From contig NZ_CP114777.1 of NCBI RefSeq assembly GCF_027359355.1, positions 1,116,001-1,180,000 on the forward strand: 64,000 bases of DNA, in the 5' to 3' direction. A program made the translations under genes and the position numbers. The number at the start of each line of letters is the position of its first letter. The first letter of the stretch is position 1. Below the pieces are notes generated by a model, which was not told where the DNA came from, ran no database searches, and saw nothing but the letters and a program-made list of their open reading frames with translations. Below, piece after piece: positions 1 to 64,000 of the stretch. Source of the stretch: Prochlorococcus marinus str. MIT 1214. Its GTDB lineage: Bacteria; Cyanobacteriota; Cyanobacteriia; PCC-6307; Cyanobiaceae.

Positions 1-473
1 AGAATAATCAGAATTTTCCCATCAGAATCGATTCCCAGTCGCTTGAGTAGAGCAACAATTTCGCTTGTTTTAGGAACTTCTAGCTTTGAACCGAAGTCTT
101 TAATTATTTTTGCATCTGAAATCCTACTCATTAAAGCAGTACGAAGAGCTAGCCTTCGTTCTTTCCTATTCATTTCCAAGCTATATTTGCGAGGTTTGGG
201 GCCAAATATAATTCCACCTCCTGGGCGAAGAGGAGTTCTAATTGAACCTTGCCTTGCTCTACCAGTACCTTTTTGCTTATAGGGTTTCCTCCCGCCTCCT
301 CGAACCTCAGACCTAGTCAGAGTGCTTGCAGTTCCTTGTCGGCTATGAGCCTGTTGGCGCAAAACAGCACGATGTAATAAATCTGCTGCTGTAGATTCCT
401 TGGCAGTTTTCAAATCAATTGATGATTCTCCAGCCTCTTTGCCTTGCCAATCAAGAACAGTACAGTTAGCCAT
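1..473 (-). CDS. rplD: 50S ribosomal protein L4 (partial, 3' end outside window)
   Basis: Component of the large ribosomal subunit that lines the peptide exit tunnel. About 157 N-terminal residues are present and the C-terminus runs off the left edge. The family loop [19 protein letters not shown] lies near residues 59-77. Two adjacent ATGs (474-476 and 471-473) are possible; I chose the inner one because a GGAGG Shine-Dalgarno inside the end of rplC is then six bases away and the protein begins MANCTVLDW. Its ATG shares one base with the rplC stop (TGATG), indicating translational coupling in the S10 operon. Confidence 0.95.
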
Positions 474-1129
474 CATTTACCTCCTTGCTGGGTAGAGACG
501 CCAACTCTTTTGGCAGGTCTAATGTTTAAAAGAGATCCGGGCTTCCCTGGAACAGATCCTTTTACTACCAATAAATTGTGATTTGTATCTATCTTTAGAA
601 TTTCAAGGCCTCTTGTAGTGACTTTTTTACCGCCCATACGACCAGCCATCCTTTTCCCTGGATAAACACGACCAGGAGTTGTTCCAGCCCCTGTCGAACC
701 AGGCAATCGATGATTCTTTGAACCGTGACTCATAGGTCCTCGGCTAAAGCCATGTCGCTTTTGATAACCTGCGAATCCTCTACCCATAGTGTCGCCACTA
801 ACATCAACTTTTTGACCTTTTTCGAAATCATCGACAGTGATTGCCGCTCCAAGTTTAAATTCACCAGAATTTTCTACTCGGTACTCTCGAAGATGACGCA
901 AAAGGTCATTTCCTGATTTAGCAAGATGACCTTTTGAAGGCTTGTTAATAAGTTTTTCACGAATTAATTGAAAGCCTATCTGAACAGAGGCATAACCATC
1001 CGTATCAGAGGATTTCAATTGAGTGATTCGACAGGGACCCGCTTCGATCAAAGTGACTGGAACGGCTCTGCCTTGATCATCGAAGAGTTGGGACATCCCC
1101 AACTTCTTACCTAAGATTCCTAAAGACAT
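473..1129 (-). CDS. rplC: 50S ribosomal protein L3
   Basis: Large-subunit protein that binds near the 3' end of 23S rRNA early in assembly. At 218 aa it has the usual bacterial length, and the central extension [17 protein letters not shown] (residues 125-141) that reaches toward the peptidyl transferase centre is intact. It is the first gene of the run, followed by rplD with a one-base overlap, which is the usual head of the S10 ribosomal cluster. The ATG has no clear Shine-Dalgarno before it, so initiation may depend on the long leader region upstream. Confidence 0.97.
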
Positions 1130-1499
1130 GAGTTAAATAAACGCCAGCTAAAAGGTCAATCTATAAATAGAGAGACTTGGAATCTGAATTAAATCGCCTA
1201 TCTAGCCAAAAAAGTTGAAGTTAATTGAAGTTCAATTTATTTGGGAAAATGCTAGCGACAATCAGCTGGCTGAGACTTTTTCAAACTTTTCAAAAAGTTC
1301 AAACAGTATCTCGACAAAAGAAAATAAATTCTTCTGCACTGGCCAAAAAGACCAAACGCATACGCCTAGTCTGCTCAAGCGTCTAGAGGCCCGGCTAGCG
1401 GGCGGGCATAGAAAAGCTTTAGCAACTTAAAAGATTACACTATTAACACCCATTTTGTGTGATGCTTCACTTGAATAAGATAAAGAATTTGATTTAAGG
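1130..1499. other. Divergent intergenic region between rplC and ndhN, with a GC-rich hairpin
   Basis: This 370-base gap must hold the promoter and leader of the ribosomal operon (minus) and the promoter of ndhN (plus). A short AT-rich inverted repeat (ACTTTTT / AAAAAGT, 1275-1281 and 1292-1298) and a markedly GC-rich patch at about 1375-1406 stand out. The patch contains a perfect five-pair stem GCCCG/CGGGC (1389-1393 and 1399-1403) with a five-base loop. No T-run follows on either strand, so it does not look like a simple terminator. I see no convincing gene here; a 71-codon plus-strand frame across it resembles no protein I know. Confidence 0.4.
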
Positions 1500-1964
1500 A
1501 TGCCTTTATTACTCTCTGGTCAGAAATTTCGCACTGATCTTGAATCATTCGGCTGCCTTGCCATCCTTAGTCCATTAGAAGGTGGAGCAGAAACTCGTTT
1601 ACTTCGAAGACTTAGAGCTAGCGGCTATCAAACACAGATAACTTCCGCTAGAGGATTAGGAGATCCAGTTATCTTTCTTACCCAATTACATGGAATCAGA
1701 CCACCGCATTTGGGACATCAAAATGTTGGAAGGAATGGGGCCTTAGGTGAAGTTCAACAAGTTATTCCTCAATTAAATGAATTGTTAGTCGAAGATAGAA
1801 CCTTGGTTTTATGGTTATTAGAGGGGCAAGTCTTGTCCAAGTCAGAGCTGTTAGCAATAAATAATCTCTGTCAAAAGGAACCTCGAATCAAAATTGTTAT
1901 TGAGATGGGAGGAGCTCGAAGTATTAAATGGCAACCATTAAACGAATTCATAAATAGAAATTAG
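1500..1964 (+). CDS. ndhN: NAD(P)H-quinone oxidoreductase subunit N
   Basis: Small cyanobacterial/plastid-specific subunit of the NDH-1 complex, which works in cyclic electron flow and respiration at the thylakoid membrane. The 154-aa product has the family opening [15 protein letters not shown], the central [20 protein letters not shown] stretch (about residues 75-94) and no membrane segments, as expected for a peripheral subunit. The ATG is preceded by AAGG. The gene lies 12 bases upstream of ldpA on the same strand, so the two are probably co-transcribed. A second NDH-1 gene, ndhS, lies about 52 kb away in this window. Confidence 0.95.
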
Positions 1965-1976
1965 ACAGTCATCAAG

Positions 1977-2999
1977 GTGATTACTCACAATTCGATTTGC
2001 AATTCTGAAGCTCTCAAAAAAGGTAACTGGGTAAAATTAATTTGTGGCGCAAGTAATCAAGACTTATCTTCCATAACTGATCTTTGCTCAATTTATGGAG
2101 CTGCAGGGGTTCATTGCATTGACCTTGCTGCCGACGAAGCTGTCATACATGCAGCTCGCAATGCTATTGATTGGGTTTTCCAAACTTATGGAAAAAAACC
2201 TTGGCTGATGATCAGCTTAAGTGATGGAAAAGATGCGCATTTTCGCAAAGCTTGGTTTGATCCAGACCTATGTCCTTCGAATTGCTCAAGACCCTGTCAA
2301 AGCATTTGTCCAGCTCACGCGATTGAAAACGAAGGTGGTATAAAGGCAAATAAATGCTATGGATGTGGCCGATGTATTGATACATGCCCACTAGGAATCA
2401 TTCAAGAAAAGGATCGAAGATTAACTCTGAAAGATTTTGCTCCATTGTTAACAAGTATCAGACCAGATGCAGTAGAAATTCATACTGCTCCAGGAAGAGG
2501 CCAAGAATTTGAAAAAACAATCAAGGAAATTTTTAAAGTCGATCTACATCTACAACGATTATCTGTAAGCTGCGGTTTACAAGGGCATGGAATAAACCAT
2601 GAAAAATTAGCAGAAGAACTTTGGCTGCGACATAAATTCCTGAGAATTCATAATCAAAAACCTCTGTGGCAAATTGATGGGCGTCGAATGAGTGGAGATC
2701 TCGGAGCAGGTGCGGCCAAAATCGCAGTAAAACTCTGGGAAAGAATACGCCCAATAGCCCCACCAGGTCCCTTACAACTTGCTGGAGGGACTAATGAATC
2801 GACCATTAAGTACCTTTCAGAGATCAAAGGGCCTGAAGGAGTTGCTTTTGGAGGGAGAGCAAGGAGAATAATCCAACCATGGCTAGAAGAGGCTCAACGA
2901 AAAAGAATTAGTCTTAGAGAGTGGCCTGAAGGCTGGGAGGCAGCTCTTGCAGAGGCAAAACAACTGATAAATCCTTGGCTGGAAAGAAAATCTTTATAA
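1977..2999 (+). CDS. ldpA: Light-dependent period protein LdpA, iron-sulfur redox sensor
   Basis: LdpA is known in Synechococcus elongatus as an Fe-S protein that passes light and redox state to the circadian clock. This 340-aa product has the family stretch NWVKLICGASNQDL near the N-terminus and two ferredoxin-like cysteine sets: C99, C103, C107, C111 and C127, C130, C133, C137. It starts at GTG, which leaves a ten-residue lead before the conserved block; no better start is in frame. It follows ndhN closely, consistent with a redox-linked operon. Prochlorococcus has a reduced clock lacking KaiA, so the output of LdpA here may differ; that is inference. Confidence 0.92.
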   Translation: MITHNSICNSEALKKGNWVKLICGASNQDLSSITDLCSIYGAAGVHCIDLAADEAVIHAARNAIDWVFQTYGKKPWLMISLSDGKDAHFRKAWFDPDLCPSNCSRPCQSICPAHAIENEGGIKANKCYGCGRCIDTCPLGIIQEKDRRLTLKDFAPLLTSIRPDAVEIHTAPGRGQEFEKTIKEIFKVDLHLQRLSVSCGLQGHGINHEKLAEELWLRHKFLRIHNQKPLWQIDGRRMSGDLGAGAAKIAVKLWERIRPIAPPGPLQLAGGTNESTIKYLSEIKGPEGVAFGGRARRIIQPWLEEAQRKRISLREWPEGWEAALAEAKQLINPWLERKSL

Positions 3000-3100
3000 T
3001 GGGACTTCCCTTACCTAAATCAACCATTCGAACGCCTACGTTGAGCTCTATTAATGAAGAAATCTTCCGATTACCTAAAAAAAACTGGATAAAGACATGA
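2999..3100 (+). CDS. Possible 33-aa small protein overlapping the ldpA stop
   Basis: An ATG overlapping the ldpA stop (TAATG) opens a 33-codon frame ending in TGA. The product begins MGLPLPKSTIRTP and ends KKNWIKT; it is basic and has no membrane segment. Coupling through the overlapping stop/start would permit translation without its own ribosome site. I recognise no family. The frame is short enough to be chance, so this is a tentative call based only on the stop/start overlap and its position between ldpA and the tRNA. Confidence 0.25.
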   Translation: MGLPLPKSTIRTPTLSSINEEIFRLPKKNWIKT

Positions 3101-3181
3101 CAGGATTGAATCAAATATGCAATTATCTAATAGAAGAATCCAAATCTATGATTCTCAACTGCAAACATAGATCTGGAACAA

Positions 3182-3253
3182 TGGGCCGTCGCCAAGTGGT
3201 AAGGCATCGGGTTTTGGTCTCGACATTCCTAGGTTCGAATCCTAGCGGCCCAG
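3182..3253 (+). tRNA. tRNA-Gln (UUG)
   Basis: A 72-base cloverleaf with a seven-pair acceptor stem (TGGGCCG with CGGCCCA), discriminator G, T-loop GGTTCGAATCC and anticodon TTG in the loop TTTTGGT. The U1-A72 opening pair is typical of tRNA-Gln. CCA is not encoded. It lies just before a HAD hydrolase gene on the same strand. Confidence 0.97.
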
Positions 3254-3266
3254 TTTTAAACAATTA

Positions 3267-4046
3267 GTGATAGAGAAGCCTCTACTTGTTTTTGATTTTG
3301 ATGGTGTCATCGTTGACGGCATTAAGGAGTATTGGTCAAGTTCTTGTCAAACTTGTGTAAATATACTTTCTGCCAAAGAAAAAGAAATTATTTCTTTTCC
3401 TACTGAGATTCCCAAAACTTTTAAGGCCATGAGGCCATGGGTTAATCATGGTTGGGAAATGGTTATTTTGGCTGCTGAATGTTCCAATAAAACTAGTCAA
3501 TTAAACTTAAAAGGTTTACAAAATTTCTCAAAAAATTATCAAATAGAACGCTCTTTAGCTCTTGAAAAATGGGGTTGGACACCTGTTCAATTACAAGAAG
3601 CTTTAAATCAAACGAGAAGAGAAGCAATATCAAATCATTTCAGTCAGTGGTTAAATCTTCATCAGCCTTTTTCTTTAGTCACTCAACGCCTCAAGACACT
3701 TGAGAAGGAAGGCATTGAATTTGCTGTTTTAACAACAAAAAGTATTGAGTTTACAAAAAAACTTTTGAACTGTTTCGATCTTCAGCCAAAGCTTGTTTTC
3801 GGTCACGAATCAGGAAGTAAAGTCGATGTCTTGAGCCAACTCTTACAGACAAGAATAATTCAAGGGTTTATTGAAGATCGAAGAACTACCTTAGAAAAAG
3901 TCTTGGAAGATCCAAAGCTGAAATCTATCCCTTGTTACCTAGCAAGCTGGGGATACTTAAAACCTCAGGATAAAAATAATCTTCCTTCCAGTATTAAATT
4001 ATTAAATTCAGATACTTTACGAGAACCTATTTCAAAGTGGTCTTGA
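3267..4046 (+). CDS. HAD superfamily hydrolase
   Basis: Probable phosphatase of the haloacid dehalogenase superfamily, cytoplasmic, substrate unknown. The 259-aa product carries motif I as DFDGVIVDG (residues 10-18), with Asp10 as the expected nucleophile and Asp12 as the acid/base. A threonine-containing motif II (AVLTTKS) and a late acidic motif (GFIEDRRTT) follow, and the helical insert between motifs I and II matches a subfamily-I cap. It starts at GTG only 13 bases after tRNA-Gln. Its stop codon lies inside the -35 region of the recA promoter. Confidence 0.8.
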   Translation: MIEKPLLVFDFDGVIVDGIKEYWSSSCQTCVNILSAKEKEIISFPTEIPKTFKAMRPWVNHGWEMVILAAECSNKTSQLNLKGLQNFSKNYQIERSLALEKWGWTPVQLQEALNQTRREAISNHFSQWLNLHQPFSLVTQRLKTLEKEGIEFAVLTTKSIEFTKKLLNCFDLQPKLVFGHESGSKVDVLSQLLQTRIIQGFIEDRRTTLEKVLEDPKLKSIPCYLASWGYLKPQDKNNLPSSIKLLNSDTLREPISKWS

Positions 4047-4070
4047 CTTAATAGCGTACGTCTGTACTAT
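4043..4070 (+). promoter_or_regulatory. recA promoter overlapped by a LexA-like SOS box
   Basis: TTGACT (4043-4048) and TACTAT (4065-4070) are separated by 16 bases and make a good sigma-70-type promoter about 90 bases upstream of recA. The palindrome CGTACGTCTGTACT (4055-4068) sits across the spacer and -10 element. It fits the cyanobacterial LexA site, two GTAC half-sites four bases apart, as I recall the consensus, except for one flanking base. Repressor bound here would block polymerase directly. The -35 element overlaps the stop codon of the preceding HAD gene. Confidence 0.6.
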
Positions 4071-4158
4071 CGGTTTAATCGCTATTCGTTGAGGAACTGA
4101 GTATTTCATCATCAATCTCAACGTCTGTTGTTATCCATCTGAATCAACGTTATTTGTC

Positions 4159-5292
4159 ATGTCAAACGAAGGTAAGTCACTCCAATCAACTGAACCGAAG
4201 AGAATAGACGCAAAATCTGGAGAAAAAGAAAAAGCATTGAGCTTAGTGGTTGGGCAAATAGAACGCAATTTCGGAAAGGGTTCGATCATGCGTCTTGGGG
4301 ACGCGTCAAAGATGCGGGTAGAAACAATATCTACGGGTGCTTTAACTCTTGATTTAGCTCTTGGTGGCGGCTATCCCAAAGGACGTGTAATTGAAGTTTA
4401 TGGTCCCGAAAGCTCTGGGAAAACAACGCTGACATTACATGCGATAGCTGAGATTCAACGTAACGGCGGAGTTGCTGCATTTGTAGATGCAGAACATGCT
4501 CTTGACCCAGTCTATGCAGCTTCTCTTGGTGTTGACGTAGAGAATCTTCTCGTATCTCAACCTGATACAGGCGAGATGGCATTGGAAATCGTGGACCAAC
4601 TTATTAGATCTGCTGCAGTCGATCTAGTTGTTGTTGATTCAGTCGCTGCACTTACGCCCCGTTCAGAGATAGAAGGAGAAATGGGTGATCATTCAGTAGG
4701 CGCTCAAGCTCGTCTAATGAGTCAAGCAATGAGAAAAATTACTGGAAATATTGGCAAGTCTGGTTGCACAGTGATTTTCTTAAATCAATTACGTCTAAAA
4801 ATTGGTATTACATATGGGAATCCAGAAACAACCACTGGTGGAAATGCTCTTAAATTTTATGCGTCTGTAAGGTTAGATATTCGTCGTATTCAAACGTTAA
4901 AGAGAGGAACTGAAGAATATGGAATTCGCGCAAAAGTGAAAGTCGCAAAAAACAAAGTTGCACCTCCATTCCGAATAGCCGAATTTGATATTCTTTTTGG
5001 AAAAGGAATTAGTACTCTCGGTTGTCTTCTTGATTTGGCAGATGAGACTAATGTCGTTACTCGTAAAGGAGCTTGGTATAGCTATGAAGGTGACAATATT
5101 GGGCAAGGGAGAGACAATACCATTACCTGGCTTGAACAAAATCCTGAATCAAAAGAAATAATTGAAAAGTTAGTTAAAGAAAAATTAACTGAAGGCTCAG
5201 AAGTAAGTGCTAATTCAATGAGACCATTAGCGGCAGCCGCTCGACAGGCTTCATCACGACCAAACCTAAGCAAAGTTTCAGCGAACGGTTAA
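4159..5292 (+). CDS. recA: Recombinase RecA
   Basis: Strand-exchange ATPase of homologous recombination and co-protease for the SOS repressor. The 377-aa product has an N-terminal helix, the Walker A sequence GPESSGKTT (residues 82-90), the Walker B stretch [10 protein letters not shown], and the DNA-binding loop 2 region with [14 protein letters not shown]. The long, low-complexity C-tail ending [12 protein letters not shown] is typical of marine picocyanobacteria. A LexA-like box overlaps its promoter, so DNA damage control is likely. It is monocistronic: the next gene is convergent. Confidence 0.98.
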
Positions 5293-5312
5293 AGAAAAAA
5301 ACATAATTATCT

Positions 5313-5552
5313 TTATCTGATATCAGCAGGAATCCACCACCCTGCAGCAGGTCCAACGAAGCGAACAATGATCCAAAGAATAACTAAAGCAGCAATACCT
5401 ATCCATCCTGCACGTATACTTAATTGTATAAATTGATCTCGTTGCGCTTGTGTAACAGGAAACCAAGAGACAATACGAGGTGACTCATTCCTAGAGTTTT
5501 TCTTACCACGAGGTTTTAATCCTTGCTCAGATCTTCGGCGTGCTTCTCCCAT
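5313..5552 (-). CDS. DUF2839 family small membrane protein
   Basis: A 79-aa cyanobacterial protein of unknown function. It opens with the family signature MGEARRRSEQGLKPRG, a basic cytoplasmic N-terminus, and has one membrane segment near the C-terminus (AGWIGIAALVILWIIVRFVG). The ATG at 5550-5552 was chosen over an in-frame TTG two codons earlier because the conserved family start is MGEA. It lies downstream of the helicase-like gene on the same strand and may share its transcript. Convergent with recA, 20 bases apart. Confidence 0.85.
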   Translation of the reverse strand: MGEARRRSEQGLKPRGKKNSRNESPRIVSWFPVTQAQRDQFIQLSIRAGWIGIAALVILWIIVRFVGPAAGWWIPADIR

Positions 5553-5590
5553 TATCAAAAAACAATATTTTTTAATCTAAGAGATTGATT

Positions 5591-7039
5591 TTAATAAGGC
5601 AATAAACGCTCTAAAGCGACCCACGGCTCAAGCGCTTCGAATATTAGTTTTCCCCAACTTCTATAGTGCATACGGCCGTCAAGTATGGCGACTCGAACAT
5701 CTTTCCCCCTAATGATTGCAATCGATTTAAGAAGGGTAGTAAGGGTTTCTGGGAAAAGGAATTCTCGAAACCAGTCACGACCTTGATGCTTAAGCATTTC
5801 AACTTTGGCTGCAATCCAAGGTGATTCTAAAGTAGGCAATGGAATCACTGGGAAAATCAACTGGTCTGGAGTTGGCAAATTGTACTGATTAATAATCCAC
5901 CAATCACAGCTACAACAAATAATCCCATTCGTCTCAATATTAGTAGTTTCATGAACGACTCTCAATCCAAATTCTCCAGCCAATTCACTAGTTATCTGAA
6001 GTCGTAGTTGTAAATCATCTACCAAAATAATAGTTGAATGAGAACGACCAAGAATTAATCTTTGACACTGTCTTATAATATGACGATAAAAATGAGATGT
6101 ATTTGGCAAAGGTTGTCTTTTAGGAACAAATAACGGAGTAGGTTCTTGATCAAATTTATTTCCTAAATTCACCTTGACATTGAAAGTTAATTTTTTCCTA
6201 TTTAAATCTAAAAAGAAAGAATCGCTTTGAGCTGAGTTAGCCAGCATCAAAAAAGTATTTTTTGATAGGAGAACTGAGAGAGTTTGCGAAGGAAGCAAAG
6301 GTTGAATATGCCAATCCCAACTAAGTTTTCGATTGTCTAGTTTCGCCCATGTTACCCATTCGTTGTTGACGACATTAAGCACTCTTCCCCAAGGCATTGC
6401 TGAAGGCAAGTCATCTTTGAGAATTGCTTTTAACGCTAAAAGCTCACTATAATCAACTCTTTTGACAGCATCAGCACTTACTGAATGACTAAAAAGACTC
6501 CGACTTAGACGCTCATGAACTGCAATAATTGAAGCTTCAAAACGTGGGTGAGAAGCAATTAAATCCTCCCAATCTTTTGGAGTAACTTGAATAGACATAG
6601 ATTCTCTAATCTCACTAAGAATAAACTCAGATTCAGGAAAAATTAATTGGCGATTTTTCAATAAATCTTTGTCATGTGCGCAAATAAGATCTTGATATGT
6701 TAGAACCCAAATTTTTTTATCTGAAGGAATTAATTCAATTCCTTCTACATAATCAAAACCTAATCGACTAGATCTTAACTTTGGTAATTCCACTTCAAAC
6801 AAAAGTCGATATTGTCTCTCTGAAAGAATCAGCACAATATTATTGTTATGCAAGCAAAGTGGAATCAAAAGGCCAGGCCACCAAAAATCTTTACTGTCAC
6901 TTGATAATTGAATATAAGTATTATCTTTACGACTTAAGCTTCTAGAGATCAATCTTGTTAGGGTCAAATTATGAGGCCATAGAGCAAGATTGTTTTGATA
7001 GTATTTTTTTAAATGTTTATGTGAATTCACCTCAAGCAT
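5591..7039 (-). CDS. DinG-like helicase relative, probably degenerate
   Basis: A 482-aa cyanobacterial protein resembling XPD/DinG-type superfamily 2 helicases only in its C-terminal part, where GRDWFREFLFPETLTTLLKS and VRVAILDGRMHYRSWGK (about residues 410-460) match the layout of DinG motifs V-VI. I see no Walker A (GxGKT) in the N-terminal half; its usual position is taken by FWWPGLLIPLCLHNNN. The DEAH box and the four DinG cluster cysteines are also not evident. Catalysis therefore seems doubtful and a DNA-binding or structural role is possible. It is divergent from tyrA and precedes DUF2839. Confidence 0.6.
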   Translation of the reverse strand: MLEVNSHKHLKKYYQNNLALWPHNLTLTRLISRSLSRKDNTYIQLSSDSKDFWWPGLLIPLCLHNNNIVLILSERQYRLLFEVELPKLRSSRLGFDYVEGIELIPSDKKIWVLTYQDLICAHDKDLLKNRQLIFPESEFILSEIRESMSIQVTPKDWEDLIASHPRFEASIIAVHERLSRSLFSHSVSADAVKRVDYSELLALKAILKDDLPSAMPWGRVLNVVNNEWVTWAKLDNRKLSWDWHIQPLLPSQTLSVLLSKNTFLMLANSAQSDSFFLDLNRKKLTFNVKVNLGNKFDQEPTPLFVPKRQPLPNTSHFYRHIIRQCQRLILGRSHSTIILVDDLQLRLQITSELAGEFGLRVVHETTNIETNGIICCSCDWWIINQYNLPTPDQLIFPVIPLPTLESPWIAAKVEMLKHQGRDWFREFLFPETLTTLLKSIAIIRGKDVRVAILDGRMHYRSWGKLIFEALEPWVALERLLPY

Positions 7040-7112
7040 AAGTAAGACCTTTTATCTATAAATTCTTTTAATCATGTTGCCCTATCAATAAATATATAGA
7101 ACAATACTATTT

Positions 7113-7973
7113 ATGGAGCTTAAAACAAAACCCTCTAAAAGTATTGGAATTGTCGGATTAGGTCTAATTGGAGGATCCTTAGGCTTAGATCTCCAAAAGC
7201 TTGGATATACAGTTTATGGGATTGCTCATCGAGAAAAAACTGCACAAAAAGCCAAAGAAAGAAAACTAGCCCAAATTGTTAGTACTGATCCAAGTGTATT
7301 AAAAAATTGTTCTCTTATTTATATTGCTTTACCACTTCAGCAGCTCCTAAATCCTTCTTCCTCTTTAATAAATGCCATTCCTAGGAATGCTGTTGTTACT
7401 GATGTTGGATCTGTAAAAGTCCCCATTTTAAATACTTGGAACAACCTACATCCACGTTTTGTAGCAAGTCATCCAATGACAGGAACAGAAGAATCTGGTG
7501 TTAACGCAGGTCAACATGATTTATTTAAAAATAAGCCATGGGTCGTTACGCCAAATAAAGAAACTGATCAAAAAGCTCTCGAAATAGTTCACAAAATTTC
7601 TTTGTCACTTGGGAGTAAATGGATAAGCGCTGAAGCTCAAATGCATGATGAAGCTGTTGGATTGATTTCACATTTACCAGTTCTAATTAGCGCGGCATTG
7701 CTGAATACTCTCAGAAGAGATGTAAAGCCTTCCTTATATTCATTTGCAAAAAGTATTGCATCCAGTGGGTTCGCTGACACATCCAGGGTCGGAGGTGGCA
7801 ACCCAGAGCTAGGAGTCTCTATGGCAAAATTTAACAAGAAAAATTTAGCGAGACATATTGCATCTTATAGACATTCTCTAGGTCTATTTGAAAAATATTT
7901 ACTTGAAGAGAACTGGAGTGAACTCGAAAAAATACTAGTTAATACACAGGAAGAAAGACAGAATTTCGTTTAA
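7113..7973 (+). CDS. tyrA: Prephenate/arogenate dehydrogenase
   Basis: Oxidative decarboxylation step of tyrosine synthesis; cyanobacterial members usually use arogenate and NADP+. The 286-aa product starts with a Rossmann fold bearing GLGLIGGS (from residue 15), then DVGSVK, and the catalytic-region SHPMTGTEESG. The C-terminal helical domain contains AVGLISHLPVLISAAL, matching the family dimer domain. It has no fused chorismate mutase or ACT domain, consistent with a single-function enzyme. It converges on crtD with only seven bases between stops. Confidence 0.93.
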   Translation: MELKTKPSKSIGIVGLGLIGGSLGLDLQKLGYTVYGIAHREKTAQKAKERKLAQIVSTDPSVLKNCSLIYIALPLQQLLNPSSSLINAIPRNAVVTDVGSVKVPILNTWNNLHPRFVASHPMTGTEESGVNAGQHDLFKNKPWVVTPNKETDQKALEIVHKISLSLGSKWISAEAQMHDEAVGLISHLPVLISAALLNTLRRDVKPSLYSFAKSIASSGFADTSRVGGGNPELGVSMAKFNKKNLARHIASYRHSLGLFEKYLLEENWSELEKILVNTQEERQNFV

Positions 7974-7980
7974 AAACCTA

Positions 7981-9498
7981 CTAACAAAAGGTAGGGATAT
8001 TCAAATGTCTACCTTTAGATTCCATTAGTTGTCTGACAACCATCATGGCTGATTGGCTTACGCCAGCTGTACCTTCGCCTGGATAAATTGAATCTCCACA
8101 AAGCCATAAACCTTTGAGAGGGGTTCTACTGGACAAGCCAAAAGGGCCAAATTGATCTGGATGTTGACCAAGCCCTCCTACTATTCCACCAGGACGTCCT
8201 GTCCACCTTTCAAAGCTTCTTGGGGTTGAAAGTTCTTGATGATCCCAACTCGTCTCTAGCAAATCAAACTTTTTATTTAAAATAGTTCCAATCTGTTTTT
8301 CTATAATATTTTTTTTCCTGGCATAGGATTGACTATCTAGATTAGACCATTGATCAATATCAACAAATACACTTACAATTAAAGTAGCCATTCCAGCTGG
8401 TGCACGCTGATCATCTTCCATACTTATAGAAATAAATAAAGATCCAAAATTCTCATCGAACATTTGAATATGTCCTGGACAATTAACTGGCAAGTCAGAA
8501 CGATGGAGAGCTCCATAAAATACAAGGGCACCACTGGGTTTGGGTAATTTTTTTATACTTTCACGGTATGTTTTGGATAAACCTCCATCAATAGGAATTA
8601 AATCTAAAAGAGATTGAGGAGGCAAACTAAAAACAATATCTGATGCTTTCATCTGTATCAAATTCTTTCTTCTATCAATTAGGGTGACATCAAAAATATT
8701 TGATTTTTTTTTACTTAAAATTTCTGTCACTCTATGCCCGATCAAAAGGCTTCCACCATCTCTCAAAAAACTCTCTTTCAACAAATCGCTAAGAATTTGC
8801 ATGGATCCATGAAGATGCCATAAGCCTCTCGGGGATTGGGCCATTTGAAGAACAGTTGCACCGTATAAAGCTGCAGTTCTACTTGCTGGCTCTTGAGAGT
8901 AAAGTTTTAATTGAAGGTCTAGAAAACTACGTAGACGTCTATCTTTATAACAACCAGTTATTTGAAGCAAGTCTGAAATAGTCAATTTGCTCAAAAAACC
9001 TGTTAAAAGATTTGAAGGACGTATGGCTCTAATTAATTGACTTAAGTCCCAAAAATTTCTTACCGGAAGTATTGGATCTCTTTCGACAAATTCCCAGTTA
9101 CTTTCGTGAATTTTTGAACATAATGACCAGAAGATCTCACTCCCAGGAAACTGTTCTTGTCTTTCTTTCTTCCATCGCAATGGATCATACCAAAGATTGA
9201 TTGGCTTACTCCCATCACCCAGATCAACTGAACATCCAGGATCTAAAATTTTTGCATCAGGTAACGGAATATCTAAATAATTAAATAAACGATGATGAAT
9301 TCCTCCACTCTCAAGGCCTGCAACTTGGGTAGCGCCTACATCAAAGGTATAAGAACCTCTTTTAAAAGTTCCTGCACATCCACCTAGTTGACTATGTGCT
9401 TCGACCAAAGTTACCTGATAACCCTCTTTAGCTAGCAGAGCAGCACCTGTTAAGCCAGCTATCCCTCCCCCAACAACAATGATAGATTCTTCAGACAT
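7981..9498 (-). CDS. crtD: Carotenoid C-3',4' desaturase-like FAD oxidoreductase (CrtD family)
   Basis: Membrane-associated desaturase of the phytoene dehydrogenase superfamily. The 505-aa product starts with the dinucleotide fold [15 protein letters not shown] (residues 8-22), then [20 protein letters not shown] (39-58), a stretch characteristic of cyanobacterial CrtD rather than CrtH isomerases, and ends with a C-terminal FAD contact [17 protein letters not shown]. In other cyanobacteria CrtD acts in myxoxanthophyll synthesis. Its substrate in Prochlorococcus is unclear because that pigment is not a major one there. It is divergent from the fructosamine-kinase-like gene, 28 bases apart. Confidence 0.88.
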
Positions 9499-9526
9499 AA
9501 AAAATTATCAAGAGAGAATAAAGTGA

Positions 9527-10414
9527 ATGAAGGAATTAATCCAAAAGGCTCTTACAAGTTCAAATAAAGTAAACAACAACTCATTAATAGAAAAAATAAT
9601 TCCTGTAGGCGGAGGTTGTATCCATAAAGCTTGGTGCATTCATTTCCAAAATGGCAAGAGAGTTTTTGCCAAATCAAATCACATTGACAATATTAATATG
9701 TTTAAGTTCGAACGTGAGTGTCTTTCAGTTCTAAAAAGATTTTCCAATAAATCGTATATCTGCGTTCCTAAAACAATTGATCTCATAAGTTATCAAAATA
9801 TATCTATACTTTTTTTAGAATGGATTGATCTCAAACAAACCCAACAAAATCTCCTTGGGAAGGGCTTAGCACTACTGCATAAATCTTCGAGTGAATGGAG
9901 CCAAAAAAATTTCGGATGGGAAGAAGAAGGTTTTATAGGTTCTAGCACCCAAATAAGAGGGTGGGAGGATAACTGGGGCGAATTCTTTGTAAATTATCGT
10001 CTTCGACCACAACTTATAAAAGCAAAAGAATGGGGGGTTAAAGTTCATGATTATGAAGATGTTTTAATATATTTACGCTCATATCTAAATGATCATCAGC
10101 CAAGAGTCTCAATAGTTCATGGTGATCTATGGTTAGGTAATTGTGGAAGTACTAAGAATGGTTTAGGAAGTCTTTATGACCCTGCTAGTTATTGGGCTGA
10201 CAGAGAAGTTGATATCTCAATGACTAAACTATTTGGTGGTTTTAATAGAGAATTTTATAAAGGGTACGAAGAGGTTTGGCCACTAGATAAATTTTCACAA
10301 GATAGAACTGATATTTATAATCTATACCATTTGCTTAATCACGCAAATATGTTTGGTGGATCCTATAAGGAAAATTCACTGAAAATACTAAAAAACCTGA
10401 GATCTCGTATGTAA
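9527..10414 (+). CDS. Fructosamine kinase family protein
   Basis: Aminoglycoside-phosphotransferase-fold kinase related to fructosamine-3-kinase, which phosphorylates glycated lysines or ribulosamines so they fall off the protein. The 295-aa product shows a P-loop-like GGGCIHKAW (28-36), ATP lysine in VFAKSNH (46-52), catalytic loop HGDLWLGN (198-205) and the metal aspartate in LYDPASYWADREVD (216-229). All kinase residues appear present. ATG start follows GTGA of its short leader. It stands alone between crtD and a convergent membrane protein, giving no pathway hint; a protein-repair role is inferred from the family. Confidence 0.87.
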   Translation: MKELIQKALTSSNKVNNNSLIEKIIPVGGGCIHKAWCIHFQNGKRVFAKSNHIDNINMFKFERECLSVLKRFSNKSYICVPKTIDLISYQNISILFLEWIDLKQTQQNLLGKGLALLHKSSSEWSQKNFGWEEEGFIGSSTQIRGWEDNWGEFFVNYRLRPQLIKAKEWGVKVHDYEDVLIYLRSYLNDHQPRVSIVHGDLWLGNCGSTKNGLGSLYDPASYWADREVDISMTKLFGGFNREFYKGYEEVWPLDKFSQDRTDIYNLYHLLNHANMFGGSYKENSLKILKNLRSRM

Positions 10415-10450
10415 CGAAACCTCAGATTTGATGTTCTCTCTATTATTAAT

Positions 10451-10813
10451 TTATCCTAAGTACTCTTTTTTAAGATTTTGAACTTTGTCAAATACAGCTG
10501 TTCTTTTTTCACTTGTTGTTAAGTTCTGCCAGCTCCATTGGCCTAAAACAACAATTCCAAGAAGTTCCAGTAAACCAGGAAGAATTGGGAAAAAATTAAC
10601 TGTATCAATAACAACCTTGATTAAAACTTGGGCTAAAACAACAACGGCAATGATGCCTGCCGCCTTGCCATACTTACCCATCTGAGTCCAATCAATTTTG
10701 CTCAAAGATTCATTAACTTTTCCCATTACATCACTGTAACGTTCTGAAAAATTAACACCTTCTGTTTTCCCTGCCTTTGATTCATCTTTAGAATCAGGAT
10801 TTACATCAGACAT
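10451..10813 (-). CDS. CAAD-domain (CURT1-like) membrane protein
   Basis: A 120-aa protein of the CAAD/CURT1 family, small thylakoid proteins that oligomerise and bend membranes at grana edges or, as appended domains, anchor aminoacyl-tRNA synthetases. It has an acidic Ser/Lys-rich N-terminus, a first membrane segment (AAGIIAVVVLAQVLIKVV), a short loop with NFFPILPG, a second segment (LLELLGIVVLGQWSWQNL) and an amphipathic basic C-terminus, the family layout. The ATG at 10811-10813 is preferred to a GTG two codons upstream. A direct role in Prochlorococcus thylakoid shape is inference. Confidence 0.85.
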   Translation of the reverse strand: MSDVNPDSKDESKAGKTEGVNFSERYSDVMGKVNESLSKIDWTQMGKYGKAAGIIAVVVLAQVLIKVVIDTVNFFPILPGLLELLGIVVLGQWSWQNLTTSEKRTAVFDKVQNLKKEYLG

Positions 10814-10936
10814 GAACACAAGCTACTAAGCAAATATGGACTGAGCGTATCGAATTAATTTAATAAATGCCATAGTTTGAATAGAGATAAGTCCGAACCA
10901 AAATAGAGAGGATGCCGAATCAAATCATTTTTTTTC

Positions 10937-11449
10937 ATGAAAATTCCAAAATTTATTGAATTCCATAACGAAACGAATTGTGTTCTCTCCAGATTTTTAA
11001 AGGCTGCAGAGCCAGAGGAAGGCTGCTGTATGTTAATTGGGAAAAAAAATAGCTCATCCAAAGATCACAAAAGAAATATTTGGGAGGTAACTCACATCTG
11101 GAATTGTCGAAATATTTGGGGAGAACAAGAATCGAGATTAATTGATCACAATATAAGAGTATTTTCTAATCAAAAAAATATGCAATTGTCCAAAAAAAAT
11201 CGCTTCGAAATAGATGCTAAAGATCAAATTGCATCTTACAAATGGGCAAGAGAGAATGATCTAGAAGTTTTATGTTGTGCTCATTCTCATCCTTCAGGTG
11301 AAAACAAACCCTCAGAAATGGATTTATTTTTACACCAATCTCCTGGTCTTATGGTTATTTCAAATAAGGATGGCGATTTACAAGCATGGTGGATTAAAAA
11401 TAAATTAAACTTTCATAGAGTGAAAATTGAATTTTTTTCTTTAACGTGA
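10937..11449 (+). CDS. JAMM/MPN-domain metallopeptidase (Mov34/M67 family)
   Basis: A 170-aa zinc isopeptidase-like protein. The JAMM motif is complete: Glu28 in PEEGC, then HSHPSGENKPSEMD (residues 116-129) with His116, His118, Ser126 and Asp129. Bacterial relatives trim C-terminal tails from ubiquitin-fold sulfur carriers to expose GG, or cleave cysteine adducts from them. It lies 23 bases upstream of a MoeB-rhodanese gene, the activating partner of such carriers, so a joint sulfur-transfer role is likely. No carrier (MoaD, ThiS or CysO type) is encoded in this window. Confidence 0.88.
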   Translation: MKIPKFIEFHNETNCVLSRFLKAAEPEEGCCMLIGKKNSSSKDHKRNIWEVTHIWNCRNIWGEQESRLIDHNIRVFSNQKNMQLSKKNRFEIDAKDQIASYKWARENDLEVLCCAHSHPSGENKPSEMDLFLHQSPGLMVISNKDGDLQAWWIKNKLNFHRVKIEFFSLT

Positions 11450-11472
11450 ATTAATCATAAAAGGTTTGATTG

Positions 11473-12621
11473 ATGGAGAGAAGCCAGAATAAATCAAGTT
11501 TAAATTCCGAGGAAATTACCAGGTATGCAAGACACATAAGTCTTCCTGAAATAGGTATTAAAGGCCAAGAAAAATTGAAGAAAAGTTCTGTTGCGTGCAT
11601 TGGGACAGGAGGACTTGGATCTCCACTTTTAATTTATCTTGCAGCCGCCGGAATTGGACGTATCGGAATAGTTGATTTTGATGTGGTTGAAGACTCAAAT
11701 TTACAAAGGCAAATCATTCATACAACAAATTCAATAGGTCTATTAAAAACAGATTCTGCTAAACAACACATACTCAAGATCAATCCTTCTTGTCGAGTTG
11801 ATTTATTCAATCAAAAGCTAACAAGTAGTAATGCTTTGGAAATACTTAAAGCTTATGATGTGATATGTGATTGTTCAGATAATTTCCCAACGCGCTACCT
11901 AATTAATGATGCTTGTATGATACTTAATAAGCCTAATATATATGGTTCAATTGCAAGGTTTGAAGGTCAGGTAAGTGTATTTAACTTGAAGGAAAATAGT
12001 CCTAACTATCGAGATCTGCTTCCTACACCCCCTCCACAAGAACTAATTCCATCATGCTCTGAAGCTGGTGTCATGGGAATTCTTCCTGGAATTATAGGTA
12101 CAATTCAAGCAGCAGAAGCCATAAAAATAATAACAAATATTGGTTTTCCACTAAACGGAAGGCTCCTCATATTTAATGCATTAAATATGAGCTTTAAAGA
12201 GCTAACGTTAAAATCAAGACCAGAGAATAGTAATATCAATAAACTAATAGATTATAATAGCTTCTGTTCCGAGGTTAAAGTTAAAAATGAGGTCGATTTA
12301 GATATAAAAAGTATTTCAGTTAAGGAATTAAAAGTGCTCCTTAATCAAGCATCAAAAGAAACATTATTGATAGATGTTCGCAACCAGATTGAGCATAATG
12401 AATGTTCAATTTCAGGCTCAAAGCTTATTCCCCTTAGTACTATTGAAAGTGGGGAATCCATTCATGAAATTAAAATTCTTGCCGCACACAAAAATCTTTA
12501 TGTATTTTGTAAAAGTGGAAAAAGATCATTGCGTGCATTAAAGCATTTAAAAAAACGTGGAATTAAAGGTATAAATATTGAAGGAGGTATTGAAGCTTGG
12601 AATCAAGAAAATATTAAATAG
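11473..12621 (+). CDS. moeB: MoeB/ThiF-type adenylyltransferase with C-terminal rhodanese domain
   Basis: E1-like enzyme that adenylates the GG tail of a sulfur carrier and, through its rhodanese domain, passes sulfur to it. The 382-aa product has the ATP site GTGGLGSP early, DFDVVEDSNLQRQ, and CDCSDNFPTRYLIND in the N-terminal domain; the rhodanese domain (about 285-382) ends with active cysteine loop FCKSGKRSLRA. The two CxxC zinc pairs usual in MoeB are not evident, so the structural zinc may be lost. ATG at 11473 is chosen over an adjacent in-frame TTG. It follows the JAMM gene and converges on cobO, two bases apart. Confidence 0.9.
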   Translation: MERSQNKSSLNSEEITRYARHISLPEIGIKGQEKLKKSSVACIGTGGLGSPLLIYLAAAGIGRIGIVDFDVVEDSNLQRQIIHTTNSIGLLKTDSAKQHILKINPSCRVDLFNQKLTSSNALEILKAYDVICDCSDNFPTRYLINDACMILNKPNIYGSIARFEGQVSVFNLKENSPNYRDLLPTPPPQELIPSCSEAGVMGILPGIIGTIQAAEAIKIITNIGFPLNGRLLIFNALNMSFKELTLKSRPENSNINKLIDYNSFCSEVKVKNEVDLDIKSISVKELKVLLNQASKETLLIDVRNQIEHNECSISGSKLIPLSTIESGESIHEIKILAAHKNLYVFCKSGKRSLRALKHLKKRGIKGINIEGGIEAWNQENIK

Positions 12622-12623
12622 AG

Positions 12624-13775
12624 CTAATAATCAACTCCTCTCTTTAAATCAACTCCTTTTTCTGCATAGTGCTTATGACACACCATCTCAGAATGAACAC
12701 TTGCCAAATCAAAATATATAGGTTGGTTTTTACATCTTCCTGTAATAATCACTTCGGTCTCTGATGGTTTGCGTAGCAAGGTTTGAACAATAGGCTCAAC
12801 CGGTAGGAGTTCTAAATCAACGGTTGGATTTAACTCATCCAAAATCACAGTCTTATAAAGACCACTTGAAATCGCTGCCCTTGCAATTTCCCATGCTCTT
12901 TCAGCTTCTACATAATCAATGGGCTTTTGCTGGCCCCTCCAAACAATCGCATCTCTACCAGATCTAAGATGATCGACTAAATGCGGATAACTTTCTCGAA
13001 GAGCCGCAATAGCGGCATCCTCTGTGTAACCACTACCTCCCTTAAGCCATTGTAAAATCAATACACGATGACTTTTATCCTGACTTATTCCTCTACCAAT
13101 AGCTTGTAAAGCTTTACCCAAAGCACTGGTTGATTTACCTTTCCCTTCACCGGTATATATTTCAATCCCACCAACATTATTCTCAAAAAGAATTTCATCG
13201 TTATTAATCTCAGGACGTCTGTGTGCTCTCATCTCAGAATGAAGTTCCGCAACTTTAATCAGAGGATTTGGTGCAGCTCTTCCAGTGACGATAATTTCCA
13301 TACCGTTAGGTCTTGCAGTAAGAGTTTGAACAACTTCTTCAACAGGCAATAATCCCAAATCCAGAACAGGATTCAATTCGTCCAAAACAACAACTGAATA
13401 TAAAGCACTAGCAATTGCCCCCTTTGCTATGTCCCAACCTCTTTGAGCTTCCTGATAATCAAATTTAGTAGATTGATCGGAGCTAAAAAATTCACCCCTG
13501 CCAGTCCTAACTTGATCAATCAAGTGAGGGAAACCTTGCTGCAACGCATCTATTGCGGCATCTTCGTCATACGAGCGACCAGGTCCTTTCAAGAATCTAA
13601 GAAGCAATACTCTTGTTTGTCTTTTCTCACATATACCTAGTCCTATAGTCCTCAGAACCACCCCCAAAGCGGCCTGGCTCTTACCTTTACCCTCTCCGTC
13701 ATAAACATGTAATTGTCCGTGACTACGTTCCTGGCTTTCCGATGCTGTCGTAATTCCTATACCGTTTGATACCAC
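12624..13775 (-). CDS. cobO: Tandem-domain corrinoid adenosyltransferase (CobO/BtuR family)
   Basis: Transfers the adenosyl group of ATP to a cobalt(I) corrinoid in the cobalamin pathway. Usual CobO/BtuR proteins are about 180-200 aa; this one is 383 aa and consists of two homologous copies. P-loops GEGKGKS occur at residues 27-33 and 209-215, and VVLDELN (129-135) is matched by VILDELN (310-316). HSEM occurs in both C-terminal parts. Both copies keep the nucleotide motifs. Start is GTG. Prochlorococcus makes pseudocobalamin, so the substrate is probably its precursor; whether both halves are active is unknown. Confidence 0.88.
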   Translation of the reverse strand: MVSNGIGITTASESQERSHGQLHVYDGEGKGKSQAALGVVLRTIGLGICEKRQTRVLLLRFLKGPGRSYDEDAAIDALQQGFPHLIDQVRTGRGEFFSSDQSTKFDYQEAQRGWDIAKGAIASALYSVVVLDELNPVLDLGLLPVEEVVQTLTARPNGMEIIVTGRAAPNPLIKVAELHSEMRAHRRPEINNDEILFENNVGGIEIYTGEGKGKSTSALGKALQAIGRGISQDKSHRVLILQWLKGGSGYTEDAAIAALRESYPHLVDHLRSGRDAIVWRGQQKPIDYVEAERAWEIARAAISSGLYKTVILDELNPTVDLELLPVEPIVQTLLRKPSETEVIITGRCKNQPIYFDLASVHSEMVCHKHYAEKGVDLKRGVDY

Positions 13776-13908
13776 GATCGAAAATTCTGCCTCTTACGCA
13801 TCCAACTTAACTTCTTCTACATTAGACGTCATAGAATATGCAAAATACATACACAGATGAAAGAGAGTAGGAGTCTCAATCTAATCAAATTAATGATTTT
13901 TTAAAAAA

Positions 13909-14787
13909 GTGTTTTTTAGTCAACTGGAATCTTTAACTGACTCAGAACTAAAGCAATTAACATTGTTAAGGGAGTTTATTGCAGACATCAATCATGCATG
14001 TGTTGCTTTCTCTGGAGGCGTTGATAGTTCTTTAGTAGCAACAATAGCCCAAGAACAACTAGGTTCAAAAGCCTTTGCCGTGACTGGAGTCTCTCCTTCC
14101 TTAGCTCCATATTTACTGAAGCAAGCGCGTCTTCAAGCAGATTGGATTGGTATTCATCATGAAGAATGCCATACGAATGAAATCAACGAACCAAATTACT
14201 TTAAAAATCCTGAAAATAGATGTTTTGCATGCAAACAAGAATTACATAAACATTTAAATCAAATTTCAAAGAAATTCCATAATGCTCAAGTACTGGATGG
14301 AGTGAATTATGATGATCTTCACGACTTTCGACCAGGCATTAAGGCATCTACTCAGGCTGGAGTGGTATCACCTCTTGCTGAACTAGAAATAGGTAAAGAA
14401 TCAATTCGTTCAATCTCCAAATCATTAGGGTTACCCTGGTGGGATAAACCTGCCCAACCATGTTTAGCATCTCGTATTCCTTTTGGAGAGGAAATAAATT
14501 CAACAAGGCTTGAGCAGATTGCATTAGCAGAGGAATGGATAATTAATCATGGTTTTTCAAAAGTACGTGTAAGAAGTCAAGGACTATCTGCCAGAATCGA
14601 ATTACCCGCAAATGAAATAGATCATTTTCTTAAAAGTGTTGAAAGAAATAAATTAATTAAATATTTTTTATATCTAGGTTTCCATTCTATAAGCCTGGAT
14701 CTTGAGGGTTTCATTAGTGGAAAACTCACAAGAGACATTAAGACTACTTCAAAAATAAACTCTGATTTCAAAAAGATTTTTGATTAA
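13909..14787 (+). CDS. larE: LarE-like ATP-dependent sacrificial/iron-sulfur sulfur transferase
   Basis: PP-loop enzyme related to LarE, which inserts sulfur into the nickel-pincer cofactor of lactate racemase. The 292-aa product has PP-loop SGGVDSS (35-41), a cysteine pair RCFACK (Cys105, Cys108) and [10 protein letters not shown] with Cys185. The third matches the sulfur-donating cysteine of LarE; the additional pair matches LarE types reported to hold a 4Fe-4S cluster instead of sacrificing a cysteine. No larA, larB or larC is in the window. Start is GTG. Its stop overlaps the convergent speD stop by four bases. Confidence 0.82.
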
Positions 14788-15275
14788 TTTTTCACTTTTC
14801 GTGTTGATCTTGGTTCACGCTGCAAAGCTTGGATTTCTGAAGGGATCTCTCTTACGATATTTTTAAAAGAAAAATGCTTAGCCAAAAAATCTTTAAAAAG
14901 TAACTTGCAAGCTTTTTCAGGCATCGTATGGTCACCGCAAGTAAAAACATCAATTGCTGCATAGCCAATCTCAGGCCATGTGTGTATTGAGATATGAGAT
15001 TCAGCCAATAAAGCCAGTCCAGTAACTCCCTGAGGTTTAAAGCTATGTGTTACCAAATTGATGAGTGTTGCACCAGCAATTTTTGCCGATGATGTGATAG
15101 TTGTCCTTATAAAAGCTTCATCATTAAGCTTCGCATGATCACATTGATAAAGCTCAAGTATGCAGTGCCTTCCTATATTCTCACTAGAGTTTGTATTTAT
15201 GGTTTCTATATCTTTTGACTTGCAAGAGTCACCCCATCCAGGATTTGGATGCAATTCGGGGAAAAAAGGTTCCAT
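14784..15275 (-). CDS. speD: S-adenosylmethionine decarboxylase proenzyme
   Basis: Makes decarboxylated SAM, the aminopropyl donor for spermidine. The class-1B proenzyme cleaves itself at the Glu-Ser bond in [11 protein letters not shown] (Ser93 in this numbering), generating the pyruvoyl group; the essential His and Cys (FTCGDH, Cys113) follow. The ATG at 15273-15275 is used rather than an in-frame TTG three codons upstream. At 163 aa it has a roughly 35-residue N-terminal extension relative to the compact bacterial form. It lies downstream of recF on the same strand and overlaps larE tail-to-tail. Confidence 0.95.
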
Positions 15276-15315
15276 ATTATCCAAAAATCATTTCCACAAT
15301 AACCGACCAATAGTT

Positions 15316-16416
15316 TCAACTAAAAGAATCTAACTGCATTAATTGTGAGTTTCGAACCCATTCACCTTCAAAAGATTCCACATGTGTTGCACTAATTAAA
15401 CACTGATGTTTTTGACCGACAGCCTCTAAAAGCAATAATTGTCGTTTGGGATCTAGCTCAGCCAACACATCATCTAAAAGCAAAATTGGATAATTTCCAT
15501 ACAGCGTTTTAATTAATTCTAATTCGGCTAATTTTAAAGCCAACACAATAGTCCTCTGCTGACCAGCAGAACCAAAACGTCTAGCATCTACCTCATTTAC
15601 TAAAAACTGTACATCATCACGATGAGGACCTACTCGACAATGACCCGTTATCTCTTCCTCAGACCTCACTTCTAAAAGTTGACTTTCAATACTCTCCCTC
15701 CAAATCCTTTCACTCTCTTCACCCTCAAGTTTACTCCCTGGCAAATATGTAATATCCAATTTCTCATGACTATTGCTTAGATATTGTTGCCAATTTGAAG
15801 CTATAGGAAGTAGACGATCTAAAACACGCCTACGTCTTCGATGAATTCTTGTACTCACCAAAGCCATTTGCATATCAAACGAATCTAATAGAATATTCTG
15901 ATTCCTACTCGACTCAATACTTAAATTACGCCAAAGCTGACTTCTTTGCCTAAGCAATCTAGAAAACCTTCCTATCAAATCAGAATAAATAGGCTCAAGT
16001 TGCTGGACAATTCTATCCAGCCAATTTCTTCTAAGAGAAGGTTCTCCTCTGATTAATTCTAGATCAAGAGCACTAAAGCCTACGCTTCTCATCGGTCCAA
16101 TTAAATCAATTTGACGAGTTAAAAGCTTTTCATTTTTGTAGGCTTTTCTACCACCTTTTCTATTTAATTCCAAAGAAAGTTGTTGATCATCTTCAATCAT
16201 CGCAGATAAACAAGCCTGATCTTGGTCCCAAAAAATCAAATCCTGATTCCGATTCGATCGATGAGAACGTAAAGTAGACAAGAGTTCTACAGATTCAAGA
16301 AGATTAGATTTACCAACTCCATTTTGACCTATGACTATCAAACGATTTTCAGTTAACTCAAACTGAAAACTTCGATAATTTCGAAAATTATTAAGTTCTA
16401 ACTGATGAAGTTGAAT
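15316..16416 (-). CDS. recF: DNA replication/repair protein RecF, with apparent ATT start
   Basis: ABC-type ATPase that loads RecA at gaps via RecOR. The coding frame includes the conserved N-terminal strand [12 protein letters not shown] before Walker A GQNGVGKS, but in that frame there is no ATG, GTG or TTG before a TTG at 16339-16341, which would delete about 25 conserved residues. An in-frame stop lies just upstream (two codons before ATT), so the only start giving the family N-terminus is ATT at 16414-16416. The ABC signature region [15 protein letters not shown] and Walker [12 protein letters not shown] are intact. It precedes speD. Confidence 0.85.
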
Positions 16417-16496
16417 GTTTCTTTATGGAATTTGTATGTAAGCTAATTTTAATAAGGTCTCAGATATTTGACCTTTTTTAATAAGACCCCTTCATT

Positions 16497-16570
16497 GGGC
16501 ATGTAGCTCAGTTGGATAGAGCATCAGATTCCGGTTCTGAGAGTCGGGGGTTCGAGTCCCTCCATGCTCG
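16497..16570 (+). tRNA. tRNA-Arg (CCG)
   Basis: A 74-base cloverleaf with acceptor GGGCATG paired to CATGCTC (one G-U pair), discriminator G, anticodon stem TCAGA/TCTGA around loop TTCCGGT giving anticodon CCG, and T-loop GGGTTCGAGTCCC. CCA is not encoded. It stands alone between recF and a convergent GNAT gene. Confidence 0.97.
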
Positions 16571-16583
16571 TAAATTTGATTTT

Positions 16584-17036
16584 TCAAAGTCTAAATCCCA
16601 TTGTTTTGATACCATTTGGATCTAATAAAAATCCATTAGCTTTCAATGGATTCAGTGAAATTAATGGAGCAGCAACAGAAATGCTACAGCCTGGTAACTC
16701 CCTTCTAATTATTTCAATTGCCTTAAAAACTACAATAGACATATATTTTTCTTGTTGATAGCCCGGCTCTGCAACTAAATCCCACAAATTGGCATTTAAA
16801 CCTTTATCACTGGTGACACGAACAAAGCCTACAAGATCTTTAGAGGTCTTTTGAAGGAGAGTCAAATAAAAATCACTATTTTTCAAAGCTAATTCTAATT
16901 TTCTGGGTTGATGAGTATCTTGATTACATCTTGACAAAAGCCTATTTATTTTACGTACAGAAATGTCTTCACTCCGAAGAAGAACAAACCCTTCAGGAAT
17001 CTGAGGACATTTATTTGCTGAATTTAATCCAAGCAT
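16584..17036 (-). CDS. GNAT-family N-acetyltransferase
   Basis: A 150-aa single-domain acyl-CoA-dependent acetyltransferase; substrate unknown. The core includes DLVGFVRVTSDKGLNANLWDLV (about residues 67-88, the beta4 region), a pantetheine-loop-like AEPGYQQEKYMS in place of the usual Q/RxxGxG/A, and a C-terminal NPLKANGFL. ATG follows the ppc stop by one base (TGA-C-ATG), so it is the last gene of the trpE-gshA-ppc run and is probably translationally coupled to ppc. Confidence 0.85.
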   Translation of the reverse strand: MLGLNSANKCPQIPEGFVLLRSEDISVRKINRLLSRCNQDTHQPRKLELALKNSDFYLTLLQKTSKDLVGFVRVTSDKGLNANLWDLVAEPGYQQEKYMSIVVFKAIEIIRRELPGCSISVAAPLISLNPLKANGFLLDPNGIKTMGFRL

Positions 17037-17037
17037 G

Positions 17038-20000
17038 TCATCCTGTGTTTCTCATTCCTGCAGCAATACCATTGATGGTCAACAATGCACCACGCAATAA
17101 TTCACTACGGCTATATGTACGTGAACTTTGAGTTGAGTCAATATTCATATCTTCACTAATTGGTGGTTGACGATTCTGATCTCTTAATCGTTTAAGAAGA
17201 GCAACTTGCAAAAATCCTAAAGGAACAATAGTCCTATTTCGTAGATTGACAGATAATTGCAAAGCAGGGTCTGCACTTAATAGTTTTGACTTGTCAGTGA
17301 TTTCTAAAATTAATTTTTTAGTCAAGTTATATTCTCTTGAGATAATGTCGAAAATTCCCGCGAAAGCGTCCCGATTATCATTGCCACCTAAACTAACCAT
17401 ATAATGGTGAGCAACATCTAAATCAACTTTTGAAAGTGTCATCTCAACTTTAGAAATCAACATTCTAAAAAATGGCCATCTCTGATTTAACATTCGCAAC
17501 ATCTCCATTTGGTCGGGGTCTGCCTTTAATTCAGTAGCTAAAGCAGTACCAACCCCAAACCAACTGGGCAAGAGGAAACGACTTTGAGTCCAACCAAAGA
17601 CCCATGGGATAGCACGAAGACTTGATAGGTCTTTTGCACCACTCTTTCTTCGAGCAGGACGACTAGAAATTTGTAACTTACTGATTTCTTCGATTGGAGT
17701 AACTACTTGAAAAAATTGAACCAAATCTGGATTGTCATGTACTAAAGCTCGGTAATGCGCCCTTGAACGAGCTGCAAGTCTGGTCATTAATTCATTCCAA
17801 CTTGGCGTAGCATCCAATTTATTGGTAACTAAACTATTTTGGATAACAGCTGTGGTTACAGTTTCTAGATTATATAGAGCTAATTCTGGAAGACTATATT
17901 TTGAAGCAAGGACCTCTCCTTGCTCTGTTATCTTTATACGTCCCTGAAGTGTACCACTGGGTTGAGCCAAAATAGCTTGATAAGCTGGTCCACCGCCTCT
18001 CCCTACGGACCCTCCTCTACCATGGAAAATACGTAATGAAATTCCTTGTCTACTAGCCAAGTCTTGGAGTGCTATTTGGGCCTTATGAATTTCCCAATTA
18101 CTTGAGAGAAAACCCGAATCCTTATTGCTATCAGAATATCCAAGCATTAGTTCCTGAAGAGGTTGTTTTTTCTCTCCTACTCTTGGAAGTAATTCGCGAT
18201 AAACATCTGTCTGGAGTAATGACTCCATTACAGAAGGAGCATGTTGTAAGTCCTCAACCGTTTCAAATAATGGAACAACGAGAAAATCAGCAGCTCCTAA
18301 AGTTGGATCAATTAAACCTGACTCTTTGGCTAAAAGAAGAACTTCTAATAAGTCTGATGCTGTATGACTCATTGAAATTACATACGAGCGACATATCCGA
18401 GTACCAAATTCTTTCTGAAGCCTATGAAGCATATGAAAAACTGCGATAGTTTCTTGAGTACTTTTAGACCACTCAAAAGCAGGAGGAATCAGTGGTCTTC
18501 GAGTTTTTAATTCTTTCATCAACCATTTAACTCGACTTTCTTCGTTCATCACTCCATATGACTCTGGCAGATCTAGATAGCGAGTGAGCTCATCCAATGC
18601 ATCACTATGCCGTGTGCTTTCTTGCCTAATGTCCAGACTAGCCAAAGAGAAACCAAAGATATGGACTTGATTTAACAAAGTATCTAGAGGTTCACATGTA
18701 AGATCTGTACTAACTAGACTATTTCTAATAAGTTCTAATTCATTCTTTAGTTCATCTACAGATCTATAGTGGAGAAATTCATCAAAACTATTATTAGTAG
18801 ATATCAAAGATTTTCCTTCAGGCGAAGATTGCCACCCAGCATCTGCCAACTGCTTATTACGTAATTGAGTAAGCCGTAGTCTCTCTAATGTATAGCTAAG
18901 TTTTAATCGATAAGGTTCTAATCGATATCTAGCGGCCCTTTCCTCATAGACTTCAGGGAAACGAACTCTGTCCATTTCTAATGACTCTAGCAAAGGAGAA
19001 CTTACTTGACTCCATTGCATAGATATGCTCAGTTGGTCTCTTAACTCTTGAACCGAGGCAATATACCTATCCAACATTAATTGTCTTTGATAACAAGCAG
19101 TTCTCCATGTAATTTCAGGAGTAACAGACGGATTCCCATCCCGATCTGAACCTACCCAAGAACCAAATGTACAAAAAGCTTCATTAGGAACCTCTACGTC
19201 TGGATAACTTGAAGCAAGTGCCGTGGTCAGTCTCCTTCTCAATTGAGGCATGGCATCAAACAAAACCTGCTGAAAATAATGAAGCGCATAGTCAACTTCA
19301 TCCAAAACAGTCGGTTTAAATTGATGAAGCTCATCAGTTCTCCACCAAAGTCTTATCTCCTCCTCTAATTGCAATCTAAATATTTCCTTCTCCGCTTCAG
19401 AAATTACGCTATTAGATTGAAGTTGCTGCAAAAGAGTGGCCACCCTGCGTTGCTTGTGGCGCACAGTATGTCTAACGATTTCAGTTGGATGAGCTGTAAA
19501 AACAAGACGAATATCCATTTCCCTCATCAAAGCATCAAGCTGAGCTGGAGGGACATTCAAACGACGTAATCGCTCAAACAATTGAGTAAAAGTTGCTGGA
19601 GCTGTCTGACTCGCTAAAGCTGGAGCAAATGGGTCTATTTCATAGTTACTATTCTCTAACTTCCCTTTTTCTATACTGTCTAAATAACTATCTTCTTCTA
19701 TACGTTGCTCAAGAATGTTGACCAACTGAAAGTAAAGAGAGAAAGCCCTAGCAGCAGATATCGCCTCAGCTAGATCCATTTCTGTAATCAATTGGACTAT
19801 TGCCTGTGAGGAATGATCTTGATTTGACTTGATAGGGTCACTTAATTGTTTTAAAAGCAATAATCTCTGTGTTTGCTCAGGAGGACATTCACTTCTGAGA
19901 ACTGTTTTCCATAGATCCTCAACCAGTTCAAGCCTTTGTTGCAATAAATATCCAGGATCTTGATCCTCAACACATACTGTCGAGGGATTAGAGATTTTTT

Positions 20001-20058
20001 CGTTAGAAGGATTTTTCAACATAAACTTATTATGAGGCAGTTCTACCGACTTAGTCAC
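17038..20058 (-). CDS. ppc: Phosphoenolpyruvate carboxylase
   Basis: Cytoplasmic enzyme fixing bicarbonate onto PEP to give oxaloacetate, the main anaplerotic entry to the incomplete cyanobacterial TCA cycle. The 1006-aa product is slightly longer than most bacterial forms because of a low-complexity N-terminus. Catalytic landmarks are visible: [41 protein letters not shown] and a C-terminal ending in MRNTG, the conserved carboxylase tail. The start is GTG overlapping the gshA stop (GTGA); an ATG 12 codons later is a less coupled alternative. Confidence 0.97.
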
Positions 20059-21197
20059 TTATGGGTTGAATTTATTTGAATGAAATTGTTCTCCTCTCGT
20101 TCCATTTCAGCAATACCATGCTGCAGTAAAGACTGAATTGATTCTCCCTTGCAATAAGAATTAAGCCATATCATTGATTGATTTCCATTTGTCAAAACAG
20201 ATTCAATAGGTTTAAGTAACTTACACATATCAAGCTCCTTAGCCAAAGGAGTTACATCTAAAAGAATTTCCTTTATCCAATCCCGACAGTTGATTTGCTT
20301 CCCATTTTTCCAATGATATAAATTTGCATCAAGACTAGATTTAGCTGCAATCAAATCATTTTTATCAGCCAAAATAGCCAATTCTTCTTTTGTTTTAGAG
20401 CTTGCCTCAATTGGATCAAATTTTTTCATATTATTTTTGAGATTAATAATTCTTAGCTCAACTAACGCAGTAATAGCTAAAAGCAAATCAACGTCAGTAA
20501 CTAAATCACAGATCCTGAGCTCTAATCGATTTAAAATATGGGGCCTCTCCGGACCATTTGGCCTTACTGATGTCCACAGATGTCTTTCATTTTGCATATT
20601 GCCATGACTTAGTTGCTCTTCCACCCATTCCACATAGTGTGAGTGATCTACAAAAATAGGGACATTGGAGGGTGTCTTAGGGAATTGTACCCATCTTTGA
20701 GAATGTGCACCCGTTGCATGTCCGTCTAAGAAAGGAGAACTCGCACTTAACGCAAGAAATAATGATGCCTCACATCGAACCAAGCGAAGGGCCGAAAAAA
20801 GTAAGGATAAATTTTCAATACCTAAATTGATGTGAATGCTTGCTGTTACAACGTTCGTCCCATAATTTTTTTCGATAAATGAGTGATAAGAATTTGCTGA
20901 ATCTGACCTTTCAAAAATTTTTGTATTGCCAAGACTAAGTGTGCTTCCTGGCAGAATTGTAAGTTGTTGGGAATCAAGCCATTTCCTAAGTTTTTGTCTT
21001 GGTAGTAAGAGTGCATGTTTTAAAACAGCATATCTTTGATCTGGGACAGTTATGTATTCCAGATTTCTTTGATCCGGTTCTTTAACAAAATCTGATAGAT
21101 CCTCAGTAATAGCAGATGCAACACCTACATTTTTACCAGCATATGTACCAGTAAAAAGTTCCACTTCAAACCCCTTTAACAGCATAAAGTTGGTCAT
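20055..21197 (-). CDS. gshA: Glutamate-cysteine ligase, cyanobacterial type
   Basis: First step of glutathione synthesis. The 380-aa product belongs to the cyanobacterial ligase group, recognisable by [15 protein letters not shown] at the start, [12 protein letters not shown], and the active-site region [11 protein letters not shown] and [13 protein letters not shown]. The ATG at 21195-21197 is chosen because it overlaps the trpE stop (ATGA), giving coupling; a further upstream TTG-like extension adds no conserved residues. Its own stop overlaps the ppc start (GTGA). Co-expression of trpE, gshA and ppc has no obvious pathway logic beyond shared glutamate or carbon-nitrogen supply. Confidence 0.9.
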
Positions 21198-22714
21198 AAA
21201 TCCTGGGGTTCTAAGCAAGCTAAAGCAGTAAACATTCCTTTCGCTTTATTTAAAGTTTCTTGATATTCATTAGAAGAAATCGAATCTGCAACAACCCCTG
21301 CCCCCGCTTGTACTTGAACAGTAAAATCGTTTTTATTTGTCTTGCGAACAACCATTGTTCTTATAGTAATAGCTGTATTCAATGCTCCATTTAAATCCAT
21401 AGATCCATAAACTCCTGAATAAGGACCTCTACGTTGTTTTTCTAATTGATTGATTAATTGCATTGCTCTTATCTTTGGGGCTCCACTAACTGTCCCAGCA
21501 GGGAAAGAAGCAATTAACAAGTCCCAAACATCCTTTCCTTTTTTTAAAATTCCCTCAACCTCACTGACTATGTGCATTACATGCGAATATTTTTCAATAA
21601 CCATTAATTCTTTTACAAAAACACTCCCTGGGGAACAAACTCGCCCTAAATCATTTCGACCTAGATCTACTAACATGACATGCTCAGCTCTTTCTTTGGG
21701 ATCTTTTAAAAGATCTGTCTCTAGCGCTACATCTTCCAAATCATTTTTACCTCTAGGACGTGTACCTGCAATTGGCCTCAAACTTGTTTGAATTCCCTTT
21801 TCTGTTTGTTGGGCCTTGACCATTACCTCTGGACTAGAACCAATAAGTTGCCAGTCTCCAAAGTCAAAAAATGCCATAAATGGAGAGGGATTTACCATCC
21901 TCAGGCTGCGATACAATTCAAAAGGTTTTCGCATTACAGTCGACTCCAATTTTTGACTTAGAACTAGCTGAAAAATATCACCTTGTTTAATAAATTCTTT
22001 GGCTACTTCAACACCATTTTCAAATTCACTTTTTGATATATTCATAGTCATATCAAGTGATCTATTCGCTTTCTCATTCCACTTTAAAGACTTTATAGGC
22101 TTTAAAGGAGAGTCCATTAAATCTTGAAGTTCATTGATTTGTTCACGCGCAATTTCATAAGCTTTATGAGAAGAAACTCCATCACTTAGATTTCCATATG
22201 CAACAGCTGTTATGAGACGTTTGACTTGATCAAAAATAAGAATTTTATCCATAAACATCCAAATACCATCAGGCAAGTCTTGATCAGATAATTCATAGGT
22301 AGGTACTGAGGGTTCAATCCATTGAATTAATTCGTATCCCCACATTCCAAAAAGTTGTCCAAGTTGTGGCAAACCAGACAAAGAAACAGATTTATAAGGC
22401 TCAAGCATTTGCCTCAGAATTTCAATTGGATTTCCATGAAACTTTTCTTGTTTTCCATTCCTCCAGCATCTTGTCAATTCATCACCCCTTACTATCACCT
22501 GCCACAGAGGATCTGATGCAACCACACTCCATCTACCTATAGTTTCCCCACCCTCTACTGATTCAAGCAATACACCAGGAGGACCAATATCACCAACTTT
22601 CAGCCAGGTTGTAAGAGGAGTTTCTAAATCTGCCGGCCAACTTTTTGCCAAGGGGATATAGGTGGCCCCCTTGGAGGCTGACAAAAGAAATTCTTCCTTA
22701 TCTAAGCTAAGCAT
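21194..22714 (-). CDS. trpE: Anthranilate synthase component I
   Basis: Chorismate plus glutamine-derived ammonia to anthranilate, first committed step of tryptophan synthesis. The 506-aa product has the feedback-binding N-terminal part and the chorismate-binding domain with LRPIAGTRPRG, LVDLGRNDLGRV and SGAPKIRAMQLI. The ATG at 22712-22714 (MLSLDKEEF) is preferred over a TTG seven codons upstream. The glutamine amidotransferase partner TrpG is not in the window. It follows psaD by 61 bases and heads a set of four genes with overlapping or touching ends. Confidence 0.95.
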   Translation of the reverse strand: MLSLDKEEFLLSASKGATYIPLAKSWPADLETPLTTWLKVGDIGPPGVLLESVEGGETIGRWSVVASDPLWQVIVRGDELTRCWRNGKQEKFHGNPIEILRQMLEPYKSVSLSGLPQLGQLFGMWGYELIQWIEPSVPTYELSDQDLPDGIWMFMDKILIFDQVKRLITAVAYGNLSDGVSSHKAYEIAREQINELQDLMDSPLKPIKSLKWNEKANRSLDMTMNISKSEFENGVEVAKEFIKQGDIFQLVLSQKLESTVMRKPFELYRSLRMVNPSPFMAFFDFGDWQLIGSSPEVMVKAQQTEKGIQTSLRPIAGTRPRGKNDLEDVALETDLLKDPKERAEHVMLVDLGRNDLGRVCSPGSVFVKELMVIEKYSHVMHIVSEVEGILKKGKDVWDLLIASFPAGTVSGAPKIRAMQLINQLEKQRRGPYSGVYGSMDLNGALNTAITIRTMVVRKTNKNDFTVQVQAGAGVVADSISSNEYQETLNKAKGMFTALACLEPQDL

Positions 22715-22775
22715 GACTGCATAATGGCAGCCCAATATATAGATTTAAAGGGGGCAAAAGTTTAAATTGAATAAC

Positions 22776-23201
22776 TTATGCATCGTACGTTTTCTTACCG
22801 CTAAATTTCAAACTTGCAGGATTAGGATTTTCTCCAATGCGTCTATTGTTATAGCCTTCTTTTAAGCGGCCCTCATTAGGCTTCTCAGAGAAAACCCCAT
22901 CTTTAGGGAAAAGTAATTCTCTATCTCCTCCAGGATAAATTCTATAAATTTTACTTGTTTCAATTCTTGGCTTAAATCCTCTCAGTTGAGTATTCAAAGC
23001 AAAACACTGTTCTTTCCTAGCAAAGTACATAAGATTATCACCCTCATGCATTACTGCAGCTCCTCCAGTTGGAAGTTCAAAAACCTCTGAAGTTTTGCTT
23101 GTCCATGTAATTGCATATTTTTCTTCGGTTTCAGCAGAGTTTAATAATCCTCCAGTGCTACCAATGTGCTTTGGAAGTGTTCCAGGTAATACTTCGGTCA
23201 T
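22776..23201 (-). CDS. psaD: Photosystem I reaction center subunit II (PsaD)
   Basis: Stromal/cytoplasmic-face subunit that docks ferredoxin on photosystem I and stabilises PsaC. The 141-aa product has the family blocks [20 protein letters not shown] and [20 protein letters not shown], and [21 protein letters not shown] toward the C-terminus, with the basic patches expected for ferredoxin docking. ATG start. It lies between a kinase-like regulator gene (120 bases upstream) and trpE. A separate promoter in the 120-base gap is expected given how strongly psaD is normally expressed. Confidence 0.98.
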
Positions 23202-23321
23202 GCTTTTAATTAAAACAACTTATTCTTTATATTTTTAAATTAGCACTTTATTTTGTGCCTTTTGACTCATTTCACGTCAACTTCACACGCGTCAACATTA
23301 ACCTTAAAGATCAAATTCTTT

Positions 23322-24689
23322 TTATTCAGAAATAGGAAAAAATATCGTAATTCCACTATCCCGCCTATTAGTAAGACGGCCACCAAGACTTTTTAAAAGC
23401 CTTTGAGTAGCAGCCTGACTCAGCTGCAAATTGCCTGTAGATGGATTCCAACTCAGTACTGGTCCAATTTCTTCATTGGAAACACTCTCTGACCCTCCAG
23501 AATGAGTAGAAGTAGAAAGCTGAGTTAAGATTTGAAGCTTTAGTCTTTGCCCTGCTGCCCTTAATTTTAAAGTTAACTCCCCACCCGCTTGCAACCCACG
23601 ACTATTCCTGTCAATAAGACCGGTCAACATTAATTCAAGTCCTTCTGAATCACTCAAAACTTTTGGTAAATCAGGTGTGATATCAAGAATAAGTTTCAAC
23701 CCTTTTCGCTCTAATTGATTCCGCCACACAGGGGAAAGCATTGTTATCATTTTGCCTAAATCAGTTAAAGCTAAATTTGTTTGCTCAGGCTTACTTCTCT
23801 CAAGCTCAACAGCATTAAAAATCAAACCAAAACGATCAATTTGTTCGGTACATTCAATATCTATTTGCTTCAAACGGGTTTCAACCACTTTGGGCAAATC
23901 TTTCTTTCTTAGAAGAGATCTTATTAGTGTTCTTATTGTCGCCAATGGGGTTCTAATTTCATGTGTTAAAGCCTCTAGCAAAGAAATTTCAGTATTTTTT
24001 GAACTTGAATTGTGATCATTAATTAAACTATCTGGCAAAGTTTGAATATTTAAACTGGGAGCGATATCTGCTAGTCGTTGAGAAAGTAGAGGCCAAAAAA
24101 CTTTAGATAAATCATCATTTGTTTTCAGCTGTCCCATCTCTTCAAGTGCGTTTCGGAGATTATTTGCTTGTTCAACATTTTCTGTATTCAATCTATTGTC
24201 CAGTAATGTCAAAAGATCACTCAAAGTTTCAGGATCACTGCGCATTAATAATTTTCTCTCCTGAGATTTACCATCTAGAGCTAACGCAATTTGAATTTCA
24301 GGAGTAATGACTACTAGCAATGGATCATTTCCATCTTCCTCCAAAAGAGTCAGGCGCTCATAGCCTGACGAATCATTGTGTAAATCCTGCGAAACTGATT
24401 GGCTAGGAGGCAACATACCCATAGAAGGATTTGTAAGGCTTAACAAATCCTTTGGCGCCCACACCCATCCTTGAAATTGCCTAAGTAATTTAGGTTCGTA
24501 TAATGCAGGTAAAGGTGAAGACAACCATAAACCTCTTGTAAGGTTCATTGGTAGCAAGATATCTGATTGAAGAGTGTCAAGAGCTGCCCACCACATTCTC
24601 CTAACTGCAGACTCACTGCATGTTGCGTTAGGGACACCCTGAGCCATCCTTTCTTGTAAATCTTTAATAGTTACTAGAGGAGTGGTCAC
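23322..24689 (-). CDS. Histidine-kinase-like regulator with intact H-box but no clear ATP-binding boxes
   Basis: A soluble 455-aa protein without membrane segments. A central HisKA dimerisation helix carries the phosphoacceptor box ALTHEIRTPLATIR (His243). The following region has only a weak N-box counterpart (LMLTGLIDRNSRGLQAGGE), and neither DxGxG nor a second glycine box is visible before the LLKSLGGRLTNRRDSGITIFF end, which resembles the last strand of the ATPase fold. Catalysis may be lost, making it an acceptor or scaffold. The GTG start is chosen because GGAGGA lies four bases before it; a TTG four codons earlier is in frame. Located upstream of psaD. Confidence 0.72.
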   Translation of the reverse strand: MTTPLVTIKDLQERMAQGVPNATCSESAVRRMWWAALDTLQSDILLPMNLTRGLWLSSPLPALYEPKLLRQFQGWVWAPKDLLSLTNPSMGMLPPSQSVSQDLHNDSSGYERLTLLEEDGNDPLLVVITPEIQIALALDGKSQERKLLMRSDPETLSDLLTLLDNRLNTENVEQANNLRNALEEMGQLKTNDDLSKVFWPLLSQRLADIAPSLNIQTLPDSLINDHNSSSKNTEISLLEALTHEIRTPLATIRTLIRSLLRKKDLPKVVETRLKQIDIECTEQIDRFGLIFNAVELERSKPEQTNLALTDLGKMITMLSPVWRNQLERKGLKLILDITPDLPKVLSDSEGLELMLTGLIDRNSRGLQAGGELTLKLRAAGQRLKLQILTQLSTSTHSGGSESVSNEEIGPVLSWNPSTGNLQLSQAATQRLLKSLGGRLTNRRDSGITIFFPISE

Positions 24690-25123
24690 AAATTCCTCCA
24701 AACCTCATACAAACCTTTAAATCCATTTGAATGATTAGATTTTAAAGGGTGAAAAAGCATAGAAAGTGAAGTTTCAACTAGTGAAGGTGCCTTAGCTGAC
24801 TATCTTTAAATAGATAGATCGAGAATTTGTCAGTCAATCAATTTAATAGTCAAAAGTCTCTTTGGACAAATTAAGCTTATGGAAGCTATTTCGTCTATGA
24901 GTAAGGATTAGTAAGGGGAATCAAAGTCTTATGAATCCTAATTTGTTGATATTAACCAATTGAATTAAACTAATGTTTAATATGAAAGTGAGGATTCCTT
25001 CCTTTACATAGATACAAAAACTTCACCTCAAGATGGTAATGAAGAATTAATGATACCTAGTCTCTAAATTTTACTCTGACTCCATTAATGCGTTTACAAA
25101 TACATATAAGCAAAAGTATCTAA
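24690..25123. other. 434-base intergenic stretch with a possible structured element at 24911-25007
   Basis: No plausible coding frame is present. A long-range inverted repeat pairs GTAAGGGGAATC (24911-24922) with GATTCCTTCCTTTAC (24993-25007) allowing two small bulges, and encloses a perfect hairpin ATTAAAC-TAAT-GTTTAAT (24964-24981). A second nested repeat, CTGAC/GTCAG around TATCT/AGATA, lies near 24797-24834. Neither ends in a T-run. It separates rodA (upstream) from the histidine-kinase-like gene (downstream), both minus strand. A small RNA or a leader is possible; direction cannot be assigned. Confidence 0.35.
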
Positions 25124-26398
25124 TCAAAGATTTTTTCTAATTGACTGGCCTCGTCTAGAGACAGATAAACAAAAGCCGAGACTTATAAAATTAACAAGTA
25201 ATGCAGTTCTGCCATAGCTCATAAAAGGTAATGGAATCCCAGTTACAGGGCCAAGGCCAATAGTCATAAATATATTCACCATAATTTGAAAGATAAACAT
25301 TGATGCTATTCCAATAACAATCAAAGATTCAAAATCAGTACGCGCCTCAATAGCTATCTTTATTAATCGAAAAATTAGAATAAAAAATAAAAATAAGACT
25401 AACAAAGCTCCTAAAAAACCTACCTCTTCTCCCAGAGCGCTAAAAATAAAATCAGTGTGTTGCTCTGGGATGAATTTTAATTTAGTTAATTGGCCTTGCA
25501 TCAGACCAGATCCAAACAACCCTCCAGATCCAATTCCTATTTTGCTTTGAAGCATATGATATCCACCACCTAATGGATCTTTACTAGGATTAAGAAAAAG
25601 AATTAGTCGATCTTTTTGATAATCTCTTAAAACTGTTTCCCAAAACCAAGGAGCAATCTTTGCTATTAGCAAATGGGAAAAAATAACAAATAATGTTAAT
25701 ATTTTGTTTCGGTTTGGCAGAGACTTATAAGACAAAAAACCAATTATTGGAATCCATATAACAAGTCCTAATTGATATGTATTTGACAATAATCCTGTAA
25801 CCAAACTAGCCAAAACAATAAATGCCCATTCATATGGCATACCTGACCAATACAGCATTCCAAGAAGTATGGCTCCAAAAACAAGAGATGTTCCAAGGTC
25901 AGGTTGTATGAAAACCAAAATCCAAGGGAAAAAAGAAACTAATAAAGGTTTAATTAACTGAGATAAATCAGAAAACCTATTTCGATCTAAAATAGAAGCC
26001 AAGACAAGTATTAAGGTTAATTTTGTAAATTCCGATGGCTGAATATTCAATCCAGCAAAGCTCAACCATCTTTGTGCACCAAGAGCAGAAGTGCCACTAA
26101 AACTTACATACAAAAGTATTAAAATAGTAAAAAAATAAATTAGTTTAATATATTTCCTTAAATCTTGCAAAGGAAGTTGAGCTAAAAAATAAACAATTAA
26201 TGTCCCTACATAAGCTACGATTAAATGTTGATACCAATCTGTTATTCCAAGATTTCTTTGAGTACTTGCTATTAAGAAACATGATAAATGTACTAAAATA
26301 AGAGGTACAATCCAAATTATAAAATCTATATCTTTCCAAATTTTTTTATTTCTAACTATTTTAAAAGTAGATAGTTGATTGCGGCCAAAACCCATCAT
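25124..26398 (-). CDS. rodA: Rod-shape-determining peptidoglycan polymerase RodA
   Basis: SEDS-family membrane glycosyltransferase that polymerises lipid II during elongation. The 424-aa product has about ten membrane segments, the conserved WLSFAGLNIQPSEFTKL near residues 105-125, the QPDLGTSLVF block, and GIGSGGLFGSGLMQGQLTKL and FIPEQHTDFIFSALGEE in the large extracellular loop, including the catalytic-type Asp. The family C-terminus PFMSYGRTALLVNFISLG is present. Its ATG lies 9 bases after the mrp stop, so the two are likely co-transcribed. A paralogous FtsW would be expected elsewhere. Confidence 0.93.
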   Translation of the reverse strand: MMGFGRNQLSTFKIVRNKKIWKDIDFIIWIVPLILVHLSCFLIASTQRNLGITDWYQHLIVAYVGTLIVYFLAQLPLQDLRKYIKLIYFFTILILLYVSFSGTSALGAQRWLSFAGLNIQPSEFTKLTLILVLASILDRNRFSDLSQLIKPLLVSFFPWILVFIQPDLGTSLVFGAILLGMLYWSGMPYEWAFIVLASLVTGLLSNTYQLGLVIWIPIIGFLSYKSLPNRNKILTLFVIFSHLLIAKIAPWFWETVLRDYQKDRLILFLNPSKDPLGGGYHMLQSKIGIGSGGLFGSGLMQGQLTKLKFIPEQHTDFIFSALGEEVGFLGALLVLFLFFILIFRLIKIAIEARTDFESLIVIGIASMFIFQIMVNIFMTIGLGPVTGIPLPFMSYGRTALLVNFISLGFCLSVSRRGQSIRKNL

Positions 26399-26407
26399 TA
26401 ATTGAAA

Positions 26408-27493
26408 TCACTGTTTAACAGATAATGCATTGCATAAAGTTCCAGCAAGTTCTAAAAATACTTTCGCAGTGATTGAATCTCGAGATGTATGGACCACTGG
26501 CAGATCCTTTCCTGTACCCGAATAAGTATCTGACTCTATTGGTATCTGAGAGAGTAAAGGAACATGATTTTCTTTGGCTAATTGATTACCACCACCTGAA
26601 CCAAAAATCTCATATGATTTTTCTGGCTGGTCTGGAGGGATAAAATATGTCATATTTTCGATTACTCCGAGTACAGGAATATTCATTTGTTTAAACATTG
26701 CCAACCCCCTTCTTGAGTCTTGAAGAGATACATTTTGTGGAGTTGTGACTATTATCACACCTGCCATTGGAACTGCCTGGGCTAAAGAGATCTGAGCATC
26801 TCCGGTCCCAGGAGGCAGATCTACTATTAAAAAATCACGTTCCCCCCATGAAGCTTGATATAAAAATTGTCTAATGATTCCATTAAGCATTGGTCCACGC
26901 CAAATTACTGGCTGGTTTTGATCAATTAATAATCCCATTGAAACCATTCCAATTCCACATGTCTCAATAGGAATAATCTTTTGCTCTGCACCAGAGCCAC
27001 TTACTTCAGGAGTTATTTCGCTAACACCAAGCATATAAGGGATATTTGGTCCATAGACATCAGCATCAAGCAACCCAACCTTGAAACCCTTTTGACTAAG
27101 GGCGCAAGCCAAATTCACAGCGACAGTACTTTTACCTACGCCGCCTTTACCGCTACTTATGGCGATAACATGTTTCACTTTTGGTATTGGAGTTAATCCC
27201 TGAGATTGTCCACCATGTCCGGCTTGACCAATAGGAGACTCCTCAGATGGTGAAGCATTACCTATTTCAATTTGTACTTCTTCTATATCTTCCAAGAACT
27301 TGATGCTTTCTCTAATATCATTTGCTATTTGACTTCTTTGAGGTATCGCAAAATTAGGGAGAGTTAATCTCACAACAATTTTCGGAGGCTTTACTGAGAC
27401 TATTTCCAGCCATCCAAGTTCAACAATAGAACGTTCACTCCCGACATCTTTGACTGAATTAAACGCTTGTAAAACCTTCTCGTTGGTTTTCAT
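26408..27493 (-). CDS. mrp: Mrp/NBP35-type iron-sulfur cluster carrier ATPase
   Basis: P-loop ATPase (ApbC/Mrp family) that holds and delivers Fe-S clusters. The 361-aa product has an N-terminal FeS-assembly-like domain (residues 1-85), a Gly/Ser linker, the deviant Walker A GKGGVGKST (115-123), DADVYGPNIP, and DLPPGTGDAQ. The CxxC pair that many Mrp proteins use to hold a cluster is not evident near the C-terminus, where ENMTYFIPPDQPEKSYEIFG replaces it; this is a common cyanobacterial state as far as I recall. Upstream of rodA. Possible role in supplying photosystem I or NDH-1 clusters is inference. Confidence 0.92.
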   Translation of the reverse strand: MKTNEKVLQAFNSVKDVGSERSIVELGWLEIVSVKPPKIVVRLTLPNFAIPQRSQIANDIRESIKFLEDIEEVQIEIGNASPSEESPIGQAGHGGQSQGLTPIPKVKHVIAISSGKGGVGKSTVAVNLACALSQKGFKVGLLDADVYGPNIPYMLGVSEITPEVSGSGAEQKIIPIETCGIGMVSMGLLIDQNQPVIWRGPMLNGIIRQFLYQASWGERDFLIVDLPPGTGDAQISLAQAVPMAGVIIVTTPQNVSLQDSRRGLAMFKQMNIPVLGVIENMTYFIPPDQPEKSYEIFGSGGGNQLAKENHVPLLSQIPIESDTYSGTGKDLPVVHTSRDSITAKVFLELAGTLCNALSVKQ

Positions 27494-27673
27494 TCTTAAT
27501 TTCTATTAGTTCAAATGATAGTAAAAAAATCGACCCATATTCCACCTCATTCTCCAATGATATTGCCTTTAGTAATAAGTAAAAACTATTCGCAATACAA
27601 ACTTTTCCAATATTGGTGTGAAATTTGCATCATTTGAAAGTATTTTTTTAAGGACAGCAAAATACAATTAATT

Positions 27674-28720
27674 TTGTCCTCCTCACAAGATCAAGCCAAC
27701 GTGCCGGCAAAAAACTCAAGAGATCGAGCCAAAAAGCTTGTTTTAGAGCTTCAAGATGAAATTTGTTCTGGACTGGAGACTATCGATGGAGAAGGTAAAT
27801 TCTTAGAAGAATCTTGGGAGAGACCAGAGGGTGGTGGTGGACGCTCAAGGGTCTTGAAAAATGGAAAAATCTTTGAACAGGGAGGGGTGAATTTTTCTGA
27901 AGTACATGGAAATGAACTTCCACCCTCAATCATTAGCCAAAGACCAGAAGCAAAAGGTCACTCTTGGTTTGCGACAGGAACCTCAATGGTTCTACACCCC
28001 AAAAGTCCATTTATACCAACTGTTCATCTTAATTACAGATATTTCGAAGCTGGTCCTGTGTGGTGGTTTGGGGGAGGAGCTGATTTAACCCCTTTCTATC
28101 CATATTTATCTGACACGCGTCACTTTCACTCATGCCATAAAGCTGCATGTGACACAATTCACAAAGATCTTCATAAAGTTTTCAAACCTTGGTGTGACGA
28201 ATATTTCTTTCTAAAACATCGCAATGAGACACGAGGAGTTGGAGGTATTTTTTATGACTATCAAGATGGATCCGGATTGCTTTATAAAGGACAAAATGCC
28301 AATGGCAAGGCCTCTAAGATCTCAAAAGAGCTTGGGAACTATTCTTTGAATTGGGAAAATCTTTTTTCACTTGCCAAAGCATGCGGGCAGGCATTTCTGC
28401 CCTCGTATGAGCCAATAATAAACAAGCGAAAAAATCAAAGCTTCTCAACAAAAGAGAGAGACTTTCAACTTTATAGACGAGGTAGATATGCTGAGTTCAA
28501 TTTAGTGTGGGACAGAGGCACCATTTTTGGATTGCAAACAAATGGAAGGACGGAGTCAATATTGATGTCATTACCACCCTTAGCAAGATGGGAATATGGA
28601 TATAAGCCTGAAGAAAATTCACGTGAAGCGCTATTAACAGATTTATTTACTAAGCCGCAAGATTGGTTTACAGATAAATCTCTTGAAGAGAGGTGTTTAA
28701 CTCATCAAGCACTGGATTAG
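27674..28720 (+). CDS. hemF: Oxygen-dependent coproporphyrinogen III oxidase
   Basis: Makes protoporphyrinogen IX precursor for heme and chlorophyll with O2 as oxidant. The 348-aa product carries [45 protein letters not shown], the metal/substrate histidines around [11 protein letters not shown], and [20 protein letters not shown]. The recorded TTG start is poorly placed: AAGGA lies 19 bases upstream. In-frame GTG at 27701 or a non-standard ATA at 27662 (seven bases after AAGGA) are alternatives, so the first ten residues are uncertain. Convergent with the amidase-like gene, 11 bases apart. Confidence 0.95.
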
Positions 28721-28731
28721 ATACTGCGCTT

Positions 28732-29484
28732 CTAGATTATTCCATTTAAAAAAGCCTCAACTATTTCATTTGCAAGCAGCTTTATTGTTTTTTGCCTAGT
28801 TTTTAAATTTCTAAGATTTTTTTCTAGTAAACCCTCTAATTTACCAATTTCAAGAATCCTTATTTGCCTTCTTGGAGCACCTAAACCTCCTCTAAATAAA
28901 ACAGGAAACCGTCCAAATGTTCTTGCGATTGACTCGTCTATTTTATTTGGAGTCTCAGAAAAAGGAGGAATCAAGCCTGAGCCAACTCCATACATACCAT
29001 ATGCATCAAAATGAATCTCAAGCGCATACCCACCACGCTTCGCGAATCTCCTCCCTACTGACCAATTCGTTCTTGGATCATTAGCATCATCAATATTTCT
29101 TATCCCTGGGTCATAAGATCTAATATTTAAACCTTTTTTTTTGCCAAGTTTAACAATTGTTTCTTGTAATTTTAAATTCCAAAAAAGTTCATCACTAATT
29201 TCAGGATGCATTGGATCCAAACCAAACTTATCAACGGCTTCGCCAGGTGTTCCTGCACCGGCCAGTCCCTGAGAATCTGCATGACCAGCTAATATTAAAA
29301 TAGGGATATTTTTATCTACATCTTTCCTTCCAACCCACGTGGCAGGAAGATTTGATTCTTCTCCAATAATTAGTTCAAAATCTTCAGTAAAATCAAAACT
29401 CTTATCATAAAAAAGTTGCGAAAAAGCATAAAAAATAATTACAAAAACTATTAATTTTATACAATTGAATATTTTTATTACCAC
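28732..29484 (-). CDS. Conserved secreted or membrane-anchored protein, possibly amidase_3-like
   Basis: A 250-aa protein with an N-terminal membrane segment (about residues 6-24, IFNCIKLIVFVIIFYAFSQL), so it is probably periplasmic or anchored. The ILILAGHADSQG and ALEIHFDAYG segments, with His-Glu-His spacing, resemble zinc ligands of N-acetylmuramoyl-L-alanine amidases (GHGG...E...H), but overall similarity is weak and I cannot confirm the fold. Start is GTG. It follows the CCB-like gene by nine bases on the same strand. A cell-wall hydrolase role is inference only. Confidence 0.55.
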   Translation of the reverse strand: MVIKIFNCIKLIVFVIIFYAFSQLFYDKSFDFTEDFELIIGEESNLPATWVGRKDVDKNIPILILAGHADSQGLAGAGTPGEAVDKFGLDPMHPEISDELFWNLKLQETIVKLGKKKGLNIRSYDPGIRNIDDANDPRTNWSVGRRFAKRGGYALEIHFDAYGMYGVGSGLIPPFSETPNKIDESIARTFGRFPVLFRGGLGAPRRQIRILEIGKLEGLLEKNLRNLKTRQKTIKLLANEIVEAFLNGII

Positions 29485-29493
29485 AAATACTAA

Positions 29494-30051
29494 TTAAATA
29501 GGGGAAGAAAGTAGAGAGTTTTCACTACTAAGCTCCAGACTTTCAGATAATTCGAACTGAATTGCTATCAGCTCATCACGATGAGCTTTGATTCGTAAAA
29601 TAGTAATATCAGATAGATCTGAACTTAATAACTTAACTTCTAATGATTCTTCTCGTTTGGATTTAACACGATAGATAAATCCGGCTAAAGGTGCACCAAT
29701 TGCAGCCAATAGTAAAGGCCACCAACTCAAAGCGGGATAAAGCTGAATCAGAACAAGACCCAAACAGGCTGCTCCCAATCCTCCAAGACAAGATAAAAAA
29801 ATCACCAAAAACGTACTAGAAGCAACATTACCAGTAAAGATCAACAACTTCTCTTCAACATTGCCTCCATTTTTTTTCCAACCACGTTCTTCTAACCAAA
29901 AACTAAAGCCTTTCAAAACCTCCAAAGGAGGCAAAGGAGACTGAACATCTACAACTGTTGTGCGATCCTTACTTGCAGCGCGCAGAAAAAACCCCAAACC
30001 TATCGCTAACAGGATAGTGAGAAATAAAGTTGAGGAGAATGCAGATTGCAT
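29494..30051 (-). CDS. Cofactor assembly of complex C subunit B-like membrane protein
   Basis: A 185-aa protein resembling the CCB2/CCB4-type factors that attach the c-prime heme to cytochrome b6. It has an N-terminal membrane segment (SSTLFLTILLAIGLGFFLRA), the family stretch KDRTTVVDVQSPLPPLEVLK (residues 28-47), a hydrophobic region of two further segments around GGLGAACLGLVLIQLYPALSW, and a soluble acidic C-terminus. Located upstream of the amidase-like gene with a nine-base gap. The hemF gene just beyond fits a heme-related neighbourhood but is on the other strand. Confidence 0.72.
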   Translation of the reverse strand: MQSAFSSTLFLTILLAIGLGFFLRAASKDRTTVVDVQSPLPPLEVLKGFSFWLEERGWKKNGGNVEEKLLIFTGNVASSTFLVIFLSCLGGLGAACLGLVLIQLYPALSWWPLLLAAIGAPLAGFIYRVKSKREESLEVKLLSSDLSDITILRIKAHRDELIAIQFELSESLELSSENSLLSSPI

Positions 30052-30236
30052 CTCAAAAATACGATCCCTTTTATTTTAATTGCTCTGGAAAACATAGCTA
30101 CAAAAGTGAGTTAAAAAAATTAAAAGATATCAGAAAGATAAAATCGTTGAATTTACTGAATATTTTTCATCATTTGAAGTATTAGAATTCAATCATACAG
30201 AAATTACTAATGAATTAAATTTCCATTCAATTGATT

Positions 30237-30881
30237 ATGCCAAAAAAACTTGATGAACCGTCGACTTTCAGAATCTTTGATAAAGACATAGATAAGGAAA
30301 CTGAAATTGCTTTTAGCTCATCTAGAGCTTTAGCAGTTGATACTGAAGCCATGGGATTAATTCATGGTAGAGATAGGCTATGTTTAATACAAATATGTGA
30401 TGAAGTTGATAATGTTATTTGTATTCGTATAGAACCAAATCAACATTCAGCACCACGCTTAAAATCTATTCTTGAAAAAGAAACAATTGAAAAAGTCTTT
30501 CATTTTGCAAGATTTGATGTCGCAGCCTTAGCAAGTAATTTAAATATTGAAGTTAATCCAATTTTTTGTACAAAGATTGCAAGTAAAATAGGTAGAACTT
30601 ACAGTCCAAGGCATGGATTGAAAGAAGTAGTGATGGAAACTGTTGGAGTTGAATTAGATAAACAAGCTCAAAGCAGTGACTGGGGAAGAGTTGGTGATTT
30701 AACTCAAAAACAACTTATCTATGCCGCAAATGATGTTAGATATTTACTAGCAGCAAAACACAAACTTGAAGAGATGTTGAAACGTGAAGAGAGATGGAAA
30801 TTAGCTAAAAAATGTTTTCAATGTGTACCAATTTTGTCCGAGCTTGATAGAAGAAGATTTACAAATATTTTTGATCATTAA
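30237..30881 (+). CDS. Ribonuclease D-like 3'-5' exonuclease
   Basis: DEDDy-type exonuclease domain protein, likely acting on RNA ends. The 214-aa product shows ExoI AVDTEAMG (Asp and Glu), ExoII HFARFDVAAL, and ExoIII YAANDVRYLL with the Tyr/Asp pair. It has the nuclease domain only and lacks the C-terminal HRDC domains of full-length RNase D, as is common in cyanobacteria. ATG at 30237 is chosen over an in-frame TTG two codons earlier. Divergent from the CCB-like gene and convergent with a small hypothetical gene. Confidence 0.88.
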   Translation: MPKKLDEPSTFRIFDKDIDKETEIAFSSSRALAVDTEAMGLIHGRDRLCLIQICDEVDNVICIRIEPNQHSAPRLKSILEKETIEKVFHFARFDVAALASNLNIEVNPIFCTKIASKIGRTYSPRHGLKEVVMETVGVELDKQAQSSDWGRVGDLTQKQLIYAANDVRYLLAAKHKLEEMLKREERWKLAKKCFQCVPILSELDRRRFTNIFDH

Positions 30882-30902
30882 TTTCTTCAACTTAAAGACA
30901 AA

Positions 30903-31172
30903 TTAATCCTCAAGCATAAAATTCTCCTCTTCTTTTAGAGCCTTCAATAATTGATCAAAAGAGGCAGAGGCAGATACACCTTGTTTTTTATCCTCATTAC
31001 AAGTTTGATCTAAGAATTTTTGCGCAATTTTTTTTCTTGTTTGCAAATCTTTTTTTCCTTCTTTAGCTGCTGCCACCTCTACTTTTCTTCGAGCGGCAGC
31101 AATACTAATACTTAAAGTAGATGCCAATTGAGCACAAATTTTAAGATAATGATGATCTTCAATTAGTGGCAT
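30903..31172 (-). CDS. Cyanobacterial conserved hypothetical protein
   Basis: An 89-aa basic-to-acidic helical protein with no membrane segment and a stretch of alternating Lys/Ala (SIAAARRKVEVAAAKEGKKD, about residues 23-42) that suggests an amphipathic helix. The C-terminus is acidic. It has a clear ATG and lies in an otherwise compact gene run, 56 bases downstream of the LpxB-related gene. I do not recognise a domain and assign no function. Confidence 0.6.
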   Translation of the reverse strand: MPLIEDHHYLKICAQLASTLSISIAAARRKVEVAAAKEGKKDLQTRKKIAQKFLDQTCNEDKKQGVSASASFDQLLKALKEEENFMLED

Positions 31173-31228
31173 ATGGAGAAGTTTGAATAAAAAATCTTTC
31201 TAAAAATCTTTTATTAGATTACACCGAA

Positions 31229-32449
31229 CTAGGAACCTTGGGACAAGTGAGTCGAAATACTGAGAGCTATAGCTTGGCTCCCTCCTGCGGGTCCCATTCG
31301 CTTGGCTCCTCTTAAACCAATAGAGTATCTATCTAGATCTGAATTTAATAAAAACTCGGCTTGTTTTGCGAGTACTTGATAACCTTTAGAAATAGCAACT
31401 GCACCTCCTAACAAACGACTTTGACGCTTAGCGAAATTGAAATTGAATTGAGGCCCTCTCCCAGGCAAAGATACACATGGGACACCTGAACCAACTAATT
31501 GTTCTGTAGCTGTACCAGCATTGGCTACACCTACTTCTGCCCAATTAGCCCAAGAAGAAAATTGATTAAAGCCAATTAATATAATTAATGAGTTTTTTTT
31601 CCATATTTGCGAAATCCCTATTTCGTCTATTGACTCATCAGTAGATTTAAAGCCTAAATCAATCAATATCAATTCTATTTGTTTACTCATTGAAGAAGAA
31701 CTTAAAGGCACAAAGACTGCCATGGAAGATGAAATTTGAATACGCTGAATTGCAATTAAAAGTTTTTTAAAGTTCTGATACGCCTCAGGTACGCGACTTC
31801 CACATAACAAAATCAAACGTCGAAATTTTTCAAAATCCTTAGGGCATTCTGTTTTAGACATACCATCCATCATTGGATTTCCAGGTGAGATTGCTTTTAC
31901 TCCGTGTTTCCTTAAACCTCTTGCGGTAAGTTTGTCCCTTAATGCAACCATTCTGCAACGACTAGATCGCATCAACCAATATTCCCATGGATCCCACTCA
32001 GTTCCTTTCAATCGATGGTAACAATCACTCAAAGACGATCTTGGTCCACTCGTCCATGTGTAATCACTTTTAGGCGTGCCAATAAAAAAATAATCTGCAC
32101 CACTAGCCCATGCAAACAGAAGAGGTAATAAATCTCCAACTGCAACGATAATCCTTCCTTCTTTGGCTGATCTATGAATCAAAGTCCATTGTCTCCAGAG
32201 ACTTCCTAATAATCCAGCTTTTAAATCTAAAACCAAGCCACTAAAACTTTGATTACTAAATCCACCGCTTGGCAAAAATGTTGAAGGGCCAATCTTGGCA
32301 AGCCGGCCGTCTTTTACAAGCGATGAGAATGCTTTCCCATCTCCAACCATCGGTAGAACTTCATTATATATACCTGGATTAATTTCATGGAGAGCTTCGA
32401 TCACCCTGCACGCAATCGTGTCTTCTCCATGTCCATTACAAAGAAACAA
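31229..32449 (-). CDS. Lipid-A-disaccharide synthase-related (LpxB-like) glycosyltransferase
   Basis: A GT-B-type protein in the LpxB-related family conserved in cyanobacteria, where the true LpxB pathway is absent. The region starting LLFLCNGHGEDTIACRVIEAL matches the family opening SNGHGED; VGDLLPLLFAWASGADYFFIGTPKSDY and GTATEQLVGSGVPCVSLPGRGPQFN are the nucleotide-sugar and acceptor blocks. The frame remains open upstream to 32653, but that part reads through the antisense of tRNA-Cys (32507-32577) and is spurious. No ATG is available after the tRNA; TTG at 32447-32449 is the closest start, giving 406 aa. Substrate unknown. Confidence 0.75.
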   Translation of the reverse strand: MFLCNGHGEDTIACRVIEALHEINPGIYNEVLPMVGDGKAFSSLVKDGRLAKIGPSTFLPSGGFSNQSFSGLVLDLKAGLLGSLWRQWTLIHRSAKEGRIIVAVGDLLPLLFAWASGADYFFIGTPKSDYTWTSGPRSSLSDCYHRLKGTEWDPWEYWLMRSSRCRMVALRDKLTARGLRKHGVKAISPGNPMMDGMSKTECPKDFEKFRRLILLCGSRVPEAYQNFKKLLIAIQRIQISSSMAVFVPLSSSSMSKQIELILIDLGFKSTDESIDEIGISQIWKKNSLIILIGFNQFSSWANWAEVGVANAGTATEQLVGSGVPCVSLPGRGPQFNFNFAKRQSRLLGGAVAISKGYQVLAKQAEFLLNSDLDRYSIGLRGAKRMGPAGGSQAIALSISTHLSQGS

Positions 32450-32506
32450 AAGATTTTGTTCGGTTTGACTGATACGATTTGAATTGGAAATGAAAATTTC
32501 ATTTTC

Positions 32507-32577
32507 GGCGGCATGGCCAAGTGGTAAGGCAGAGGATTGCAAATCCTTTATCCCCAGTTCGAATCTGGGTGCCGCCT
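32507..32577 (+). tRNA. tRNA-Cys (GCA)
   Basis: A 71-base cloverleaf with acceptor GGCGGCA paired to TGCCGCC, discriminator T, anticodon GCA in the loop TTGCAAA between AGGAT and ATCCT, and T-loop CAGTTCGAATCTG. U73 is the identity base for tRNA-Cys. It lies divergently 57 bases from the LpxB-like start on the opposite strand. Confidence 0.97.
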
Positions 32578-32756
32578 TTATTAGTTTACGCTTAATTTTC
32601 TTGAGAACCCTTCCCAGCACTATGCTCCATGTGTAGCGGGTAGCAAGTTTCAATAGGTTCTAGAGGAAGTGGATAGGAAGGGGAATTTAATTATTAATTC
32701 GCCCAAACTATTATTATTTCTATCTTCCCAGATTTCACCTTCCCTCGCTATTAATC

Positions 32757-32793
32757 AAAAAAAATCCTGACTCACTAGGCAAAAGAGTCAGGA
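32757..32793 (-). terminator. Rho-independent terminator, minus strand
   Basis: A perfect nine-pair stem (TCCTGACTC 32765-32773 with GAGTCAGGA 32785-32793) and an eleven-base loop is followed on the minus strand by eight T residues (plus-strand A-run 32757-32764). On the plus strand no T-run follows, so it serves minus-strand transcripts. The only minus-strand frame feeding it is the interrupted 47-codon frame 44 bases away. Confidence 0.85.
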
Positions 32794-32836
32794 CAGAAAA
32801 GAAGAATTTAGATTTTAATTTCCTCAGAAGTGTTGC

Positions 32837-32977
32837 CTACTTACTATTTATTTTTTCCATATCTGCAACAATTTCCTTCATTGTTTTTTCTGCCATCCGA
32901 TCTTCAACATAAGTTAATCCATTCTCTAAACCTTCATTACAATTGCATAGAAGAATTCACATAGAAACATTATTCAT
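32837..32977 (-). pseudogene. Small gene interrupted by an in-frame TGA (46 codons if read through)
   Basis: From ATG at 32975-32977 the frame reads MNNVSM, then TGA (32957-32959), then 39 residues in the same frame ending KEIVADMEKINSK and TAG. The downstream part contains CNCNEGLENGLTYVEDRMAE, which looks protein-like (acidic, helical) rather than random. A strong terminator follows 44 bases downstream on the same strand. A single TGG-to-TGA change would explain the break. Alternatively the 19-codon frame from the internal ATG (MAEKTMKEIV...) is all that is translated. I know no family for it. Confidence 0.5.
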
Positions 32978-33011
32978 AGATTAATATTAACCATATTGAC
33001 AAATAAGAACA

Positions 33012-33443
33012 GTGTCTGAACAAATTGAATTCAGTTCTTTTTATAGATTATTAAATTCAATTAAGGAAGGTGAATCTGAACAAATATCTTTACTCGATGA
33101 AAAAATTAATGAATTCAAAAATGGTAATAAATCGAAAAGTTTTCTTGATGAATTAGGATCTCTTTATCTCTCTATAGGAATTACAGAATTATATAATTTC
33201 ACGAATACAAAAGATCTCCAGGCAATTGGAAATATCGATAAAGAAGGATGGGAAACTTTATCTTCTTCAAATCAACAAGAATTACCTGTATACCTAGCAA
33301 ATAAAATGATTGAGTACATTAAGGAAAATAAAAAAGTAAAGGAAATGTCCAATAAATGGAATATTAAAGAAGGAGAAATCAGAAAACATATAACTAAAAT
33401 GGCAAGGTATATAACTGAAGGAATTATTGATGTAATTGAATAA
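33012..33443 (+). CDS. Hypothetical acidic/charged protein, 143 aa
   Basis: A soluble, helix-rich protein beginning MSEQIEFSSFYRLLNSI and ending ITEGIIDVIE, with no membrane segment, cysteine motif or recognisable domain. Many Lys/Glu residues (for example KENKKVKEMSNKWNIKEGEI, about 104-123) suggest a helical, DNA- or protein-binding surface, but that is speculation. The start is GTG after AAGAACA; no better start is in frame. It stands alone between the interrupted small gene and a reversed 59-aa gene, in the most variable-looking patch of the window. Confidence 0.6.
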   Translation: MSEQIEFSSFYRLLNSIKEGESEQISLLDEKINEFKNGNKSKSFLDELGSLYLSIGITELYNFTNTKDLQAIGNIDKEGWETLSSSNQQELPVYLANKMIEYIKENKKVKEMSNKWNIKEGEIRKHITKMARYITEGIIDVIE

Positions 33444-33469
33444 TCTCAGAAATAGAAAAATCCTTTTTA

Positions 33470-33649
33470 TTAATAATCATTATCTGCGACACAAATACCT
33501 AGACATCTTATTCCATTGCTAGAAGTTCTTCCACAATGATTACATAGAATTTTTTCTTGCTGATCTTTAGTTTCATTGTCTTTTTGATTTTCTTCATTAT
33601 TGTGTTTTTTCTCAAAAGAAGAATCTTGATAACTATTTAATTTATTCAT
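33470..33649 (-). CDS. Small conserved-looking cysteine protein, 59 aa
   Basis: ATG at 33647-33649 opens a 60-codon frame ending TAA. The N-terminal half is polar and low in hydrophobic residues (many Lys, Glu, Asn, Gln); the C-terminal half carries ILCNHCGRTSSNGIRCLGIC, with Cys-x2-Cys and Cys-x3-Cys pairs suggesting a zinc or Fe-S site, and ends VADNDY. The structured C-terminus strongly suggests a real gene. I believe similar short proteins occur in other Prochlorococcus but assign no function. It is divergent from the aldo/keto reductase gene, 50 bases apart. Confidence 0.72.
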   Translation of the reverse strand: MNKLNSYQDSSFEKKHNNEENQKDNETKDQQEKILCNHCGRTSSNGIRCLGICVADNDY

Positions 33650-33699
33650 GTAAGATAATGATATAAGTTTTCTTTAGTTGAAATAACATAAATGAAATC

Positions 33700-34671
33700 A
33701 TGACTAAGAGGAAAATTGGAATTGGTTTTGGAACTTGGGCCTGGGGAAATAAACTTGTATGGGGCTACAAACCTGAAACAGATGATATTTTACTTAAAAA
33801 AACTTTTTTTGATGCAATAGATAGTGGATTAGATCTTGTGGACAGTGCAGATTCATATGGCACTGGTAGCTTATTTGGGCGAAGCGAAAAACTGATTGGC
33901 GATTTCCTGGACGAGTTACCCAAGAGAAAGCTAAAAAAAATCACTATTGCTACAAAGCTCGCACCCTTTCCATGGAGAATTGGTCGCAATGGTCTACATA
34001 AAGCTTTTCAAGAAAGCAATCAGCGACTAAAAGCAAATATGACAAGAGTACAACTTCATTGGAGTACTTATCGGTATGCACCTTGGCAAGAAGAGCAGTT
34101 ACTCAATGGCCTAGGAGATTTATACGAAAAAGGTTTAATTAAAGAAATTGGGCTCTCTAATACTGGTCCAAAAAGACTAAGTTTTTTATATAAAAAGATG
34201 AAAGAAAGAGGAATTAAAATTAATAGTATACAAATGCAACTTTCGTTATTAACCAAACCATCTTTAGAGGATGAAAATATCAAAAATATATGTGATGAGA
34301 ATGAAATTGAATATTTAGCTTATAGTCCATTAGGGTTGGGAATCCTCACAATTCCACCAAATACATCTCCCAAGCCTAAAACCTTCTTACGACAAAAGTT
34401 ATTCCAAAGAATACTTCCAAAAACCATAGAATTGAGAACATTAATATCTAATATTGCTAAAAAGTACTCAGCCTCCCAGGCACAAGTTGCCTTGAATTGG
34501 GTAAGGTCTCATGGAGCTAAACCAATAGTCGGAATTCGTAATCCATTTCAAGCTAAAGATGCAAGTTCTGCACTGAAATGGTCTTTAACCAAAAGAGAAA
34601 AAGAAAGTCTGGATTTTTACAGGAATAAATGTCTAGCAAATATGCCTCAAAACCCTTTCACAAGTCCCTAA
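33700..34671 (+). CDS. Aldo/keto reductase family oxidoreductase
   Basis: A 323-aa TIM-barrel NADPH-dependent reductase; substrate unknown. Motifs in order: GFGTWAWGNK near the N-terminus, LDLVDSADSYGTG with the catalytic Asp/Tyr, ITIATKLAPFPW with the Lys, VQLHWSTYR with the His, and the cofactor loop AKPIVGIRNPFQAKDASSAL. Length and layout match the pyridoxal/perakine reductase-type group. Convergent with the next gene, seven bases between stops. Confidence 0.9.
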   Translation: MTKRKIGIGFGTWAWGNKLVWGYKPETDDILLKKTFFDAIDSGLDLVDSADSYGTGSLFGRSEKLIGDFLDELPKRKLKKITIATKLAPFPWRIGRNGLHKAFQESNQRLKANMTRVQLHWSTYRYAPWQEEQLLNGLGDLYEKGLIKEIGLSNTGPKRLSFLYKKMKERGIKINSIQMQLSLLTKPSLEDENIKNICDENEIEYLAYSPLGLGILTIPPNTSPKPKTFLRQKLFQRILPKTIELRTLISNIAKKYSASQAQVALNWVRSHGAKPIVGIRNPFQAKDASSALKWSLTKREKESLDFYRNKCLANMPQNPFTSP

Positions 34672-34678
34672 TAAAAAT

Positions 34679-35311
34679 TTAAGTATCTGGGCTGACAATA
34701 ACCTTCATTGAATCTGAGGAAGTAGGAAGACTAATCACTTTTGCTGGTGGAATAGGTTGTGCATTTGCGCTTTTTTCAATAATTTCTTTTTCAGGTTCTT
34801 TCTCATCTTTAGAACAAGCTTCTAATGCTTCTCTCAACAAAGAGTCAAAGGTCGCCCCTGGCAATCTATGCCTGGCGACCTCAAGGAATGTGAGTGGTAA
34901 AGACTCAGATGCCGCATCTTTTAATGCAGGATTATTTTTTCTATGATCTTGTTCATCCTGAATGGCTCGAATAAATCTAAGAGTGACTTCATGCTTAGTC
35001 GATGCTTTAATCAAAGTATCATTATCTCTTTGCCCATTTGTTGCTTCTTGCTCTAGGTCATTAATTCTGCTCTCTAAACTTGTAAGCACTTCATCAGCTT
35101 CTTTCCCAATATGGGAAAGTTGTCCATCAGACAAGTTTGGTAAATCAGCTACATAAACCTTGCCATGATCTCTAAGGGTTAAAAAAGTTGGTCTTGGTCC
35201 ACCATTTTGTCGCATACCCGAATCTGATTGACCACCTAAAGGCCTTTTAGGAGGAGTTGGACCTGCAGAACTTCTCCTGCGCGTTAGACGCTGTTGATTT
35301 TCAAAAGGCAT
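34679..35311 (-). CDS. Conserved picocyanobacterial hypothetical protein
   Basis: A 210-aa soluble protein. It has a basic, proline-rich N-terminus (LTRRRSSAGPTPPKRPLGG), a middle region with FLTLRDHGKVYVADLPNLSD, then a helical, coiled-coil-prone stretch (EADEVLTSLESRINDLEQEA, about residues 71-90), and a Pro/Ser-rich acidic tail. No enzyme motif is visible. The 161-base gap upstream, toward purM, may hold its promoter. Function unknown. Confidence 0.65.
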   Translation of the reverse strand: MPFENQQRLTRRRSSAGPTPPKRPLGGQSDSGMRQNGGPRPTFLTLRDHGKVYVADLPNLSDGQLSHIGKEADEVLTSLESRINDLEQEATNGQRDNDTLIKASTKHEVTLRFIRAIQDEQDHRKNNPALKDAASESLPLTFLEVARHRLPGATFDSLLREALEACSKDEKEPEKEIIEKSANAQPIPPAKVISLPTSSDSMKVIVSPDT

Positions 35312-35472
35312 AGAGCTAATTAAGATCTAACTTCGCATCACCCGAACTAATATCCGGCTTGCGTTTTTTTACATCTTACTGTTTTTTTTCCATTATAGAA
35401 AATCTTTTTTAACCTTAATTTAATTTATTCAAAAAAATGTAAGAAGAATTTTATAAAACTATGCTTATAACC

Positions 35473-36513
35473 TCACCTAGGTATTCCTAAAATATCGATA
35501 TGATTTGAATTATTCTGACTTTCAACAACTTGTCCTATATTCCAAGCTTCAAAATCATTTTTAATACATATTTCTAAAGCAGAATTTACTGAATTTTTTG
35601 GAACAATTAGACAAAAACCTATCCCCATATTAAAAGTATTCCAAAGATCAATTTCAGGGATATCACCTGCATTTTGTAACCACTTAAAGATTTCAGATAT
35701 TTCCCAACTAGCCTTATCTATACATGGTAACAATCCAGAGGGGAAAATTCTTGGAAGATTTTCTGGCAAACCTCCACCTGTTATGTGCGTCATTCCATGA
35801 ATTGGTAAATTTTCTCTCAACAGTTTGTCGACAAGTTGAACATAAATTGCGGTTGGTTCTAGCAAAGAGTTAATCAAATTCCTTTGATTTTTCCCATAAA
35901 GAGTATTTTCGTCCACATTCGCCATTGATAGGACTTTACGAATAAGACTAAAACCATTGCTATGAACACCGTTACTTTTGATCCCAATAATCTGATCATC
36001 AACATTAATTTGCGTGCCGTCTATCAAGTGATCATTTTCAACGATCCCAACACAAAAACCCGCTAGGTCATATCTTCCATTCGGATAAAAACCTGGCATT
36101 TCAGCAGTTTCACCTCCCAAGAGAGAACAATCCGATTGACCACAGCCTGCTGCAATTCCCTCTATCACTTTGGCTAAAGCATCAGGAGTCAAAGTTCCGC
36201 TTGCTATGTAATCAAGAAAAAATAAAGGTCTAGCCCCATTAGTTATTACATCATTGACGCACATTGCAACCAGGTCGATTCCCACTCCAAAATGACAAGC
36301 ATATTGCTGAGCTAATTCTAATTTCGTACCAACACCATCCGTCCCAGATACCAAGACTGGACTTTCATAGCCTTTTGGAATTCTTATACATCCTCCAAAA
36401 CCTCCTAACCCTCCGATGACCTCACTTTTATGAGTTTTTTCAACACATGATTTAATTCTCTCCACGAAGGCTCTTCCAGCAGTAACATCAACTCCCGCAG
36501 TTTTGTAGTCCAT
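35473..36513 (-). CDS. purM: Phosphoribosylformylglycinamidine cyclo-ligase (AIR synthetase)
   Basis: ATP-dependent ring closure giving AIR in purine synthesis. The 346-aa product has the dimer-strand [22 protein letters not shown], the ATP-binding loop [30 protein letters not shown] and [16 protein letters not shown]. The initial M-D-Y-K-T-A-G-V-D start is typical. Divergent from panC-cmk with 123 bases between, which should hold both promoters. Confidence 0.97.
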
Positions 36514-36636
36514 CAGTAAAAAGCTTTCTTATTCAAAAGATATGAACCCTAATATGAAATCCATATGGGATCAGTATGCAATCAACTTATTTCATTTCAA
36601 TCATAAGTTGATCAAATTCATTTATTTACCAACATA

Positions 36637-38199
36637 GTGGTACAAAAAATCTTCCAAACTAATGCTGAATTAAAAGATTGGCTTAGTGAACAAAATTCAG
36701 CAATAATTTTTATCCCTACGATGGGAGGACTCCACCCTGGCCATCAATATTTAATTGAGAAAGCAAAAGAAAGAAAAACCAAAACAAACCAAATTATTAT
36801 TGTAAGTATTTTTGTAAATCCATTGCAATTTGGAAAGGATGAAGACTTCAAAAAATATCCGAGAAATATAAGCAAAGATGCTGAATTAGCTTTTAATGCT
36901 GGTGCAGATGCAATTTGGGCTCCAGATTATTTTGAAGTTTTTCCTGAGGGAGAAAATTCACATTTTAAAATTCAAGTTCCGCAAACATTGCACAATCAAT
37001 TATGCGGTGCACAGAGACCAGGGCATTTTGATGGAGTAGCAACAGTTATTATTCGTCTCATCAGAATTATCAGGCCAAAGAAATTAATCTTAGGAGAAAA
37101 AGATTGGCAACAATTGATTATTATTAGAAACCTGTTTCAAGCACTATCCATACCTGTAAAAATTGAATCCTATTCCACACAAAGAGACAAAAGTGGATTT
37201 GCTTATAGTTCAAGGAATTCCTATCTGAGCGATTCTGAAAGATTAAACGCTCAATCATTACCTAGTGCACTTAAAGAAGCAAAAACAGAATTTGATAAAA
37301 AGAAAGTAATCAATCTCACAAAAATAGCTTCTATACTTAAAGAAAACAATTTAAAAATTGAATATCTAAAAGTCGTAGATCCATTTTCATTAAAAGAAAC
37401 AGAAAATATAAATAAACTATGCCTTTTGGCAGCAGCAGTAAAATGTGGTTCTACGAGGCTAATTGATCACACTTTTCTTATGCAACGACAACCAATAATT
37501 GCGATTGATGGTCCAGCTGGAGCTGGAAAAAGCACAGTAACCAAAGCATTTGCCAAAAAACTTGGTTTTATTTATTTAGATACCGGTGCAATGTATCGAG
37601 CGGTGACTTGGTTAATAATAAGCAATTCGATTGATCCAAGTGATCAATCGGAAATCAAAAATATCTTGAAAGATTCAAAATTAGAATTTAAAAACTCAGG
37701 CTTTGTAGAGCAAAAAATATTCATAAATAATATTGACGTAACAGAGAAGATAAGATCACCACAAGTGACATCAATGGTTTCTGAAATTGCAAAACAACAA
37801 TATGTAAGAGATTTACTCACAAAACAACAACAGTTCATTGGAGATGATGGAGGTTTAGTTGCAGAAGGAAGAGATATTGGCACAGCTGTCTTTCCAGATG
37901 CAGATGTAAAAATTTTTCTTACTGCTTCTCCCACAGAAAGAGCAAAAAGAAGAGCTCTTGACTTAAAGAAAAGAGGTTATGAATTCTCCAGCATTAAAGA
38001 TCTTGAACAAGACATTAAAGAAAGAGATAAAAAAGATAGTGAAAGAAAAATAGCTCCTTTAAAAAAAGCTCAAGATGCTATAGAACTAGTAACAGATGGA
38101 ATGAATATTGAAGATGTATTAGAAGAACTGATTGATATTTTCAGATCAAAGATTCCAGAAGAAGTCTGGCCAACTCCTAATCCATTAGATAATCTATGA
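36637..38199 (+). CDS. panC/cmk: Bifunctional pantoate ligase / cytidylate kinase
   Basis: Fusion of pantothenate synthetase (pantoate plus beta-alanine) and CMP kinase in one 520-aa protein, a known cyanobacterial arrangement. The PanC part (about 1-280) has IIFIPTMGGLHPGHQYLIEK, VSIFVNPLQFGKDEDF, and GAQRPGHFDGVATV; the kinase part (about 285-520) has the P-loop IDGPAGAGKSTV and VAEGRDIGTAVFPDADVKIF. The GTG start is followed by VQKIF. Its 3' end overlaps the convergent phosphatase gene by 23 bases. Confidence 0.95.
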   Translation: MVQKIFQTNAELKDWLSEQNSAIIFIPTMGGLHPGHQYLIEKAKERKTKTNQIIIVSIFVNPLQFGKDEDFKKYPRNISKDAELAFNAGADAIWAPDYFEVFPEGENSHFKIQVPQTLHNQLCGAQRPGHFDGVATVIIRLIRIIRPKKLILGEKDWQQLIIIRNLFQALSIPVKIESYSTQRDKSGFAYSSRNSYLSDSERLNAQSLPSALKEAKTEFDKKKVINLTKIASILKENNLKIEYLKVVDPFSLKETENINKLCLLAAAVKCGSTRLIDHTFLMQRQPIIAIDGPAGAGKSTVTKAFAKKLGFIYLDTGAMYRAVTWLIISNSIDPSDQSEIKNILKDSKLEFKNSGFVEQKIFINNIDVTEKIRSPQVTSMVSEIAKQQYVRDLLTKQQQFIGDDGGLVAEGRDIGTAVFPDADVKIFLTASPTERAKRRALDLKKRGYEFSSIKDLEQDIKERDKKDSERKIAPLKKAQDAIELVTDGMNIEDVLEELIDIFRSKIPEEVWPTPNPLDNL

Positions 38200-38650
38200 A
38201 TCCATTCATAGCATCATCAAGTAAATCTATAACCTTATCAAAGCCATTTTGACCACCATAATAAGGATCAGGGACTTCTTCTAATTGAGTATTGTTTGAG
38301 TAACTTAGAATAAGTTTGATTTTAGAGTTTACAGGATTCTTATGATCTTTAATTAATGATTTAACAGCATCAAGATTATCATTATCCATAACCAAGATAT
38401 GATCAAATTCATATAAATCACTTTCTTCGATTTTTCTCGATCTACTGGTCAGTTCTATACCTCTTGATAATGCTGTTTCTCTCATACGTGGATCCGCTAG
38501 ATTCCCAACATGCCAACCACCAGTTCCTGCAGAATCAACTACAAAAAATTTTTCTAAATCTCTCTCTTTAATTTTTTGCTTAAAGACACCTTCGGCCGCA
38601 GGAGAACGGCAAATGTTTCCTAAACAAACAAAAAGAATTTTTTTTACCAT
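38177..38650 (-). CDS. Low-molecular-weight protein tyrosine phosphatase
   Basis: A 157-aa single-domain phosphatase. The P-loop CLGNICRS (Cys-x5-Arg) lies at the N-terminus and the general-acid loop DPYYGGQNGF near the C-terminus; both are complete. In bacteria such enzymes dephosphorylate tyrosine kinases of polysaccharide export or arginine residues; here no kinase is adjacent. ATG at 38648-38650 is chosen over an upstream TTG. It overlaps the end of panC-cmk convergently by 23 bases, an unusually deep overlap. Confidence 0.92.
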   Translation of the reverse strand: MVKKILFVCLGNICRSPAAEGVFKQKIKERDLEKFFVVDSAGTGGWHVGNLADPRMRETALSRGIELTSRSRKIEESDLYEFDHILVMDNDNLDAVKSLIKDHKNPVNSKIKLILSYSNNTQLEEVPDPYYGGQNGFDKVIDLLDDAMNGFIDYLMD

Positions 38651-38668
38651 AATCTTCAAATCTCAACT

Positions 38669-39445
38669 TTATTGTAGGTCAAAAAGAATATTATTTATAT
38701 AACTTTCAGTCCATTCATTCCCAAAGAAGCCTCGTAACATTCCTCTTGCAGGATCTTTTTCAGCTCGATATCTCATATATTTTTTCTGACCATTTAGAAC
38801 CTTTGAAGATCTTTCTATTGATATCCTTTTTGAATTAACAATTAAATCCAAAAAAAAAGTCAAATAATCATCAAAAGCTGGTTTAATTATCTGACTAATT
38901 AATTGATCACCCTCTGTACCTTTAGGAATTCTAGACCAAAGAAAACCTGGAGAAAAATATTGTTTAGCCTCCAATGGGATATTTCCTCCTGAGGGAAGTT
39001 TAGATTGCCAATGAGCGTGTATAGATTTTAACTTTCCTAAAAAATATTGAGTATGAACCATATCATCTTTTAATGCAGGTTGAAGATCTAAAGCAATAAG
39101 ATGTCCATTTGGAAGTGTTACAAAATCAGCTCCAAAAAAAGGTAAATCATAATTATTGAAAGGTGAAATTACCAAATTCATAACCGACGTAATTTCACCG
39201 GCTTGCAGGCAAGCGCATCTAGCCTGTCGTATTTTTTCCGTCTTTAGACCCCACGTTTCCAAAATCACTTTTTTAGGATTAGAACTTGAACCAAAGAAAG
39301 ATTCTTTAAAAAGAAAATTATTCTCTATCGGATACGGTTTAGGTTGAAACATAGAAAACTTCTTTATAGTTTTATCTAAGAAATAAGACCAACGCCAATT
39401 ACTCATTGAAATAGGGTCAAGACTATTATTTCGATTACTTTGCAT
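38669..39445 (-). CDS. pebB: Phycoerythrobilin:ferredoxin oxidoreductase
   Basis: Second ferredoxin-dependent bilin reductase step: 15,16-dihydrobiliverdin to phycoerythrobilin. The 258-aa product has the bilin reductase fold signatures LPFFGADFVTLPNGHLIALDLQP (split across about residues 107-129) and the C-terminal RYRAEKDPARGMLRGFFG. An alternative start at Met14 (MSNWRW) exists; the longer ATG is retained. It sits 26 bases after pebA. Prochlorococcus lacks phycobilisomes, so the product probably serves a residual phycoerythrin or signalling; this is inference. Confidence 0.95.
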   Translation of the reverse strand: MQSNRNNSLDPISMSNWRWSYFLDKTIKKFSMFQPKPYPIENNFLFKESFFGSSSNPKKVILETWGLKTEKIRQARCACLQAGEITSVMNLVISPFNNYDLPFFGADFVTLPNGHLIALDLQPALKDDMVHTQYFLGKLKSIHAHWQSKLPSGGNIPLEAKQYFSPGFLWSRIPKGTEGDQLISQIIKPAFDDYLTFFLDLIVNSKRISIERSSKVLNGQKKYMRYRAEKDPARGMLRGFFGNEWTESYINNILFDLQ

Positions 39446-39471
39446 TTAAAACTACAATGAAGAATTAATAT

Positions 39472-40173
39472 TTATAAGCTTAAAGGAAATAAAAACTCAT
39501 TCATATATTTCTCTGACCATTCTTTACCAAAAAAGCCAGAAAATAAACCATGAGCAGGATCTTTTTCAGCGCTATATTTATTATAATCTATATGCAATAA
39601 GCTAATTTCTTGAGATTTAATATAATTTCCATTAACTTTAGATAAATCAAGATTTACCCAATAACATTTAAGAAAAGATCTAAAAACTTTTGGTAAAATA
39701 TTTTCCGCTTCAAAATTACCACCTTTACAAAATAGAGTCCATGGAGAGAAGTACTTGTTTGGATCATATATATTACTTTTCATATCAGAATTAAACTCAT
39801 GAAAAGATTCTTTTAGGCTTTTTAAGCCATCAAAGTATCTATCAATATATTCTTTATCTTGCACAAGAGGCTGAAAATCAAGAATAGCAACTAACTTTTC
39901 TTTTTTCTCAAACCACAAAAGATCAATACCCATAATTGGCATATCGTTGTCGTCATGAGGGTAAGCAACTGAATTTAATACTTGAAGATGTTCTCCTGCG
40001 TCCAATCTAGTCACTCTCCATCTTCGAAATCCAGGAACATCCCATAACCAACTATTCAGTTTATAACCGCCTTTTTTAGAAACGCGTTCACAAAATTCAT
40101 CCCGAACAATCAACTTTTTACCACCATGTTCAAGAATATTTTTTGTTAACTCACTTAAAAGATCTTCAAACAT
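39472..40173 (-). CDS. pebA: 15,16-dihydrobiliverdin:ferredoxin oxidoreductase
   Basis: First bilin reductase step, from biliverdin IX-alpha. The 233-aa product has the family blocks DDNDMPIMGIDLLWFEKKEKL and AILDFQPLVQDKEY, and ends with YSAEKDPAHGLFSGFFGKEW, matching the PebA subgroup. ATG start. Order ho1-pebA-pebB on one strand with short gaps argues for a shared transcript, though 147 bases separate ho1 from pebA. No phycoerythrin subunit gene is in the window. Confidence 0.95.
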   Translation of the reverse strand: MFEDLLSELTKNILEHGGKKLIVRDEFCERVSKKGGYKLNSWLWDVPGFRRWRVTRLDAGEHLQVLNSVAYPHDDNDMPIMGIDLLWFEKKEKLVAILDFQPLVQDKEYIDRYFDGLKSLKESFHEFNSDMKSNIYDPNKYFSPWTLFCKGGNFEAENILPKVFRSFLKCYWVNLDLSKVNGNYIKSQEISLLHIDYNKYSAEKDPAHGLFSGFFGKEWSEKYMNEFLFPLSL

Positions 40174-40320
40174 AAACAGTCATCTCCTTAGAAGATTTAA
40201 TGATTTTGTCTCCATTAAAGTGATTTAATCAGTTAAAAAGAATAAAGAAAAAGCGTTTATACTATTCTAATAGATAATGAATATAAATAAAGGAATAGTC
40301 TTGAGAAAATATGATTTTCA

Positions 40321-41028
40321 TTACTCGGTACTACCTTTGCGCTCTTTATTTGCAAAAAATCTAAATAAAACTTTTCCTATAGCAGCGATTAAATTTCCTT
40401 CCAATTCATTAAAAATATCCATATTATATTTAAAAGATCTATTTGCTTCTTCAATAATTGAATCTGCCATCTTTTGATCTATAGGAAGATTATCTAAAGT
40501 ATTTCGATACTTGATTTTAAATTCTTTTTCATCTCTAATTTCCTCAAAAATATAAAAGCTAAGTCCCTCATCACCAGCAAGATTCATAGCTTTTTTAGTG
40601 ATGGTTTTCAAAAGCTGTCCCCCAGACAAGTCACCTATATATCTGCTGTAATGATGCCCAATTAAAAGTTCAGGATTCTCTTTAGCAATTTCTCTAATTC
40701 TTGCTTCATATTCGACAGCTGGCTTAGAGGGCTTTGCTAATTCAGACCACTTACTACCAAAGTAGAAGGACAGATCTTGTTCCAATTTTTCCTTACGAAA
40801 AAGCTCTTTAAATCCAATTGGAGAAATTATCGGATGAGAGTTTGCACAAAGTTTTTCTATCTCTTCCTCCATCGCAGAGTAAACAAGATATAAATCAGCT
40901 AATAAATTTCTATAGGAGGACTTATCAACTACTCCCTTGAGAAAACAACTTATAAAACCTGTATTTTCAGCCATCGTATGAGACTTTTTGGTCCCTTCAC
41001 GAAGTTGCCTAGCCAAGGCTACTGCCAT
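40321..41028 (-). CDS. ho1: Heme oxygenase (biliverdin-producing)
   Basis: Ferredoxin-dependent opening of heme to biliverdin IX-alpha, CO and iron, feeding PebA. The 235-aa product has the proximal-ligand helix LREGTKKSHTMAEN (His17), and the distal helix YSRYIGDLSGGQLLK with the Gly-rich segment above the heme. Length matches plant/cyanobacterial HO-1. ATG start with GGAG-like sequence nearby. First gene of the bilin group and divergent from icd. Confidence 0.96.
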   Translation of the reverse strand: MAVALARQLREGTKKSHTMAENTGFISCFLKGVVDKSSYRNLLADLYLVYSAMEEEIEKLCANSHPIISPIGFKELFRKEKLEQDLSFYFGSKWSELAKPSKPAVEYEARIREIAKENPELLIGHHYSRYIGDLSGGQLLKTITKKAMNLAGDEGLSFYIFEEIRDEKEFKIKYRNTLDNLPIDQKMADSIIEEANRSFKYNMDIFNELEGNLIAAIGKVLFRFFANKERKGSTE

Positions 41029-41107
41029 GAGTTCAAAATCATTTAATCAAAACCTACCACTTAGACATAAGCTCAACATTAGATCTATTAATCAGTGAAT
41101 AAAAATT

Positions 41108-42532
41108 ATGGAAAATTTTGAAAAGCTCATTGCTCCATCAGCAGGCCAAAAAATTACTTTTGTTGATGGAAACCCAGTAGTCCCAAACCATCCAATTATT
41201 CCATTTATCAGAGGTGATGGAACAGGAATAGATATTTGGCCCGCTACACAATTAGTAATCGATAAAGCTATTGAAAAAGCTTATGGAAACAATCGATCCA
41301 TTGAATGGTTCAAAATCTATGCAGGTGATGAAGCTTGCGACTTATATGGAACTTATCAATACTTACCAAACGACACTCTTGAGGCGATAAGAACTTACGG
41401 GTTAGCTATAAAAGGACCTTTAACCACACCTGTAGGGGGAGGGATTAGATCTTTAAACGTATCTCTAAGACAGATTTTTGATTTATATTCATGCGTTAGA
41501 CCTTGCAAATATTACGAAGGGACTCCAAGCCCTCATAAAAAGCCGCAAGATTTAGATGTAATTGTTTATCGAGAAAATACCGAAGATATTTATATGGGCA
41601 TTGAATGGGAATCTGATGATCCCGAATGCATCAAATTGATTGATCAACTCAATAATGAAATAATTCCAGCCAGCCAAAAACTAAAAAACAGGAAAATTCC
41701 TAACGGAGCAGGAATAGGAATTAAACCGGTTAGCAAAAGTGGAAGTCAAAGACATATAAGACGTGCTATTCAACATGCACTCAAGCTTAAGGGGAGCAAA
41801 AGACATGTGACCTTAGTTCATAAGGGAAACATCATGAAATTTACTGAAGGGGCCTTCAGAGATTGGGGATACGAATTAGCAACCACAGAATTCAGGAATG
41901 AATGCATAACAGAGAGAGAAAGCTGGATTTTAGAAAACTTAGAAAAAAATCCTCGCATCTCCTATGAAGAGAATGCTGAATTGATTGATCCAGGTTTTTC
42001 ATCATTAACAAAAGAGAAAAAGAAAGCTATTTGTGATGAAGTTCGTTCAGTCCTATCAAATATTGGAAGTAGTCATGGCAATGGTAAATGGAAGGATATG
42101 GTGATGGTTGATGACCGCATAGCAGATAGTATTTTTCAACAAATTCAAACTCGTCCTCAAGAGTATTCCATACTTGCCACTCTCAATCTAAATGGTGATT
42201 ACATATCAGATGCGGCAGCAGCGATTGTTGGTGGACTAGGGATGGCACCAGGAGCCAATATTGGAGATACGGCGGCTATTTTCGAAGCCACCCATGGAAC
42301 AGCTCCAAAACATGCAGGCTTGGACAGAATCAATCCAGGTTCAGTAATACTTAGTGGAGTAATGATGCTGGAATATTTAGGTTGGAATGAGGCAGCAAAA
42401 TTAATTACAAATGGATTGAGCAAGTCTATTTCAGATAAAAAAGTTACTTATGATCTGGCACGATTAATGGAACCACGCGTGGAGCCTCTTAGTTGTAGTG
42501 ATTTTGCTAAATCAATTGTTGAAAGATTTTAA
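41108..42532 (+). CDS. icd: NADP-dependent isocitrate dehydrogenase
   Basis: Produces 2-oxoglutarate, the carbon skeleton for ammonium assimilation and the main nitrogen-status signal in cyanobacteria. The 474-aa product has IPFIRGDGTGIDIWPA near the N-terminus, the phosphorylation/substrate loop GGGIRSLNVSLRQIFDLY, VYRENTEDIYMGIE, and the adenine-binding HGTAPKHAGLDRINPGSVIL. No NtcA-type GTA-N8-TAC box was seen in the 79 bases upstream. Convergent with the four-carbon kinase gene, 28 bases apart. Confidence 0.97.
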   Translation: MENFEKLIAPSAGQKITFVDGNPVVPNHPIIPFIRGDGTGIDIWPATQLVIDKAIEKAYGNNRSIEWFKIYAGDEACDLYGTYQYLPNDTLEAIRTYGLAIKGPLTTPVGGGIRSLNVSLRQIFDLYSCVRPCKYYEGTPSPHKKPQDLDVIVYRENTEDIYMGIEWESDDPECIKLIDQLNNEIIPASQKLKNRKIPNGAGIGIKPVSKSGSQRHIRRAIQHALKLKGSKRHVTLVHKGNIMKFTEGAFRDWGYELATTEFRNECITERESWILENLEKNPRISYEENAELIDPGFSSLTKEKKKAICDEVRSVLSNIGSSHGNGKWKDMVMVDDRIADSIFQQIQTRPQEYSILATLNLNGDYISDAAAAIVGGLGMAPGANIGDTAAIFEATHGTAPKHAGLDRINPGSVILSGVMMLEYLGWNEAAKLITNGLSKSISDKKVTYDLARLMEPRVEPLSCSDFAKSIVERF

Positions 42533-42560
42533 TTAAAAATTGTTTAGAGTCTTTCGACAA

Positions 42561-43913
42561 TTAAGAATCTAACTCCATTAATCTAAAGGATTCTAGAAGT
42601 GTTTTCTCATTGCCTAGATTACCGGGAAAAGTAACTACTGGTAAATCATATTTATCAGAATTACTTTTTACTATTGACAATCCTGGTAATATTTGCCCTT
42701 TTAAATCTACTTGATTAAAATTCAACCCTTTTTGAAGCAAGATTTGTGTTGTAATACCTCCTTTACTAATAATGTATCCCAACTTGTTAGTTATTTTTCT
42801 TACTAGAATTGCCATAAATTCTGCAAGTTCAAGTCCAAAATTCATTCTTTTATAGTCAGAGGAAAACTTCATTTCTTCTCGAGTAGTATATAAAACAGGT
42901 ACTTTTTTTATATCCAAAATATCATTTATTTTCGATAATAGAATATCCTCTAACTCTAAGATTGCCTGTTGACAGTCTTCTAAAGCAAAAATATCAACTA
43001 ATTTGCTGACTGGTATTTCTAAACCTTCACAGGAATTATCTTTCAATAAAACCTCTAATTGATCTGTCGCTAATTTCATATGAGAACCAACAATTATCAA
43101 ACCTGGCTTATATTCAAACTCATTATTTTTTGATCTTAAAGCTACTAAATCTGCAGTATCTTTAGGGTTAGGTGTTAAACCAGATAAAGAGTTGATAAAG
43201 CTTGCTGCTGATCTGAAAAGAAATCTTTTTTCTTTAGAAACTGTTTTAATCGCCCTAGCTAGTATTTCTAAATGATGAGGAAATTTAGAATCCACAACTA
43301 CTGAAATATTATTTTCTAATTTAGACAAAAAGCTTAAAAGAGATTTAAAACCATCTTCATTATTAAAAGCCATATCTAATAATTTAATATCAACGTGCAA
43401 GATATTCTTAACCTTTATCTTTCCAAAACTTTTTTCTTCAATCCATTTAGCTAAATCACTTGTAGAAAATCCAAAAATATTATCACGACCAAAATCAGTA
43501 GTATGGACAGGTATCCCATTTAGGTAATGAATACCGTTTTCAGTTGTTCTTCCACCTTCCAAAAAAGCTGGAATGTGAAATGTTGCATGAAATGGTCCTA
43601 ATTCTTCCGCAAGAATTGCTGGTTCCAAAACACCATGACCACGTAATGTTGAATCACCTCTACTAATAAAAAAATAATCATCTTTGGAATATCCTTTTCT
43701 TAAAAAAAAATTCTTAATAGCTGAACATATTTCTCTTGTTTTCTTAACAGCCAAAACAGAAGATAAGGATCTTGTGTTCGCAAGTATAAATATCAAAGGC
43801 GAAGATTTTGTAAATGCTTGCTCTAGAGTTTGTTCATCCCAATTTAATAGTAATGGACATCCATAAACAGTTTGAGATCCAGTTGGATCATCATCAAAAA
43901 TAATTATTTTCAT
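42561..43913 (-). CDS. Four-carbon acid sugar kinase family protein (DUF1537)
   Basis: ATP-dependent kinase of the DUF1537/OtnK-like family, whose known members phosphorylate four-carbon sugar acids such as threonate, erythronate or 3-oxo-tetronate. The 450-aa product starts with the substrate-domain signature IIIFDDDPTGSQTVYG (residues 3-18), has SRGDSTLRGHG (about 102-112) and a C-terminal nucleotide domain with YIISKGGITTQILLQKG. The usual partners (OtnI isomerase, epimerase, PdxA2-like) are not adjacent. It follows the hydroxy-acid oxidase by 18 bases on the same strand, so they may share a pathway. Substrate unknown. Confidence 0.85.
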   Translation of the reverse strand: MKIIIFDDDPTGSQTVYGCPLLLNWDEQTLEQAFTKSSPLIFILANTRSLSSVLAVKKTREICSAIKNFFLRKGYSKDDYFFISRGDSTLRGHGVLEPAILAEELGPFHATFHIPAFLEGGRTTENGIHYLNGIPVHTTDFGRDNIFGFSTSDLAKWIEEKSFGKIKVKNILHVDIKLLDMAFNNEDGFKSLLSFLSKLENNISVVVDSKFPHHLEILARAIKTVSKEKRFLFRSAASFINSLSGLTPNPKDTADLVALRSKNNEFEYKPGLIIVGSHMKLATDQLEVLLKDNSCEGLEIPVSKLVDIFALEDCQQAILELEDILLSKINDILDIKKVPVLYTTREEMKFSSDYKRMNFGLELAEFMAILVRKITNKLGYIISKGGITTQILLQKGLNFNQVDLKGQILPGLSIVKSNSDKYDLPVVTFPGNLGNEKTLLESFRLMELDS

Positions 43914-43931
43914 AAAAAATTAATCTGTTGT

Positions 43932-45116
43932 CTAATCGAATCTCTCCCAACTTTCAGGAACTTGAATGTAAGATTTATTTAAATCGGCAACAGATCCACA
44001 TCCCAATAGTTTCATAGTTCTCACTATATCTGTTTGAAGAATTTCTATAGCTCTGGCAACGCCTTTCCCTCCTGCAGCAGCAAGTCCATACGCATAGGCC
44101 CTACCTATCAAAACTCCTTTCGCGCCAAGACATAATGCTTTAACGACATCACTACCTCTTCGAATACCTCCATCTAGCAAAACATCTATTTTCCCATCAA
44201 CAGCAGCTAAAATTTCAGGCAAAACTCGTATGGTGGGAGCAACGCTATCAAGTTGCCTAGCTCCATGATTAGAAATAACGATCGCATCAACACCTAGCTC
44301 TGCCGCTTTTTTTGCGTCATCACCAATATGTATACCCTTAACAATAATTTTTCCACCCCACGCCTCGCGTATCCATTGAAGATCCTCCCAAGTAACAACT
44401 GATTGTTCTAAAGCAGGACCAATTGCCGTGTATCCCATAGGGCCATCATCAAGTTGAACATTTGGAAAACTCATTAAGCCTCCATCACTTAACCATTGAG
44501 TCAACCAGCATGGTTTAACTAATATTTGAGGAATATAAGGAAGCATCTCAAAAGGATTCCTCGATAAAAGTTGTTGGGTTCCTGATCGCATATCCCTTTC
44601 CCTTAAGCCAGAGACTGGTGTATCAATAGTTACAACTATTGCGGAGAATCCTGCTTCTTTAGCTCTAGCAATCGTTTTCAACGCGACTTCTTTACCACCT
44701 AGTAAATAAAGCTGATACCAAGCTGGGCCTTTTGTAGCAGCCTTAACATCTTCTAATAAACAACCTGAAAGAGTCGACAAAGTATATCCAGTTCCAGCTT
44801 TTCCTGCTTCTCTAGCTGCAACCACTTCGCCTTGGGGATAGAACATTCTACTACTACCTACTGGTCCCAACAAAAAAGGGAGTTCAAATTTCTGATCTAA
44901 AACAGATATTCTAAGATCACACGATGGAACAGAAACTGCACATCTAGGTCTAAATAAAATTTCATTATATGCGTTGCAATTTTGTGAAAGTGTTTGTTCT
45001 CTATCCGCACCACTATCTATATAGTTAAAAACCATTGCAGGTAGACGATTTTTAGCTCTAGACCTGAGGTCATCAATATTAAGTACGCCTGGAGAGGAAA
45101 CATCTGCTCCTAACAT
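43932..45116 (-). CDS. FMN-dependent alpha-hydroxy-acid oxidase/dehydrogenase
   Basis: TIM-barrel flavoenzyme of the glycolate oxidase/lactate dehydrogenase family, oxidising an L-2-hydroxy acid. The 394-aa product contains MVFNYIDSGADREQT, LGPVGSSRMFYPQGE, YQLYLLGGKEVALK, and the catalytic His/Arg block VISNHGARQLDSVAPT and LLDGGIRRGSDVVKAL. No membrane segment is evident, suggesting a soluble, O2-linked form. Possible roles are photorespiratory glycolate or lactate turnover. Upstream of the four-carbon kinase with 18 bases between them. Confidence 0.9.
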   Translation of the reverse strand: MLGADVSSPGVLNIDDLRSRAKNRLPAMVFNYIDSGADREQTLSQNCNAYNEILFRPRCAVSVPSCDLRISVLDQKFELPFLLGPVGSSRMFYPQGEVVAAREAGKAGTGYTLSTLSGCLLEDVKAATKGPAWYQLYLLGGKEVALKTIARAKEAGFSAIVVTIDTPVSGLRERDMRSGTQQLLSRNPFEMLPYIPQILVKPCWLTQWLSDGGLMSFPNVQLDDGPMGYTAIGPALEQSVVTWEDLQWIREAWGGKIIVKGIHIGDDAKKAAELGVDAIVISNHGARQLDSVAPTIRVLPEILAAVDGKIDVLLDGGIRRGSDVVKALCLGAKGVLIGRAYAYGLAAAGGKGVARAIEILQTDIVRTMKLLGCGSVADLNKSYIQVPESWERFD

Positions 45117-45263
45117 TATTCATCAAAAATTTATGAATGTTGAATCTATAATATATTGATCATAGATGCAAAAACCAAAAAAATATTGAAATATTTGTCA
45201 TACAAAAAATCTATAAATTTGATTTAATTAGTTACAAACTTTACTTCTATAAAACATAAATAA

Positions 45264-46121
45264 CTAAAAAGAATCATACTTAAAAGTGGTAAATAATTCT
45301 ATATATTCCTCGGATTTAATTTCAAGTTTTCTATCTCCAGTCACCAGTGAATTCCTTGGGCTTGTCCAAGGCTCAAGACAAACCATTCGCCTCGGAGGAT
45401 CAGTCCATATTACTGTTGTATCCATTGGCTCTTGATGAATTAATTCAATTACGTTCCTAGATAAATAATCAAAAAGTTTAACCGAGCAAGAAGGATAAGA
45501 AAGGAAATCAACTCCTTTATCTAAAATTCTAATCTGGTCAGAAGCATGAGTAACTTTCATATTAGTTTGATCAATACATTTTTCAGGTAACCCGTCTATC
45601 TTTATTTTTTGTAAATTTGAAATCTGAAAATATGGATGAAGGCCAAAACTAAAAGGCATAGACTCATGCCCCTGATTATAAATTTTAACAGATATTTGAA
45701 GACTTTTTTCCTTCAAGCAAACATCCATCAAAAGGGTGAAGAAAAAAGGAAAATAAGAACGTGTTTGATTTGTATCACTAAGTTTTAGCCTTATTCCTAA
45801 TGTATCTTTTAATAAACTAATTGACCAAGGTAAATCCCTTGCAAAACCATGCTGTTTTAAAAAATACTTCTTACCAGATATCAAATAGCCTTCAGGTAAA
45901 TCACCGCATATAGGGAAAAGGATCGGTATTCCTCCTCTAACACTTTTATCTTTATCTAGAAAACGCTCTAAATCGAAGTACAAAAGTTCTTTCCCTTCGC
46001 TTAGCCATTCAGTGATCAATCCTCCTCTTTCAGGGACAATTCTAATTAATGAATCGAATTCAGGATTTGAATATTCCCAGTGAGGATATGGGTTTGTCTT
46101 TTTCTCAAAACTGACAGCCAT
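45264..46121 (-). CDS. Aldose 1-epimerase / glucose-6-phosphate mutarotase-like protein
   Basis: A galactose-mutarotase-fold enzyme interconverting sugar anomers, probably a hexose-6-phosphate (YeaD-like) type. The 285-aa product has RGGIPILFPICGDLP, KQHGFARDLPWSI with the His, MPFSFGLHPYFQIS with the second His, and the catalytic Glu in MVCLEPWTSPRNSL. ATG start. It precedes neither a kinase nor an isomerase gene but lies three bases after the alpha/beta hydrolase stop on the same strand, so these two are probably co-transcribed. Confidence 0.9.
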   Translation of the reverse strand: MAVSFEKKTNPYPHWEYSNPEFDSLIRIVPERGGLITEWLSEGKELLYFDLERFLDKDKSVRGGIPILFPICGDLPEGYLISGKKYFLKQHGFARDLPWSISLLKDTLGIRLKLSDTNQTRSYFPFFFTLLMDVCLKEKSLQISVKIYNQGHESMPFSFGLHPYFQISNLQKIKIDGLPEKCIDQTNMKVTHASDQIRILDKGVDFLSYPSCSVKLFDYLSRNVIELIHQEPMDTTVIWTDPPRRMVCLEPWTSPRNSLVTGDRKLEIKSEEYIELFTTFKYDSF

Positions 46122-46124
46122 CGA

Positions 46125-47036
46125 TTAAAGCTGATTAATCCATTCTAAAAGAGCAGAATTAACCTGATCGGGAACTTCATCATGTGGACAATGGCCAGCA
46201 TCCAAAATAACTTCTTTTGTATTTTCAGGTGTGTGTTTTTTGTAAGTAGCCCTTTTACCAGGTGCATTCATCCAAGGATCTCTATTACCCCAGAGCAATA
46301 GCAATGGTGACTTTAACTGAGCGAACAACTCATCGAGTGGTCTTCCCTGAGGTCCTGCAGGATCAAAAACACTTTTGAAGACGTTAAAAGCACCAGAATC
46401 CAAAGATGGTTTTCGGATCGCTTCTACTAGTTCATCATCAACATTTGATGAATCAATATAAACTTGGTTTAAAGTACGTTTAATTGTTGAGGGCTGTCTA
46501 AGGTTTTCAAAAATTATTCTTTGCAATAAAGCATTTTTGAGAAAGATACCAGCAACAGTCTTTCTAGCTGTAGCCCAAAAGCCTTTCGTTGGTTTCTTAT
46601 CTTCGCTAAAATAACCAGCAGCATTTAATAAAACCACGCCCGCCGCCTCAGAACCTAAAGCAGCTCCACTAGCAAGCGCGGCATATCCCCCCAGTGAGTT
46701 GCCTACAAGTATTGTTGGTCTCCCAATATTTTCTTTAACGTAAGCGACTATTTGATCTTTCCAAAGTGGGCCTCCATAAGCAAGACCACGAGGTTTAGAG
46801 CTTTTACCAAATCCAAGAAGATCTAAGGCGTGAACTTCATACTCCTTTCCAAGTACTGGTAAGTTGTGCCTCCAATGCGTAGTAGAGGCACCAAAGCCAT
46901 GGATTAATAGAATTGCTGGCCCTTTTTCTTCATCGGTCTGGCTGTTATGAGCTTCAGGAATAATGCTCAAACTATGCACAGAATGACCTAAGAATTTCCA
47001 ATCAGAAAGATTTTTTTCTACAACTGAGGAAACCAT
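46125..47036 (-). CDS. Alpha/beta hydrolase
   Basis: A 303-aa serine hydrolase of the canonical alpha/beta fold; substrate unknown. It has the oxyanion region ILLIHGFGASTTHWRHNLP, nucleophile elbow GNSLGGYAAL (G-x-S-x-G), a cap domain between about 165 and 230, the Asp in LLWGNRDPWMNAPG and the final His in DAGHCPHDEVPDQV. The ATG is downstream of the antiporter gene on the same strand. Cyanobacterial homologues are often labelled haloalkane dehalogenase-like or esterase; sequence alone does not decide. Confidence 0.9.
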   Translation of the reverse strand: MVSSVVEKNLSDWKFLGHSVHSLSIIPEAHNSQTDEEKGPAILLIHGFGASTTHWRHNLPVLGKEYEVHALDLLGFGKSSKPRGLAYGGPLWKDQIVAYVKENIGRPTILVGNSLGGYAALASGAALGSEAAGVVLLNAAGYFSEDKKPTKGFWATARKTVAGIFLKNALLQRIIFENLRQPSTIKRTLNQVYIDSSNVDDELVEAIRKPSLDSGAFNVFKSVFDPAGPQGRPLDELFAQLKSPLLLLWGNRDPWMNAPGKRATYKKHTPENTKEVILDAGHCPHDEVPDQVNSALLEWINQL

Positions 47037-47152
47037 TTAAGAATAATCTGACATTTCTAGATCCTAGTAAATCATTGATATAAAGAGATTAGTGATTTTA
47101 TTTCTTTTTTTCGAAATTTCCTCACCTTTTTGGAAAGAGTTTTCGATAATTT

Positions 47153-48526
47153 CTAAACTAATCCCACTGGATCAGCTGCGATCTCATCAGGAATAGAATT
47201 ACCTCCTGAAGGGGGTTTATCTTTCAAAACGACTCTTAGCAAAACAGGCGCTAAAAATGTTGTTCCAATAACCATTAATAATATTGCAGCTTCAAGGGAA
47301 GGGGTAAGCAAACCAGCACTTGTTCCCAATCCTAAAAAAATCAATCCGACCTCACCACGAGGCATCATTCCCAAGCCAACTACTAATCGATTTGTTGGTT
47401 TATCAATTACAAAGCACCAACCAGCAGCAATTTTCCCAACAATTGCGACAATGAATAAGAAACCAGCAACAATAAGAGCAGAGCGACTTTGTGGATCAAG
47501 AGGATTGATTACAGAAAGATCCATACCTGCTCCAACAAGCACAAAGAAAATAGTTGCGAATAGCGATACCAATGGCAAAACAGATTGTTGAATTGCGTGA
47601 TTATTTTTTGAACTACTTAGTATCAATCCAGCAGCAAACGCACCCAAAGCAGCTTCTAAACCAATAGCAGTAGCGACAAAACAGCTTAAGACTAAAATCA
47701 CGAAAGAAGCTACAACCACAGCTCCTGGAGCTTTAAGTCTCTCAAGCAACCAATCAAAAGCTGGGGCAGCTGTACGACTCAAAGCAATTGCAGCAAATAC
47801 AAAAACAGTTGCAGCTAATACTAATTTAACAATGGGAGCAATCTGCAATGATCCTCCAGTAGCAAGAGCTACTACAACTGCAAGAATCACAATTCCGAGT
47901 ATGTCATCTAATACTGCTGCGCCAATAACAATTTGGCCCTCACGAGTTTTTAAATAACCAAGTTCACCAAAAACACTTGCAGTAATACCGATACTCGTCG
48001 CGGTCATTGATGCACCAGCAAATATCGCAGGAATAATATCTACTTGAAAAATAAACATTAATCCAAAAGTTCCAAAAGCAAAAGGCAAAATCACACCTGC
48101 CATTGCAACAGTAAAAGCTTGCGCTCCAACTGCTACAAGTTCCTCTAATTCACTTTCCAGACCAGTTAGAAATAACAACGCATATAGCCCTAAAGTTGCT
48201 ACTGCTTGTAATGATGGAAAAGTTTCAAAATAAATATCCGGGACTGCTTCTTTTGGTACTGAAGCAAGTGTGCTAATAAGAGAAACAAAACCTTGATTTA
48301 ATTCAGCATGAGCACTTGGGGGCAATAGAAGATGTAAGCCTGAGGCACCAATTAAAACTCCTGCAAGAAGTTCACCTACGATAGTTGGCAAACTTAATCG
48401 AACTAAGATTTCTGCTAAAGTCCTAGCCGCAACAAAGATCATTAAAAAATTAATGACCCCTATAAGTGTTTCAGCGACCTCAACATCATGTGTATTTAGG
48501 GCTGAGACTAAAGGAGTTAATACCAT
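47153..48526 (-). CDS. Na+/H+ antiporter (CPA2, NapA-like)
   Basis: Cation/proton antiporter with about twelve membrane segments. The 457-aa product has the CPA2 core (LSLPTIVGELLAGVLIGASG, TGLESELEELV, MTATSIGITASVFGEL, AVLDDILGIVILAVVVAL); the paired acidic residues in VLDDIL correspond to the two aspartates of the ion site. No C-terminal TrkA-N domain is present, so this is the membrane part alone, like NapA/NhaS3 of Synechocystis. ATG start. Likely role: Na+ homeostasis in seawater. Confidence 0.92.
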   Translation of the reverse strand: MVLTPLVSALNTHDVEVAETLIGVINFLMIFVAARTLAEILVRLSLPTIVGELLAGVLIGASGLHLLLPPSAHAELNQGFVSLISTLASVPKEAVPDIYFETFPSLQAVATLGLYALLFLTGLESELEELVAVGAQAFTVAMAGVILPFAFGTFGLMFIFQVDIIPAIFAGASMTATSIGITASVFGELGYLKTREGQIVIGAAVLDDILGIVILAVVVALATGGSLQIAPIVKLVLAATVFVFAAIALSRTAAPAFDWLLERLKAPGAVVVASFVILVLSCFVATAIGLEAALGAFAAGLILSSSKNNHAIQQSVLPLVSLFATIFFVLVGAGMDLSVINPLDPQSRSALIVAGFLFIVAIVGKIAAGWCFVIDKPTNRLVVGLGMMPRGEVGLIFLGLGTSAGLLTPSLEAAILLMVIGTTFLAPVLLRVVLKDKPPSGGNSIPDEIAADPVGLV

Positions 48527-48690
48527 CAGGTTTTCTAAAAAAGCCTTTTCTTTAAGACATAAATTACCTAATCACAGGGCACATTTGGCATAAGTATCAA
48601 AGGTGACTTAATTAATAAGGTGTGGATCTGAAGTTACTAACTGATTCCTAAAGTTTTATTGGCTAGCGTCCAGAAACATTTGATGCCTTT

Positions 48691-51210
48691 ATGAGCAGCT
48701 CCCAGTCACTAGACCTGCGTCTGCCTACCCCAGGATGCTATGCAGATCCTGTTCGTGCTGGCATGGATGCTGATGCAGTCTTCGATGGAATGACTGAGCA
48801 TCTCTTTTTTACACTTGGCAAACTTGCTACATCGGCAAGTTTGAGAGATCTCTATATGGCTTTAAGCTTTGCTGTTAGGGACAGATTAATGAGTAGATAT
48901 TTAACAAGCCAAGAGACAATCAGAGCAAGACCTCAAAAAACAGTTGCATATCTTTCAGCTGAATTCCTAATAGGGCCTCAACTAAATAATAATTTACTAA
49001 ATCTAGGCATAAAAAAAGAGGCAGAAAAAGCTCTAAAAAGGTTTGGAATTGAATCTCTTAATGAAATATTGGAAGTAGAGGAAGAGCCTGGGCTTGGGAA
49101 TGGAGGATTAGGAAGACTTGCAGCTTGCTATATGGAATCACTTGCAAGTCTTCAGGTCCCTGCAGTGGGATACGGAATAAGGTACGAATTTGGTATTTTC
49201 AACCAATTAATAAGAGATGGTTGGCAAGTAGAAGTTACTGATAAATGGCTCAAAGGTGGCTGGCCCTGGGAATTACCCCAACCAGATGAAGCATGCTTAG
49301 TCGGTTTTGGAGGCCAAACTGAGAGCTATACGGACGACCATGGAAATTATCGCTCTAGATGGATTCCTAGCGAACATGCGATAGGTGTTCCACATGATGT
49401 CCCTGTTCTTGGTTATCGAGTAAATAGTTGTGATCGTTTGAGATTATGGAGAGCTGATGCAACCGAAAGTTTTGATTTTTACGCTTTCAATATTGGCGAT
49501 TACTACGGCGCTGTTGAAGAGAAAGTAGCATCAGAAACTCTTTCAAAAGTTCTATACCCCAATGATGGAACTGATGAGGGAAGAAGATTACGTTTAAAGC
49601 AACAACATTTTTTTGTAAGTTGTTCTTTGCAGGACATGCTTCGAAGTTTAGAAAAGCGATCAATAGCTATTGAGGAATTCCCAAATCACTGGACAGTTCA
49701 ACTGAATGACACGCATCCAGCTATAGCAGTAGCTGAATTAATGAGACTTTTAATTGATCAACATAGGTTGGAGTGGGACAAAGCCTGGGAAATCACAAAT
49801 AGATCTGTTGCTTACACAAACCATACTTTGCTCCCCGAAGCTCTAGAGAAATGGGACCTAAGCCTTTTTAGAAACTTATTACCCAGGCATTTAGAACTTA
49901 TATACGAAATAAATAGGCGATTCTTACAACAAGTAAGACTTAAGTATCCAGGAAATGACTCGATTCTAAGGAAACTCTCAATTGTTGATGAAGATGGTGG
50001 AAAAGCTATTCGCATGGCACATTTAGCAACAATTGGAGCACATCATGTTAACGGAGTAGCTGCGCTACATTCAGATTTAATTAAGAGACAATTACTACCT
50101 GAATTTGCAGAACTTTGGCCTGAAAAATTCACTAACGTCACCAATGGTGTAACTCCACGCAGATGGGTAGCTTTAGCAAACCCAGAACTTTCTAAACTTC
50201 TTGACAAAGAGATCGGTCCAAATTGGATTACTAATATGGAGTTATTACTAAAGTTAGAGAAAAAAGAAAATGACTCTAATTTTTTAGATCTTTTTGCTTC
50301 AGCAAAGCTATCTGGGAAAAGGAAACTCGCTGGTTATATACATAGACAAACTGGGGTTCTTGTCGATCCCTCAAGTTTATTTGATGTTCAAGTTAAAAGA
50401 ATTCATCAGTATAAGAGACAGCATTTAAATGCTTTGCAAGTAATTGCGCAATATCTAAGAATTAAAAATGGAATAACCAAAAATATTGCACCTCGTACGA
50501 TCATTTTTGGAGGTAAAGCGGCTCCTGGTTATTTCATGGCAAAGTTAATGATTAGATTTATCAACGGAATAGCAGATGTAGTTAATGCAGATCCTGATAT
50601 GGATGGATTACTAAGAGTAGTTTTTCTTCCTGATTACAATGTAAAACTTGGTGAGCAAGTTTATCCAGCTACTGATCTCTCTGAGCAAATTTCAACTGCT
50701 GGCAAAGAAGCTTCAGGGACTGGAAACATGAAATTCGCCATGAATGGTGCTTTAACAATTGGTACTCTTGATGGCGCTAATGTAGAAATCAGAGAAAGAG
50801 TAGGCGCAGAAAATTTCTTTTTGTTTGGAAAGACAGAGTCAGAAATTATGGAACTAAGAGATGAAGGATATAGTCCAAATAGCTTTATTGCAGAATCAAA
50901 TGAACTACAAGAAACTCTTAAACTAATAGAAGTTGGGCATTTTAGTAACGGTGATAGTGAGCTATTTAAGCCGATAATAGACATTTTGACAGGGAATGAT
51001 CCTTTCTTTGTTATGGCAGATTTTGATGATTACCTTCGTGCACAAGATGAAGTTAGTAAAGCCTGGAAAAAGAGTAAAAAATGGAACCGAATGGCCTTGC
51101 TAAATACAGCAAGATCAGGTTTTTTCTCATCAGACAGATCAATTAGAGAATATTGTCAATCTATATGGAAAGTGAAACCATTACCTGTAGAAATAAGTTG
51201 TGAAAAATAA
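48691..51210 (+). CDS. glgP: Glycogen phosphorylase
   Basis: PLP-dependent release of glucose-1-phosphate from glycogen, used at night. The 839-aa product has VAYLSAEFLIGPQLNNNLL, GNGGLGRLAACYMESLAS, the catalytic TNGVTPRRWV, VKRIHQYKRQHLN and the PLP-lysine block ASGTGNMKFAMNGALTIGT with LDGANVEI. ATG start. It is divergent from the antiporter and convergent with a small hypothetical gene, four bases between stops. The window carries no glycogen-synthesis gene. Confidence 0.98.
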   Translation: MSSSQSLDLRLPTPGCYADPVRAGMDADAVFDGMTEHLFFTLGKLATSASLRDLYMALSFAVRDRLMSRYLTSQETIRARPQKTVAYLSAEFLIGPQLNNNLLNLGIKKEAEKALKRFGIESLNEILEVEEEPGLGNGGLGRLAACYMESLASLQVPAVGYGIRYEFGIFNQLIRDGWQVEVTDKWLKGGWPWELPQPDEACLVGFGGQTESYTDDHGNYRSRWIPSEHAIGVPHDVPVLGYRVNSCDRLRLWRADATESFDFYAFNIGDYYGAVEEKVASETLSKVLYPNDGTDEGRRLRLKQQHFFVSCSLQDMLRSLEKRSIAIEEFPNHWTVQLNDTHPAIAVAELMRLLIDQHRLEWDKAWEITNRSVAYTNHTLLPEALEKWDLSLFRNLLPRHLELIYEINRRFLQQVRLKYPGNDSILRKLSIVDEDGGKAIRMAHLATIGAHHVNGVAALHSDLIKRQLLPEFAELWPEKFTNVTNGVTPRRWVALANPELSKLLDKEIGPNWITNMELLLKLEKKENDSNFLDLFASAKLSGKRKLAGYIHRQTGVLVDPSSLFDVQVKRIHQYKRQHLNALQVIAQYLRIKNGITKNIAPRTIIFGGKAAPGYFMAKLMIRFINGIADVVNADPDMDGLLRVVFLPDYNVKLGEQVYPATDLSEQISTAGKEASGTGNMKFAMNGALTIGTLDGANVEIRERVGAENFFLFGKTESEIMELRDEGYSPNSFIAESNELQETLKLIEVGHFSNGDSELFKPIIDILTGNDPFFVMADFDDYLRAQDEVSKAWKKSKKWNRMALLNTARSGFFSSDRSIREYCQSIWKVKPLPVEISCEK

Positions 51211-51214
51211 CTAT

Positions 51215-51673
51215 CTACTTATCAGGCAAGTCAGGAGTCTGATGTAATAATCTGTTCAATCTTAATCTATCAACATTTAATGGATCTGGAGCAAGTTCTC
51301 CTGCGATCTCTTTAAATTTATCCTCAATTTCATCAGAAACTTTGACATCAAAAATTCTTTCCATCAAAGCCTCCATAGAATATAGATGAGCATTAATATT
51401 CTCAAGTTCTGAGATTACTTGCGAAATGGTTTTTTCTTTTTTATCAGCAGTACCAGTTTGACAATTCTTGTCAGCTTGATTTGACGAATTTAAATGCAGC
51501 TTTTTTTGAAGATCTTCTAAAACTCTTCCACATAAAGTTCTAAAAGATTGAAGTGCAGCCCAATTTATCTCTTGTTGTTGACGCAAAGTAGGAAACTCTC
51601 TAATCAAACGATCATGTTCCCTATAAAATTTCAAACAATCTGGACATTGGCATGGTTCTTCAGGCACCTTCAT
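51215..51673 (-). CDS. Conserved hypothetical protein with N-terminal cysteines
   Basis: A 152-aa soluble, helical protein. The N-terminus has EPCQCPDCLKFYREHD, a Cys-x-Cys-x2-Cys cluster that could hold zinc, followed by a long amphipathic region (PTLRQQQEINWAALQSFRTL, about residues 28-47) and an acidic segment (SEIEDKFKEIAGELAPD-type) before a basic C-terminus. ATG at 51671-51673 is used; an adjacent in-frame TTG is not needed. It lies 31 bases downstream of the next small gene on the same strand. I recognise no family and assign no function. Confidence 0.6.
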   Translation of the reverse strand: MKVPEEPCQCPDCLKFYREHDRLIREFPTLRQQQEINWAALQSFRTLCGRVLEDLQKKLHLNSSNQADKNCQTGTADKKEKTISQVISELENINAHLYSMEALMERIFDVKVSDEIEDKFKEIAGELAPDPLNVDRLRLNRLLHQTPDLPDK

Positions 51674-51704
51674 CAAGGCAGCTTATAAAGCATCATCGCA
51701 TTTC

Positions 51705-52043
51705 TTAGGCCGACATAGGAGGCTCATTGTTAAATAATTCATCGCTGCCGTCATTGTTATCTAAATCAGTGCTTTCAGGTAGAGGTATTTCTATGCTGGT
51801 AACCACTTGAATGACATCACGTAATCTCATTGAGTCAGCGAACCATCCCATAGCTTGTTCTGTATCACCTTTTCCTTCCGCATCATTAGCTTGATCTTCA
51901 TGTGCTTCTGCTAAAAGTGTTAACCAACATAAACATCTAGCTTGAACAATTGATAAATCTAAATCACTCGGTTGAGAATTAGATATATGCTCACTCTCTT
52001 GTTGAACAAGTAATCGTAAGCGAAGATCGTGAAGCTGGGCCAT
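51705..52043 (-). CDS. Conserved hypothetical protein, 112 aa
   Basis: A small soluble protein starting MAQLHDLRLRLLVQQESE, with a helical central region (IVQARCLCWLTLLAEAHEDQ, about residues 32-51) and a long acidic low-complexity tail rich in Asp, Glu and Asn. The layout resembles picocyanobacterial proteins of unknown function found in this genomic place. It is upstream of the cysteine protein and may share its transcript. ATG start. No enzyme motif is visible. Confidence 0.6.
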   Translation of the reverse strand: MAQLHDLRLRLLVQQESEHISNSQPSDLDLSIVQARCLCWLTLLAEAHEDQANDAEGKGDTEQAMGWFADSMRLRDVIQVVTSIEIPLPESTDLDNNDGSDELFNNEPPMSA

Positions 52044-52143
52044 TTTGACTGATTCACTGTTTCAACGCTAGCGAGAGAGTAAGAATTGTGCACACCCACC
52101 ACATATAGGACTACATATTTTTATTTTTAATTCGTTTTTCGAA

Positions 52144-52217
<74 letters not shown>

Positions 52218-52252
52218 CTGAAATTAATTATGCCTTGAGGCATGATGGAGTT

Positions 52253-52651
52253 GAAAGCAGGGGAGGTGATCGCAATTGAACTTCGGCCAAAGCTGAAGAA
52301 TTCCATTGAGGAAAGTCCGGGCTCCTATTTGGCCAGGCTTGCTGGGTAACTCCCAGTGCGGGTGACCGTGAGGATAGTGCCACAGAAACACACCGCCTAA
52401 TGCTTAATGGGGAAATCCCCACAAGCACGGCAAGGGTGCAAAGGTGCGGTAAGAGCGCACCAGCAGCATCGAGAGGTGCTGGCTAGGTAAACCCCGGCCA
52501 GGAGCAAGGCGAGGGGCGCTGGATGGCCATAGACCTTGCCCCCAAGTAGAGCCGCTTGAGGCTATCGGCAACGTTAGTCCCAGATAGATGATTACCCATT
52601 CACTTTCTAAAGAAAGAAGAATGAACAGAACCCGGCTTATGACCTGCTTTC
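52253..52651 (+). ncRNA. rnpB: RNase P RNA, catalytic subunit
   Basis: About 400 bases of structured RNA. The outer P1 helix pairs GAAAGCAGG (from 52253) with CCTGCTTTC (52643-52651). Conserved core elements are present: GAGGAAAGTCCGGGCTC near the 5' end, CACAGAAACACACCGCCTAA, GGTAAACCCCGGC in the middle, and AGAACCCGGCTTATGACC at the 3' end. Overall order matches the bacterial type-A RNA of cyanobacteria. Ends are taken from the P1 pairing and may be off by a few bases. The RNA frees 5' ends of tRNAs, including those in this window. Confidence 0.95.
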
Positions 52652-52729
52652 ACTTTATTCACTCTAATTCAAGAAATTAAAGTCAAAATCTTACTTTTTT
52701 ATCAATTCAATCATATGCTTTAAATAATT

Positions 52730-53473
52730 ATGAACATCTCAAATCAAAGAATAGAAGAAATAATTAATTTTATTAGAGGTCTAAATTTAGATCAAAAATA
52801 TCAAAAAGAATTTACTAGTAAAAAGTTAAAAAATATTTTGTATATTAATGAATCACTAACTCATAGTTCAGCAAATAGTGAAATTAATTATGAAAAACTT
52901 GAATTTCTTGGGGATGCAGTTCTAAGATTAATTGCATCAGATTTCATAAAAAAAGTATACCCCTATATGCAAGTTGGAGAAAGATCTGAACTTCGTTCAC
53001 ATCTTGTAAGTGATCAATGGCTAGAAGAAGTTGGCAACAAAATAGAGATAAAAAGTGTATTAGTAATTGGCAAAAAAGCTCTTGGAGATAAATCAGCAAA
53101 TTCAACTATTTTGGCAGAGGCAACTGAAGCATTAATAGGAGCCTTATATGAGTGTCTCACTACTTTAGAGCCGATAAAAAATTGGCTTAATCCATTCTGG
53201 GTTGAAACAAGTCAAGAAGTTCTATCTGATCCTCATAAAAAAAATTATAAATCAGCACTTCAGGAATTAACTCAAAGTGTAGGATTTTCAATTCCCGAAT
53301 ACAAAACAATTGAAATCCACAAAAAGCATAACAATCCATCAAGATTTTTATGTAATGTTTATGTCACAAATCGATCAATAGCTGAAGGTCGAGGGAAATC
53401 AATTAAAGAAGCAGAAAAAGATGCAGCAAAAAAGGCATTAAAGTTTTTTGAGAATAATGTTATTAATCTGTAA
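52730..53473 (+). CDS. rnc: Ribonuclease III
   Basis: Double-strand-specific endonuclease for rRNA and antisense RNA processing. The 247-aa product has the signature NYEKLEFLGDAVLRLIASDF with the catalytic Glu/Asp, a second acidic site ILAEATEALIGALYE, and a C-terminal dsRNA-binding domain (about residues 175-245, NYKSALQELTQ ... AEKDAAKKAL). ATG start. It follows rnpB by 78 bases on the same strand, a common RNA-processing neighbourhood, and is followed by ndhS on the opposite strand. Confidence 0.95.
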   Translation: MNISNQRIEEIINFIRGLNLDQKYQKEFTSKKLKNILYINESLTHSSANSEINYEKLEFLGDAVLRLIASDFIKKVYPYMQVGERSELRSHLVSDQWLEEVGNKIEIKSVLVIGKKALGDKSANSTILAEATEALIGALYECLTTLEPIKNWLNPFWVETSQEVLSDPHKKNYKSALQELTQSVGFSIPEYKTIEIHKKHNNPSRFLCNVYVTNRSIAEGRGKSIKEAEKDAAKKALKFFENNVINL

Positions 53474-53498
53474 TTAATTTCTTTGGGAAGGTTATTAA

Positions 53499-53684
53499 TT
53501 AGCTTTTCACGAGATCTTTTAAAGGCAGTGTTAATAATTTATCCCAATTACCACCCTCAAAAAGAACTGCCGCTTTATCACCACTGATTCTTTGCACAAA
53601 CCCTTCATAACCATTGAAAATTGACTCTTGGTTATTAACAGTTACTGTAGTCCCAGGGAGAATAGGATCTTTTGAATTACTCAT
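53499..53684 (-). CDS. ndhS: NAD(P)H-quinone oxidoreductase subunit S
   Basis: Small NDH-1 subunit with an SH3-like fold that shapes the ferredoxin-docking surface of the cyclic electron-flow complex. The 61-aa product contains ILPGTTVTV, GYEGFVQRISGDKAAVLFEG and GNWDKLLTLPL, matching the family. ATG start. It lies between rnc and rimM on the opposite strand and is probably monocistronic. Together with ndhN it confirms photosynthetic NDH-1. Confidence 0.9.
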   Translation of the reverse strand: MSNSKDPILPGTTVTVNNQESIFNGYEGFVQRISGDKAAVLFEGGNWDKLLTLPLKDLVKS

Positions 53685-53731
53685 AATTAAACATATTCAA
53701 ATAAAATGTTAAAAAAATTCTACTCATAAAA

Positions 53732-54262
53732 ATGATCGAAAAAGATAAGTGGATGTTAATTGGGGAAATTGTTGCTCCGCAGGGTTTAAGAGGAGATATT
53801 CGAATTAAACCTAGCAGCGACTTTCCTGAAAGGTTTACAAAACCAGGAAAACGATGGATTCAAAAAACTAATGAATTACCCACTGAAATTAAATTAAAAA
53901 AAGGAACCCTTGTTCCAGGCAAATCAATCTATGTGCTTTCTATAGAAGGAGTATCGAATAGAAGTTCTGCAGAGGAAATTATTGGATGGAAATTAGTCAT
54001 CCCTGTTGATAGCAGACCAACTTTGAATAAAGATGAGTATCATTACTTTGATTTAATTGGTTTAGAGGCAAGAAAAGGCCCCCAAATGACTTTAATTGGT
54101 TATGTAACTGACTTAATCAAAGGAGGGAACGACCTTCTAGAGATAGAGTTAGTTGAAGGTAAAAAAGTTTTAGTACCTTTTGTTAAAGAAATTGTCCCAG
54201 AAATAGAGATCAGAGAAAAATGGCTTCTAATCAACCCCCCCCCTGGCTTATTGGAACTCTAA
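53732..54262 (+). CDS. rimM: Ribosome maturation factor RimM
   Basis: Binds S19 and helps mature the 30S head. The 176-aa product has the N-terminal RimM domain (GEIVAPQGLRGDIRIKPSSD, about 9-28) and a C-terminal PRC-barrel domain (YHYFDLIGLEARKG ... EIVPEIEIREKWLLI). ATG start. Located 52 bases before manC on the same strand. The common trmD/rplS neighbours are absent here. Confidence 0.95.
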   Translation: MIEKDKWMLIGEIVAPQGLRGDIRIKPSSDFPERFTKPGKRWIQKTNELPTEIKLKKGTLVPGKSIYVLSIEGVSNRSSAEEIIGWKLVIPVDSRPTLNKDEYHYFDLIGLEARKGPQMTLIGYVTDLIKGGNDLLEIELVEGKKVLVPFVKEIVPEIEIREKWLLINPPPGLLEL

Positions 54263-54314
54263 AAATCATTCAGATTTTTAATCCTAACCTCAAAAATGGC
54301 TTACAAAGCTCTTC

Positions 54315-55772
54315 ATGGAAATAACTGACAACCAAATAATTCCTGTAATTCTTAGTGGTGGATCAGGTACCAGACTTTGGCCACTATCTAGAGAAAGTTA
54401 TCCCAAGCAATTTCTGGCACTAGATTCACGAACAAAGAAAACTCTTTTGCAGAAAACATATGAAAGACTTGTAGGCTTAAAGGGACTTGAAAACCCAATA
54501 TTGATATGTAATGAAGATCATAGATTTATAGTTGCAGAGCAATTTAGAGAGATAAATACCAAACCTCAAGCAATTATCTTAGAGCCAGTCGGGCGTAACA
54601 CTGCTCCAGCAGTAGCAGTTGCTGCTCTTCAAGCAATTTCTTTAGGCGAAGATCCTTTGCTATTAATTTTGGCAGCTGATCATTTGATAGAAAATATCGC
54701 GGAGTTTCAAAGAGTTATTCACTCTGCAAAAACTTATGCTAGTAATGGAAGACTGGTGACTTTTGGCATTGTTCCGACATCCGCAGAGACTGGTTATGGT
54801 TATATCGAAGCAAAAGAATCGCCTACTCAAGAAGATCAAATAACTGGTTTAGAAATAAACAAATTCATAGAAAAGCCTAATAAAGAAATAGCTGAGAAAC
54901 TAATCAGAGATTCTCGCTACACTTGGAATAGTGGTATGTTCCTTTTTAAAGCGAGTTCAATAATCAATGAATTAGAAAAATTTGCTCCAGAAATAATTAA
55001 TTATTGCAAAATTGCTATTGAAGAAGATGCAAAAGATTTAGATTTTCTTCGATTAGAAGCAGAGTCTTTCAAGAAATGTCCTAAAATTTCGTTAGATATT
55101 GCAGTAATGGAAAAAACAAAACTAGGTACCATCCTACCTTTAAATGCAGGATGGAGTGATGTAGGAAGTTGGAAATCTTTATGGGATATTAGCAAAAAAA
55201 CCACTGATGGAAATTATATCAACGGGAGAGTAATAGCCGAAAAAAGTAAAAACTGTTATTTTAAAAGTGAACAACGCCTAATAGTAGGGATAGGGATAGA
55301 AAATCTAATAATTGTAGATACAAATGATGCTCTATTAGTAGCACATAGAGATCAATCTCAAAGCATCGGAAATATAGTCAAAAGCTTAAGTTCATCAGCC
55401 TTCCCAGAAGGTAAAATGCATAGAAAAATATATAGGCCTTGGGGGAATTACACCACGATAGTTGAGGGAAATAGATGGCTAGTGAAGCTCATAGAAGTAA
55501 AACCAAATGCCTCTCTTTCTTTACAAATGCATCACCATAGAGCTGAACATTGGGTTGTAGTCAATGGAACAGCATTGATAGAAAAAAATGGAGAAAAACA
55601 ACTTCTAAGTGAAAATGAAAGTACATTTATTCCTCTTGGTTGCAAACATAGGTTGAGCAATCCCGGCAAAATGAAACTTGAGCTTATTGAAGTGCAAAGC
55701 GGAACGTATTTAGATGAAGAAGATATTATTCGTTTTGAAGATTCTTATGGCAGAATAAAAAATCTTAATTAA
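54315..55772 (+). CDS. manC: Mannose-1-phosphate guanylyltransferase / mannose-6-phosphate isomerase
   Basis: Makes GDP-mannose for surface polysaccharide, with a fused isomerase domain. The 485-aa product has the guanylyltransferase signature LSGGSGTRLWPLSRESYPKQ near the N-terminus, EPVGRNTAPAVAVAAL, and FIEKPNKEIAEKL, followed by a C-terminal cupin isomerase with SLQMHHHRAEHWVVV. ATG start. It converges on glmS, so mannose and glucosamine nucleotide-sugar supply sit side by side, though on opposite strands. Confidence 0.95.
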   Translation: MEITDNQIIPVILSGGSGTRLWPLSRESYPKQFLALDSRTKKTLLQKTYERLVGLKGLENPILICNEDHRFIVAEQFREINTKPQAIILEPVGRNTAPAVAVAALQAISLGEDPLLLILAADHLIENIAEFQRVIHSAKTYASNGRLVTFGIVPTSAETGYGYIEAKESPTQEDQITGLEINKFIEKPNKEIAEKLIRDSRYTWNSGMFLFKASSIINELEKFAPEIINYCKIAIEEDAKDLDFLRLEAESFKKCPKISLDIAVMEKTKLGTILPLNAGWSDVGSWKSLWDISKKTTDGNYINGRVIAEKSKNCYFKSEQRLIVGIGIENLIIVDTNDALLVAHRDQSQSIGNIVKSLSSSAFPEGKMHRKIYRPWGNYTTIVEGNRWLVKLIEVKPNASLSLQMHHHRAEHWVVVNGTALIEKNGEKQLLSENESTFIPLGCKHRLSNPGKMKLELIEVQSGTYLDEEDIIRFEDSYGRIKNLN

Positions 55773-55840
55773 TAAAAGCTATCGTTTATTAATTACAAAC
55801 ACTCGAAATTAATTAAATAAAATCATTGAGAGTATTAAAA

Positions 55841-57745
55841 TTATTCTACAGTTACACTTTTTGCTAAATTACGAGGCTGATCAACATCTAAACCTTTATG
55901 AGCTGCTATGTGATAACTAAATAACTGTAAAGGGACAACAGTCAGTAGAGGACTAACCCATTCACTAACTTTTGGAATAGTAAATAATTCATCAAACATT
56001 TCCGATTCCGGTCCAGATGTAGATACACCAATCAAACGGGCATCTCTAGCTTTAGCCTCTTGCGAGTTACTAAGAACCTTTTCATAAACGATTCCAGGAA
56101 CTGCTAGAGATACCACTGGAACATGTTGATCTAACAGTGCTATTGGTCCGTGTTTTAGTTCTCCAGCTGGATAGCCTTGAGCATGGATGTAGCTTATTTC
56201 CTTCAGTTTAAGAGCACCTTCAAGAGCAATTGGATAATTTATTCCTCTTCCTAAAAAAATTACGTCCTTTGTTTCAACAAACAAATGTGCTATTTCCTGA
56301 GAGAGAGAATCATGTTTTTTTATAAGATCTGTTAATTGCTTAGGAATTAATCTCAAATCACGAGAGAGATCTAAAATTTCTTGCGTGGTTCTTTTTTGTC
56401 TCTGAGAAGCAAAAAAAAGTGTCAAACCATAAAAAGACAGCATTTGTCCAAGAAAAGTTTTGGTTGCTGCAACACCTATTTCAATACCTGATCCAATATC
56501 AATAACATTTTCTAATTCACGACCTAGTGAACTATCAATTCTATTGGTAATTCCCAATTGATGAAAAGAAAAACTTGCATTATTTGTCGAATCTCTTCTC
56601 TCCTTTTCCATCCGTAATGCAGCTAAGGTGTCTGCGGTTTCGCCCGACTGACTTACTCCTATTGTCAAAGTATTAGGAGAGAGTGGAGGAGGCGCATATC
56701 GAAATTCACTCGCAAAATATACCTTTGTTGGAACTCCTGCAAACTGTTCCAACAAATAAGCACCAACCATACCGGCATGTCTACTAGTACCGCAGGCAAG
56801 TATTTGTATTTGTTCTATCTTCTCCAGGACCGATTTCGAGATCGGCAAAGACAAGGAATTGCCCGAGAGCAAATCCATTGGCAAAAATCTATCTACCCAT
56901 AATTGTGCTGTCTCTGGCTGCTCATAAATTTCTTTAAGCATAAAATGACGGAAATTTCTTTTATCCACAAAAAGTTCCGTACCTTTTAAAAGCGATGGTG
57001 CTCTGTGTTGCCTAATGCCCTCATCATCATAAAGTTCAATCCCTAATGGAGTTAAAAGTGCGATCTCATGATCTCGTAAAGGTAAAAATGTGCGTGTAAA
57101 TCCCACTAATGCAGGGGTATCACTTGCACAAAAAAACTCACCTTCACCAAAACCAAGAACTAATGGTGCTTGTCCCCTAGCCACTACTAGAGCATTGGGT
57201 GCCTTAGACCAAATCACTGCTATGGAATAAGTCCCCTCTAGTAAAGTCAAAACCTTTTGAACCGCTTTTAATAATGTTTGCTCATTTTGGGAAAGTCCAT
57301 TTTCCAAAGACTGTTTTATCTCTAGACCAATTAAATGTGGAATTACCTCAGTGTCAGTTTCCGAAGTCAATTGAATTCCTTTAAGTTCCAACCTTTTAGA
57401 AAGCTCTCTATAGTTTTCGATAATCCCATTTTGCACAACTGCAATTTGCCCTGAAGAATCAAGATGAGGATGGGCATTTCTTTCATTAGGTTTACCATGA
57501 GTAGCCCATCTGGTATGAGCAATACCTACATGTCCTTTGGCAGGCTTTTTTCTAATTAAATTTGAGAGATTAATTAGTTTTCCTTCTGATTTCGTGACAT
57601 TTAATTGTGCCTTTTGATCGTTATTTAAATTGTCAATTGTTGCTATCCCAGCAGAGTCATAGCCGCGATATTCCAGTTTTCTTAATCCATCAACAAGTAA
57701 AGAAGAAACTTCTCTTGAACCAATAACAGCAAATATGCCACACAT
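55841..57745 (-). CDS. glmS: Glutamine-fructose-6-phosphate aminotransferase
   Basis: First step to UDP-GlcNAc for peptidoglycan. The 634-aa product has the N-terminal amidotransferase with catalytic Cys2 (MCGIFAVIG), GHVGIAHTRWATHGKP, and two C-terminal SIS domains (ACGTSRHAGMVGAYLLEQ; FLGRGINYPIALEGALKLKE) ending KSVTVE. ATG start. It lies downstream of psaC on the same strand with 66 bases between. No glmS ribozyme is expected or seen in cyanobacteria. Confidence 0.97.
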   Translation of the reverse strand: MCGIFAVIGSREVSSLLVDGLRKLEYRGYDSAGIATIDNLNNDQKAQLNVTKSEGKLINLSNLIRKKPAKGHVGIAHTRWATHGKPNERNAHPHLDSSGQIAVVQNGIIENYRELSKRLELKGIQLTSETDTEVIPHLIGLEIKQSLENGLSQNEQTLLKAVQKVLTLLEGTYSIAVIWSKAPNALVVARGQAPLVLGFGEGEFFCASDTPALVGFTRTFLPLRDHEIALLTPLGIELYDDEGIRQHRAPSLLKGTELFVDKRNFRHFMLKEIYEQPETAQLWVDRFLPMDLLSGNSLSLPISKSVLEKIEQIQILACGTSRHAGMVGAYLLEQFAGVPTKVYFASEFRYAPPPLSPNTLTIGVSQSGETADTLAALRMEKERRDSTNNASFSFHQLGITNRIDSSLGRELENVIDIGSGIEIGVAATKTFLGQMLSFYGLTLFFASQRQKRTTQEILDLSRDLRLIPKQLTDLIKKHDSLSQEIAHLFVETKDVIFLGRGINYPIALEGALKLKEISYIHAQGYPAGELKHGPIALLDQHVPVVSLAVPGIVYEKVLSNSQEAKARDARLIGVSTSGPESEMFDELFTIPKVSEWVSPLLTVVPLQLFSYHIAAHKGLDVDQPRNLAKSVTVE

Positions 57746-57811
57746 ATATTTAAATTAACGTCACAAATTATTTATATAAAATAAACCTTATTTCAGAAAA
57801 ATACTATTTTC

Positions 57812-58105
<294 letters not shown>

Positions 58106-58193
58106 CTACATAAAAAAAAATAGTTGCAATGCCGTCACTTTTGTTAACTCGACACTCTAACCCGTAGTATTGGAAGTCAGGTCTAAGAAGGTT

Positions 58194-58436
58194 ATGTCCC
58201 AGGAAGCAATCCTTGAAAAAGTTCGTTCTATTGTCGCAGAACAACTAAGCGTTGAAGCCGGTGAGGTAAAACCGGATTCAAATTTCCAAAACGATCTCGG
58301 AGCTGACTCTCTCGACACTGTCGAATTAGTTATGGCTCTTGAAGAGGCATTTGACATAGAGATCCCTGACGAGGCTGCTGAAGGCATAGCCACTGTCGGG
58401 GATGCAGTCAAATACATCGAAGAAAAACAGTCTTGA
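58194..58436 (+). CDS. acpP: Acyl carrier protein
   Basis: Carries growing fatty acyl chains on a phosphopantetheine. The 80-aa product contains the attachment site [11 protein letters not shown] with Ser39. ATG at 58194 is chosen over an in-frame TTG at 58170 because family members start MSQE. It is eight bases before fabF on the same strand, a conserved pair, and divergent from psaC. Confidence 0.98.
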
Positions 58437-58443
58437 GGTTCAA

Positions 58444-59691
58444 ATGATGGAGAAACTCCATCGAGTTGTTATTACAGGTCTTGGCGCCATTACTCCTATT
58501 GGCAACGACCTCGAAAGTTACCTCCAAGGGCTGCAATCCGGACAAAATGGGGTAGATCAAATAACACTCTTCGATGCCTCATCACATGCATGCAGATTTG
58601 CAGCAGAGGTGAAAAGTTTTGATCCGACTGGCAAATTAGAGCCAAAAGAATCCAAAAGATGGGATCGTTTTTCAAAATTTGGAGTCATTGCAGCAAAAGA
58701 AGCCTTGAATCATTCAGGGCTAATAATTGACGACTCAAATTCTGGAAGAATTGGTGTAATTATTGGTTCTGGAGTTGGCGGATTGCTGACTATGGAAACC
58801 CAAGCTCATGTTTTAGATAACAAGGGAGCTAGTCGAGTTAGTCCGTTTACTGTTCCCATGATGATTCCCAACATGGCTACAGGGCTCGCGGCTATTGCAC
58901 TTGGCGCTAAAGGTCCAAGTTCAGCAGTTTCAACTGCTTGCGCCGCTGGATCAAATGCTATCGGTGATGCATTCAGACTGCTCCAATTAGGCAAAGCAGA
59001 CGCAATGGTTTGTGGTGGAGCAGAAGCCAGTATCACTCCCTTAGGGGTAGCAGGATTTGCTAGTGCAAAGGCATTATCTTTCAGAAATGATGATCCATCT
59101 ACAGCAAGTAGACCTTTTGATTCTCAACGAGATGGATTTGTAATTGGAGAGGGGGCAGGAGTACTCATTTTAGAAACTCTTGATCATGCACTAAAAAGAG
59201 ACGCAACAATCCATGCAGAGATCATTGGTTATGGAACTACTTGTGATGCGCATCACATTACCTCTCCAACTCCAGGTGGAGTGGGAGGTGCAGAAGCTAT
59301 GAAACTTGCATTAATTGATGGACAAATTAATCCAGAAGAAGTCGATTACATTAATGCTCACGGAACTAGCACTCCAGCTAATGACAGCAATGAAACATCT
59401 GCTATAAAAACTGCTTTAGGACATTATGCATATAAGGTCCCTACAAGCTCAACCAAATCTATGACTGGGCATTTACTAGGAGGTTCCGGTGGAATCGAGG
59501 CTGTTGCTTGTGCTCTGGCAATAAAACATGAAATAATTCCGCCAACAATTAATTATTCCAATCCAGACCCAAATTGTGATCTTGATTATGTCCCCAACAA
59601 AGCAAGAGAAAAGAAATTAGGTGTCGTATTATCTAACTCATTCGGGTTTGGCGGTCACAATGTCTGTCTGGCTTTTCGACAAATGATCTAA
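58444..59691 (+). CDS. fabF: Beta-ketoacyl-ACP synthase II
   Basis: Condenses malonyl-ACP onto acyl-ACP, especially at longer chain lengths and low temperature. The product (415 aa from MMEKLHRV) has catalytic Cys in VSTACAAGSNAIGDA, His in NAHGTSTPANDSNET and His in KSMTGHLLGGSGGIEA. Two ATGs adjoin (58444 and 58447); the frame stays open upstream but that part lies inside acpP and is not used. Follows acpP by seven bases. Confidence 0.97.
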   Translation: MMEKLHRVVITGLGAITPIGNDLESYLQGLQSGQNGVDQITLFDASSHACRFAAEVKSFDPTGKLEPKESKRWDRFSKFGVIAAKEALNHSGLIIDDSNSGRIGVIIGSGVGGLLTMETQAHVLDNKGASRVSPFTVPMMIPNMATGLAAIALGAKGPSSAVSTACAAGSNAIGDAFRLLQLGKADAMVCGGAEASITPLGVAGFASAKALSFRNDDPSTASRPFDSQRDGFVIGEGAGVLILETLDHALKRDATIHAEIIGYGTTCDAHHITSPTPGGVGGAEAMKLALIDGQINPEEVDYINAHGTSTPANDSNETSAIKTALGHYAYKVPTSSTKSMTGHLLGGSGGIEAVACALAIKHEIIPPTINYSNPDPNCDLDYVPNKAREKKLGVVLSNSFGFGGHNVCLAFRQMI

Positions 59692-59748
59692 ATCAATTTC
59701 ATTTTCGCTTTCCACTTAAATTTCTTATCCCCCACTCACTAATCCAAA

Positions 59749-61761
59749 ATGGTTGCCTTGACTACTTCCCTAGACACACTTTGCATCAATAGCATCAGGA
59801 TGCTCGCTGTTGATGCAATTAATAAATCCAAAAGTGGTCACCCAGGTTTGCCTATGGGTTGCGCACCTATGGGTTATGCATTGTGGGACAAACACTTACG
59901 ACACAATCCCAAAAATCCAAAATGGTTTAATCGAGACAGATTTGTTCTCTCAGCAGGACATGGCTGCATGCTTTTGTATGCTCTTCTGCATTTGACTGGC
60001 TATGACTCTGTCACCATTGAAGATATAAAAGAATTTAGGCAGTGGGGGGCTAAAACTCCAGGACATCCAGAAACCTTCGAAACACCTGGAGTTGAAGTAA
60101 CCGCAGGACCTTTGGGAGCAGGAATTTCAAATGCAGTTGGATTAGCCATTGCGGAAGCTCACCTTGCTGCAAAATTCAACAAGCCTGATTCAACAGTTGT
60201 AGACCATTACACCTATGTGATCATGGGGGATGGATGTAATCAAGAGGGTATTTCTTCAGAAGCCTGTTCCCTAGCTGGGCATTTAAAACTCGGAAAATTA
60301 ATAGCTCTCTATGACGATAATCACATAACTATTGATGGAAGAACAGATGTCTCATTTACTGAGGATGTCTTAAAAAGATATGAAGCATATGGATGGCATG
60401 TCCAAGAAATTCCGGAGGGAAATACAGATGTTGAAGGCATATCTCAAGCAATCGAAAAGGCAAAATCCGTCACAGATAAGCCATCCATTATCAAAGTAAC
60501 AACAACTATCGGTTACGGTTCACCTAATAAAAGTGATACTGCTGGTATTCATGGTGCTCCGTTGGGCGAAGAAGAGGCAGAACTCACTAGAAAACAATTA
60601 GGTTGGTCATATAAACCTTTCGAGGTTCCCCAAGATGCTTACGATCAATATCGTCAAGCCATTCAAAAAGGAGGACAACTAGAAGAAGAGTGGAATCAAA
60701 CTCTAGCCACATACAAAAACAAGTATCCTACAGAAGCTTCTCAATTTGAGCGCATGTTGAGAGGCGAACTCCCCGAAGGCTGGGATAGAGATTTACCTAC
60801 CTATACACCCGATGATAAAGGGGTCGCTACTAGAAAACATTCTCAAATATGTCTAGGTGCTCTTGGCCCAAACATTCCTGAACTAATAGGAGGTTCTGCC
60901 GATTTAACTCATTCAAATTACACAGATATAAAAGGTGAAACTGGTTCTTTTCAATATGACAGTCCTGAAAAACGTTATTTACATTTCGGTGTCAGAGAAC
61001 ATGCTATGGCAGCCATATTGAATGGTATTGCTTATCACGATAGTGGTTTAATTCCTTATGGTGGAACCTTCTTAGTCTTCGCAGACTATATGAGAGGATC
61101 GATGCGTCTCTCCGCTCTTAGTGAGCTTGGTGTTATTTATGTTTTAACCCATGATTCCATAGGTGTTGGTGAAGATGGCCCAACACATCAACCCATTGAA
61201 ACCATTCCATCATTGAGAGCAATGCCAAATATGATGGTTTTCCGTCCAGGTGATGGCAATGAAACCAGTGGTGCTTATAAAGTTGCAATTAAAAATCGTA
61301 AGAGACCAAGTTCCTTATGTCTAAGTAGACAGGGTATGGCCAATCAACAAAATTCATCCGTAGACAAAGTTGCTTTAGGTGGATACGTACTGGAAGAGTG
61401 CGATGGCACACCAGAGCTAATACTTATTGGAACCGGAACTGAGCTTGATTTATGTGTTCAAGCAGCGAAAAAGCTAACTCAAGAAGGTAGAAAAGTGCGT
61501 GTGGTTTCTATGCCATGCGTTGAACTTTTTGAAGAACAAAGCGAGAGTTATAAAGAAGAAATTTTGCCTTCAAATATCAGAAAACGCATAGTAGTTGAAG
61601 CGGCAGAGAGCTTCGGATGGCATAAATATATTGGTCTTGATGGTGACAGCGTGACTATGAATAGCTTTGGAGCATCTGCTCCAGGTGGATTATGTATGGA
61701 AAAATTTGGATTTACAGTTGAAAACGTACTAGAAAAATCAAGGAATCTTCTCAAAAAATAA
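59749..61761 (+). CDS. tkt: Transketolase
   Basis: Thiamine-diphosphate enzyme of the Calvin cycle and pentose phosphate pathway. The 670-aa product has the TPP/metal region [15 protein letters not shown] and [12 protein letters not shown], plus the pyrimidine domain with [16 protein letters not shown] and [22 protein letters not shown] start. It is convergent with thiC, which makes the pyrimidine part of its cofactor, and the two share a hairpin region between their stops; that pairing may be coincidence. Confidence 0.98.
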
Positions 61762-61799
61762 ACACATTATTTAATCACGAATAGTTAATCCAAAAAAAC

Positions 61800-63217
<1,418 letters not shown>

Positions 63218-63267
63218 CTAAAAAGCTATTGAATAAAAAAGGAGCAATATACATAAAGATCACAAGA

Positions 63268-63356
63268 TGTCACTTTCCTTACACTGGTTCAAACCAGATC
63301 AAGTTCAGAGGGTGTGATCTCAGCCATAAAGCAAAGCTGTATGGCACCCCTAGTGA
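63268..63356 (-). promoter_or_regulatory. TPP riboswitch (THI element) upstream of thiC
   Basis: Read on the minus strand: CTAGGGGTGCC (5' side of the P1/P2 region), then ATGGCTGAGATCACACCCTC and TGAACTTGATCTGGTTTGAA, followed by the closing strand GTAAGGAAAGTG. These blocks and their order match the conserved THI-box core. It precedes the thiC ATG by about 54 bases. Excess TPP is expected to lower thiC expression; whether by termination or by blocking translation is not clear from sequence. Boundaries are approximate. Confidence 0.9.
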
Positions 63357-63421
63357 TAAATACAAATTAGCTCGAAATCAGTAACTAAACACTAAAGTTT
63401 TTATGGAAAAAATTTTTGAAA

Positions 63422-63643
63422 TTACAAATTTTGATCATTCATATCTTTTTTTATCTCTAGAAACAACATTCTTCGTCGCCTAAATCTTCTAACCGCTCCA
63501 GTCACAACCAATCCACTTCCAACAACTAAAGCAGGTATGGCTTGGATTTTATCTCTGCCCTCTCTATGTAAAAAGCCTGTAATTGCTAATAAAATAAGCA
63601 AAGGTGCTGAAAGTGAGATTAATGGATTACCCAATCTTTTCAT
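63422..63643 (-). CDS. DUF3188 family small membrane protein
   Basis: A 73-aa protein with two hydrophobic segments (ISLSAPLLILLAITGFL and IPALVVGSGLVVTGAV) separated by REGRDKIQA, and a very basic tail RRFRRRRMLFLEIKK. The pattern matches the cyanobacterial DUF3188 family, function unknown. ATG start. It lies downstream of the amidohydrolase on the same strand, 12 bases away, and upstream of the thiC leader. Confidence 0.8.
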   Translation of the reverse strand: MKRLGNPLISLSAPLLILLAITGFLHREGRDKIQAIPALVVGSGLVVTGAVRRFRRRRMLFLEIKKDMNDQNL

Positions 63644-63655
63644 AAAATTAAGCAG

Positions 63656-64000
63656 CTAGATGTCTTGAGGAGTTTTCGATGCCATGACTAAAGCGTGAGA
63701 CAAAATGTTAATTCCTAATTCCAGGCTTCTTTCATCCAAAGAGAAATGACCACTGTGCAATGGAGCACAACCTTGATCTCCAGCGACTCCTAATCGAAAC
63801 ATCGTCCCTGGTACATCTTGCAAGAAGAAAGCAAAATCTTCAGCACCTAATGATGGATTTTCTAAATAGACAATATTTTTTTCATCCATAAAATTCTTCG
63901 CACAGGTAGATAACAAACTCGTCAACTCGGGATCGTTATAAACTGGAGGCGCAATCGACTTGAAATTTATATTAACCTTAGCTCCGTAGTTAGAGGCTAT
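63656..64000 (-). CDS. M20-family amidohydrolase (N-acyl-amino-acid or IAA-type), C-terminal part
   Basis: The last 114 residues of a metallopeptidase that continues past the right edge. The open frame begins at the window end and contains IAPPVYNDPEL, then LGAEDFAFFLQDVPGTMFRLG with the metal-binding/active Glu-Asp, and APLHSGHFSLDERSLELG with the late His. This layout is the C-terminal lobe of the M20D/HipO group. Activity and substrate are unknown. Apparently in one transcript with the DUF3188 gene. Confidence 0.9.
   Translation of the reverse strand: MASNYGAKVNINFKSIAPPVYNDPELTSLLSTCAKNFMDEKNIVYLENPSLGAEDFAFFLQDVPGTMFRLGVAGDQGCAPLHSGHFSLDERSLELGINILSHALVMASKTPQDI

Follow-up and report, generated by a model that had tools for sequence, protein, structure and literature searches.

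A probable AUU/AUC start codon of recF, conserved across a cyanobacterial family, as a likely brake on RecF level

Introduction

As Binns and Masters are said to have described in 2002, the chromosomal gene pcnB of Escherichia coli is held low by an AUU start codon. This gene, which encodes poly(A) polymerase, comes from a bacterial group other than the one considered here. The start codon of infC, the gene of initiation factor IF3, is AUU in E. coli, AUC in Streptomyces and AUA in Staphylococcus aureus (excerpts of PMC5472188 and PMC13009471). Another described case is sigR from Streptomyces, which starts with GTC (32 of 34) or GTT (2); its product is harmful in excess and IF3 represses its GTC start (excerpt of PMC5472188). 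In S. aureus, reporters with AUU or AUA starts reached about 10% of the AUG level in poor medium, and the ccpN start up to 30% of AUG in rich medium (excerpt of PMC13009471). Strong Shine-Dalgarno (SD) motifs are reported for sigR, ccpN, cvfC1 and infC of S. aureus in passages of the same two papers (PMC5472188, PMC13009471).

Here, we describe the start of recF in the window, i.e. the whole stretch of 64,000 nucleotides of Prochlorococcus marinus str. MIT 1214 that was analysed, and we compare it with recF in other genomes. Proteins of the RecF family (TIGR00611) act with RecO and RecR in the loading of RecA at gaps. The family to which the window's genome belongs, which we take to be the picocyanobacterial family, is called below the family. 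Among the matches listed by a full-text search, whose scope left aside subscription journals and the annotations of UniProt and RefSeq, there was no paper on a non-canonical recF start; database curators may already have entered such starts.

Results

The recF gene of the window and its reading frame

One recF match was found in the window's genome (1.93 Mb, single contig). The features of the gene and of its 5' end are as follows:

15316-16416, minus strand: recF coding sequence, 366 codons plus a TGA stop (TIGR00611, PF02463 SMC_N and PDB alignments)
16414-16416, minus strand: ATT, probable non-canonical start codon of recF (position, comparison with the family and with outgroups)
16423-16425, minus strand: in-frame TAA stop 5' of the ATT, which excludes an in-frame start further upstream
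16339-16341, minus strand: TTG, first canonical in-frame start, rejected as main start since it would cost 25 residues

Read downward from 16440, the recF frame is TAC ATA CAA ATT CCA TAA AGA AAC ATT CAA CTT CAT CAG. Two codons (AGA and AAC) thus separate the in-frame TAA from the ATT, and ATG, GTG and TTG are all absent from the window sequence between this TAA and the TTG at 16341. The latter is located 25 codons inside the ATT, immediately before the Walker A motif (GQNGVGKS), which shares one open frame with the N-terminal strand when the gene is read from the ATT. The 366-residue protein translated from the ATT scores 286.1 bits against TIGR00611 (cut-off 172) and matches the model from position 1 to position 339 of 339, whereas the protein translated from the TTG scores 264.5 bits and matches only from position 25. 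The ORF also matches PF02463 (SMC_N). Furthermore, six distinct RecF sequences from the PDB were aligned to the ATT form: the alignment begins at its residue 2-3 for four of them and at residue 8-9 for the two others.

An earlier note on this DNA had reported that neither ATG, GTG nor TTG precedes the conserved RecF N-terminus and that an in-frame TAA lies two codons upstream of the ATT, and both statements agree with the reading frame (TAA at 16425-16423, ATT at 16416-16414). Its estimate that a start at TTG 16341 would remove about 25 conserved residues is borne out by the TIGR00611 match, which then begins at model position 25.

Conservation of the start codon in the family

The codon homologous to the ATT was read in 207 genomes of the family, the window's own included. 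It is ATT in 152 of them and ATC in 45, i.e. ATY in 197. Four genomes carry ATG exactly at this position. In the six others, which belong to two genera, the old start codon has become CCC (3), CTC (2) or GCT (1) and an ATG is found 1-6 codons upstream. These six genomes (L145, L286, L289, L290 and L291 from genus g32, and L142 from genus g73) form one clade on the RecF tree.

The 207 genomes comprise 34 of the window's genus and 173 others (one of which, G007, is also of that genus); they were picked for their spread over genera, not at random, and cover 54% of the family genomes in which recF was matched (382). They exclude the titled records L031-L056 and repeat fetches of the same genomes among L061-L108, as well as G013, a partial match with internal stops; neither the tree nor the codon columns include the four short rows L062, L064, L109 and L287. 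The 26 titled records, all from Prochlorococcus, overlap to a large extent with the genomes L001-L030; every one of them has ATT or ATC. In the window's genus, the partial recF match of G013 (54% complete; contig C28, 6369-6806) contains three TAA and corresponds to a broken copy or to an assembly fault. In the same genus, a recF match is absent from two drafts, G024 and G031 (92% and 96% complete), due to a gap or to a real loss. As judged from sequence comparison, ATT or ATC at the recF start is conserved by descent across the species of the family.

Canonical starts located elsewhere in the frame were considered and rejected. Upstream, there is none between the in-frame stop and the ATY in 172 of the 197 ATY genomes. 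An in-frame canonical codon is found somewhere upstream in 24 others, within four codons in L129, L180, L191 and L196, and in the remaining one (L223) the end of the contig cuts the sequence before any upstream stop. Downstream, no ATG, GTG or TTG is conserved, since the best column within the first 70 codons is canonical in only 76 of 203 genomes.

RecF could nevertheless be made from such a downstream codon, for instance TTG 16341, and would then be devoid of its first strand. This TTG is the first canonical in-frame start, the shortened protein still exceeds the TIGR00611 cut-off, and two PDB sequences align only from residue 8-9. However, only 69 of 203 genomes have a TTG at this column and, as stated above, no other column among the first 70 does better than 76. 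Moreover, 29 of the 194 ATY genomes scanned (out of 197), including L007 from the window's genus, have no canonical start at all between the upstream stop and the end of the Walker A lysine codon. The 24 codons between the ATT and the TTG are also under purifying selection, with a mean dN of 0.040 and a mean dS of 0.33 in the window's genus (first 401 usable pairs), and of 0.34 and 1.23 respectively in a wider set of other genera. A start downstream of the ATT is thus very unlikely.

Outgroups and reconstructed history of the codon

The same column was examined in 20 genomes outside the family, each from a different cyanobacterial family (out of 23 genomes of other families, G043, G050 and G052 being left out). 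It holds ATG in 13 of them and GTG in 7, followed in all 20 by a codon for Tyr or Phe and then by one for Leu. The RecF proteins of these cyanobacteria belong to the same protein family as the one studied here and have the same start column, but all 20 begin with ATG or GTG instead of ATY. This indicates that the column is the protein start in the outgroups and that only the codon changed in the family.

A FastTree tree was built from 223 RecF proteins after removal of their first residue; it is a single-gene tree, in which the outgroups make up one clade. One most parsimonious reconstruction of the start codon on this tree requires 25 changes in total: ATY replaces ATG once, at the base of the family; ATT and ATC are exchanged 12 times; ATG reappears four times, each on a single tip; three changes fall within the clade of six genomes that have an upstream ATG; and ATG becomes GTG five times among the outgroups. 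Hence, the most parsimonious scenario is that the ATY start of recF arose once, in the ancestor of the family, and that nearly all examined descendants kept AUU or AUC. Replacement of AUG by AUU was found in 1 of 61,358 reconstructed cases from 36 groups (excerpt of PMC5622118), a rarity that makes a family-wide AUU/AUC start unusual.

The earlier note proposed a true ATT start and suggested comparing the upstream codon in close relatives. This comparison, with ATT or ATC at the same codon in 197 of 207 family genomes and ATG or GTG in 20 of 20 outgroups, favours its proposal. The note also named two observations that would speak against it. One was a base-calling error that hides an ATG. Nothing was found in favour of such an error of sequencing or assembly, which is extraordinarily improbable, as 196 further genomes, some of them single-contig assemblies, carry ATT or ATC, and so do all 26 titled records, even if these are largely the same genomes. 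The other was the existence of homologs with a standard start. These do exist (four in the family and 20 in the outgroups), but they mark the position of the start and show that ATT/ATC replaced a canonical codon, so that they support the ATT instead of opposing it. Taken together, recF very probably starts at an AUU or AUC codon in the window's genome and in most of the family.

Leader region of recF

Three further features precede the ATT:

16440-16445, minus strand: TAGCTT, putative -10 element of recF (from conservation)
16417-16433, minus strand: predicted short leader of recF, about 15-17 nt, devoid of SD (from the putative transcription start)
16496-16571, plus strand: tRNA-Arg(CCG) gene, divergent, upstream of recF (ARAGORN)

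A motif search of the 300 nt upstream of recF found the end of the tRNA-Arg(CCG) gene in 202 out of 204 genomes of the family. Of 200 family genomes, 181 have a TAnnnT motif that starts at position -29 or -28 relative to the start codon. When the same 30 nt were shuffled in 200 rounds, the count averaged 13.7 and never exceeded 25 (a control that does not correct for relatedness). Since a simple scan detected no sigma-70 consensus pair upstream of recF, this -10-like element rests on its conservation and on the shuffled control. If TAGCTT is the -10 element, the leader would be about 15-17 nt long.

No SD motif was detected above chance in recF leaders. The median anti-SD energy, computed for all but one of the 201 rows that start with ATT, ATC or ATG (200 rows), is -1.1 kcal/mol for both real and shuffled leaders, and energies below -4 kcal/mol are obtained in 9% of real and 10% of shuffled sequences. 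Anti-SD pairing is weak as well for recF in the outgroups (median of -1.9 kcal/mol) and upstream of the first ATG in a set of 40 long ORFs from the window (-0.35 kcal/mol).

Leaders were also inspected for a start at an out-of-frame canonical codon upstream, from which the recF frame would be reached by ribosomal or transcriptional slippage. Genus g41 (leaders of L152-L181, L143, L144, L146 and L149) offers some ground for this: an ATG lies out of frame 13 nt upstream of the ATT in 31 of 34 genomes and in 21 of 34 the A of the ATT is the last of a run of 8 A. However, the last 20 nt contain no canonical triplet in any frame in 112 of the 196 ATY genomes scanned (out of 197), including the window's genome. 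Furthermore, a run of at least four A at the ATY is found in only 3 of 163 genomes outside g41, and 10 of 34 genomes within g41 have a run of at most four. Slippage would also leave unexplained why ATY is retained at that column. It is thus only a minor rival, restricted to genus g41, and most improbable as an account of the whole family.

Two other candidates were considered. A DNA-binding motif overlapping the ATT was rejected, as the following bases were seen by eye to vary by clade (ATTCAACTT, ATTCGGCTT, ATTTTTTTA, ATCCGGCTG). An initiator-like tRNA with a GAU anticodon was considered because it would read AUU and AUC but not AUA; a search of the genome with one exact initiator anticodon-arm pattern yielded two loci, both with a CAU anticodon. 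They correspond to two identical initiator-type tRNA-Met(CAU) genes located about 1.8 kb apart (L312 and L313; contig C1, 237644-237656 and 239474-239486, minus strand), whose flanking bases already differ.

Selection on the start codon

ATA is found at the recF start in none of 193 family genomes. This codon represents 953 of the 3370 internal Ile codons of recF; for genus g41, which is AT-rich, the count is 575 of 1216. On the same tree, the third base of the start codon shows 12 exchanges between T and C, four changes from Y to G and none from Y to A. The 22 fourfold columns of the same gene show 258, 297 and 257 such changes, respectively. Fisher tests comparing the start codon with the fourfold columns give p values of 0.039 for G and 0.0004 for A, and a comparison with four pooled Ile columns (51 T/C exchanges and 29 changes from Y to A) gives 0.016 for A; these values are rough, as reconstructed changes were treated as independent, fourfold sites are near saturation and the FastTree tree relies on a single gene. 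The evidence for a shortage of changes from Y to G is accordingly weak. The absence of ATA and the change counts indicate that the start codon differs in its behaviour both from an ordinary Ile codon and from a codon whose third base is free to change, and the ATY start of recF therefore shows signs of selective maintenance.

These counts bear on a rival explanation in which AUU/AUC is indeed the start but has nothing to do with any toxicity of RecF: the codon would have been fixed once by drift and persist as a frozen accident, tolerated by SD-independent initiation. A single origin of ATY on the RecF tree is compatible with it, as is the weak anti-SD pairing of both recF and the 40 long ORFs of the window, which suggests that initiation here may not need SD strength. 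In addition, four family genomes carry ATG, which is therefore not lethal there. However, one base change is sufficient for reversion and AUG is normally favoured, yet only four reversions, all at tips, are reconstructed against 12 exchanges between ATT and ATC. Changes to G exceed T/C exchanges at fourfold sites, which is the opposite of what is seen at the start codon, and ATA is missing from the start despite being common at Ile codons. We consider a frozen accident as unlikely, although it deserves far more weight than slippage or a downstream start.

Other ORFs of the window with a coding signal upstream of their first canonical start

A codon-composition scan of ORFs of at least 300 nt, limited to the 64 kb window, revealed four ORFs with a coding signal 5' of their first canonical start. 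Besides recF (25 codons), these are an ORF at 1479-1964 (7 codons), a Na/H exchanger ORF at 47153-48571 on the minus strand (15 codons), which is a possible second odd start, and an ORF at 58806-59123 (29 codons), which is short and has no Pfam match.

Discussion

The position of the start codon, its conservation, its reconstructed history and the lack of both another conserved start and an SD are directly supported by the comparisons presented above. The reading that we favour, with a probability of roughly two in three, is that the AUU/AUC start of recF acts as a brake on the level of RecF. As we infer it, the initiator fMet-tRNA would read the AUU as a near-cognate codon and the protein would begin with Met-Gln-Leu-His. 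IF3 would destabilise initiation complexes formed on AUU or AUC, so that little RecF would be made per mRNA. The ATY codon would thereby be a built-in brake keeping scarce a protein that is harmful in excess. The reason for such a brake may be that an excess of RecF destabilises replisomes, as it does in E. coli.

Published data on E. coli make this plausible. An increase of RecF of about 14-fold, from about 50 molecules per cell to about 700, leads to the loss of 1 log of survival; this toxicity requires the ATPase activity and is ascribed to destabilisation of the replisome, whereas an excess of RecO is not toxic (excerpt of PMC10287930). In a separate study, the count was about 18 RecF-YPet molecules in each cell (excerpt of PMC6451095). 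Together with the weak initiation reported for AUU, the toxicity of RecF in excess renders a brake acting at the level of the codon plausible. Both agree with the suggestion of the earlier note that the ATT could be a device for very low RecF levels. Since no SD exceeds chance, initiation on recF could be very weak or be aided in some other way. Moreover, the six genomes with an upstream ATG and the four genomes with ATG at the codon itself show that the proposed brake is losable.

A wider reading can be put forward only tentatively. The AUU/AUC codon, the lack of SD and the leader of about 16 nt might together constitute a lasting governor that ties the supply of RecF to initiation fidelity, i.e. 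to IF3 and to the state of the ribosome. If so, relaxed initiation fidelity during slow or energy-limited growth would lift RecF without any transcriptional SOS signal, and the use of AUY but never AUA would suggest a particular SD-free route of decoding.

The recF codon would represent a non-canonical start that is retained, on a core recombination gene, by an entire family of phototrophs of very high abundance. Gene prediction limited to ATG, GTG and TTG would misplace the start of recF in most genomes of the family, and the first strand of the ATPase would often be lost from the annotated protein. Furthermore, the 12 exchanges between ATT and ATC, the four ATG revertants and the clade with an upstream ATG offer natural material on the purpose of a weak start. 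The same material bears on the avoidance of AUA when no SD assists initiation.

Comparison with known non-canonical starts

Like recF, pcnB of E. coli has an AUU start, but it differs by its function and by the bacterial group in which it is found. Expression of infC is limited by its near-cognate AUH start, as we propose for recF (excerpts of PMC5472188 and PMC13009471). However, infC is autoregulated through its product, IF3, whereas RecF is not an initiation factor. Furthermore, the infC frame of the window's genome opens with ATG, so that the codon of recF does not reflect a general use of IF3 autoregulation. Autoregulation, which the earlier note had mentioned as a usual effect of non-standard ATT starts, is thus not indicated for recF.

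The start of sigR resembles that of recF in being non-canonical, with a third base that is swapped between species (excerpt of PMC5472188). The two differ by their codon class and by the conserved ribosome binding site of sigR, AGGAGGTG (same excerpt), recF having no SD above chance. In S. aureus, ccpN (AUA) and cvfC1 (AUU) also begin with conserved non-canonical codons, which in poor medium reduce expression to about 10% of the AUG level; both genes possess extended SD motifs, unlike recF, for which none was found above chance (excerpt of PMC13009471 for the S. aureus genes). A strong or extended SD, reported for sigR, ccpN and cvfC1 but not taken here as a defining trait of the class, is lacking in recF. 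As with infC-type starts, recF has no compatible canonical start, its codon is conserved by descent and relatives carry a canonical codon. Hence, recF joins the known genes with non-canonical starts (infC, pcnB, sigR and ccpN), among which it is unusual both for its lack of SD and for the depth of its conservation.
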